DNA from: a virus
Length of the DNA: 35,863 nucleotides
Strand: one strand, 5' to 3'
IMG/VR virus record: IMGVR_UViG_3300031278_000132
Span: 1 to 35,863 of that record
In this document: positions 1-35,863 of the stretch, piece after piece
Numbering within the stretch: the first letter of the stretch is position 1
Layout: each line of letters starts with the position of its first letter
The notes under the pieces: model-generated
The model's input: the letters and a program-made list of their open reading frames with translations, nothing else
The model's database searches: none
What the model was told of the DNA's origin: nothing
Position numbers and translations under genes: made by a program

Positions 1-255
1 AAGACCAATAGAAACGGGGACTAAACTGCCTTCGTCAACAGTTAAATCATTTGAAGAAAGAATTGATTCTATTACATCTAAATGTTCCTGTGTGGATGTT
101 CCATCTCCTCCTATTAAGGCAAGCCTATAAAGAGTATATTCATTATCAATTTTTATCCAGTCTGATTCAAGTGCTGCTATTTCTCTAAGACTTCCGCTTT
201 CAACCGCCTCCAAATACTGATCTTCAAAATTATCAAGGGCTTCGTAAAGTGTCAT
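1..255 (-). CDS. Hypothetical phage protein, C-terminus off the left edge
   Basis: An open frame starts at ATG 255 and runs leftward out of the window, giving at least 85 residues beginning MTLYEALDNFEDQYLEAVES. It is acidic, probably helical at the N-terminus, and has no motif I recognise. The start is supported by a TAAATTTG promoter-like box exactly 15 nt upstream, the same spacing seen before the portal gene. It lies downstream of the capsid genes on the same strand, so a virion or head-completion role is possible, but this is positional inference only. Confidence 0.6.
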   Translation of the reverse strand, partial: MTLYEALDNFEDQYLEAVESGSLREIAALESDWIKIDNEYTLYRLALIGGDGTSTQEHLDVIESILSSNDLTVDEGSLVPVSIGL

Positions 256-270
256 TTGTTTAAATTTCTA

Positions 271-278
271 CAAATTTA
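271..278 (-). promoter_or_regulatory. Bacteroidota-type -7 box (TAAATTTG)
   Basis: The minus strand reads TAAATTTG, matching the TAnnTTTG consensus of Bacteroidota housekeeping promoters. It lies 15 nt before the ATG at 255. The box and the following A/T-rich leader closely resemble those before the portal gene. No clear -33 element was identified. Confidence 0.5.
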
Positions 279-314
279 CTAATCTTTTGAAATCTGCTCT
301 TTCACATAAAACCG

Positions 315-1436
315 TTAATTTGATATTGCACAATCTTGCACATTAGTCAAATTCTTGTAACGGACACCGTAGGGTCCCGTAAGAAACCGATTCAAAATAT
401 TCTTTCCTGCATTTATATCCGCATTGTCAGTGTGACCACAATTCTGACACAAGAATATCTCTCCATTTCGATTCCCCCTATCGGATTGACCACATACTGG
501 ACAGGTCGTGCTGGTGTAATAAGGTGCTACGCTGCGAAAACTAACACGGTTAATCTCGCATTGTGCTTCTAACCTCTTAAGCCAGTACTTCCAATTCCAA
601 GTTCCGATAGAACGCCTGATATTTTTAGTCAACAAGCGTTTGACCTTTGTTTTATGTCCCATATTCTTTAGTCGTTCTACAACTATCAAATCGGGATTTT
701 CTTTTATTATTATTTCTTTTGCTATTTCATCAATTCGTTGTTTTAACGCTCTCTCAGCAACATAATATCCATTGGATTTTTGCTTGCACCTTTTAACTCT
801 CTCTATACAACCTTTGATATCCTTACCATATTGATTACCATTATTAAGACTTGCCAGAGCATTAATACCTGTATCGACACCAATTGCTAATTTACCTTCT
901 CGTTTAGGTAATGTTATTATTTCAAAACTAAACTGAACATAGTTCTTTGTAATGATGTAACTATTTAATCTTTTACCAATAGTATTATATTTGTTGAAAT
1001 GTTTATGGTATTTAATGGGTAAGTCCATTATCATCTTATTCCCAATCGAAGCAATATGCAACCAAGCATCAAATTCTTTAGTTTGTTTTGACGGTACTAA
1101 ATCAGCAATAGTACAACTAACATACATCCCATGACCTTTATGGACAGGCATAACCATCTTTTTAGGATTATTTTTCCATCTTTCTTTTGTCGCCATGACC
1201 ATATCAATGGCTTCTCGTGCTGCGACCTTTCGTAATCTGGCACTTAACCATGTTTCGGGAATGTTAACAATGTCTTTTAATAATAGGACTTTACTTGCTT
1301 TATCAGGATTTAGCCAAAAATATTGAATAAAGATATTAACAACCTTCCCATATTCAAACAAGATTGTCGATATTTCATTTAATTTACTTTTAGTCGTAAA
1401 TTTCAGACTACATTTGGTTGACCTGATTAGTTTCAT
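315..1436 (-). CDS. tnpB: TnpB-family RNA-guided nuclease (IS200/IS605 accessory protein)
   Basis: This 373-residue protein has the full TnpB C-terminal architecture. RuvC-I is AIGVDTGINA with D188, RuvC-II is LIVVERLKNM with E254, a four-Cys zinc finger uses C312, C315, C330 and C333, and RuvC-III is DNADINAGKNI with D340. All catalytic acids are present, so it is probably active. Family knowledge: TnpB cleaves DNA next to a short TAM using an omega-RNA made from the element's right end. No Y1 transposase (TnpA) is beside it. Unlike the other two TnpB genes here, it lacks the GGGTAG-type right-end hairpin and the TATCTTTG box just before its ATG, so it belongs to a different subfamily or its ends have decayed. 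It sits inside the minus-strand virion gene block. Confidence 0.88.
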   Translation of the reverse strand: MKLIRSTKCSLKFTTKSKLNEISTILFEYGKVVNIFIQYFWLNPDKASKVLLLKDIVNIPETWLSARLRKVAAREAIDMVMATKERWKNNPKKMVMPVHKGHGMYVSCTIADLVPSKQTKEFDAWLHIASIGNKMIMDLPIKYHKHFNKYNTIGKRLNSYIITKNYVQFSFEIITLPKREGKLAIGVDTGINALASLNNGNQYGKDIKGCIERVKRCKQKSNGYYVAERALKQRIDEIAKEIIIKENPDLIVVERLKNMGHKTKVKRLLTKNIRRSIGTWNWKYWLKRLEAQCEINRVSFRSVAPYYTSTTCPVCGQSDRGNRNGEIFLCQNCGHTDNADINAGKNILNRFLTGPYGVRYKNLTNVQDCAISN

Positions 1437-1457
1437 TTATTTGTTAACTGTTAATAA

Positions 1458-1485
1458 GCCCCTCACAGAATAAACTGTGAAGGGC
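1458..1485. terminator. Strong hairpin: terminator or left end of the adjacent TnpB element
   Basis: Arms 1458-1468 and 1475-1485 form an 11-position stem with one mismatch around a 6-nt loop. It lies between the stop of the 364-aa gene and the TnpB start. On the minus strand the following T content is weak (TTATTAAC), so termination is plausible but not classic. Its position, about 22-50 nt upstream of the tnpB ATG, also fits a left-end hairpin of an IS605-type element. The sequence alone does not decide between the two. Confidence 0.55.
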
Positions 1486-1516
1486 GCACTATGAGAACTA
1501 ACGGAAACGGAAACTC

Positions 1517-2611
1517 TTATTTACTGCCAGCAGGCTTTATCTGATTTTTAAGAATGTTTTCTATTTCTTCATTCTTTTTCTTCCATAAATCCCCCTTCTT
1601 CCAACCAAATTCCTCTATACATTGGTCTATAGCTTTAATCCTGTCAAAAGAAACTGTGTCGGTTTTTGCCTGCTTTGGTTTTTCTTTCTGTTTTTCTGAT
1701 GCTGTTTCCACCGACTTCTCAACAAGGCTTAAATAATGAATATTTTCAAGTATATATCCAATGACAACTTCCTCTTTCTCTCCTTCCATTTGCGGTGATA
1801 CACTACATATATTTGTGGTTGTGTTTTCTGCCTGTAATGACCATGACCCATCTTCATAAGTAAGTACACCAAGATTTATTGCCCTTAATATAAGAGCTCT
1901 CTTTGCAGCTTCTTTAGTATCATTCACCTTATCAATAAAAGCAGAAAATCCTCTCCTTGAAAAATCTCTTGTTTTTTCAGCCTTAAGAATTTTTTCCCAA
2001 AGTTTATTTCTTACTTCATCAACATGTATTTTCATTGCGTCTACAACGCCCCAAGCTATGCCCAAATCACGTATTGCTTTTTCTGACCCGAAATTATTCG
2101 GATGAATCGGAGAGTCGTCATCGTAAAGTAAATACTGGGCTTTAGCAGCCATCTTGTTTTTCTTGGCTTCTTCTATATTGTCATTTTCAATATCAACTTC
2201 GAATGCTTTTCCATTCTTTACACCCTCTGAAATATATCGTAAAAAGAAAATAATATCTATATCATGCTTCTTACTGAAAAGCGTTGTCCCTCCTATTACA
2301 ATGGGACGTTTGTTTTTTACAACAGAAATCCCATCTAAATTTGTAATGGAATTTACACTTGGAGCAAATATCCATGTTTGATGTTCCTTCATTTCTTCAT
2401 TCCATATAGTGGAAGAAGACGGCAATGCCTTGAATTGTCTGATTAATCTCTTACGACCACTATCATCTGTTTCGTAATGTGGTCTTTTGTGCGCTGAAAA
2501 TATAAATGTATCTTTTTCTAAGCTCTTAATAGCGCTTATTTTCTCATCATACCATTTATATAATTCAGGTGTCTTTGTTTTTGAAAGGATTTCTCCGTTT
2601 ACTATAAACAT
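1517..2611 (-). CDS. Phage protein of unknown function downstream of the major capsid gene
   Basis: This 364-residue protein has no motif I can name. The first 150 residues look globular, and residues 305-364 are Lys/Glu-rich and probably helical. It follows the capsid gene after a strong terminator hairpin and begins at an ATG preceded by the leader motif AACTAACGG, so it may have its own transcription start. Position suggests a virion, neck or head-decoration role, but no residue-level evidence supports one. Confidence 0.75.
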   Translation of the reverse strand: MFIVNGEILSKTKTPELYKWYDEKISAIKSLEKDTFIFSAHKRPHYETDDSGRKRLIRQFKALPSSSTIWNEEMKEHQTWIFAPSVNSITNLDGISVVKNKRPIVIGGTTLFSKKHDIDIIFFLRYISEGVKNGKAFEVDIENDNIEEAKKNKMAAKAQYLLYDDDSPIHPNNFGSEKAIRDLGIAWGVVDAMKIHVDEVRNKLWEKILKAEKTRDFSRRGFSAFIDKVNDTKEAAKRALILRAINLGVLTYEDGSWSLQAENTTTNICSVSPQMEGEKEEVVIGYILENIHYLSLVEKSVETASEKQKEKPKQAKTDTVSFDRIKAIDQCIEEFGWKKGDLWKKKNEEIENILKNQIKPAGSK

Positions 2612-2636
2612 CTCCGTTAGTTTTTAAGTTAAAAAT

Positions 2637-2658
2637 AGGGAGGGAATTAACCCTCCCT
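2637..2658 (-). terminator. Rho-independent terminator after the major capsid gene
   Basis: A perfect 8-bp stem (AGGGAGGG pairing with CCCTCCCT) surrounds a 6-nt A/T loop and is followed on the minus strand by ATTTTTAAC. It starts 7 nt after the capsid stop codon, so it should end the abundant capsid transcript. Confidence 0.8.
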
Positions 2659-2664
2659 GTGTTA

Positions 2665-4074
2665 TTATTGTGGTAATACACGAACAATCTGATTAGGACG
2701 GAAAATAAGCGGTGCAAATTCAGTCAGCATATACAGGTTTGAACCATCATACTGATCAACAGCGATTCCCATTCTCCCACTCATTCCATCAAGAACACGT
2801 ACAATACGGGTTCTATCTTCACCATTGTTATTCAGATAACCAAGTGCAATATTGGCGTGACGTTCTGTCCTTCCTTCGATTTCCACAGATTCCATTTGGT
2901 TCGGGAGCATTATCCCGTACTTGGTGAAATTATATTCTTTGTTGCCCCAACGAAGTGGGTTGGCAAAAGATTTAATTTCCTGGAATTTGAATAAGAAACC
3001 ATTTCCTTTGAAGAACTTAATGTCAACTCCAATTTCATTGGCTGTTCTGAATAAATCTGATCCACCGGAAAATTCACGAATCCAATCTAAATTGGCTTCT
3101 TCGATCATTCTTCCAAGATCTGTTCCATACAGGAATTCAACTTCTCTCGAAACTACGTTCTGTGATATGATCAAATCCTTGTAATCATAAAGATTAGAAG
3201 TTTCCCATGTCACATCAAAAGTCAGGTCTTGACCTGCGATTCCACCCCAGTTCCATATCCCCATAGATGATCTGCGGGCGTTTGTACCTCCCCACTGAGA
3301 AGTTTCAGTCAAAGCTGCGTTGTCGTTTAATTCCCCAAGGAATATCATGTCGTCTATTCTCTTGGAGTGGAAGTTTTCTGCCAATTCCTGTCCTTCTATC
3401 CATACTTGATTAATTCCACTCTCAGTAGGAATTTCACGCCATTTGATGGCATTAATTCCACCTTCGTAATTCATTGAAGTCTTTGGAATTGAAGTGTAGT
3501 ATGTGCGGGTAGCACGATAAGTATTGTGTCCCGGAGGTTGTCCTGTCCCTGGACCTTTGTACATACCATGCACTTTCAAAACCGTACCAACAGGAATAGC
3601 TACGCTTATCTGCGAGGCGGTTACAGTAGTCCCGTCTGCTGAAAGCGGTGATGCCGTTACGGTAGTACCAGTAATGTCTGAAATGACATAAATTCTGTCT
3701 TCAGCAGGAGTTTGTTTAGAAGCAGGAACAACCAACCCCTCTCCTTCCATTACCGGTAAATTACCTGATGCATCAACATCAGCAGCAGCAACAGTAAAGC
3801 TAATATCTGCCCCGGCAATCCCGTCTGCGATTTCACTTCCCACCGTTACAGCAGTTTCCCATTCAAGCCTTTCAAAGACCTTGGGACTTCTTGTGGTTAA
3901 ATTGGTTTTATAATCTGCAAGTTCCAGAAAGTCCATGTAGTGACTTCCTAAACCATAACGATTAATTTCTTCCGTATAACCTTCATCGAGGCGAGTATCA
4001 AATATTGAAACCCACTCACCGAAATTATATTGTCCAACTTTAGATGCGGATGTTGGATATGTTTGAGCTGCCAT
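2665..4074 (-). CDS. Major capsid protein (probable HK97 fold)
   Basis: This 469-residue protein is placed directly after a scaffold-like gene and downstream of terminase and portal, the usual capsid position. The composition is typical of a major capsid protein: a non-repetitive beta-rich sequence, an insertion domain rich in Thr, Val and Ala at about residues 80-170, then a mixed region containing IDDMIFLGELNDNA and a C-terminal half ending in LIFRPNQIVRVLPQ. No signal peptide or membrane segment is visible. The start MAAQTYPTSAS is preceded by an A-rich leader. It is insulated downstream by a strong terminator. HK97-fold assignment rests on gene order and length rather than a diagnostic motif. 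Confidence 0.8.
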   Translation of the reverse strand: MAAQTYPTSASKVGQYNFGEWVSIFDTRLDEGYTEEINRYGLGSHYMDFLELADYKTNLTTRSPKVFERLEWETAVTVGSEIADGIAGADISFTVAAADVDASGNLPVMEGEGLVVPASKQTPAEDRIYVISDITGTTVTASPLSADGTTVTASQISVAIPVGTVLKVHGMYKGPGTGQPPGHNTYRATRTYYTSIPKTSMNYEGGINAIKWREIPTESGINQVWIEGQELAENFHSKRIDDMIFLGELNDNAALTETSQWGGTNARRSSMGIWNWGGIAGQDLTFDVTWETSNLYDYKDLIISQNVVSREVEFLYGTDLGRMIEEANLDWIREFSGGSDLFRTANEIGVDIKFFKGNGFLFKFQEIKSFANPLRWGNKEYNFTKYGIMLPNQMESVEIEGRTERHANIALGYLNNNGEDRTRIVRVLDGMSGRMGIAVDQYDGSNLYMLTEFAPLIFRPNQIVRVLPQ

Positions 4075-4096
4075 TGTTTAAAATGTTTTTTAGTTA

Positions 4097-5158
4097 TTAC
4101 TTATTTCTCTGGACGCCGAATTTTTCCCTTATTGACTTCGGAATTTCACCACTAGTTTCTCTCTGGGCTGTGTTCTGTTCTCTGTCGTTATGAATCTCTT
4201 TATGAGTTTCATCCTCTACTTTCGTTCTTGCTGCTTTCTGCGCTTCACGAACTATCTTATCAAAATAAGAGGTTCTGAATTGCTGGTCAATATAGGACAT
4301 AGCCTGTTGGGCGTTTTCCTTCGTAGGTTCAAGCCCAGAATTAACCAAATCTTCCAAAAACTTTTCAGCGAACTTCTCCCTGAAAGTATCATCCACAGAA
4401 TATGAAAAGACTTCAACATCATTTCCTTTTTCATCTTTATCATAAATCTTGGTGGATTCAAAATTCTTCAACAAGGATTTAGCTATCGGTTCCCATTTTT
4501 TCTTTCTGTCCTCCAATTGTTGAGATTTTGTCTGCTTGTTTTTTTCAATTTCATCAGCAAGATTATAAGCTCCCTCTTCAGGTTTGTGATCTCTTATGCT
4601 CTTGAAGAGTTCATTGTGTTTAGCAACCTCTCTTGATATGACGTATTGATCTTCTTTTGTAAGTTCCGATATATCATCGGCATCAATTCTCAGCGACCTT
4701 AATATTCCCCTCCTTCTGTCCTCATCAGAAAGTGATGGGTCAATGACCTCAAACTTATCTGCGAGTACCAACTTGTCTACATTAGACATCTTTTCGAAAT
4801 TGGGACTTACTACCTGTGATATAAGAGACAAATCCTTATCAGGAAATTTTTGTTTCAACGATACGAAACGCATTGTGTCTTCATCACCATATAGCTTCTT
4901 AGGGTCTGCATGTTCGATAAAATAGTCATATTTTTGGGCTCTCTCTAAAGCAGACTGTAACTCAGTATCTTTTTGGCTGAGTTGTTCTTCATATTTCGAA
5001 GGACTATTTAAAAATTCTCTCAAAGAACCTTCATCTTTAAAATCACTTCCGAAGTGCTTGTTAAACCCTTCTAAATCATATTGGGTTTCCTGAGTCTCTT
5101 CGGTTTCTTGTTCTGTGTTTTCCACAGAAGTTTCTTGTGTATTTTCCGTTTCTGACAT
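4097..5158 (-). CDS. Probable capsid scaffolding protein
   Basis: The product is 353 residues, highly charged and predicted coiled-coil. It has a Glu/Thr-rich disordered N-terminus (SETENTQETSVENTEQ) and a Lys/Glu/Gln-rich body, with no membrane segment. It lies immediately upstream of the capsid gene, the classic scaffold position. I chose ATG 5158 rather than the in-frame ATG at 5182. The 5158 start follows a TATCTTTG promoter box by 21 nt and an AACTAACG leader, whereas the longer frame would begin inside the promoter. The C-terminal basic stretch (KSIREKFGVQRNK) could contact the capsid, as scaffold C-termini often do. Confidence 0.72.
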   Translation of the reverse strand: MSETENTQETSVENTEQETEETQETQYDLEGFNKHFGSDFKDEGSLREFLNSPSKYEEQLSQKDTELQSALERAQKYDYFIEHADPKKLYGDEDTMRFVSLKQKFPDKDLSLISQVVSPNFEKMSNVDKLVLADKFEVIDPSLSDEDRRRGILRSLRIDADDISELTKEDQYVISREVAKHNELFKSIRDHKPEEGAYNLADEIEKNKQTKSQQLEDRKKKWEPIAKSLLKNFESTKIYDKDEKGNDVEVFSYSVDDTFREKFAEKFLEDLVNSGLEPTKENAQQAMSYIDQQFRTSYFDKIVREAQKAARTKVEDETHKEIHNDREQNTAQRETSGEIPKSIREKFGVQRNK

Positions 5159-5160
5159 AA

Positions 5161-5187
5161 TCGTTAGTTTTTTCTGGTACAAAGATA
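5161..5187 (-). promoter_or_regulatory. Promoter and leader of the scaffold-capsid transcript
   Basis: The minus strand carries TATCTTTG (5180-5187), matching TAnnTTTG. The leader AACTAACGA (5161-5169) follows directly before ATG 5158. This gives scaffold and capsid an internal late promoter separate from the terminase-portal transcript. Confidence 0.6.
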
Positions 5188-5274
5188 AGTAGAAGAAAAA
5201 AAATGCCCTTTCGCTAACCTTTATTCAATAAAAATTACGTTTATAACAAACAAATAAATAAGGAGTTGAACAAC

Positions 5275-6030
5275 TTACTTTTTCCTATAACCTTTAGTTG
5301 TCAAATAATTTCTAACCTTTTCCTGTTCTTTACGAATGTTCTCAAGTGTTCTTGGCTGGTCTGTGTTATACCTTGTGAGAGATGCACTTCTTAAACCGTA
5401 TTTTAACATTTGATTCGCATCTGTTTCTTTCTCTCCACCTATCTCATATAACGTAGGAAATTGCTCATTCAAATAAGTGCTGGTTAATCCAATATCTTTG
5501 GTGTATTGCATATATTTTTCCTTCCCCTCCTTACCTCCGCCCATAGCCCTTGCGGCTTCATCCGATGTTAGATAGTAATCCGGCAAATCTTCAAAATATT
5601 TCTGCCTGTCTACTATGTCGCTATTTATAATTGATTCATACAAACCCTTTGATTCCGGGTGTTTTTTAAACAAAGCAGGAGTTAAAATGTCCTGTGCAGA
5701 CATAACTCTCTCTCTGGCTAATTTATACTCATCCTGTTCTTCATTTTTAGGAACATCTGTTCTTTCCTCAAATTCTCCTTCACGTACAGGTATCTGGCCG
5801 CTTATACGAGAAGCTCTCTGCATAGAACTTATCTTATTATCTGCTGCTCTCATAGTTGCTTTTGTTCGACCAACATTAATTGTCTCCGTAGCCAAATCAA
5901 AATCCATAAGGGTTTTGCCTTGTTTAGCCATAATAGCTTCTGCGTCTGTAGCGTCTATTAAAGCTTGATTAACTTGCTGCAACTCCTGTTCCAGAAGTCT
6001 GTCTGTCGTATCGTCTGTTGGAAATGGCAT
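5275..6030 (-). CDS. Virion-associated hypothetical protein between portal and scaffold
   Basis: This 251-residue soluble, charged protein is rich in Glu, Arg and Lys and has no recognised motif. Its 5' end overlaps the portal gene's 3' end by 62 bp. An in-frame ATG at 5931 (MAKQGKTLMD) would remove the overlap, so the start is uncertain. In many phages this slot between portal and scaffold encodes a head protease or a portal-associated protein. I see no serine-protease or herpesvirus-type protease motif, so no function is assigned. Confidence 0.65.
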   Translation of the reverse strand: MPFPTDDTTDRLLEQELQQVNQALIDATDAEAIMAKQGKTLMDFDLATETINVGRTKATMRAADNKISSMQRASRISGQIPVREGEFEERTDVPKNEEQDEYKLARERVMSAQDILTPALFKKHPESKGLYESIINSDIVDRQKYFEDLPDYYLTSDEAARAMGGGKEGKEKYMQYTKDIGLTSTYLNEQFPTLYEIGGEKETDANQMLKYGLRSASLTRYNTDQPRTLENIRKEQEKVRNYLTTKGYRKK

Positions 6031-8437
6031 TTAATAACTCTTTTTTGGTGTTCATTAAATTCTCTTTATATTTCAAGTTAGATTTCAATTGTTCTAACTT
6101 AGCTTCATTTCTTGCTTTATTGTTATCTACATCTTTTTGCTTAACAGCATCCGCTTGTTTTAAAATAAGGTCTTGCTGTGCTTTAAGATTTTCTTGTTTT
6201 GCCTGTCTCCCTGCTTGAGCCTGGACGTTTCTGTCTGCTATCTGGGCTTGCATTTCTTCGTTTCTGCGAATCATAAAACTCAAATCTCTTGATAACTTTT
6301 TAATATTACCACCAGAACGTATCTGTTCAAATATATACATCCATTGAGAAAGATTGATTTGTATTTTTCCATCCCTTCCCGGTGATAATGCTTCTTCTGC
6401 TGCCGACATAAGCGATTGTATTTCCTTATCGGTAGCCCTGGTTTCTAAATACATCCCATATTCGGCTCCATTTCTTTCCATCTGCCTTAACATCTCCACT
6501 TTTCTCCCCCCTATAATCCTATCATAAGCGTCTCTAGAGGCCGGATTATTACGAATAAGAAGTTGGATTCTTTTAGAAGAACAATCTGCCAACTTTTCTT
6601 TTAAAGAAAAAATATCATCGAATAAAGGTCTTAAAACATTATTTGTTCCTGCTGTTGCTATTCTTGTGGCTGTGGCTGTTTGATCTTCTTGCGGTGTTTG
6701 TCCTAAAGGAGCCGGATTTATTCCGGTAGCTTTTTCTATGAATTGCAGGTTTCTGTGTATTTCTTCTGCTGTTACAGCCATCAATGCGCCTAAATTACCT
6801 TCAATCTGTTTAATAGGGAATACTTCTCCCCCACGATACCTTTCTCCAAGGGGTATGTCCTGATAAGGAAGTCTGCCGGTATGATAAAACATATTAAATG
6901 CTTCAAGTTCAGACATTTCCTCTCCGCCAACAGTTAAGTTTCTAAGCAACCTTAAGTTTAGTGCCCATCCACCCGGATGTGATTTAATAAGCGCATCCTG
7001 ATATTTTAACCATGCCATTTGTAAATTATCAAGATAAGGAATAATACTTTCTATGATTGATCCAAACATCATTGTTGGATCATCATTTATCCCTCGCCTA
7101 ACAAAAATAGGCAACATTGGTTCTTTTTTGCTTTCTCTGGATTGATTGGGTCGTGGGCCATAATTATAAACCATATCAGTACCAACCACCCAAGAACATT
7201 GATAAACAATCCTTTTTCTGGTCTTTATTTCAGATTGTTCTACTCCCTTTTTTGCTCTATAATCACTAATGGGTTTTATTTCCTTTCCAAAATCTATTCG
7301 ATGATTTATTTCCCGACCATACCCATCTTTTATCTTTAATTTTCTATCTATATTACAATCCTTCCAAAAATGATGATAAACAGGTACTTGCATATCAAGA
7401 AGAGAATTGTCATAAGATGATGGCCCAGTATATCTTCCCCAATCAAGAGATGCGATATTATTATACATACCTGCATACTTTTTGGCTGATTTAATAATTT
7501 CCTTGGAAGGGAATCCCATTTGAACCAACTTGCTTACTTTAACAAGTTCAAAATAACCACCATATTCTGCGTCCTTAAAGCCACCATCCATAGAATACTG
7601 CATGGTAACATTACCCGAATCACAATATTTCCACCTTTCCTCACACGTCTCCAAATCATACTCGCTCAAACCAGAAATCATATTGAGTTTAACAATATCA
7701 TTCACATACCTTTTTTTCATAGAATCCCAATCGCTCATCAACTCTGTATATTTAATAAGCTCTTCCACAGCGATAGCATGCTCCCCACGAAATCCCCCCA
7801 TATCTTTATAAATCTCCAATTCCTCTAATGTAACATCAGACGGCATTTGGCTGCCCCCACTCAAATCCATACCGTATTGATTTTTTATTGATTTTAAAAA
7901 ATCTATATTTTTTACATCAAACAATATATCGTACATTTTCCTTTCTTCTTCTTCAATGGAAGAATTATCTACGGAATTCACATAACAATTCTCATCATAT
8001 ACAGAAAATATCCCCTGTATAGCATTCATTAAATTTGTAGCAACACTTACTATTTTAGTATTAATATTTTCTAATGCCTTTCTCTTTGCTTTAGCGGTGC
8101 TTGTCCATACACCATCCACATCAGAAGAAGAAGATGTGGGGGTTGATGAAGTAGAGGGTGCTCCATTAAGGAACATATTAATGTACTTTGACTCATTTTG
8201 GTTGCCATTACCATAATCACGCAACGTTTGCATATAACTATAGGCTGTACCAGGAAGAAAATTTTTATCCTGCATAAGCATAGAAAATGCTGCACGAGTA
8301 ATGTCCCGGCAATATTCTGGTGTGTCTTTTTTCTTTGGGTCTGTTGTTTCGTAAAGAGGGAGGGTATACTTTCCTGTTTTTTTGTATTCTTTTTTCGTCC
8401 CCGCGTCTTCGTATAACTTAGCAATTATTGAAGGCAT
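5969..8437 (-). CDS. Portal protein
   Basis: This 822-residue protein lies directly downstream of the large terminase, as portals do. Features typical of large portal proteins are visible: a long alpha/beta core, the segment YLDNLQMAWLKYQDALIKS typical of a stem or wing helix, ATGINPAPLGQTPQEDQTAT (residues about 610-630) followed by an Ala/Thr-rich helix, and a long Gln/Lys/Ala coiled-coil tail from about residue 740. A Ser-rich linker lies at about residues 93-106. The start ATG 8437 is 15 nt after a TAAATTTG promoter box. The portal forms the dodecameric DNA entry ring at one capsid vertex. Confidence 0.78.
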   Translation of the reverse strand: MPSIIAKLYEDAGTKKEYKKTGKYTLPLYETTDPKKKDTPEYCRDITRAAFSMLMQDKNFLPGTAYSYMQTLRDYGNGNQNESKYINMFLNGAPSTSSTPTSSSSDVDGVWTSTAKAKRKALENINTKIVSVATNLMNAIQGIFSVYDENCYVNSVDNSSIEEEERKMYDILFDVKNIDFLKSIKNQYGMDLSGGSQMPSDVTLEELEIYKDMGGFRGEHAIAVEELIKYTELMSDWDSMKKRYVNDIVKLNMISGLSEYDLETCEERWKYCDSGNVTMQYSMDGGFKDAEYGGYFELVKVSKLVQMGFPSKEIIKSAKKYAGMYNNIASLDWGRYTGPSSYDNSLLDMQVPVYHHFWKDCNIDRKLKIKDGYGREINHRIDFGKEIKPISDYRAKKGVEQSEIKTRKRIVYQCSWVVGTDMVYNYGPRPNQSRESKKEPMLPIFVRRGINDDPTMMFGSIIESIIPYLDNLQMAWLKYQDALIKSHPGGWALNLRLLRNLTVGGEEMSELEAFNMFYHTGRLPYQDIPLGERYRGGEVFPIKQIEGNLGALMAVTAEEIHRNLQFIEKATGINPAPLGQTPQEDQTATATRIATAGTNNVLRPLFDDIFSLKEKLADCSSKRIQLLIRNNPASRDAYDRIIGGRKVEMLRQMERNGAEYGMYLETRATDKEIQSLMSAAEEALSPGRDGKIQINLSQWMYIFEQIRSGGNIKKLSRDLSFMIRRNEEMQAQIADRNVQAQAGRQAKQENLKAQQDLILKQADAVKQKDVDNNKARNEAKLEQLKSNLKYKENLMNTKKELLNAISNRRYDRQTSGTGVAAS

Positions 8438-8452
8438 GTTTTAAAATTTTTA

Positions 8453-8460
8453 CAAATTTA
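8453..8460 (-). promoter_or_regulatory. Bacteroidota-type -7 box before the portal gene
   Basis: TAAATTTG on the minus strand lies 15 nt before the portal ATG, in the 32-nt gap after the terminase stop. Box, spacing and A/T leader parallel those before the gene at the left edge. Confidence 0.5.
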
Positions 8461-8469
8461 CGGATAATT

Positions 8470-10764
8470 TTATATCCACTTTGTCACATCTATTTTTTCA
8501 TCCTCAAACGTTCTCATAATATCAACATACATGCTTTCCTGCCCCATTAAACAACCAGCCATAGCAACAAATAAATCCCTGTTTTTCATATCATCTGGGC
8601 CTTCAATATCCAGAAGCTCTCTGATAACTTCAGGATGTTCGCAACGTGTAGAATGAAGATTCACCCAGTCTCTCATAATATTAAAAATTTTTGCCTTAAC
8701 GGTTGGGCCTGCGGTAGTCCATCCAGGATTGTTCTTTATTTTCCCGGTAGCTATATCAACATCATACAAAAGATAACCGGAAAAGCCCCATTCGATAAAC
8801 TTATCTGCTACAATTGAAACATTCATTTCAGGGTACATCATGGACCCATATAAAATGCACATATTAAGCATGTCTCTGGCATATTCATCTCTTGTTGGGG
8901 GTCTATAAACGTATGTGCAAACAAAACGGGCTGTTTCATATTCTGATACTGGTTTTGTTGATGGGTCTCTGTTCGGATCATGTTTATAATATACCGCACC
9001 ACCTCCATCAGAAACCCTATATCCATCTGTTTTTTCTAACCTATAAGCATCTGCGGATGCTATGAAAGAAGTTTTATAAACTGGTCTTTTTATTCCCTGA
9101 TCTTCTATAATCAGGCTTTGCCGCTCTTCAGAAGGAAGCCAACTTATTTTAAATCTTCCATTTGGATTATCTACAAATTTAACAGGACCACCAAAACCGG
9201 AAACAGGGACAATATCTCCTGGTCTTATCTTATCATCAGCTTCAAATTCAAGATAATTAAGTCTTGCATTTAATAAATCAGAATTAAAAATCTGGTTTCT
9301 TCCCGTATTAGCAAAACAATCCCTAAAACTTTTGGGCGTCATTCTCTTCCAACCAGCGAGTCTCACCAAATCACCACTAGCCCTTATATCTGCCTCTTCA
9401 TTTTCAAGATATTCCCTACAACCCATTATTTGTCCTTCTTTATTTTTTACAATTCTGGACATATATGGAATTTGATAATCTTTAGGGCTATCAATTATAG
9501 GTTCTCCGTAAGGGCCTATAAAACCCTGATAAGATTCCCAGATAGGAAAATAAATATTTATTAAGCCGGATCTCGTCTGTCCATTAGTCATTCTATCTTG
9601 GAAGTGAGATGCTCGTGTAAGTTTTTGAAATTCCTTCGCAGATACCAGCTCCATTTCATCCACAGTACTCTTGCACAGAATTAATCCCTCTATTTCTCCA
9701 CCGAGAGCAACGCATCGCTTATGTACATCATGTCTCTGGTCTACACTCTCCCCTTCTGTTTTCCCAAGTTCATCAACATTTAATATATTAATTTTCTTTG
9801 AATCATAATAATGTCTCTTTGCTGTAGTAGCATAATCTGTTTTACTATTTAAACCGCCAATAAAATCAGAGGATGTGAACCTCGCCTCACTAACCAAATT
9901 AAAGCTGGCCATCATTGGCCTAAAGAAAAATGGCATTTTCTTAAATCCCAACAAAAACTTTTCTTCATATATTCCACTTGCTGTACTTTCTTTATTCCCC
10001 TGAATTCCATTATAAAATTCAAAATTACTTGTGACTTCGCATGCGTCTACATCCTCTCCCTTGCTACTATCTCCAACCCTTCTGCCTTTTAAAAAATTTG
10101 GGCCATAAACAGTTCTTGCGCCCATATCCTTCATCTTAGGTGTGCCATCTGGATATAATATTAAACTTCCGTCTGAATTATACTCCGGGCTTAATGTAGT
10201 TGTATAACAATATCTAACAGCATGAAACCATTTCCTATCCCTTTCCCAATATGTGGGTTTTCCTTCGTTTGTTTTTAACTGTTCTAAACGCCAATAATTC
10301 AAATAAAAAAAATGCCACCCGTCTAAAAATGTTGGCTTGCCATGAATAAACACCCATTTTCCAAATTCCCTAAAATACCACTGTCTTCTAATCCAATCAA
10401 TTTCAGAAATATACTCATCTGGTTTATCTTCTATTTCTTTCCATAAAGCATCATAAATCTTCCTTTCAAAAAGAAATGGGGATTCATTTTTTCTCCTGTT
10501 TCTTTTCATCATTTCTCTAACGGAACGTTCTGCATACTTCAGCTTTTCAGGGTATATCTCGTATTGGAAATATTGGTCTTTTGCCGGTAGACCATAATTA
10601 TCTATTAATTTCCAGTCTGGCGGTTCCGGTAATGCTATCTTGAATTTTTGTAAATCAGGATCATCAACATTATAATAAATAAATTTATCCGCATTTGAAT
10701 ATCCATCAAGAATCCACTTATCAACCTTCCCTCTATTATGCCTTATTGCCTCCGCTTTATCCAT
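8470..10764 (-). CDS. terL: Terminase large subunit (packaging ATPase-nuclease)
   Basis: This 764-residue protein is long for the family. The ATPase domain shows a non-canonical Walker A candidate, KGRRVGDSSKG (226-236), with the Lys ahead of the loop instead of GK[ST]. A clear Walker B is NILNVDE (326-332; D331 and E332). The C-terminal half contains acidic patches, SADAYR and LLYDVD, consistent with the RNase H-like nuclease that cuts concatemers. An extended N-terminal region (1-215) contains the Trp/Tyr-rich segment GWHFFYLNYWRLEQ. It starts at ATG 10764 inside the end of the preceding gene (8-bp overlap), so the two are probably translationally coupled. It docks on the portal and pumps DNA into proheads. 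Confidence 0.85.
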   Translation of the reverse strand: MDKAEAIRHNRGKVDKWILDGYSNADKFIYYNVDDPDLQKFKIALPEPPDWKLIDNYGLPAKDQYFQYEIYPEKLKYAERSVREMMKRNRRKNESPFLFERKIYDALWKEIEDKPDEYISEIDWIRRQWYFREFGKWVFIHGKPTFLDGWHFFYLNYWRLEQLKTNEGKPTYWERDRKWFHAVRYCYTTTLSPEYNSDGSLILYPDGTPKMKDMGARTVYGPNFLKGRRVGDSSKGEDVDACEVTSNFEFYNGIQGNKESTASGIYEEKFLLGFKKMPFFFRPMMASFNLVSEARFTSSDFIGGLNSKTDYATTAKRHYYDSKKINILNVDELGKTEGESVDQRHDVHKRCVALGGEIEGLILCKSTVDEMELVSAKEFQKLTRASHFQDRMTNGQTRSGLINIYFPIWESYQGFIGPYGEPIIDSPKDYQIPYMSRIVKNKEGQIMGCREYLENEEADIRASGDLVRLAGWKRMTPKSFRDCFANTGRNQIFNSDLLNARLNYLEFEADDKIRPGDIVPVSGFGGPVKFVDNPNGRFKISWLPSEERQSLIIEDQGIKRPVYKTSFIASADAYRLEKTDGYRVSDGGGAVYYKHDPNRDPSTKPVSEYETARFVCTYVYRPPTRDEYARDMLNMCILYGSMMYPEMNVSIVADKFIEWGFSGYLLYDVDIATGKIKNNPGWTTAGPTVKAKIFNIMRDWVNLHSTRCEHPEVIRELLDIEGPDDMKNRDLFVAMAGCLMGQESMYVDIMRTFEDEKIDVTKWI

Positions 10765-11434
10765 TATTCAAATTATATGGGTCTGGTAGTATTTGTTTTA
10801 AAGTTCCTTTTAGTTTAGCTTCAGCTATTTCTTCCGGCCTTATGCCCAATTGGAAATTATCAAGTTCGTAATATAAGCCATCCAACAAAGAAGAGCTGTC
10901 ATCTCCTAAAAATAACCTTTCTCTAAGTTTTGACATATCGTCCGTGAAAGACTCTATGTTTTTTCTGATTTCACCCACTTCCTTTACCCCAATATCAGAA
11001 CGAAGAAGTTTTTCCATTTCTATTGCCCTCGCCTGTTCATATACACAATACTGTTCAAACATTGGATTTCTGTTAAGTAGAATTACCCTGACAAAAAGAA
11101 GTGATGTTGGTTGTGGTCTGCAATAAAATATCTCTTCTACGTTTTTTGGGAACTTCTTTCCTTTGGCGAGTATTTCGAAGCCTGCAAGAAGGGCTGCCTG
11201 TTTTTTTCTTCTGAGTAAGTCTGGGATGGTTTTGAAAAGTATGTTCTCTGAATACATAAGAAAAGCATACTTCATTAATTTATCCGGATCTACCCCCACA
11301 TTTGATCTCTTAATAGAAAATTCTTTGTATTTTTTAAGTTCAGGAAATGATTGTAATACCGATTTATCTGTGTTGGCTAAAACATTAAATCTCTGATCAC
11401 GAAAATCATCTGCGGTAAATTTTACTTTGTCCAT
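10757..11434 (-). CDS. Terminase small subunit candidate
   Basis: This 225-residue, mostly helical, charged protein overlaps the large terminase start by 8 bp. No helix-turn-helix motif is unambiguous. The middle contains EQARAIEMEKLLRSDIGVKEVG followed by a helix of coiled-coil character. Its role as the DNA-recognition subunit is inferred from position. It starts at ATG 11434 behind a TATTTTTG box and an AACTAACGG leader, which probably begins the packaging operon. Confidence 0.5.
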   Translation of the reverse strand: MDKVKFTADDFRDQRFNVLANTDKSVLQSFPELKKYKEFSIKRSNVGVDPDKLMKYAFLMYSENILFKTIPDLLRRKKQAALLAGFEILAKGKKFPKNVEEIFYCRPQPTSLLFVRVILLNRNPMFEQYCVYEQARAIEMEKLLRSDIGVKEVGEIRKNIESFTDDMSKLRERLFLGDDSSSLLDGLYYELDNFQLGIRPEEIAEAKLKGTLKQILPDPYNLNNG

Positions 11435-11437
11435 ATC

Positions 11438-11458
11438 CCGTTAGTTTTCGCAAAAATA
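11438..11458 (-). promoter_or_regulatory. Promoter and leader of the packaging operon
   Basis: The minus strand shows TATTTTTG (11451-11458) and then AACTAACGG (11438-11446), followed 3 nt later by ATG 11434. The arrangement repeats that of the scaffold promoter. Confidence 0.55.
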
Positions 11459-11507
11459 CAAAAAGCAGAGGACATGCCTCTGCTCAAAACGAAAACTAAA
11501 AGAACTA

Positions 11508-12269
11508 CTAGCTGGGGTAGATCGCCGATATGTTCCACCTCTGAACGATTTTGTACATTTTTCTATTGTCGAATATGGCGAAAGCATAAGATTCCAAATC
11601 CCATGTTTTACGCGGATCTTCAATTAAAAACCTGTCTCCCGTTTTTAATTCCTCCGTACCATAATCTGTACGTTTTAAATCTTTTTTATCACCAGGTATT
11701 CGATATTTTCGATTTAAACTTCCCACATACTTTACCACCCCTTCATTTTCTATATATTTTTTACCAACCCGCTTTACTTCTTTCCCGGCAATAATAAACG
11801 TGTCATTTTCTTCTATCTGCTCATAAAGTACGTAGCCGTTACACATAATTACCTCGTTACCACGTATTGCCAACTGTATGGCATTGTAAGGAACAAGTTT
11901 CATTATTCGTTTATTATCATCTGTAAAAATATAGCTGTTCCATGCATCAAAATGATTTACATATACAGTATCTCCCTCCTTAATCTCAACATCACACTCC
12001 CAAATTTGAGAACTTCTATCATCTTCGGCTATGGTTATGTTAGAACACGCCTGAATAACAACCCCTCTCCTTGTAGCAAAACCAGCCCAGTTATATGATT
12101 CTAATCCATGAGTTATAATTCCCCCAACAGTTTTTCTTACATCTTCAGGGAATACCTCTATTAAAACTTTATTGGTTTTAGGACCAATCTTAAATTTATC
12201 CAAGTCTATTTGAATTGGTGTCAGCAACTCAAACTCATTCTTCTTTCCTTTCTTACTAAACCCTTTCAT
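11508..12269 (-). CDS. GroES-like co-chaperonin candidate
   Basis: This 253-residue protein has a first half resembling GroES/gp31 proteins. VLIEVFPEDVRKTVGGIITH (about 35-54) matches the first strand and mobile-loop region, followed by RRGVVIQACS and then EIKEGDTVYVNHF, corresponding to the family's VKVGD.V motif. The second half again has strand-rich KTGDRFLIEDP, which could be a second barrel. Family knowledge: phage co-chaperonins cap host GroEL to fold the capsid protein. It overlaps its upstream neighbour by 4 bp (ATGA). The assignment rests on motif resemblance only. Confidence 0.5.
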   Translation of the reverse strand: MKGFSKKGKKNEFELLTPIQIDLDKFKIGPKTNKVLIEVFPEDVRKTVGGIITHGLESYNWAGFATRRGVVIQACSNITIAEDDRSSQIWECDVEIKEGDTVYVNHFDAWNSYIFTDDNKRIMKLVPYNAIQLAIRGNEVIMCNGYVLYEQIEENDTFIIAGKEVKRVGKKYIENEGVVKYVGSLNRKYRIPGDKKDLKRTDYGTEELKTGDRFLIEDPRKTWDLESYAFAIFDNRKMYKIVQRWNISAIYPS

Positions 12270-12532
12270 AATTCCAAAGCAAATTCATCAATAAGTTTAC
12301 TTATATCATGGTTCTTCTCCATCATTTTTTTTAAGCCTTCTTTCTCATCAAATGAGATGACGGACTTAGAGAATGTGGCTTCGTCTTTGTGCTGGTCATA
12401 AATATGCAAAATATCCGCATGAAGCAGTTCATCAAATTTCGGTTCCACATGGAACACCCTATTATCTTCCCCAACCAATAATGTAAAAATAATATCAGGA
12501 AAATTCATATCAACAACAAGCGTTCTTCTCAT
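12266..12532 (-). CDS. Small hypothetical protein
   Basis: An 88-residue acidic protein with no recognised motif; the N-terminus is beta-like and the C-terminus helical. It overlaps both neighbours by 4 bp (ATGA), so it is translated with the primase and the GroES-like protein. Confidence 0.7.
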   Translation of the reverse strand: MRRTLVVDMNFPDIIFTLLVGEDNRVFHVEPKFDELLHADILHIYDQHKDEATFSKSVISFDEKEGLKKMMEKNHDISKLIDEFALEL

Positions 12533-13392
12533 GATTTCAAGTATTCGTTTATGTCGTTATGCTGAGCATATTTATTTCTGTGATCTATATACTTAATTCC
12601 CACATCATCAAGCTTTTTTATTGCCCTGTCCGCTGCTTCATCATTATCTAAATATAAATTATTTTTCCCTTCGGTGGACAGATACTTATAAACATTAGGA
12701 AACGTGGTTAGGGTGTTTAGAATAATAGCAACACCAAAAGGAGTGTTCGTCTTATTAATTGTAAGATACGATAAAAAATCAAAAAATCCCTCGAATACAT
12801 ACCTATCACCATAATCTCCGATCAACGTGAACCACTTAGGGCGTGTGCTTATCTTAAAAAATCCATTTCTCAATTCATATCCTCCAAGATTATTCTTGAA
12901 CCCGATCAATCTATAAGTTTTACCATTCTTAGAGTTTGGAAATTGTACATGAATCTGCTTACAATATTTCTTTGCAATTTCCACATCAACACATCTTTTT
13001 TCAATATATCTTATTAAATCATCATCCTTGACCTCGCTTCTTTCTACAATAAGTATATTTTCCTTGTCAGGAGCAGTGTCTTTCGTAAAAATACGAACAT
13101 TACTTTTCTGTTCTCCAAGAAGAATATCTAATGCTCTGCCAAATTCGCAACCCTCAATCTCTCTTACCAAATCTATAACGTCTCTCCATTTATTATCATC
13201 GTTCCCGAAGTCCTTCCATTTATTTAATTTTCTGCTTACCGCAAGAGAAGCCGTTGTGTCTCTTGACGGTCTGTTTGGTAATGGGGATATATACATCCAA
13301 TACGATCCTTTACTTTTTGGTTTTAGCCCTTTACTTGCCAAATAAGAAGTAATGTCGCTGTTTCTGGCTTGTATTATTCTGTCTTTATCCAA
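12529..13392 (-). CDS. DNA primase with Toprim domain (CHC2-like fold lacking the zinc cysteines)
   Basis: This 287-residue protein's C-terminal half carries Toprim motifs: FEGFFDFLSYL with E201 and LYLDNDEAADRA with the DxD pair D249 and D251. The N-terminal 95 residues follow the layout of DnaG-type CHC2 zinc domains (SYWMYISPLPNRPSRD, KWKDFGND, VIDLVREIEGCEF), but the zinc-binding Cys/His are replaced. It would synthesise primers for phage replication. The start is TTG at 13392, overlapping the end of the upstream gene by 8 bp. No helicase domain is fused. Confidence 0.78.
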   Translation of the reverse strand: MDKDRIIQARNSDITSYLASKGLKPKSKGSYWMYISPLPNRPSRDTTASLAVSRKLNKWKDFGNDDNKWRDVIDLVREIEGCEFGRALDILLGEQKSNVRIFTKDTAPDKENILIVERSEVKDDDLIRYIEKRCVDVEIAKKYCKQIHVQFPNSKNGKTYRLIGFKNNLGGYELRNGFFKISTRPKWFTLIGDYGDRYVFEGFFDFLSYLTINKTNTPFGVAIILNTLTTFPNVYKYLSTEGKNNLYLDNDEAADRAIKKLDDVGIKYIDHRNKYAQHNDINEYLKS

Positions 13393-13882
13393 TCGACTCT
13401 ATTTTTATTGTTTTGGATGTATATTTACTGTACTCCCTTACACTGTCTAAAGCTATTTCCAGCTTGGATTTGTCTGGAATACTCATGCTTTTCATCCCGA
13501 ATAATGCGCCCATTATATAATCTTTTCCGTCCCCTATTGCAATCCAGTTATTTTTTACATGATAAAGAACCCCTCCTTTCCAGTGTAAAAGATTCCCGTC
13601 TATTGTTACAATTAAAAGTTCTATATTTTCAAATTCTTTTTCTTCCGGTATTGTCCTTAAGGATTCAAGTATTGATTGGAAAGTATATTGGGGAAAGTTT
13701 AAGGCATCAACAAGGAGATATTGGTGGAATAGTTGCGAATTTATAATGCCAATGAGTAATTTATCTTTTATGCGAATGATGGGCACGTTTTCTATTTCAA
13801 GCGAAAGACCATCATCCATATAAGAAACACAACATCCTAAATATAATTCTCGCTCTCCTTTATACGCTACAAATGTACCCAT
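13385..13882 (-). CDS. Ntn-hydrolase (proteasome/HslV-like) phage protein
   Basis: This 165-residue protein has the C-terminal half pattern of phage proteasome-like proteins: strand LLIVTIDGNLLHW, then WIAIGDGKDYIMGALFGMKS corresponding to the family's aIGSG..yA.gAL, then a helix and SKYTSKTIKI. The N-terminal nucleophile region is poorly conserved, so catalytic activity is doubtful. A second protein of this fold lies at 20580-21116. Role unknown; candidates include peptidase or scaffold-like function. Confidence 0.55.
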   Translation of the reverse strand: MGTFVAYKGERELYLGCCVSYMDDGLSLEIENVPIIRIKDKLLIGIINSQLFHQYLLVDALNFPQYTFQSILESLRTIPEEKEFENIELLIVTIDGNLLHWKGGVLYHVKNNWIAIGDGKDYIMGALFGMKSMSIPDKSKLEIALDSVREYSKYTSKTIKIESIG

Positions 13883-13884
13883 AT

Positions 13885-14175
13885 CTATAAAAACAACTCA
13901 TATTCTCCAATATAACAAATTCCATATTCTAATACAAAAAATCCCATACCATTTTCCTCTTCATCTTCCTCCATCTTTGCAGACAATTCAACAGCAGCAT
14001 TAAAAGCGTCTTGCTCTGTTTTATAAATTTCACTTTCGCCAAAATATGATTTAAGTTCTTTTTTCCTTTTCTTTGAACCTTCTGGAAAATAATCTACATT
14101 TTCAATAGCCTGTGCGCAGGTTATCCTATAACCATCCGGGAACTTTGCAATATATATTCCATTATCTGCGCTCAT
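13885..14175 (-). CDS. Small hypothetical protein
   Basis: 96 residues beginning MSADNGIYIAKFPDGYRITC. This opening resembles small phage proteins I have seen in many genomes, with no known function. The C-terminus is beta-rich (GMGFFVLEYGICYIGEYEL). It is separated from its neighbours by 2 bp on each side, so it belongs to the same operon. Confidence 0.72.
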   Translation of the reverse strand: MSADNGIYIAKFPDGYRITCAQAIENVDYFPEGSKKRKKELKSYFGESEIYKTEQDAFNAAVELSAKMEEDEEENGMGFFVLEYGICYIGEYELFL

Positions 14176-14177
14176 AA

Positions 14178-14516
14178 TTAAATTTTTACTCCATGTGCTA
14201 ACATTATGTCGAGTAACTCATAAAAATCTTCTTTTTTCATTACCACGACTTCTCCTTTGTAATTTCTTTTATGGAAAATTACATTGTATTTATCATCATC
14301 TGGCATTTCAGAAAGAATGTCATGATATGGCGGTGTGCGCTCAAGAGCTTTTATTTGTATACCAAGGAATCCTGTTTTGATTAAGTCCCTTTTTTCAACA
14401 TCATCTATATACTTAGATGCATACCTTGATGTTTCACAGTCTGGATAATAATATTTACGAAGTTCTTTTCTTATCTGGAGCTCGTACCCTATTCCTTTTT
14501 TTCTTGCGTTTTTCAT
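14178..14516 (-). CDS. PD-(D/E)XK-type nuclease candidate (resolvase-like)
   Basis: This 112-residue protein shows the layout of small Hjc-like or VRR-type nucleases: a first helix GIGYELQIRKELRKY with a conserved-position Glu, a central acidic DVEKRDLIKTGFLGIQIKA in which D and the QxK motif would form the active site, and a C-terminal helix. It overlaps the exonuclease gene by 4 bp (ATGA). It could process recombination or replication intermediates. Confidence 0.5.
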   Translation of the reverse strand: MKNARKKGIGYELQIRKELRKYYYPDCETSRYASKYIDDVEKRDLIKTGFLGIQIKALERTPPYHDILSEMPDDDKYNVIFHKRNYKGEVVVMKKEDFYELLDIMLAHGVKI

Positions 14517-15223
14517 ATATTGATTTTACGATAATTTCCTCTTACAGTTTCTATATCTTTTTTACAATAATCATAAATTTCCTGATGCTTCCCATCATTC
14601 CATGCATCCAAAACTTTTGATCCATCCATATCTTTACTGTAAGGAACTCCAAGATATTCTGCTATGACGTTCTGTGCAACATAATACTTGTAATTCAAAA
14701 AGCCCCAAATCTTCATTACATCTTTTATGTGTTCTTTACCTTGATAATCTGTAAAACCCCTTAAAAATCTGGTTAAGGAAGAAAGGTTATACTTTATCGC
14801 TTTGTGGTAGATGTTTAGAAGGTCAAATTCCTGAATGTTGTGTCCAATAATATCAACAGAATATTTTTTACTTTCTTTCTTGTCTATTAATTCCTGAAAG
14901 GATTTAATAATCTCTTCTTCTGTCCCGGTTAATGCATCAGGCTTATCATCATCAAATGCATATCCTATACATACTATCCTGTTAAAATGAGAGTCGAGGG
15001 CTTGTTTTCTATATCCCTCGTCAACCTTTATGGCAATTTGCTCTTTGAGTTCGTTCCATTTTTGAATTAGAATAGGATATTGTTGTTTCCGGTATTCTTC
15101 TGCAAGTGCAGCTTTTCGGTTGCCAACCTTTACGTCCCATAACTTAGGTCTGGGGGGTGGTTCAATTTTCGGATATTCTCCTGCGGGAATAGTTTCAATG
15201 TCAATAAAAAGTTCTCTGTCCAT
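14513..15223 (-). CDS. DEDDy-family 3'-5' exonuclease
   Basis: This 236-residue protein carries all three exonuclease motifs: FIDIET (D8, E10), GHNIQEFDL (D134) and YCKKDIETV (Y219 and D223, the YxxxD form). It resembles stand-alone exonucleases related to the PolB proofreading domain. No polymerase domain is present. It probably acts in replication proofreading or end processing. The start overlaps the upstream stop (TAATG). Confidence 0.8.
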   Translation of the reverse strand: MDRELFIDIETIPAGEYPKIEPPPRPKLWDVKVGNRKAALAEEYRKQQYPILIQKWNELKEQIAIKVDEGYRKQALDSHFNRIVCIGYAFDDDKPDALTGTEEEIIKSFQELIDKKESKKYSVDIIGHNIQEFDLLNIYHKAIKYNLSSLTRFLRGFTDYQGKEHIKDVMKIWGFLNYKYYVAQNVIAEYLGVPYSKDMDGSKVLDAWNDGKHQEIYDYCKKDIETVRGNYRKINI

Positions 15224-15624
15224 TATGCCATATTTTTTATTTCAAGTAATTTGAAAAAATCATCATAAATAATGCCTATTTTTTTTAATCCATTGTTAAA
15301 TACATCGTCTGTTATAATTTCATTCGTATCTAAATTCACACCATAAGTCAATATATTTGATCCATCTCTTAATGGTTTACCAAAATATATTCCTCCAATG
15401 GTAACATCCCCATCTCCTTTATTCCATAAAACATAAAAATGAAATTTAGGTTTTTCTTTTTTATTACTGAATATATTCCACCCAGCATAATAATGTGCTA
15501 ATTTTGCCATCCTTCTTCTATCTGTAGTGAAAGTCCCCCCGACAAAAGGAATGTCAACGAAATCTTTGGTATGCTTATTTATAAATCTAATAAATCTTGT
15601 GGACTTATACTTATATTCTTTCAT
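15223..15624 (-). CDS. Hypothetical protein
   Basis: 133 residues, basic N-terminal half and mixed alpha/beta, with no recognised motif. It is co-transcribed with the exonuclease (1-bp overlap). Confidence 0.68.
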   Translation of the reverse strand: MKEYKYKSTRFIRFINKHTKDFVDIPFVGGTFTTDRRRMAKLAHYYAGWNIFSNKKEKPKFHFYVLWNKGDGDVTIGGIYFGKPLRDGSNILTYGVNLDTNEIITDDVFNNGLKKIGIIYDDFFKLLEIKNMA

Positions 15625-15629
15625 AATAT

Positions 15630-15890
15630 TTAATCATTTTTTTTACCAATCCGCCCTAACTTACTAACAAGTTCAGAATTTATTGTTCTCCCATCCTCAA
15701 GCGTATAGCTATTATTAAGAATAGAACAATCAATAATCATTAGTGTGTCGTTTTGAAAAATAATCGTATCACCAACCACGCCCTGAAAATTATCAATCTC
15801 ATCAAACATATTATCAGAACAATCTTTTAATAAGTAAAAAAACAAAATAATTACTCCAACAAAAAATAAAGCGCCTAAAAATGATTTCAT
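15630..15890 (-). CDS. Small single-pass membrane protein
   Basis: 86 residues with an N-terminal hydrophobic segment FLGALFFVGVIILFFYLL (about 4-21), then an acidic, beta-rich extracytoplasmic or cytoplasmic domain. A Cys right after the segment (KDCSDN) is not in a standard lipobox. Function unknown. Confidence 0.65.
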   Translation of the reverse strand: MKSFLGALFFVGVIILFFYLLKDCSDNMFDEIDNFQGVVGDTIIFQNDTLMIIDCSILNNSYTLEDGRTINSELVSKLGRIGKKND

Positions 15891-15894
15891 AATT

Positions 15895-16395
15895 TTAAGG
15901 ATTTAATATTTCCATTTCACATACACCCCACCATTCATGAGTTCCGAATGGTGATGTTGCTTCAAAATCACCTGAATAAATTTCTTTCCATTCTTTTTTC
16001 TTTTTTGCTTTATGTTTGCGAAGTGCTGACTGCGCCCCTTTTCTTGTTAAATGCAAGCTGACTGTTGCTGCTGCGCTCTCGTAAATACAATCATTATATA
16101 AAAAAGCAAATACCTTCATTTGATTATTATTCTTTGATATCGTTAAATTTTTCTCATCACTCTGTATTTTTTTAAAAAAAATATTTTTTGCGATAGGGTT
16201 AGCTAAAACTTTTTTCATAAAATAAGTCATTGGTGCTTCCATTTTTTTTTCTAATATTTTAATGAGTTCATTTTTCATTTTCAATATATCAGATTTTAAT
16301 TGTTTTTTTAGTTCTTTTCCCATAAAACCATAAAAATCCAATTCAATCTTTTCATCCCAGTATTCATCACTTTTAAGAATATTTTCTCTCTCCAT
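15895..16395 (-). CDS. Hypothetical protein
   Basis: 166 residues. The N-terminal 90 are helical and Lys-rich, and the C-terminal part contains LHLTRKGAQSALRKHKAKKK, a basic stretch that may bind nucleic acid, and ends with THEWWGVCEMEI. No family recognised. It follows a terminator, so it probably has its own start signal. Confidence 0.66.
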   Translation of the reverse strand: MERENILKSDEYWDEKIELDFYGFMGKELKKQLKSDILKMKNELIKILEKKMEAPMTYFMKKVLANPIAKNIFFKKIQSDEKNLTISKNNNQMKVFAFLYNDCIYESAAATVSLHLTRKGAQSALRKHKAKKKKEWKEIYSGDFEATSPFGTHEWWGVCEMEILNP

Positions 16396-16407
16396 CTCTT
16401 TAATTTT

Positions 16408-16436
16408 AAAAAGAAGCTCCCCCGAAGGGGAGTTTC
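16408..16436 (-). terminator. Rho-independent terminator with UUCG-type tetraloop
   Basis: On the minus strand CTCCCC pairs with GGGGAG around TTCG, followed by CTTCTTTTT. It lies between the TTG-start small gene and the 166-aa gene. Confidence 0.75.
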
Positions 16437-16444
16437 AGCTTCCG

Positions 16445-16633
16445 TTAGTCATCAGCCATGCGCCTTTCTTCTAGGAAGTGTTCGTGTAATGGCTCGATCA
16501 CATCACAGTCATCCGCATCTATCATATCTTTACGATTACGTATATTTTCAATAATGTTTCGTATTTTTATGAAGTGCTTATACAGATAAATAATAAATTT
16601 CTGCGATTCTTCCTTTAATTCGTTAGCTTCCAA
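16445..16633 (-). CDS. Small helical hypothetical protein (TTG start)
   Basis: 62 residues, helical and charged, ending EERRMADD. The only in-frame start covering the whole product is TTG at 16633, since a stop lies 5 codons upstream. It is the first minus-strand gene left of the divergent region and is followed by a strong terminator. No family recognised. Confidence 0.5.
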   Translation of the reverse strand: MEANELKEESQKFIIYLYKHFIKIRNIIENIRNRKDMIDADDCDVIEPLHEHFLEERRMADD

Positions 16634-16739
16634 TACTTTAATTATTTACATGTTAAACACCACAAATTTTCTTGACAAACTTATGTAAATTTTTAATAAA
16701 AAACAATTTTTTCTCAATTATTTTTTTTATCTTTATACC
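16634..16739. promoter_or_regulatory. Divergent intergenic promoter region
   Basis: This 106-bp, very A/T-rich region separates the minus-strand and plus-strand blocks. On the plus strand TATCTTTA (16728-16735) resembles the TAnnTTTG box and ends 4 nt before ATG 16740, which would give a nearly leaderless transcript. No equally good minus-strand box was found. It is the natural switch point between the two transcription directions. Confidence 0.5.
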
Positions 16740-17030
16740 ATGATTATAAATTTTGAAGAAATAGATAAATCATTTTTGCTTCAACCCCTGTCAAGAGAAA
16801 GTAGGTTGGAAATTTACAAAACAATCTATTTACAAGGAATAGACAAGGGAACTCATTTGGAGAGGTGTTCGGTAAAAAAAACAAATTCATATAAAAAAAA
16901 CAGGCATAAGAAAAGATTTATGGATACAATTTCCGATATTAACAACTATTTGCTTAGTGGTGCTGATGCCTACAAGCGTAAAGAATACAGGGTCAGACAT
17001 CAGAAGAAAAAAGAAACAGAAAATTTATAA
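16740..17030 (+). CDS. Small basic hypothetical protein, first gene of the rightward block
   Basis: 96 residues. The N-terminus is acidic and helical, and the C-terminal half is very basic (NSYKKNRHKKRFMD, RKEYRVRHQKKKE), suggesting nucleic-acid binding. Start ATG is 4 nt after a TATCTTTA box. Function unknown. Confidence 0.65.
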   Translation: MIINFEEIDKSFLLQPLSRESRLEIYKTIYLQGIDKGTHLERCSVKKTNSYKKNRHKKRFMDTISDINNYLLSGADAYKRKEYRVRHQKKKETENL

Positions 17031-17032
17031 TT

Positions 17033-17266
17033 ATGAGTTTAGCAGAATTTTATTTGGAAAATGGAAATCATATTAAGATTTACCATAATGCAGACGTAAT
17101 GGGAATGATAGATGAATATGAATATGCATTTAAAAACGATGGGTTTTTCTTTTTATCTAATTGGGGTGAGCACATAAAAGAACTTTACTACAATGGTAGA
17201 CGAATTGATGATACTAATTTTTCTTTTCCGGTTAGAAAAATAGATTTGCATAAATTTGAAGATTAA
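17033..17266 (+). CDS. Small hypothetical protein
   Basis: 77 residues, aromatic and acidic, beginning MSLAEFYLENGNHIKIY. It lies 2 bp after the preceding gene, and its stop overlaps the next start (TAATG). No motif recognised. Confidence 0.65.
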   Translation: MSLAEFYLENGNHIKIYHNADVMGMIDEYEYAFKNDGFFFLSNWGEHIKELYYNGRRIDDTNFSFPVRKIDLHKFED

Positions 17267-17781
17267 TGAGAATTTGTAGTGCGCCGGATTGTAATTACAA
17301 CGTTTTCGGAACAGATAAAAATACAGGGAAAGGATATTGTAAAATACATCAATTCCTGAGAAGTGATATTGTACGAACAATAAAGAAGAAATCCGTCAAA
17401 GAAAGAAATAAATGCTTGTCAAAAAATAAGTATGACTTTGATGTGTTTCAGTGGGGATTCAAATCTGAGTTGAGTATGTTTAAATGGATATGGAAAAATC
17501 GTCCTCACAGATCTGAAATAAGTGGAAGAGATTTAACTAAAGTAAATCACAATTTATTTCTGAATATGTTTGCACACATTCTCCCCAAAAAACAATATCC
17601 CTTATTCAGATATAACCCGGATAATATAATGCAATTGGTCCCGATTGAACACACCCTTATTGACCAGGGAACAGAAAAAGGAAGAGAAAATTATAAAAAA
17701 GAATATTCAAAAACTGATTTTAGTATATTTTACAATAAAAAGAAAGAGTTGTTGAAAAGTTATCCTAAAAAATATATTTAA
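17266..17781 (+). CDS. HNH-fold / NinG-like recombination protein candidate
   Basis: This 171-residue protein has an N-terminal zinc-binding pattern (C4, C9, C25, H28 in CSAPDCN and GYCKIHQ). A later segment, MFAHILPKKQYPLFRYNPDN, then QLVPIEHTLID, resembles NinG/Rap and HNH proteins in which H104, N120 and H129 would form the beta-beta-alpha metal site. Family knowledge: NinG-like proteins act at recombination intermediates. The remaining C-terminal segment is Lys-rich. The similarity is motif-level only. Confidence 0.55.
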   Translation: MRICSAPDCNYNVFGTDKNTGKGYCKIHQFLRSDIVRTIKKKSVKERNKCLSKNKYDFDVFQWGFKSELSMFKWIWKNRPHRSEISGRDLTKVNHNLFLNMFAHILPKKQYPLFRYNPDNIMQLVPIEHTLIDQGTEKGRENYKKEYSKTDFSIFYNKKKELLKSYPKKYI

Positions 17782-17783
17782 AC

Positions 17784-17909
17784 ATGGGGAGTGTTTACTT
17801 AAACGAAAGAATGCTAAATAGAGGAAAGTCTGTTCGTAATGGGTGGAGTGAACTACCCACCCACGCCAAAGGCGATGGGATGGGCTTCAGGAGTCAGCAC
17901 TTTGACTAA
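17784..17909 (+). pseudogene. Small ORF apparently interrupted by element A
   Basis: An ATG at 17784 opens a frame reading MGSVYLNERMLNRGKSVRNG, which then runs into the end of the inserted element at 17848 and stops at 17909. If element A is removed at the predicted boundaries, the frame continues from WNKNFLRH to a stop near 18722, giving a 28-residue product. The ORF is short and may not be a gene. Confidence 0.25.
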
Positions 17910-18572
17910 ATAATACCTATGTTTAATATGAGATATTTTACCAGAACATAAAAGAGAAATAGAACCAATGGAAACATTTAATTTGTCAGCAGCATCAACC
18001 ACTCCATTACAAACAATAGTTAGGGATGCGTCTTTATCAAACATTTCTATTTGCTTCTTTTTCATTTTTTTACCTGTCATTATTTCTCTCATTTTTTCTG
18101 AATGTCCTTTAGGCATCTTTTTCCCTTTATTCCAACTTGGTTTCCCTTTCATTGATTCAGATATTTTCTTTTTTGTTTCATCTGATAGCTTTAGTCCAGT
18201 ATGGCATTTAATACTTGCTTCCCTTTGTTTTTGGGTGTGCTTTTTACCTGTTTTAGATTTAATCATTTTTGCTTTTGTTTCTTCTGACATTCTACCCTTA
18301 TTAGTTCCCCCTAAATCTAAATTATATCCTTTAGGAGCTATGCAATTGTATTTTAGTATAAATTCCCTTTCTAATTCATTTAATCTATTTAGGCAATTCA
18401 CATCATTAACTAATATAGTTTTCACGAACATATCTTTGCCGTATTTTTTTACAGCACATTTAAAAGCAATTCCACTTCCTAAATATGTATTAATATTTCG
18501 TAGGTTTATGCTTTGTCCAATGTATTTTTTACCATTCACTAAACAAATCGTTAAATATATGTATCCCTTCAT
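17853..18572 (-). CDS. GIY-YIG homing endonuclease in an IS605-like element
   Basis: This 239-residue protein has YIYL (4-7) and KKYIGQS (15-21) forming the GIY-YIG core, with Arg25 and a Glu in ELEREFI (66-72) as further catalytic residues. Next come NUMOD3-type DNA-binding repeats (MSEETKAKM, LSDETKKKISESMKGKPSWN, about 95-170), a helical NUMOD1-like segment VVDAADKLNVSIGSIS (about 191-206), and a 16-residue tail encoded by the element end. I chose ATG 18572 over the in-frame ATG 18596. It lies 5 nt after TATATTTG, and MKGYIYL is the normal family start. The architecture matches T4 Seg-type and intron homing enzymes. Confidence 0.88.
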   Translation of the reverse strand: MKGYIYLTICLVNGKKYIGQSINLRNINTYLGSGIAFKCAVKKYGKDMFVKTILVNDVNCLNRLNELEREFILKYNCIAPKGYNLDLGGTNKGRMSEETKAKMIKSKTGKKHTQKQREASIKCHTGLKLSDETKKKISESMKGKPSWNKGKKMPKGHSEKMREIMTGKKMKKKQIEMFDKDASLTIVCNGVVDAADKLNVSIGSISLLCSGKISHIKHRYYLVKVLTPEAHPIAFGVGG

Positions 18573-18577
18573 AAGTG

Positions 18578-18585
18578 CAAATATA
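18578..18585 (-). promoter_or_regulatory. -7 box of the element A nuclease
   Basis: TATATTTG on the minus strand ends 5 nt before the ATG, which predicts a very short or absent 5' leader. Confidence 0.5.
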
Positions 18586-18811
18586 CTAAAAATCAAGACA
18601 AGTTATCAATATATTTGTCAAAATTATTAAAAATGTAAGTGTTAAAGGAGTCGCTTACATCCCATCCACGCTAAAAAGCGATGAATGGGTTTTACGCTCC
18701 ATTTTATAAAAATTTTCTTAGGCATTAATAATACCACCTACATTCTTAATATATATAACATTATAATATACCACTACATATATTCATATATACTATATTC
18801 TTCTTTTAATA

Positions 18812-18835
18812 AGATATAGATATAGATATAGATAT
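18812..18835 (+). repeat. Four tandem AGATAT hexamers
   Basis: Perfect AGATAT x4 in an A/T-rich stretch just left of the iterons. It could be an unwinding element or a simple slippage repeat. Confidence 0.7.
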
Positions 18836-18874
18836 GCGATTTTCTTTTATTCATGCGTGGTACAGAGCGAGATT

Positions 18875-18940
18875 TTCCACGTATCGTTATCTAATCTTCC
18901 ACGAATCATTATCTAATCTTCCATAAATCGTTATCTTGTT
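18875..18940 (+). repeat. Three tandem 22-bp iteron-like repeats
   Basis: Copies at 18875-18896, 18897-18918 and 18919-18940. Each begins TTCCAYRWATC and continues RTTATCT, and copies 1 and 2 both end CTAATC. The exact 22-bp spacing puts each copy on the same helix face (two turns), as for Rep-binding iterons. The start of copy 3, TTCCATAAAT, recurs inverted at 18948-18957, giving a 10-bp inverted repeat. Confidence 0.7.
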
Positions 18941-19013
18941 TTACATTATTTATGGAAAATCTAATTTTTTTCAAAAAATAATTTGTCTGGTGGTATATTT
19001 AATTAATAATTCA

Positions 19014-19021
19014 TATATTTG
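19014..19021 (+). promoter_or_regulatory. -7 box of the RepL-like gene
   Basis: TATATTTG lies 22 nt before ATG 19044 and matches TAnnTTTG. Its closeness to the iterons allows autoregulation by the Rep protein. Confidence 0.5.
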
Positions 19022-19043
19022 CGGAAAATAACAATATCTAATT

Positions 19044-19469
19044 ATGGAAAATAAAATAACCAAAGCCGTAAAACGAGAAAACTTTATCAAGGTTTTTTTA
19101 GATGATTTGAGAGGATTACTTAAAATTGAAAATTTTGTTCAATATAGCGTAATGGTCTATATTTGGAAAAAGTTAGATTGGAATAATAAACCTTTTTATC
19201 TTCAACAAGCAGAAAAAGAAGAAATAATAAAAGAACTCGATCTTAAAAACACACAATCTGTATCAAATGCACTAACCAGACTTGTAGAAAATAAATTATT
19301 AAAAAGAATTCATAAGGGATATTATGAAATAAATCCTAAATTTTTCTTTAAGGGAGATGATGATGAAAGATATAGACTTGTTGTTGAATATGAAATTATA
19401 AAAGACCCTAAAACCCCAGAAAAAACAACTACATTTAAAAAAAATGAACCAGTATTAGAGGCGTTTTAA
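19044..19469 (+). CDS. RepL-like winged-helix replication initiator candidate
   Basis: This 141-residue protein has a winged-helix core: KEEIIKELDLKNTQSVSNAL (about 58-77) as helix-turn-helix, then LVENKLLKRIHKGYYEINPK as the wing. YEINPKFFFKG (94-104) matches the INPKxFFKG signature of RepL-type plasmid replication and maintenance proteins. The tail is disordered. Iteron-like repeats lie immediately upstream and a strong terminator downstream, so this forms a self-contained replicon-like module. Confidence 0.62.
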   Translation: MENKITKAVKRENFIKVFLDDLRGLLKIENFVQYSVMVYIWKKLDWNNKPFYLQQAEKEEIIKELDLKNTQSVSNALTRLVENKLLKRIHKGYYEINPKFFFKGDDDERYRLVVEYEIIKDPKTPEKTTTFKKNEPVLEAF

Positions 19470-19485
19470 TTTCACACTTTCAATA

Positions 19486-19517
19486 GCTCGCCAATTGGTG
19501 TAACTGGTGGGCTTTTT
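19486..19517 (+). terminator. Rho-independent terminator of the RepL-like gene
   Basis: GCTCGCCA pairs with TGGTGGGC (two G-U pairs) and is followed by TTTTTATTCTTTTT, 16 nt after the stop codon. Confidence 0.75.
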
Positions 19518-19563
19518 ATTCTTTTTAAAATTATTCACACATAAATTTGGCACAACATTCGAA

Positions 19564-19582
19564 AAGGATGCAAAACATCCTT
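19564..19582 (+). terminator. Second hairpin with T-rich tail
   Basis: Perfect 7-bp stem AAGGATG/CATCCTT with loop CAAAA, followed by CTTTCTTG. It lies in the 233-bp gap between the RepL-like gene and the convergent minus-strand gene. A smaller CCTGA/TCAGG hairpin follows near 19624-19636. It could be a back-up terminator or a small structured RNA. Confidence 0.5.
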
Positions 19583-19702
19583 CTTTCTTGTTGGCAAATT
19601 TTTCTTTTAAATTGGAGTTATGCCTGAAAATCAGGTATTAGTGAAAAATTTTGAATTACTTATATAAAGTAGTTGGCAGTAATGTCGCAAGCGGTCAGGC
19701 AA

Positions 19703-20029
19703 TCAAATTTGCCCATTATCGCAATTGCGTTGTTCGTACACTCTATGACCTAATTCTGGATGCATAATATATCCAGTGCCTTTGCATTTTGGGCAAATTC
19801 TTTTTTTGCCCTTATTACTGCCAACGCTCGGTTGTTCTATTTTACACCAATGGGTAATTCTATTAATTTTACATGTAGTTGTATCGTATTTATCATATCT
19901 CCAAGGTTTAGAAAGTTCTTTTTCGTCATCATCAAAATAACATATTTCTACAAATTTATTTTCTAATCTACATAATATTATCCCGTCACTTTCTTTTGGC
20001 TGCTGTGTTTTAATGTTTATCCATTCCAT
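19703..20029 (-). CDS. DUF551-like N-terminus with a C-terminal zinc-ribbon motif
   Basis: This 108-residue protein begins MEWINIKTQQPKESDGIIL and has RITHWCKIE, resembling small phage DUF551-type proteins (W-P start, THW end). After a linker comes CPKCKGTGYI, a DnaJ-like half zinc site, with further Cys near the end (NCDNG). It is the only non-element gene on the minus strand in this part of the window and may be expressed separately. Function unknown. Confidence 0.55.
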   Translation of the reverse strand: MEWINIKTQQPKESDGIILCRLENKFVEICYFDDDEKELSKPWRYDKYDTTTCKINRITHWCKIEQPSVGSNKGKKRICPKCKGTGYIMHPELGHRVYEQRNCDNGQI

Positions 20030-20117
20030 CGCACTATATTTTAAGTTAAGTATTTCAAATTAAGTTCTGTGATATGTGTTGGGCAAACTACCCATACCGC
20101 TGTCCGTTAACAATATT

Positions 20118-20146
20118 ATGAAAAAATATTCACATGAAAAAATATT
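20118..20146 (+). repeat. 13-bp direct repeat in an intergenic region
   Basis: ATGAAAAAATATT occurs at 20118-20130 and 20134-20146, 3 bp apart, within a 209-bp A/T-rich gap upstream of the 114-aa gene. Possible regulator-binding pair. Confidence 0.45.
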
Positions 20147-20205
20147 TAAGCAATTATTTTATCAATTTTTTATCAAAAATATTTGTTTATTAAAAATATA
20201 TTTCA

Positions 20206-20229
20206 GTACTTTGTTTTCGAAACTAACGG
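20206..20229 (+). promoter_or_regulatory. Weak promoter and AACTAACGG leader of the DnaA-like/HU operon
   Basis: GTACTTTG (20206-20213) is one position off the TAnnTTTG box. The leader AACTAACGG (20221-20229) precedes ATG 20239, as in the packaging and scaffold transcripts. Confidence 0.4.
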
Positions 20230-20238
20230 AAACTTTAT

Positions 20239-20583
20239 ATGAAAGACTTATTAAAAATTGGAAGTAAACTTAAAAGGGCAGGTAAATTATCGCCTGTTGA
20301 GCCGACAAAAGAAAGCGTCAATCCTTCGCCAACTACACCAAACATCAAAGAATCACCAAACAATAACATTCTTTCTGACGGCCAATCTACTGAGGATATA
20401 ATAGAAGAAACAGAAAGAGAAATAGAAAATAATATCTATAAAGAAATTTCAAAAGAAGGACGCACTTTTACTCTTGACAAGGCCAATTGGATAGAAAATA
20501 ACAATGGAGATGTTGTTATTCAAATTACAATTCCCAAAGAACAATGTCTTGAAATTGGAACATTTTTAATTAAACATTCATGA
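20239..20583 (+). CDS. Hypothetical protein with disordered N-terminus
   Basis: 114 residues. Residues 1-55 are Pro/Ser/Asn-rich and disordered after a short basic start (KDLLKIGSKLKRAGK). The rest is acidic, with a beta-rich end (GDVVIQITIPKEQ). The stop overlaps the next start (ATGA). No family recognised. Confidence 0.65.
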   Translation: MKDLLKIGSKLKRAGKLSPVEPTKESVNPSPTTPNIKESPNNNILSDGQSTEDIIEETEREIENNIYKEISKEGRTFTLDKANWIENNNGDVVIQITIPKEQCLEIGTFLIKHS

Positions 20584-21116
20584 GTGTAGTAGCAACAATT
20601 ATATCGGAAGATGGGGCGTGGATAGCATCTGATTCATGTTTTTATGATGATTGTAGTGTTTATAGAACTGAATATAAAAAGATATTCAAACATGAGGATA
20701 TTCTAATAGGGGTAGCGGGGAAGACAATAATAATTCATGAGCTAAGAAAGATGGTTAATGAAACACAATTTAATCCTGTAGCAAAAGATTTAATTGATGA
20801 AGATTTTGTATATACAAATTTTATTGATCATTTAAGGGATAATGATGTGGTATCTACGCTTGATGGATTGTGGAATATATTAATAAACACAGGCAAAAAG
20901 ATTTTTGAGATTGATAATAATTTTACTGTCTTGTCTTGTGAGCTTCCATACGCTTCAATAGGCGTAGGCCACGCAGAGGCTATGGGGAGTCTCATGACAT
21001 CTTCCCTTTTGTCTGGAAAAATACCACTTAACGGAACAGACCTTATAAGGGCAATTAACGTAAGCAAAACATTTAACCAGGCAGTAAGGGAACAGATACA
21101 AATAATAAAATTGTGA
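20580..21116 (+). CDS. Ntn-hydrolase (proteasome/HslV-like) protein
   Basis: This 178-residue protein opens MSVVATIISEDGAWIASDS, matching the first two strands of proteasome beta/HslV folds, including the conserved Asp18. YKKIF (32-36) places a Lys where the catalytic Lys33 lies, and ILIGVAGK and ASIGVGHAEAMGSL match the later glycine-rich turns. The usual N-terminal Thr is absent; Ser2 could serve after Met removal, or the protein may be inactive. It overlaps both neighbours by 4 bp. Substrate unknown. Confidence 0.6.
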   Translation: MSVVATIISEDGAWIASDSCFYDDCSVYRTEYKKIFKHEDILIGVAGKTIIIHELRKMVNETQFNPVAKDLIDEDFVYTNFIDHLRDNDVVSTLDGLWNILINTGKKIFEIDNNFTVLSCELPYASIGVGHAEAMGSLMTSSLLSGKIPLNGTDLIRAINVSKTFNQAVREQIQIIKL

Positions 21117-21532
21117 ATTTATCTTTTGCAAATAAAAGAAGGCTGGTGTGGTTAATTAATCGTGTGTGCGAGGATTTTGATGTAACAAAGGATGAGTTGT
21201 TTTCAAAATCAAGAGAGGGGAATATCCCTATTGGAAGATTTGTTGTTTGGTATAATCTGTTTAATCACCTTAATGTCTCAAAAATCAATATAGCTCGTAT
21301 TTTTAATAAGAGAGATCACGCAGCTATTATAAACGGGTTAAAAACATACAAAAATTTATCAGACACAGAAAAAGATTTTAACAGGAAAGTGAGTAATATA
21401 GAAAAAGATTTTCTTTTTCAGTTTCCATCTCAAAAAAGAAATCAATCTTTGAAAAGAGAGCTTACAAGTAGAATTTTTAACAATCAATATTATAGACCTT
21501 GGGCAGATATAGGACGATTATTAATCAGGTGA
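21113..21532 (+). CDS. DnaA domain IV-like DNA-binding protein
   Basis: This 139-residue protein contains FNKRDHAAIINGLKTYKNL (64-82), closely matching the DnaA-box-binding signature (RDHxxVxxA helix) of DnaA domain IV. No AAA+ domain is present. The start is GTG at 21113, overlapping the previous stop (GTGA). Element B begins at 21529, inside its last sense codon, and supplies the stop. The predicted empty site reads AGA TAA, encoding the same C-terminal Arg. It may direct replication initiation or repress host DnaA sites. Confidence 0.6.
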   Translation: MNLSFANKRRLVWLINRVCEDFDVTKDELFSKSREGNIPIGRFVVWYNLFNHLNVSKINIARIFNKRDHAAIINGLKTYKNLSDTEKDFNRKVSNIEKDFLFQFPSQKRNQSLKRELTSRIFNNQYYRPWADIGRLLIR

Positions 21533-21533
21533 A

Positions 21534-22709
21534 CTACCCACCCACGCCAGAGGCGATGGGTTGGGCTTCGTGGGTCAACACTCTCTCTAACGAGGGCAGT
21601 TCGCCACGATTTTTAAGTCTGTGTTCCCCAGACAAATTATTTTTAAGAGCAAAAGATTTTATGTTACAAGCAGCATTAACATCCCTATCAAGAACAGAAC
21701 CACACTTCGGACAAGTCCATTCACGGTCTTTAAGCGTAAGTCCTTTATTGATATGCCCACAATTAGAACAAGTCTTTGACGATGGCGACCAACGTCCTAT
21801 CCTTAGAATGTTTTTACCATACCAGCCTGCCTTGTATTCTAACATAGCTACAAAAGTTGACCAGCTAACATCATTTATTGTTTGTGCTAAATTGTGGTTT
21901 CTCACCATATTACTAACAGCTAAATCTTCTAAGCAAATCGTTTGGTTCTCACGAATTAACTTAGTAGATGTTTTGTGTAAAAAGTCTTTGCGTTTATTGA
22001 TTACTTTCTCATGTAGCAAGGCAAGGTGTTGTTTAGTGCGTTTGCCTTTATTCTTTGAATATTTTTGTTGTACATATTTTAATTTGCTCTGTGCTTTGTG
22101 TAGATATTTTGGGTTATCGAATACCTCACCTTCTGATGTAATGGCGAAGTCTTTTATTCCAAGGTCGATACCTATAGTACTGTTTTCTTTGATAGGTGCT
22201 TTAGTAGGTTTTTCAGTGTTAGTATCAACCAATATAGATGCAAAATACTTTCCAGTAGGCGTTCTACTTACCGTTGCACTTTTAATATTTCCTTTTATTG
22301 GTCGGTGCAAAACAATTTTAATACCTTCTTTAAACTTAGGAATAATTAGAAGGTTATTTTCTATAATGACATTCTGTGGAACAGCAAAAGATTGTTTGCT
22401 TTTATGTTTTGATTTGAATTTCGGAAATCCCGCACCCTTGAAGAATTTCTTAAAAGCAATATCCATATTCTGTATAGCTTGTTGCAAGGATTGGCTATTA
22501 ACTTCCTTTAGCCATTCACATTCTTTTTTAAGTTCAGGTAGTTGCTTAATTAAATCAAAAGGGGAAAAGTTGTGTTTAGAACCTAAATATGCTGTGTTTT
22601 TTGTTTCTAAGGCTAAATTATACACAAACCTATTACTTCCAATATGCTTGGCTATTAACTCTTTTTGCGAGTTTGTAGGGTATAGTCTATATTTCATTCC
22701 TTTCAACAT
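21534..22709 (-). CDS. tnpB: TnpB RNA-guided nuclease of element B
   Basis: A 391-residue product from ATG 22709, which begins MLKGMKYRLYPTNSQKE, the standard TnpB opening. The in-frame upstream ATG at 22742 lies before the promoter box and is rejected. Catalytic residues: D182 in IGIDLGIKDF, E261 in CLEDLAVSNM and D343 in DRDVNAACNI. The zinc finger uses C314, C317, C333 and C336. All are intact. The last 16 codons are encoded by the element right end, whose transcript should also form the omega-RNA scaffold. The stop TAG is part of the conserved GGGTAG end. Confidence 0.92.
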   Translation of the reverse strand: MLKGMKYRLYPTNSQKELIAKHIGSNRFVYNLALETKNTAYLGSKHNFSPFDLIKQLPELKKECEWLKEVNSQSLQQAIQNMDIAFKKFFKGAGFPKFKSKHKSKQSFAVPQNVIIENNLLIIPKFKEGIKIVLHRPIKGNIKSATVSRTPTGKYFASILVDTNTEKPTKAPIKENSTIGIDLGIKDFAITSEGEVFDNPKYLHKAQSKLKYVQQKYSKNKGKRTKQHLALLHEKVINKRKDFLHKTSTKLIRENQTICLEDLAVSNMVRNHNLAQTINDVSWSTFVAMLEYKAGWYGKNILRIGRWSPSSKTCSNCGHINKGLTLKDREWTCPKCGSVLDRDVNAACNIKSFALKNNLSGEHRLKNRGELPSLERVLTHEAQPIASGVGG

Positions 22710-22713
22710 AACA

Positions 22714-22721
22714 CAAAGATA
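22714..22721 (-). promoter_or_regulatory. -7 box of element B tnpB
   Basis: TATCTTTG on the minus strand ends 4 nt before ATG 22709, predicting a leaderless or nearly leaderless mRNA. A TTTG lies 13 nt upstream of the box, the same spacing as in element D. Confidence 0.55.
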
Positions 22722-22845
22722 CAATTTATTTTGACAAAACAATTTTTTTGTTTAAATTTACAAAATGCAAGTGTAACAGGAGCCGCTTACATCCCATCGG
22801 CTAAAGACCGATGGGTTTTACGCTCCGTCATATAAAATTAACGAT

Positions 22846-23112
22846 ATGAACACATTAAAATTAGTAAAAAATGTAGCAAAACAAACCGGAGTTGACAAAG
22901 AGACTGTAGACCTTATTGTCAACGTTACCTTTGGTGAGATCAAAAAGAATCTTGAAAATAAGATTGAAGTACATATTTCCAGATTCGGAAGATTTATTAT
23001 AAAACACAGAAACCCCCGTCCGGCACACGACATGAGAAACAAAAAGACCATAATGATACCGCCCAGGGACGTGCCTTTTTGGAGACCATATTTTGGGCAG
23101 AAGGGGGTTTGA
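22846..23112 (+). CDS. HU/IHF-family DNA-bending protein
   Basis: This 88-residue protein has the family helices TLKLVKNVAKQTGVDKETVD and FGEIKKNLENK. Then come HISRFGRFIIKHR (the GxF strand), the arm RNPRPAHDMRNKKTI with the conserved-position Pro (PRPAHDMRN, compared with the usual RNPxTG), and the C-terminal PPRDVPFWRP. It bends DNA and could act in replication or packaging. In the predicted empty site the DnaA-like stop lies 10 nt upstream, so the two were one operon before element B inserted. Confidence 0.82.
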   Translation: MNTLKLVKNVAKQTGVDKETVDLIVNVTFGEIKKNLENKIEVHISRFGRFIIKHRNPRPAHDMRNKKTIMIPPRDVPFWRPYFGQKGV

Positions 23113-23113
23113 T

Positions 23114-23467
23114 ATGTGGAAATATATAGTAACTTGGTGTTTAGTTGTAATATATCAGGGGATTCCGTTTTGTGAACTCGATGAATTTGACAGAATAATT
23201 AAATGGAATTATGATACATATACAACAAATGAATGTAATCACGAGGCGATATTTACTAATAAAAATGACGCCTTGGCATTTATTGAGAGAGCATCATTTG
23301 AAAATGATGTAGAGAATGTTATTCTTGATAGTATTGAGGTGGATACTTCTTTTCATGAATTATATGATTCTCTTTTTGTAATGCCAGATTCTGTATGGAA
23401 GATTATTGTGGTAGATACCATTTCTTTTTATCCAGACACAACATTTAATCAAAATTATTATTACTAA
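23114..23467 (+). CDS. Hypothetical protein with N-terminal hydrophobic segment
   Basis: 117 residues from ATG 23114, which follows the HU stop by 1 bp. MWKYIVTWCLVVIYQGIPF resembles a weak signal or anchor, and the rest is acidic with paired beta strands. An upstream in-frame TTG overlapping HU is less likely. No family recognised. Confidence 0.6.
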   Translation: MWKYIVTWCLVVIYQGIPFCELDEFDRIIKWNYDTYTTNECNHEAIFTNKNDALAFIERASFENDVENVILDSIEVDTSFHELYDSLFVMPDSVWKIIVVDTISFYPDTTFNQNYYY

Positions 23468-23472
23468 ATTTG
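23465..23472 (+). promoter_or_regulatory. -7 box (TAAATTTG)
   Basis: TAAATTTG overlaps the stop codon of the preceding gene and lies 23 nt before ATG 23496. Confidence 0.45.
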
Positions 23473-23495
23473 CATTGTTACTAACACTTTTGCCC

Positions 23496-23726
23496 ATGAA
23501 GGCAAAAAAGAAACATATAGACATAGGAACATTAAGGGATTGTTTAGTAAAGGCTTACTTAATAAGCCGCCCTTTACCCGCTGAATATTTTAAGGGCGGG
23601 CCTCCGGCCACCAAATTCGAGCTTGGGTGTTGGAGTGAGGATGATTTGCAGGAATTAAACAGGCAGAACATTGATCCGTCTGTTGTCCTGCATAACTTTA
23701 CGGTGGAAGCTTTTAAAGTATTATAG
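23496..23726 (+). CDS. Small hypothetical protein
   Basis: 76 residues from ATG 23496 (MKAKKKHIDIGTLRDCLVKA). The longer TTG-start frame at 23475 begins at the promoter region and is rejected. Its GC content is higher than its neighbours (GGGCGGGCCTCCGGCC stretch), suggesting separate ancestry. No motif recognised. Confidence 0.55.
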   Translation: MKAKKKHIDIGTLRDCLVKAYLISRPLPAEYFKGGPPATKFELGCWSEDDLQELNRQNIDPSVVLHNFTVEAFKVL

Positions 23727-23777
23727 GCATCCCAAACATATCTTTTGATAAGCTAACTGTTCTTTTAAGAAACGGAA

Positions 23778-24044
23778 ATGGAAATCGGAACGGCTATAAG
23801 AGACCTCAGAAGAGCACAAAAAATTAGCCAAAAAACACTGGCGAGAAGAGCTGGTATTGGGAAATCTTATCTGTGCTTAATTGAAACAAACACCCGCATT
23901 CCAACGCTTAAAATGATAGAATCTATAGCAAAAGGGCTTAAAGTGTCTTATGTTAAATTTTATCTTTATATGATTAAAGCGGAGGTTCGGGAGGAAGAAC
24001 AGATGATACACGACATACTTAATTTATTAACAAACTATATATAG
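23778..24044 (+). CDS. XRE-family transcriptional regulator
   Basis: This 88-residue protein has a classic helix-turn-helix: IRDLRRAQKISQKTLARRAG then IGKSYLCLIETNTRIPTLKM (about 7-47), followed by a helical dimerisation tail. It is the right size for a Cro/CI-like or toxin-antitoxin regulator and is the best lysogeny or copy-control regulator candidate in the window. Confidence 0.82.
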   Translation: MEIGTAIRDLRRAQKISQKTLARRAGIGKSYLCLIETNTRIPTLKMIESIAKGLKVSYVKFYLYMIKAEVREEEQMIHDILNLLTNYI

Positions 24045-24203
24045 ATGAATTTAATTATTAGATTTATAGGTTTTATCATTATACTTTTAGTGTATATTCT
24101 GTACTTGCCGATGTATGTACCATGTGTGATAATTGTTGGTAGTTTGGAGTATAATTCTTTTATGTTTACGCTCTTGTCATTGGGAAAGGCAATGATGGAG
24201 TAA
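24045..24203 (+). CDS. Small membrane protein (52 aa)
   Basis: ATG 24045 directly follows the XRE stop codon. The product begins MNLIIRFIGFIIILLVYILY, one strong transmembrane segment, followed by a second hydrophobic stretch (MYVPCVIIVGSL). The abutting start suggests co-expression with the regulator. Function unknown; a holin- or toxin-like role is conceivable but unsupported. Confidence 0.5.
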   Translation: MNLIIRFIGFIIILLVYILYLPMYVPCVIIVGSLEYNSFMFTLLSLGKAMME

Positions 24204-24207
24204 TTGT

Positions 24208-24215
24208 TAACTTTG
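24208..24215 (+). promoter_or_regulatory. -7 box (TAACTTTG) upstream of the cargo island
   Basis: TAACTTTG lies 20 nt before ATG 24236 and matches TAnnTTTG. The identical box TAACTTTG precedes the GT25 gene (33831-33838), suggesting the two cargo segments are co-regulated. Confidence 0.5.
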
Positions 24216-24235
24216 GAACCTTAAATTTTAAAGCT

Positions 24236-24454
24236 ATGTTCGAAATATTCAAACTTATTTTAATCGTGTCACTTATATCTCTGATTGGCACAGGATTTCT
24301 AAAAATGTTCGTATTTGATCAGATTTTTAATGACAAATCTTATTACTTAAAAGGATGCGATATTTTTAAAATAATCGTAATCATAGAAACAATATTAGTT
24401 TTTGGGGTTGGACTTTGTGGGATGCTTATAATAGTTATATTTAATTTGATATGA
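24236..24454 (+). CDS. Small two-pass membrane protein
   Basis: 72 residues with hydrophobic segments at about 5-25 (FKLILIVSLISLIGTGFL) and about 46-70 (IIVIIETILVFGVGL). The stop overlaps the next gene's start (ATGA). Unknown function; it leads the glycan island. Confidence 0.6.
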   Translation: MFEIFKLILIVSLISLIGTGFLKMFVFDQIFNDKSYYLKGCDIFKIIVIIETILVFGVGLCGMLIIVIFNLI

Positions 24455-25257
24455 TATTTTTTGTTCCATTAGGAATTAATAGTCTGTGGGGGAATAATGA
24501 GCTTAAATATATGCTCAGATCCTTACAAGCTAATTTTGTGGATGAATTTGATGTAGTTCTTTATTCAACCACTACCCCTGAATGGTACAAAGGATATTCA
24601 GAACAAATAGAGAGATTTTATCCTGACATGCTATTAAAAATAAACAACGGACACAGGCCGTTTGAAAATTACTTTGATGTTTTAAACAAAGTTTATATAT
24701 ACGTCAATTCAGAACAATGCCCGGAAGAGTTTTGTTATATATATGATGATATTATCCTCCTTAAACAAATAGATAAAACGGGGATAAAGAATGTGCCTTG
24801 GCTACACTATACAAATAAACTATTTAAGGTAAACCAGTCTTCTCATAATGGGAAAACCACCAACCAAGCATATATTCTCCATAAAGCAAAGTACAGCTTT
24901 GAACATCATCTCCCTTTAATTTATAAGAGAGACTTATTGAAACAAATGTTCAATGAATATAAGTTTTGGGAACAGGCACGGCCATATTCTCTTGCCACAC
25001 TATATTTTAATCTTTATCCTGATGAGTATTCAGGAAAACCATTGGTGGAGGAGAATGATTATAAAGTTGGATTCGAGGGTTTTTATGAGAACAGAACCAC
25101 GTGTTTTAAACAGGACACTTATAAGGATATAGAGGTTGCTATAGCCGGGAAAACATGGTTGAATTTTAACGATACAGGTTTGTATTGGGGAAAACCTGAT
25201 TATCCTTTAAAAACATGGATTGTGAAAAACTTTAAGAAAAAATCAAGATACGAATAA
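24451..25257 (+). CDS. Glycosyltransferase / Stealth-like sugar transferase candidate
   Basis: This 268-residue soluble protein has YIYDDIILLK at about 96-105, similar to the DD motif of Stealth-type and GT-A transferases. It is preceded by NGHRPFENYFDVLNKVYIYV and followed by HHLPLIYKRDLLKQMF, which resembles the H-P conserved region 3 of Stealth proteins. It would transfer sugar or sugar-phosphate to a surface glycan or virion component. ATGA coupling links it to the membrane protein. Confidence 0.5.
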   Translation: MIFFVPLGINSLWGNNELKYMLRSLQANFVDEFDVVLYSTTTPEWYKGYSEQIERFYPDMLLKINNGHRPFENYFDVLNKVYIYVNSEQCPEEFCYIYDDIILLKQIDKTGIKNVPWLHYTNKLFKVNQSSHNGKTTNQAYILHKAKYSFEHHLPLIYKRDLLKQMFNEYKFWEQARPYSLATLYFNLYPDEYSGKPLVEENDYKVGFEGFYENRTTCFKQDTYKDIEVAIAGKTWLNFNDTGLYWGKPDYPLKTWIVKNFKKKSRYE

Positions 25258-25280
25258 AATATTAAACTTATTTAGAAAAA

Positions 25281-25784
25281 ATGCATTGGAATAGTTACTA
25301 TATGATGGGGCAGTTCGCCGAAAAACACCTAAATAAAGATCAGGTGTTAAATATTTTGGATGTTGGTTCTATGGAGGTAGTGGATAGCGGAACATATCGG
25401 CCAATATTTGATGTTCCCGCGTGGACATATACAGGTTGTGATATGGCTGCCGGGGATAATGTGGATGTGGTTATTAATAGTCCGTATCACCTTCCTTTTG
25501 CCAAGAATACATTCGATGTGGTAATTACAGGTCAGGTTTTTGAACACGTAGAATTCTTCTGGGAATTAGCTACGGAGATTGCAAGGGTTGTAAAACCTGG
25601 TGGATATTTATGTATAATAGTACCAAGCACAGGACAGGTACACAGATTCCCCGTTGACTGCTGGAGGTTTTATGAAGATGGAATGAAAGCAATAGCTAAA
25701 TGGATAGGATTTGATGTTCTTGAGGCAAGGGTTGACGAGAATTCATGTTGGAAAGATGCCATCTTAATAGCTAAGAAACCATGA
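25281..25784 (+). CDS. SAM-dependent methyltransferase (Methyltransf_11 type)
   Basis: This 167-residue protein has motif I ILDVGS (25-30), an acidic residue in YTGCDMAAGD, motif IV-like FDVVITGQVFEHV and post-motif VKPGGYLCIIVPS. It is slightly short but complete. Neighbouring transferases suggest it methylates a sugar or nucleotide-sugar intermediate. The stop overlaps the next start (ATGA). Confidence 0.8.
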   Translation: MHWNSYYMMGQFAEKHLNKDQVLNILDVGSMEVVDSGTYRPIFDVPAWTYTGCDMAAGDNVDVVINSPYHLPFAKNTFDVVITGQVFEHVEFFWELATEIARVVKPGGYLCIIVPSTGQVHRFPVDCWRFYEDGMKAIAKWIGFDVLEARVDENSCWKDAILIAKKP

Positions 25785-26485
25785 CGAACGATAAACAAAT
25801 AGTTATTTTTTTAAGACAATGTTTTTATTCTCCATGTTCTAAAGAGGACAATCGGGACAGGCCGGTGTGGTTTGATAAAGAAAAAATATTTCATAACCTG
25901 CTTCACACCATAAACCCGGAATTAGCACAGCTTGTTGTAGTTTATGATGAAGCGTTCGGGGAAAAGAAAGATACGTTTCTTCATTACTGGCACACCATAG
26001 ACATCAACTGCGGAAATGAAGCCGATAGCTATCTTGCTTTAATGGATATTATTAAAAATCAAAAATTAAACAAAGAAATTATTGTTTATGTTTTGGAAGA
26101 TGATTATCTTCACAGAAAAAATTGGTGCGAAGTTTTGTTGGAAGGATTTGAAACTGGTGCGAGATATGTGACGTTGTATGATCATCCAGATAAATATAAT
26201 GATTATGGAGAATTAAAATCTAAAATTTTTGTTACCAAATCATGCCACTGGAGAACAACGCCATCAACAACAAACACTTTCGCTGTGAAATACGGAGATT
26301 TAATGGAAGACATGAACACGCACATAGCCTGGAGCAGTAACACTCCGGGAGGAATAAGTAACGACACCGGAAGATTCAACGCTCTTTCTGATGAGGGAAA
26401 ATTATTGGTATCTTCTATACCGGGATATTCAACACATGTAAATAATCAAATGAGTCCATTAATGAATTGGGAAGATTATGTGTAA
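25781..26485 (+). CDS. Glycosyltransferase-like protein
   Basis: This 234-residue protein has a GT-A-like beginning (NDKQIVIFLRQCFY), an acidic motif IIVYVLEDDYLHR around residues 100-112 that fits a DXD/EDD metal site, and a C-terminal GYSTHVNNQMSP that could be the late His. Such proteins occur in phage and capsule loci. Acceptor unknown. It overlaps both neighbours. Confidence 0.55.
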   Translation: MTNDKQIVIFLRQCFYSPCSKEDNRDRPVWFDKEKIFHNLLHTINPELAQLVVVYDEAFGEKKDTFLHYWHTIDINCGNEADSYLALMDIIKNQKLNKEIIVYVLEDDYLHRKNWCEVLLEGFETGARYVTLYDHPDKYNDYGELKSKIFVTKSCHWRTTPSTTNTFAVKYGDLMEDMNTHIAWSSNTPGGISNDTGRFNALSDEGKLLVSSIPGYSTHVNNQMSPLMNWEDYV

Positions 26486-26657
26486 GCAGGGATATTGTGT
26501 TTATTATGATGTTGGTTTTGCTCTTTTTAGCGAAGGTTTAAGCGAGGGTTTATATGATGAATATTTAGAGAGCATAGATGAAACTATTTATGAATATATT
26601 AAAAATATAGATAGTGATATTAATGATTTAAAACCAAAAGGAATATTCAATGAGTAA
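26478..26657 (+). CDS. Small acidic protein (59 aa)
   Basis: ATG 26478 opens MCKQGYCVYYDVGFALFSEG, acidic and Tyr-rich, ending NDLKPKGIFNE. It overlaps the gene before it and the epimerase after it by 8 bp each, exactly filling the gap, so it is probably translated as part of the operon. No family recognised. Confidence 0.55.
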   Translation: MCKQGYCVYYDVGFALFSEGLSEGLYDEYLESIDETIYEYIKNIDSDINDLKPKGIFNE

Positions 26658-27636
26658 TATACTTGTAACCGGAGGTTTAGGGTTTATTGGTTCTCATATA
26701 GTTGACGAACTCATAAATCTCAAACATGATGTTTATGTCGTGGATGATTTAAGCGGGGGAAGCACGAACAATATAAACAGGAAATCTCACTTTTACCAGA
26801 TGACAGTCAATGACAAAAGACAAATGAGTTGGATGTTTATAGACCATAAATTTGAATATGTATTTCATTTGGCTGCTTATGCTGCCGAAGGACTCTCTCA
26901 TTTTATCCGTAATTTCAATTATACCAACAACGTGGTGGGTTCTATGAATATTATCAATGAATGCATAAAACATGAAGCAAAACTTATCTTTTTTAGTTCA
27001 ATCGCTTGTTATGGAGATGCAGAACCACCGTTTACAGAAGAAACACAGCCACAACCCATAGACCCATATGGTATAGCTAAATATGCCACAGAACTTGATA
27101 TAAAAGCCGCAAGAAAAATGTTTGGACTAGATTACATTATCTTTCGCCCATACAATATTTACGGGCCAAGACAACGACTCAACGATAAATATAGAAATGT
27201 TCTTGGTATTTTTATTAATCAAATTCTTTCTGATAAGCCATTGACCGTGTTCGGAGACGGCACTCAGACAAGAGCATTTTCATTTATAGGGGACATAGCC
27301 CCTAAAATAGCTCAATCTGCTTTTAAACCTGAAATGTATAATAAAATTTTTAACATAAGAGCAGAAAAAGCATATTCTGTAAACGATATAGCAGAAATGG
27401 TAAAGCGTGCTATGGGATCTCATCAACAAATAATGCACGTTAAAGCCAGAAATGAAGTACACAATGTATATTGTTCTATTGATAAAATAAAGAAACATTT
27501 TCCTTCCATAAATAAAACACAAATATGGGATGGAATTAATAAGATGGTTGAATGGGCAAATACTCAGGAAATTGAAGAATCGAAAGAATTTACGAACATA
27601 GAAATATATAAAAATTTACCTACAATATGGAAATAA
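26650..27636 (+). CDS. NAD-dependent nucleotide-sugar epimerase/dehydratase (extended SDR)
   Basis: This 328-residue protein has the NAD-binding GGLGFIG (8-14), an acidic residue ending strand 2 (VVDD, 30-33), FSSIACYG with the catalytic Ser (116 or 117) and PYGIAKYATE with Y140 and K144. It resembles UDP-glucose 4-epimerase-type enzymes and is full length. It would supply an activated sugar to the neighbouring transferases. Confidence 0.85.
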   Translation: MSNILVTGGLGFIGSHIVDELINLKHDVYVVDDLSGGSTNNINRKSHFYQMTVNDKRQMSWMFIDHKFEYVFHLAAYAAEGLSHFIRNFNYTNNVVGSMNIINECIKHEAKLIFFSSIACYGDAEPPFTEETQPQPIDPYGIAKYATELDIKAARKMFGLDYIIFRPYNIYGPRQRLNDKYRNVLGIFINQILSDKPLTVFGDGTQTRAFSFIGDIAPKIAQSAFKPEMYNKIFNIRAEKAYSVNDIAEMVKRAMGSHQQIMHVKARNEVHNVYCSIDKIKKHFPSINKTQIWDGINKMVEWANTQEIEESKEFTNIEIYKNLPTIWK

Positions 27637-28322
27637 AAAGATTTTGTTTGGGAGATATTCATGGTGCATATAAAGCGCTAATGCAGGTTATTGAAAAATC
27701 AGGGATAGATTACGATAATGATTTATTAATAAGCTTGGGGGATGTAGCTGATGGATGGAGTCAAGTTCCTGAATGTTTTGAAGAACTTATGAAGTTTAAA
27801 AATCTAATTTATATTTTAGGAAATCATGATCGGTGGTTGTTGGATTATTTCAAAACTTACAATAAACCAAGAATATGGACGTCCCAAGGAGGAGAAGCCA
27901 CTTTAAATGCTTATTATAGAGTACAAGATTCAAATTATGAACAAAAACATGAGAAATTTCTTGAGAATGCGAAACCTTATTATATAACAAAAGATAATAA
28001 ATTGTTTGTTCATGGAGGTTTTTCTTTAGTGAAGGATATTTCTAAGCAATCTATATATGATTTAACGTGGGACAGAGATTTATTTTGGTCTTATCTATTT
28101 TCTCCTATTTTTGAGGTAAAAGATTATGATGAAATTTATATTGGTCACACAACAACATCAAGAACTAAAAGTGATTTAAGTCCTGTACATATTCGTAATT
28201 TATGGAATATTGATCAAGGCGCCGGATGGGAAGGAAAATTAACCATAATAAATATAGATACTAAAGAATTTTGGCAAAGTGATTTGGTTAAAAATTTATA
28301 CCCAGATGAAAAAGGTAGGTAA
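27627..28322 (+). CDS. PPP-family serine/threonine (or Ap4A) phosphatase
   Basis: This 231-residue protein has metal motifs GDIHG (9-13), GDVADG (38-43) and GNHD (65-68), followed by later His residues in LFVHGGF and YIGHTTTS. It resembles the lambda phosphatase and bacterial diadenosine-tetraphosphatase groups. It overlaps the epimerase by 10 bp. It may dephosphorylate host proteins or nucleotides. Confidence 0.85.
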   Translation: MEIKRFCLGDIHGAYKALMQVIEKSGIDYDNDLLISLGDVADGWSQVPECFEELMKFKNLIYILGNHDRWLLDYFKTYNKPRIWTSQGGEATLNAYYRVQDSNYEQKHEKFLENAKPYYITKDNKLFVHGGFSLVKDISKQSIYDLTWDRDLFWSYLFSPIFEVKDYDEIYIGHTTTSRTKSDLSPVHIRNLWNIDQGAGWEGKLTIINIDTKEFWQSDLVKNLYPDEKGR

Positions 28323-28389
28323 GATAACCCTTGTAGCTGTAAATTGCGATTGTCCAGATGATGCTGTAGCAGCACTCAGATATTCATAA
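28306..28389 (+). pseudogene. 5' fragment of a gene cut by element D
   Basis: ATG 28306 encodes MKKVGKITLVAVNCDCPDDA and continues VAALRYS, ending at a TAA formed by the first bases of element D. The opening resembles DUF5672-type glycan proteins (K.ITLVAV.C...). Predicted removal of element D keeps the frame open for another 13 codons only, so the native gene is also truncated downstream or rearranged. It overlaps the phosphatase by 17 bp. Confidence 0.5.
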
Positions 28390-28514
28390 AAATTTCGGCA
28401 AGGAAACCAATTGATCACAAAGTGTCGATTGGAGGAATTGCCGCCTCATAATTAAATTGTTAGTAAAATTAGTAATTATTTTCTGATACTTGCTTAGTTT
28501 GGGTATTTTTTTAT

Positions 28515-28522
28515 TATCTTTG
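28515..28522 (+). promoter_or_regulatory. -7 box of the element D nuclease
   Basis: TATCTTTG lies 15 nt before ATG 28538, with TTTG 13 nt upstream of the box, as in element B. Confidence 0.55.
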
Positions 28523-28537
28523 TAGAAAAAAGATACT

Positions 28538-29116
28538 ATGTATAATTGGACAAAAGAACAAACGGAATTATTAAAGGGTATAAAATCAGAATACGACTTT
28601 GATAGAATTGCTGTGCTTGTTAATAAAACAAGAAGTGCTGTAAAAACAAAGGCTAACAGAATGAAGATATATTCATATCCTGAAATAGAGATATACCATA
28701 CGAAAATACCAAAAGAAATAAAAGCGTATTTATCTGGACATTTCGATGGTGAGGGATGTATTAGAATGGAATCCAGATATTCAGGACGATTAAGTCGACG
28801 TTTAATTATAGCTGTATCATCAGCAAATAACCCTTCCTTAGAATTATACTCCAAATATTTCAATGGACATATAAGTGCTAAAAAACATTTTACTAACAAG
28901 CCTATGTTTTCATGGAGATTAACAAACCAAGAAGATTTATATAATTTTATAGAATTTATTTTACTTTTTAGTATTGAAAAACAACAACAATTAATTTTGG
29001 GTAAAGAATGGATTTTAAAAAGATGTGAAGAAAGAAAAACAGTTGCCTTATCAAATGAATTTATTGAATATTCAAATAAGGTAGCTGAGCAATTAAAACA
29101 GTTGAAAAAACTGTAA
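28538..29116 (+). CDS. LAGLIDADG homing endonuclease in an IS605-like element
   Basis: This 192-residue protein has a single LAGLIDADG-type motif, LSGHFDGEGCI (65-75), with D70 as catalytic acid, followed by the strand-rich DNA-binding saddle (RRLIIAVSSANNPSLELYSK, FSWRLTNQEDLYNF). A single motif implies a homodimer cutting a pseudo-palindromic site. Residues 3-41 (WTKEQTELLKGIK, NKTRSAVKTKANRM) form a helix-turn-helix DNA-binding extension. It does not read into the element's right end, unlike the GIY-YIG and TnpB genes. Confidence 0.85.
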   Translation: MYNWTKEQTELLKGIKSEYDFDRIAVLVNKTRSAVKTKANRMKIYSYPEIEIYHTKIPKEIKAYLSGHFDGEGCIRMESRYSGRLSRRLIIAVSSANNPSLELYSKYFNGHISAKKHFTNKPMFSWRLTNQEDLYNFIEFILLFSIEKQQQLILGKEWILKRCEERKTVALSNEFIEYSNKVAEQLKQLKKL

Positions 29117-29250
29117 ACAACCCGGTAAAATCGACTATGTTTTGCTCTTTGCATTCGTTGTCAGGTTTAAAACCCATCCGATCTTTAGTCGGTGGGTAGT
29201 TTATCACTGCAACTTTATAAACGGAAACGAAATATTAAATCTTAAAAGTA

Positions 29251-31170
29251 ATGAAAAAGCATAAAGTAATAGAAGAGGATAAATCGGAGAAGGTTTATGA
29301 ACTCCAATTCCATTGTCATGGATGGAGAGATTTAAGAAAAACATTTATTAAGGGTTTATCTATTGATGAGATTGAAAAACGCTTTTATAATCATAAAGAT
29401 TTAATAATATGTAAATCTTCGAATGAAACTAATATAAAATGGTTGCGTATTAAAAAAGGTCTTATAGTTGGAATAAAAGATAAGTCAGGCTTTATAACTT
29501 TAGATGAAGGAATATGCGTTGCTGAAAACTTTTTTGATGTAGCTCATTTACATGATGACCATATATCTAATTGTGTAGAACCATTAGAAGATAAAATTGA
29601 AGAAGATTATTCAAATACAATAATAGAAATTAAATCATTCCAAGATGAAAAAGCATATATTAAAGGTTTATCATTAGATGATTTTATGGATAAGTATGGT
29701 AACTGCTATAATATATTGTCGGCCAGAATTACAGATGAAACCAATATAAGATTTTATAAAATGAAAAATAGAGTTTTATTTGGAACTAAAAACTCAAAAA
29801 AAGCTAGGTTAATAATAACTCTTGATAAAGGATTAATGGTTACTCCAAATATAGGTCGTGTTTTTGATTTTATTAGTGATGTTGGCCCATATTTAGAAGA
29901 CATAAAGGAAGATAAATTCGAATTAGAACAGAGGGTTAAATTAAGTTCATTATTTTATAATGCCTGTGATAAATTAATAAAAAACGGTAATATACATGGA
30001 GATCATTTCATTGATTCTTTAGTTTATATTCCTAATAATGTGAAAATAGATATTGATCTTAACAATTATCAAACGTATGGTGAAAAATTAATAAGTGGAT
30101 CATTAGCATGTATTAAATACGGCGGGTTCAATTTTTATCTCAGAGAAAGAGAATATAAAATTTTGTTTTCTGAAGAAGAAGAGAAGAATTGGGAAATATT
30201 GGAATTTAGGTCTACTAAACCATTTGATTACTTTCGGTTTATCAAAGTTTCAAGCTCCGAAGATAGATTTGAACCACTAAATCCCAACATACTTCCTAAT
30301 AATGAACAATTCTTTTTACATTCTGAACATCATATAATATCAAAAGTAAAACGTTTATCTGACGGAGAAATATTTGAGATAGGGGACACGGTAAACATAA
30401 AAGGGCGTGATGCTGGAAAAATTTTAGGATTTAAAATAGGGCATCGTTCTAATATTTTCGGTAATAATCTTGTAGTTATATCTGAATATTCTGAATCAAA
30501 AATAGAAGCCATTTCTAAAACAGAACAACCAACTTCAAAAACTAAGGACTGGGAAGTATTGGAGGTAGAAAAAGGACCACTAGGAAGATGTTTTTTAGAT
30601 GGAGATTCGTTTTGGCATGGAGGGCATAGGTTTACTTATGATCAAATGATTGGATATATTAACCAAGGATTATGGGGTATTTACAGAGTAAAAAGATTAT
30701 CGGACGGGGAAATATTTACATTGGGAGAAAATGTTCATTCATCTATAATTCAATCTTGTTCTCAATCAGATGAAATAAAAGAGTTTTTTATAAGTAAGAA
30801 CGAAATGAATGTTCATTTTGGTCATTTTTCAACACCATTAAGAGCAATCATTAAAATAAAACAACCAACTTTAAAGACAGAAGATGGTAAAGAACTTTGT
30901 GATGGACAAGTTTATTATTATTTAGATATAAATAATATTGATGATATTATAATGCAAGGCACGTTCATTTCAAAATTTCCACGTTATTCTAATAATTATA
31001 AAATATTCTCATCAAAAGAAAAAGCTGAACAATATATAAAAGAGAATAAACCTCAATTTAATAAAAAGGACATGATTGAGTTTGCTGAATATTTTAGTGA
31101 TAATTATAATCATGCAGATTGTGAACCCACATATCCACTTGCAAAATGGCTAAGAAAAAGAAAGAAGTAA
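29251..31170 (+). CDS. Large repeat-containing hypothetical protein
   Basis: This 639-residue protein has two internal repeat types. KTFIKGLSIDEIEKRF...LITLDEG (about 30-85) recurs as KAYIKGLSLDDFMDKY...IITLDKG (about 130-195). VKRLSDGEIFEIGD (about 367-380) recurs as VKRLSDGEIFTLGE (about 481-494). The latter module is familiar from large proteins of Bacteroidota phages, function unknown. The C-terminal NKKDMIEFAEYFSDN is helical. Element C supplies its stop codon at 31168-31170; the predicted empty site would end AAG AAA TGA, giving the same protein. Confidence 0.72.
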   Translation: MKKHKVIEEDKSEKVYELQFHCHGWRDLRKTFIKGLSIDEIEKRFYNHKDLIICKSSNETNIKWLRIKKGLIVGIKDKSGFITLDEGICVAENFFDVAHLHDDHISNCVEPLEDKIEEDYSNTIIEIKSFQDEKAYIKGLSLDDFMDKYGNCYNILSARITDETNIRFYKMKNRVLFGTKNSKKARLIITLDKGLMVTPNIGRVFDFISDVGPYLEDIKEDKFELEQRVKLSSLFYNACDKLIKNGNIHGDHFIDSLVYIPNNVKIDIDLNNYQTYGEKLISGSLACIKYGGFNFYLREREYKILFSEEEEKNWEILEFRSTKPFDYFRFIKVSSSEDRFEPLNPNILPNNEQFFLHSEHHIISKVKRLSDGEIFEIGDTVNIKGRDAGKILGFKIGHRSNIFGNNLVVISEYSESKIEAISKTEQPTSKTKDWEVLEVEKGPLGRCFLDGDSFWHGGHRFTYDQMIGYINQGLWGIYRVKRLSDGEIFTLGENVHSSIIQSCSQSDEIKEFFISKNEMNVHFGHFSTPLRAIIKIKQPTLKTEDGKELCDGQVYYYLDINNIDDIIMQGTFISKFPRYSNNYKIFSSKEKAEQYIKENKPQFNKKDMIEFAEYFSDNYNHADCEPTYPLAKWLRKRKK

Positions 31171-31171
31171 A

Positions 31172-32293
31172 CTACCCGTTGGCTAAAAGACCAATGGGCT
31201 TTAAATCTGAATAATGCAAAGCACAGCTATACATACTCGACTTTTCACTGTTGTTTACGGAACAGCCCAGCGTAGCAATATTTATGCTGGCATTTATGTC
31301 AGCGTCCATATTGTTTCCGCAGTTTTTGCATTCGAACACCTTTCCTTTCCTGATGCCTATGTGATGGCAATGGCTGCAAGTTTTGCTTGTGTATTTTGGG
31401 TTAACCAAAATAACAGGCACGCCATTCAATGCGGCTTTGTAGGAGATGTATTGTCGCAACTGATTAAAAGACCACTTACCAACCCTTGTTCTAAATTTTT
31501 TGCCTTTTTTCAAAGAAGAAAATCGTATACCCTTCAAATCCTCAAGGGCAATGCCTTTGTTTTCTTGTTTAGCAATTTGAACAATTTGTTTAGCAATCGT
31601 GTGGTTGATAATAGAAGCCGCGGTGCGTTCTCTGCCAGAGAGCCTTTTCAAGAGTTTTTTACTTCCTCTTGTGCGTTTGCTTTGAACGGAGCTTCTTACT
31701 TTTTGTCTTTTTTCTCGATATTCTTGAAGTATTTTAGAGTTAAATTCTTTTCCATTACTAAGTGTGGCAATCGAAACCAAACCAAAATCCACACCCACGA
31801 AGCTTTCTACGTCCTCAACATCTTCTTCGGGTACATCAACAGTTTGAAACAAGTAAAGCTTACCTTTCTTGTAAACCAAATCAGCTTCCCCTTTGATGTA
31901 AGGAATATAAGCAGGATTGTGGCAAACAAAATCAATCTTTTGTCTGCCACCAATACACCACAAAGAAATCACATTGTCAGGCTTGTAAGTCATTATCCTA
32001 CTATCGTAGGCGATACTGCCAAGTGGATTAAAAGTACGTTTAGTTTTCTTATCCAGCTTATAAGCATCAGCAACTTTAGCTATTTGCCTGATAAGCATTT
32101 GAGAAGAAAGTTTAAACGTAGCCTTGTAAGCGTGGTATGTTCGATGATGGAGTTTGAAATTATTAAAAATCTTCTCTTGCCAAGCCACATCAGAAATAGC
32201 ATTACAAACAGTATTAGCTTCCTTCATCGTATCGAGAAGCAGGTTAGCCTGTTCACCAGTAGGCAAAAGTTTTATTTTCAACGTCAACTTCAT
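31172..32293 (-). CDS. tnpB: TnpB RNA-guided nuclease of element C
   Basis: This 373-residue protein has catalytic residues D169 in VGVDFGLVSI, E251 in IALEDLKGIR and D332 in DADINASINI. The zinc finger uses C306, C309, C322 and C325. All are intact. It is only distantly similar to the TnpBs of element B and of 315-1436. The C-terminus DLKPIGLLANG is encoded by the element right end, and its TAG stop lies in the conserved GGGTAG. ATG 32293 follows a TATCTTTG box by 4 nt. Confidence 0.92.
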   Translation of the reverse strand: MKLTLKIKLLPTGEQANLLLDTMKEANTVCNAISDVAWQEKIFNNFKLHHRTYHAYKATFKLSSQMLIRQIAKVADAYKLDKKTKRTFNPLGSIAYDSRIMTYKPDNVISLWCIGGRQKIDFVCHNPAYIPYIKGEADLVYKKGKLYLFQTVDVPEEDVEDVESFVGVDFGLVSIATLSNGKEFNSKILQEYREKRQKVRSSVQSKRTRGSKKLLKRLSGRERTAASIINHTIAKQIVQIAKQENKGIALEDLKGIRFSSLKKGKKFRTRVGKWSFNQLRQYISYKAALNGVPVILVNPKYTSKTCSHCHHIGIRKGKVFECKNCGNNMDADINASINIATLGCSVNNSEKSSMYSCALHYSDLKPIGLLANG

Positions 32294-32297
32294 AAGG

Positions 32298-32305
32298 CAA
32301 AGATA
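32298..32305 (-). promoter_or_regulatory. -7 box of element C tnpB
   Basis: TATCTTTG on the minus strand ends 4 nt before the ATG, again predicting a leaderless mRNA. Confidence 0.55.
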
Positions 32306-32409
32306 ATACTTTTTTCTGATATTAGAAATATTACTAACTTTGGAAATGCGAAAGCAGGCGCATTCCTACCACGAACTAAAGATTCGTGGGTTTCCTGCGC
32401 TAAGATTTT

Positions 32410-32492
32410 ATGAATTTAAAGATGTCCCCATAAGCCAATGGGAGGAAGGGCAAATAAAAGAACACGCTTATCATAAATGGGAAATAAAATGA
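32410..32492 (+). pseudogene. 3' remnant of a gene left of the methyltransferase
   Basis: A start-less frame reads EFKDVPISQWEEGQIKEHAY then HKWEIK and stops at TGA 32490-32492, overlapping ATG 32489 of the methyltransferase (ATGA). This is the coupling used throughout the operon and suggests a real gene end. No start codon exists between it and element C, and excising C does not restore one, so the 5' part was lost or replaced. It could be the end of the gene whose 5' fragment lies at 28306. Confidence 0.35.
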
Positions 32493-33061
32493 TAGAAAGA
32501 AGTAAATGGGAATTAGGACAAATAGAGGAACGTAGACATCATATCTTTGACGAGATAGAAGGAAGAAAACACTACAAAAATTCTTACAGAAACTACTTCC
32601 ACTACCTACAAATAAATCCAGACCTGCAGGAGAAGGACATAATAGAGATAGGACCAGCAGATTTTTCTGCCTTAGATTACTGTCATAACCACGGTAACTG
32701 CTACATAATAGAACCCATGCCATCATCATTACTACGAAACACATGTGATAAAGCCGGATTCACTCTATTAACAAAACCAGCAGAAGAAATAGACTTTCCT
32801 AAAGTAGATGAGGTGTGGTTAATGAACGTTCTTCAACACGTGTTAGACCCTAACATTATTATTGACAAGGCAAAAAAAGCTTCTAAAATAATTCGTTTCT
32901 TTGAACCAATAGAAGCCGGAAAAGATAAAGCTCATCACCATGAATTTACTATGGGCTTCTTTATAGGACATTTCGGAGATTGTGTTCAATATTATGAGGC
33001 AGGACAAGGGATACATGACTTTCATACTCATCAATGTAGCTACGGGATATGGACAAAATAA
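32489..33061 (+). CDS. SAM-dependent methyltransferase-like protein
   Basis: A 190-residue product with motif I DIIEIGPADFSALDY (about 50-64), strand-2 acid in CYIIEPMP and a motif IV-like EVWLMNVLQHVLDP. Class I fold is likely. The His-rich C-terminal half (KAHHHEFTM, GIHDFHTHQC) may bind metal or substrate. ATG 32489 is preferred over ATG 32477 because it overlaps the upstream stop. Substrate unknown, probably a sugar intermediate. Confidence 0.62.
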   Translation: MIERSKWELGQIEERRHHIFDEIEGRKHYKNSYRNYFHYLQINPDLQEKDIIEIGPADFSALDYCHNHGNCYIIEPMPSSLLRNTCDKAGFTLLTKPAEEIDFPKVDEVWLMNVLQHVLDPNIIIDKAKKASKIIRFFEPIEAGKDKAHHHEFTMGFFIGHFGDCVQYYEAGQGIHDFHTHQCSYGIWTK

Positions 33062-33765
33062 TTAGATCGTGGCATGATGGACTTGGTGATAGCTTACAGC
33101 ACAGTACTTTACCATCATTATTCCACCAACAGGGATACGATGTGTACATAAGTGCAGAGACTCCATGCAGTGATGAAGTATATGAGTTGGTGTGGGGGTT
33201 AAGTCCATTTGTTAAAGGTAAGATGGATAAACCCGGAAACTGTGGAGAAATAATAGGACGTGAACCAAAGAACGTATGTGGATCCTTTATTGGCAATTGG
33301 GAGATTGCAAATTTTTTACCTTATACAAATGATTATCCGATAATATATTATCAACCTGTCCTTTGCCCAGAACTATCCGATATCACACTCGTAGACATGT
33401 CATGTAAAACAAGTAAAAGAGAAGGAGACTATGATGAGAATGTTTTACAAGAATACTTGGATAAGCAGGGGGGGTTAGTGCAGATAGTAGGAGAAAAGAT
33501 ATGCAGTGACAGAATATACGTAAATGATACTATCACGGTAAACAATATATATGAGTTATGTAATTACATATCTTCATGCAAGAGGTATATATGTCTTAAT
33601 TCTGGTGGACATTCATTAGCATCTGCCCTGAAAAGAAACAAACACATTAACGTAGATTGTTTAGTCACTGATAACGCAAGATTTAGGTCTATGCATGAAC
33701 GCAAGAACTTTTTTTATCCTAATATTAATTATGTATGGTTATATAACACAAACAAACAAAGATAA
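33049..33765 (+). CDS. GT9/heptosyltransferase-like glycosyltransferase candidate
   Basis: This 238-residue protein opens SWHDGLGDSLQHSTLPSLFH, the glycine-rich loop seen in GT-B heptosyltransferase-type enzymes. It ends with YICLNSGGHSLASALKR, corresponding to the second nucleotide-sugar-binding loop. The family is usually longer (about 340 residues), so this is a compact version. It overlaps the methyltransferase by 13 bp. Confidence 0.5.
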   Translation: MDKIIRSWHDGLGDSLQHSTLPSLFHQQGYDVYISAETPCSDEVYELVWGLSPFVKGKMDKPGNCGEIIGREPKNVCGSFIGNWEIANFLPYTNDYPIIYYQPVLCPELSDITLVDMSCKTSKREGDYDENVLQEYLDKQGGLVQIVGEKICSDRIYVNDTITVNNIYELCNYISSCKRYICLNSGGHSLASALKRNKHINVDCLVTDNARFRSMHERKNFFYPNINYVWLYNTNKQR

Positions 33766-33782
33766 TTTATACCCTGTGGCTT

Positions 33783-33800
33783 CCTCAGAGGGCGCTGAGG
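33783..33800 (+). terminator. GC-rich hairpin after the GT9-like gene
   Basis: CCTCAG pairs with CTGAGG around AGGGCG. It lacks a T tract, so it may be a pause or RNA-stability element rather than an efficient terminator. Confidence 0.4.
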
Positions 33801-33830
33801 GCGATATAATATAAAAGACAACAAAAACCT

Positions 33831-33870
33831 TAACTTTGAATCTAAAGCTGTCACAAACGCTCATATGAGC
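33831..33870 (+). promoter_or_regulatory. Promoter box and 12-bp palindrome before the GT25 gene
   Basis: TAACTTTG (33831-33838) matches TAnnTTTG. The perfect palindrome GCTCATATGAGC (33859-33870) lies downstream of it, 16 bp before ATG 33887, where a repressor or mRNA hairpin could act. Confidence 0.5.
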
Positions 33871-33886
33871 CTTAAAACACACATAT

Positions 33887-34534
33887 ATGATTAAAATAGC
33901 TGACATACCAATATTCGTTGTTAATCTTCCTCATCGTACAGATAGGTTAAACGACATGAAAACCAAACTAGATAATCTTGGACTAACGTTTACCAGGTGG
34001 GAAGCTACAGATGGTAGAACCCTCGAAGTACCGGAAGACAGTAGGAAGTATGGAGAACGTAACGCACAAGGAATATTGGGGTGTTTAACATCTCATGTAA
34101 GCCTCATCAAACATGCTAAGGAAAAACAATACAAGTATATTGTTGTTCTTGAGGATGATATAGTGTTAGCTGAGGACTTCGTAGAAAGAGTGAATTCCGT
34201 GGACAGAGGTTTTGACATGTTATATCTTGGTGGACATTTTGAATTTCCAGACAAAGACATAACACCCACAGACAATCCATACGTTTATAAAGCCAATCAA
34301 ATTTCTGGCACATATGCTTATATTATTGCCGATAATTTATATGACTATATCATTGAAAACGCAACATACACTTATGGGATTGACGAGTTCTATGCTTTGA
34401 AGGTACATCCTGTATTTAATTGTTTAGCACTTATTCCTTGGCCAGTAGATCATATGGCAGGATACAGCGATGTGGCGTTTAATGATGTTGACTATCATTT
34501 AGCTCATAAATATTTTAAGAATAAACTGGATTAG
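33887..34534 (+). CDS. Glycosyltransferase family 25 (LOS-type)
   Basis: This 215-residue protein has the GT25 signature: IFVVNLPHRTDRLNDM (9-24), TRWEATDGR, GCLTSHVSLIKHAKE and the metal-binding VVLEDDIVL (86-94). It transfers hexose to lipooligosaccharide- or glycan-type acceptors. The length is typical. It stands behind its own promoter box. Confidence 0.82.
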   Translation: MIKIADIPIFVVNLPHRTDRLNDMKTKLDNLGLTFTRWEATDGRTLEVPEDSRKYGERNAQGILGCLTSHVSLIKHAKEKQYKYIVVLEDDIVLAEDFVERVNSVDRGFDMLYLGGHFEFPDKDITPTDNPYVYKANQISGTYAYIIADNLYDYIIENATYTYGIDEFYALKVHPVFNCLALIPWPVDHMAGYSDVAFNDVDYHLAHKYFKNKLD

Positions 34535-34555
34535 GATAATTCTACTATACATTTT

Positions 34556-35863
34556 ATGGAATATATCACATTCAAAAAATTAAATACATATGGTCGATTG
34601 GCTAACAATATGCTAGAGGCCGCATGTGTTATTGGCCAAGCTTATAAATATAAATCCAAACCAGCCATTATAACAGATTGGAAATATAGATATCAATTAA
34701 ATTTACCAGAAGAATTTTACAAAGACGTAACTCCTGATGTAGAAATAATAGAAAAATATTTTCATTATGACCCTGCCTTATTAGATAATATTAATGTAGG
34801 TGTGGTTAATTTAACTGGAACTTTTCAATCATATAAGTATTGGGAAAATATTAAAGAAGATATACGCAAATGGTTTAAGCCCAAGTCTGCAGATTATCTT
34901 GGAGACAACACTGTTGCTATTCACATAAGGAGAGGAGACTACATAAACAATCCAAACTACATAAACCTCCCCCCAGAATACTACCTATCAGCCATAGTAA
35001 AATACTTTAACGATCCCAAATACAAGTTTTACATTTGCACAGACGATGTAGAATATGCTAAGATTCACTTTAAGGGGAAACAATACATAATAGAAGAAAG
35101 AACGCCAATGCAAGATATAGCTATTATGGCTGGGTGTGAGAATCATATATTGGCTAATAGCAGTTTCTCTTGGTGGGGTGCTTTCCTGGCTAACAGTAAG
35201 AAATGCATCAGACCTCCAAAGATATTCTCAGGTCCACTAGCCAAAACACATAACGAAAAAGACTTCTGGGAACCGGAATGGATATGCCATGATGATTATA
35301 AAACAGATCTGAAAGATACAACATTCATTATTCCTGTACGATACGACCATATGGACAGGCGTGAGAACCTTAAAATATCTATTAACTTTTTAAGGAAATG
35401 CTTCGACACTAACATAATCATAGGAGAACAGCATACCCGTAAATTCAAAGACTATGGAGACAAGTACGTAAGATTTCCGTACAAGGAGTTCCATAGGACA
35501 AAGATGTTAAACAGAATGACAAGTTTAGCCAACACACCATACATTGTTAACTGGGACGCTGATGTTCTGGCATCTCCTTTTGACCTGTACGAAATGGTTA
35601 AAATGCTAAGAAATGGGTATGACTTTGTTTATCCTTACAATGGAGCCTTCTTAAGAGTAGGAGACGGAGTATATGCCAGGAATAGAAAATATATTGATAT
35701 GGTTAAGTGTGGGGATGTGGGGGTGTTATCCGGGATAGACTTTGTTGGTAAAGATGATAAAAGCGTGGGTGGAGCCATTGGGTACAACAAGAAATCATTT
35801 ATATCTGCAGGTGGAGAGAACGAAATGTTTATAGCGTATGCTCCAGAAGATGCAGAAAGGTAT
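34556..35863 (+). CDS. Two-domain glycosyltransferase: GT11 fucosyltransferase-like plus GT-A domain (3' end off the edge)
   Basis: ATG 34556 opens a frame continuing to the right edge (436 codons, no stop). Residues 1-245 resemble alpha-1,2-fucosyltransferases of GT11: LNTYGRLANNMLEAACVIG, the donor-binding HIRRGDY (123-129) and NSSFSWWGAF (201-210). From about residue 255 a second domain begins TTFIIPVRYDHMDRRENL, with WDADVLASPFD (D334, D336 as DXD) and GGENEMFIAYAPEDAERY near the edge, typical of GT2/GT7-type transferases. The fusion would add two sugars in sequence. Confidence 0.78.
   Translation, partial: MEYITFKKLNTYGRLANNMLEAACVIGQAYKYKSKPAIITDWKYRYQLNLPEEFYKDVTPDVEIIEKYFHYDPALLDNINVGVVNLTGTFQSYKYWENIKEDIRKWFKPKSADYLGDNTVAIHIRRGDYINNPNYINLPPEYYLSAIVKYFNDPKYKFYICTDDVEYAKIHFKGKQYIIEERTPMQDIAIMAGCENHILANSSFSWWGAFLANSKKCIRPPKIFSGPLAKTHNEKDFWEPEWICHDDYKTDLKDTTFIIPVRYDHMDRRENLKISINFLRKCFDTNIIIGEQHTRKFKDYGDKYVRFPYKEFHRTKMLNRMTSLANTPYIVNWDADVLASPFDLYEMVKMLRNGYDFVYPYNGAFLRVGDGVYARNRKYIDMVKCGDVGVLSGIDFVGKDDKSVGGAIGYNKKSFISAGGENEMFIAYAPEDAERY

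Follow-up and report, generated by a model that had tools for sequence, protein, structure and literature searches.

Two neighbouring insertions in a viral genome, A and B, carry one set of IS605-type ends around two unrelated nucleases, a GIY-YIG protein in A and TnpB in B, which raises the question of whether the nuclease gene of such transposons is an exchangeable part and what a replacement would do for the element. TnpB is regarded as the force that holds IS605 elements after excision, analogous to homing endonucleases (PMC8612924, PMC11870625). Within the window, that is, the whole stretch of 35,863 nucleotides analysed, the two elements comprise:

17848-18705, minus strand: element A, IS605-type ends, sole gene of the GIY-YIG homing-endonuclease type
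17848-17909, minus strand: right end of A, its tip being the cleavage site TTCAC, with guide GAAG at the hairpin foot
17853-18572, minus strand: predicted GIY-YIG + NUMOD3 protein of A, 239 aa from ATG
18611-18705, minus strand: left end of A, hairpin 18661-18689, with guide GTAAAA at its 5' foot
21529-22831, minus strand: element B, IS605-type, sole gene TnpB, boundaries from the empty site
21529-21641, minus strand: predicted guide-RNA (omega/reRNA) scaffold and right end of B, 118.7 bits
21534-22709, minus strand: TnpB of B, three RuvC acidic residues conserved

The right ends of A (17848-17909) and B (21529-21590) are 85% identical over 62 nt and form the largest direct repeat of the region, and the left ends share blocks of 37 nt and 27 nt, each 89% identical. 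That the two elements share ends, as the original prediction held, is borne out by repeats far above chance, GTGAACTACCCACCCACGCC occurring exactly twice against 0.00 expected from shuffles and the left-end motif GATGGGTTTTACGCTCC twice against 0.04. Both elements have subterminal imperfect palindromes with bulged bases at either end (in the right-end hairpin of A, 17856-17884, single bulged bases) and no terminal inverted repeats. The empty site of B was found in a 96%-identical relative (L267/G005; 300 bp, 93.7% identical, gapless, with TTTAT joined directly to CTGATTAAT), which makes the boundaries of B exact and places it 3' of TTTAT with no target duplication; the outer coordinates first proposed were nearly exact. 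Only this case (L267) was counted as an empty site, since hits to solo hairpins were either self-matches or further copies of the one filled site. The span given for A assumes a cut after TTTAT, as in B, and TTTAT flanks its left end at 18706-18710. A search for an empty site of A was negative: at this position the sequence of the relative G005 differs, and other relatives were not found.

TTTAT flanks 94% of 66 elements, a figure partly favoured by the left-end search itself, and the right flank is random. In the family of ends to which A and B belong (F1), TTTAT pairs with TAAA on the left and TTCAC with GAA on the right; in a sister family (F2), TTCAT pairs with TGAA, most clearly in L259, and TTTAC with TAAA, so that guides and cleavage sites, as read from sequence, covary between the families. 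A and B can accordingly be described, by sequence comparison, as complete IS200/IS605-type elements sharing one set of ends.

Between these ends Pfam and phrog matches place only TnpB in B and only a GIY-YIG protein in A, as predicted. TnpB of B matches OrfB_IS605 and Cas12f1-like_TNB and aligns to ISDra2-type TnpB structures (E 1.9e-67); with its RuvC residues and a structured RNA extending from the 3' end of tnpB through the right end, B has the predicted features of a TnpB with an omega/reRNA. The protein of A matches NUMOD3 (1.4e-10), GIY-YIG (9e-4; 19.9 bits, below the cut-off of 22.6, which the homologue in another phage, L007, exceeds) and the phrog_314 homing endonuclease (2e-34). A single-sequence search of the PDB gave no match, and Foldseek with the predicted fold returned the I-TevI catalytic domain as PDB matches 1-3. 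Residues Y6, Y17-I18-G19, E68 and N84 are invariant. The predicted protein thus presents the fold, the motif Tyr and Gly, the catalytic Glu and Asn and the NUMOD repeats of a GIY-YIG homing endonuclease. Its nearest relatives are free-standing phage endonucleases that lack these ends, and no TnpB was found near the other 79 GIY-YIG loci, so the ends of A are not a general property of this endonuclease family.

When A is compared end to end with a TnpB element bearing the same ends (L255), the two are alike in the left end (92 nt, 93.5%) and right end (62 nt, 96.8%) only, the interiors being unrelated. The right end encodes the last 17 residues of the GIY-YIG protein, and the tail of this ORF (..VLTPEAHPIAFGVGG) runs there in the same frame as the TnpB tail (..VLTHEAQPIASGVGG). 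The homologue in L007 (77% aa identity) lies inside the same ends, flanked by TTTAT as in A and at an unrelated site. Three compensatory changes separate the left-end hairpins of A and L007, and the gene pair shows a dN/dS of 0.14 at a synonymous divergence near 1.

A second instance of the nuclease swap is found in the same window, where F2 ends bracket TnpB in element C and a LAGLIDADG endonuclease in element D:

31167-32409, minus strand: element C, F2 ends, TnpB, target TTCAT, right tip GTAGTTTAC
28388-29204, plus strand: element D, F2 ends, LAGLIDADG endonuclease replacing TnpB
28538-29116, plus strand: predicted LAGLIDADG protein of D, 192 aa

The insertion of D splits a gene whose uninterrupted form is present in the 96% relative G005. 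Its protein matches LAGLIDADG_1 (2.6e-6; 28.7 bits, above the cut-off of 23.1) and carries the motif YLSGHFDGEG with its acidic residue, as expected of a putative LAGLIDADG endonuclease; it has no match in cultured phages. An independent homologue of D with the same ends, L259, encodes a 72% identical LAGLIDADG protein (dN/dS 0.16). The sites of A and L007, like those of D and L259, have nothing in common beyond the TTTAT or TTCAT target (each pair agrees at 13 of 60 flanking positions, fewer than shuffled flanks do on average). As far as the compared flanks go, this occupation of unrelated sites shows mobility with the nuclease inside, by independent insertions, and purifying selection on both pairs shows the nucleases to be useful in some way to the element or the phage.

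The exchangeability proposed for A and B proved to be wider than this pair: across the two sister end families tnpB was swapped for GIY-YIG genes three times, in captures that the tree separates, for LAGLIDADG once and for HNH once, giving at least five nuclease captures. Of the other cargo and empty sites originally proposed as search targets, the search supplied LAGLIDADG, HNH and further GIY-YIG genes and the empty site of B, that of A excepted. Comparison of these contigs indicates that small IS605-type transposons in viruses of Bacteroidota-type bacteria have repeatedly swapped tnpB for homing endonuclease genes while keeping their ends.

The fate of the guide RNA differs among these elements. 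A consensus from 20 TnpB elements contains 34 pairs, 17 of them with compensatory change, and its covariation exceeds that of every shuffle. The corresponding model (R1) scores 59 bits in A, 119 in B and 117-121 in ORF-less copies; the stems upstream of the right end are missing in A and L007, and guide-RNA sequence is kept in L133, L096, L138, D and L259. These alignments show that the A lineage has lost the predicted TnpB guide-RNA scaffold, whereas the other nuclease-bearing elements largely retain theirs. With TnpB absent and the scaffold stems lost, A itself does not qualify as a TnpB-omega/reRNA system.

TnpA is absent from A, B and the whole 36 kb window. In G005 and G001 a Y1 TnpA lies next to an F1 left end, and L133, L148 and L174 contain one internally; since matching Y1 TnpA is encoded in related phages, movement of A in trans by this enzyme is likely. 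The reading that we favour, with a probability of roughly 60%, is that A is a non-autonomous phage IS200/IS605 element with a homing-endonuclease gene in place of tnpB, for which we infer TnpA action in trans, nuclease activity and homing as the benefit. Y1 TnpA, supplied by elements of related phages that share this left end, would mobilise A: it would bind both subterminal hairpins and, directed by base pairing with the short guides at their feet, cleave 3' of TTTAT (left) and of TTCAC (right); A would then insert beside a new TTTAT, undirected by the GIY-YIG protein. The latter would most likely act as a free-standing phage homing endonuclease, cutting, at a fixed target, the DNA of co-infecting relatives without the gene; with the carrier genome as template, repair would then spread or retain the region including the element. 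The tnpB slot would in this way keep a break-making nuclease whose aim is protein-fixed instead of RNA-reprogrammed. We extend this only tentatively to a phage group of IS605-type elements with a nuclease slot interchangeable between TnpB and GIY-YIG, LAGLIDADG or HNH proteins, in which a protein-guided nuclease may drive transposon spread or retention in co-infecting phages; if true, homing endonucleases would be functionally equivalent to TnpB and at the same time its natural competitors.

Foremost among the alternatives, although we consider it unlikely, is that the IS serves as carrier for a parasitic endonuclease gene: homing endonucleases of phages would have entered tnpB, which is abundant and offers many copies as targets, or its 3' end, and killed or replaced it, so that the nuclease hitchhikes on the IS ends without gain to the IS. 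The HNH gene of L138 is indeed flanked by a retained tnpB start and tnpB 3' end, the GIY-YIG gene of L096 (whose left end falls off its contig) is directly followed by the tnpB 3' part, L133 is an intact TnpA and TnpB element in which the tnpB 3' segment is duplicated, with one copy on each side of the GIY-YIG gene, and the relatedness of A's protein to free-standing endonucleases points the same way. However, in A and D the tnpB coding region is gone except for its 3' tail, the swap in A begins in the leader and reaches the final codons, and both nuclease-bearing lineages are inserted at TnpA-type targets with no shared homing site.

It is improbable, in our estimate, that TnpB supplied in trans retains the nuclease-bearing elements through their guide-RNA tails, the endonuclease being neutral cargo or serving the phage. 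TnpB was found in five of the five phages checked that carry an endonuclease-bearing element, and the guide-RNA sequence kept in five elements would suit such retention, but A and L007 are without the scaffold stems and their lineage has nevertheless persisted to its present synonymous divergence. More doubtful still is the original proposal that the GIY-YIG protein substitutes directly for TnpB by cutting the element-free insertion site. For TnpB, whose slot it occupies, cleavage of the empty site is established (PMC8612924), and the nuclease is under purifying selection; the 77% and 72% identical homologues, however, sit at sites alike only in the pentamer target, and a protein-coded target could not follow the element to new sites. 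TnpB is re-aimed by its guide RNA at every new site, whereas the target of a homing endonuclease is fixed, and it is this fixity, together with the unrelated sites of the homologues, that disfavours empty-site cleavage. Finally, while hairpins near gene ends can look like terminators, the notion that A is immobile and its shared ends no more than a hairpin or terminator of the phage is refuted by the exact coincidence of B's termini with the empty-site junction, the independent copy in L007 bracketed by the same two ends and the pairing of guides with cleavage sites.

Returning to A as a transposon with an exchanged nuclease, its closest known counterparts are IS608 and ISDra2 (IS200/IS605, TnpA/TnpB), which share the subterminal imperfect hairpins, left pentamer target, lack of target duplication and guide/cleavage pairing and, with B and C, TnpB and its guide RNA; A and D differ in having a homing endonuclease for TnpB, and A in being without guide-RNA stems. 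IStrons likewise combine an IS605-type element with a homing-related module, but join a group I intron to an IS605/IS607-type element (PMC4227781, PMC3984707) where here an endonuclease replaces tnpB; an Rfam scan of the window at gathering thresholds returned no match, group I introns included. Free-standing phage homing endonucleases (GIY-YIG, LAGLIDADG, HNH/EndoVII type) belong to the same protein families and are stand-alone phage genes, whereas here transposon ends bound the gene, which moves within the IS to unrelated sites. An algal-virus mariner with a GIY-YIG gene (PMC3627910) and Tsy with an accessory GIY-YIG nuclease (PMC10293859) also combine transposon and nuclease, but with other transposases (DDE and tyrosine recombinase) and ends, and with no exchange against TnpB inside one single-strand-transposon end set. 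In the literature covered, which excluded subscription papers and bioRxiv, we found no description of an IS200/IS605 element whose TnpB had given way to a homing endonuclease. IscB and IsrB elements are IS605-type with a nuclease other than TnpB, but both are RNA-guided, and we know of no RNA guidance in GIY-YIG or LAGLIDADG proteins.

B against A, and C against D, thus offer a natural controlled comparison for the role of TnpB in its element, contrasting reprogrammable with fixed aim while the transposition machinery stays the same, in a swap that occurred naturally several times between near-identical ends. They also reveal a route by which homing endonucleases can acquire transposon mobility and elements can lose RNA-guided nucleases.

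Several further candidates were rejected: in L090, L103 and L129 the ends around the GIY-YIG gene are separate solo hairpins or lie kilobases apart, and L149, L198, L201 and L208 are pairings of distant, unrelated ends. DNA searches of phages with A, and with most of the window, gave no matches, and F1 ends gave only partial tnpB matches in cultured phages and plasmids; in the collections scanned, these ends are almost restricted to phage contigs.

A repeat search confirms the original prediction that two elements in the window share one set of IS605-type ends (family F1) and differ in their nucleases, GIY-YIG versus TnpB:

17848-18705, minus strand: element A, GIY-YIG endonuclease
21529-22831, minus strand: element B, TnpB

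Their right ends are 85% identical across 62 nt and their left ends share blocks of 37 and 27 nt (89% identity each); each end motif is present in exactly two copies in the 35.9 kb, against 0.00-0.04 expected. The sole gene of A encodes a GIY-YIG protein with NUMOD3 repeats, the N-terminal domain of which is predicted with pLDDT > 90 and, as modelled, finds the I-TevI catalytic domain as its best three PDB matches. TnpB, the product of the sole gene of B, is alignable, along with its acidic residues, to solved TnpB structures.

B is a real insertion. Its empty site is found in G005 (locus L267), an 81.9-kb viral contig whose stretches in common with the window reach about 96% identity; the site aligns ungapped over 300 bp (93.7% identity; junction ..TTTAT/CTGATTAAT..), which sets the bounds at 21529-22831 and agrees with the outer coordinate first proposed for B. 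By this comparison, left-hand cleavage follows TTTAT, right-hand cleavage follows TTCAC and the target is not duplicated; the extent of A was assigned by this rule. Of 66 F1 elements, 94% have TTTAT in front of the left end, a count drawn from a search partly biased to the left motif, so that the empty site carries more weight; bases beyond the right tip TTCAC are random in the same 66. The foot of the F1 left hairpin, GTAAAA, is complementary to TTTA(T), and that of the right hairpin, GAAG, to TTC. In the sister family F2, both the targets (TTCAT and TTTAC) and the feet (TGAA and TAAA) differ, indicating that cleavage sites and guides change together. Three compensatory pair changes can be read from the alignment of the left hairpins of A and of L007, a GIY-YIG homologue. 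Such hairpins and guide/cleavage-site covariation are the signature of IS200/IS605 single-strand transposition. Between A and B lie an HslV-family peptidase-like protein (20580-21116; phrog_1040) and then a DnaA C-terminal-domain protein whose stop codon is at the insertion site of B; read without B, this gene keeps its last residue and then stops.

The TnpB element of L255 matches A over 92 nt on the left (93.5%) and 62 nt on the right (96.8%), and end-to-end alignment of the two revealed no similarity between these ends. A is therefore the descendant of a TnpB element resembling that of L255, with an endonuclease gene substituted for everything from the tnpB leader through the last codons; its GIY-YIG frame continues into the old tnpB tail (..VLTPEAHPIAFGVGG vs ..VLTHEAQPIASGVGG). 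In L007, from a 247-kb phage contig, a GIY-YIG protein 77% identical to that of A is bracketed by the same pair of ends in unrelated surroundings. The flanks of the two are identical at 13 of 60 positions, below the shuffled mean of 16.9, and the swapped element has evidently moved. The dN/dS of 0.14 at a dS of 1.03 between the two genes points to a lineage under purifying selection rather than debris. In place of the segment 17765-19534, spanning A and a RepL-like gene, G005 has an F2 TnpB element along with other sequence; the segment is an exchange hot spot. Three 22-nt iteron-like direct repeats (18872-18945) just upstream of the RepL-like gene (19044-19469), adjoining A, mark a candidate replication origin.

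Viral contigs scanned with the F1 right end and sorted by cargo yielded at least 156 distinct right ends. Among the matches listed, copies with a left end comprised 20 with TnpB alone, four with TnpA and TnpB, 20 ORF-less copies (60-450 nt) and 14 single-hairpin solos (<60 nt). The scan also showed nuclease swaps at the following F1 loci:

L138: HNH/endonuclease-VII-type gene between the tnpB start and the tnpB 3' end
L133: TnpA, TnpB and a GIY-YIG gene; as in A, the frame of the latter terminates within the tnpB tail
L096: GIY-YIG gene, then a 3' portion of tnpB; left end beyond the contig edge

Well-supported branches force the IS-borne genes into three places in the GIY-YIG tree, L133 and L096 being long branches. 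With HNH and LAGLIDADG, these three positions make at least five nuclease captures.

The LAGLIDADG case emerged from an unexpected guide-RNA model match at 29092-29204, directly behind the gene, and involves two F2 elements:

28388-29204, plus strand: element D, LAGLIDADG endonuclease
31167-32409, minus strand: element C, TnpB

The ends of D are those of C, and L259 carries a LAGLIDADG protein 72% identical to that of D between F2 ends at a different site (dN/dS 0.16). The gene interrupted by D is intact in G005 (L286), relative to which both junctions fall exactly after a TTCAT, the right one at a second copy 572 bp beyond that on the left; D thus looks like an insertion accompanied by a transposase-type deletion of 572 bp of the gene between the two sites. 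The last base of D is altered (TTTAT for TTTAC). The exchange seen in A and B is repeated in F2 within the same window. In the F2 census, about 14 distinct elements carry TnpB and two LAGLIDADG.

The guide RNA fared differently among these captures. Twenty TnpB elements gave a 34-pair consensus over the last 113 alignment columns, with compensatory change in 17 pairs and, by four of five measures, covariation exceeding that in every one of 500 shuffles. Against this model B scored 119 bits and ORF-less copies 117-121; L133 and L096 scored 82-84, comparable to TnpB elements of their own subgroup, and A and L007 only 59 and 55, because the right-end hairpin alone remains. L138 scored 52 bits, but its subgroup lies outside the training of the model, and most sequence is kept relative to that subgroup; D and L259 retain approximately 100 nt of the F2 tail. 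Only in the lineage of A is the RNA-guided part clearly lost. In L138 (3726-3855), the end of the HNH gene and the tnpB 3' tail form a new hairpin whose loop, AGGAACT, is that of a guide-RNA stem in TnpB elements, perhaps reflecting selection to rebuild the guide RNA.

No TnpA is encoded in the 36-kb window. Given that G005 carries a Y1 TnpA gene adjoining an F1 left end and the L007 phage another 4.8 kb from its GIY-YIG element, mobilisation of A in trans by the TnpA of relatives is likely. TnpB cuts the empty insertion site of its element; the proposal that the GIY-YIG protein does the same is disfavoured, since close homologues occupy unrelated sites. The main rival explanation casts endonuclease genes as invaders of tnpB that are mere passengers of the IS; L138, L096 and L133 do resemble such invasions. 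It is compatible with homing, the two being possible successive stages. In the homing scheme, the likelier of the two, the TnpA of a sister element would move A; most likely, by analogy with free-standing phage homing endonucleases, the nuclease would break co-infecting phage DNA at a fixed target, and repair would spread the region carrying A.

F1 right ends abound in viral contigs (99 with a strict pattern, at least 120 with a looser one). In 84,980 cellular species genomes, a near-identical pattern was found in only four contigs, three of them Bacteroidota-type MAGs; from these few matches and promoter style, we infer a Bacteroidota host. The cultured phage and plasmid records searched contained no full-length relative of B, and searches of the open literature yielded no IS200/IS605 element whose TnpB is replaced by a homing endonuclease. 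The types found there, IStrons, algal-virus Mariner elements carrying GIY-YIG and the Tsy transposon with its accessory GIY-YIG nuclease, differ in this respect.

The solos (L102, L103, L129, L150, L156, L161, L165 and others), 43-48 nt long at TTTAT sites, consist of one hairpin in which the foot of the left end meets the tip of the right end, and appear to be F1 relatives of the smallest possible size. A further nuclease gene of the window (315-1436) encodes a TnpB of another subgroup and stands alone; at L281, a similar TnpB is preceded by an IS607-type resolvase-like gene.
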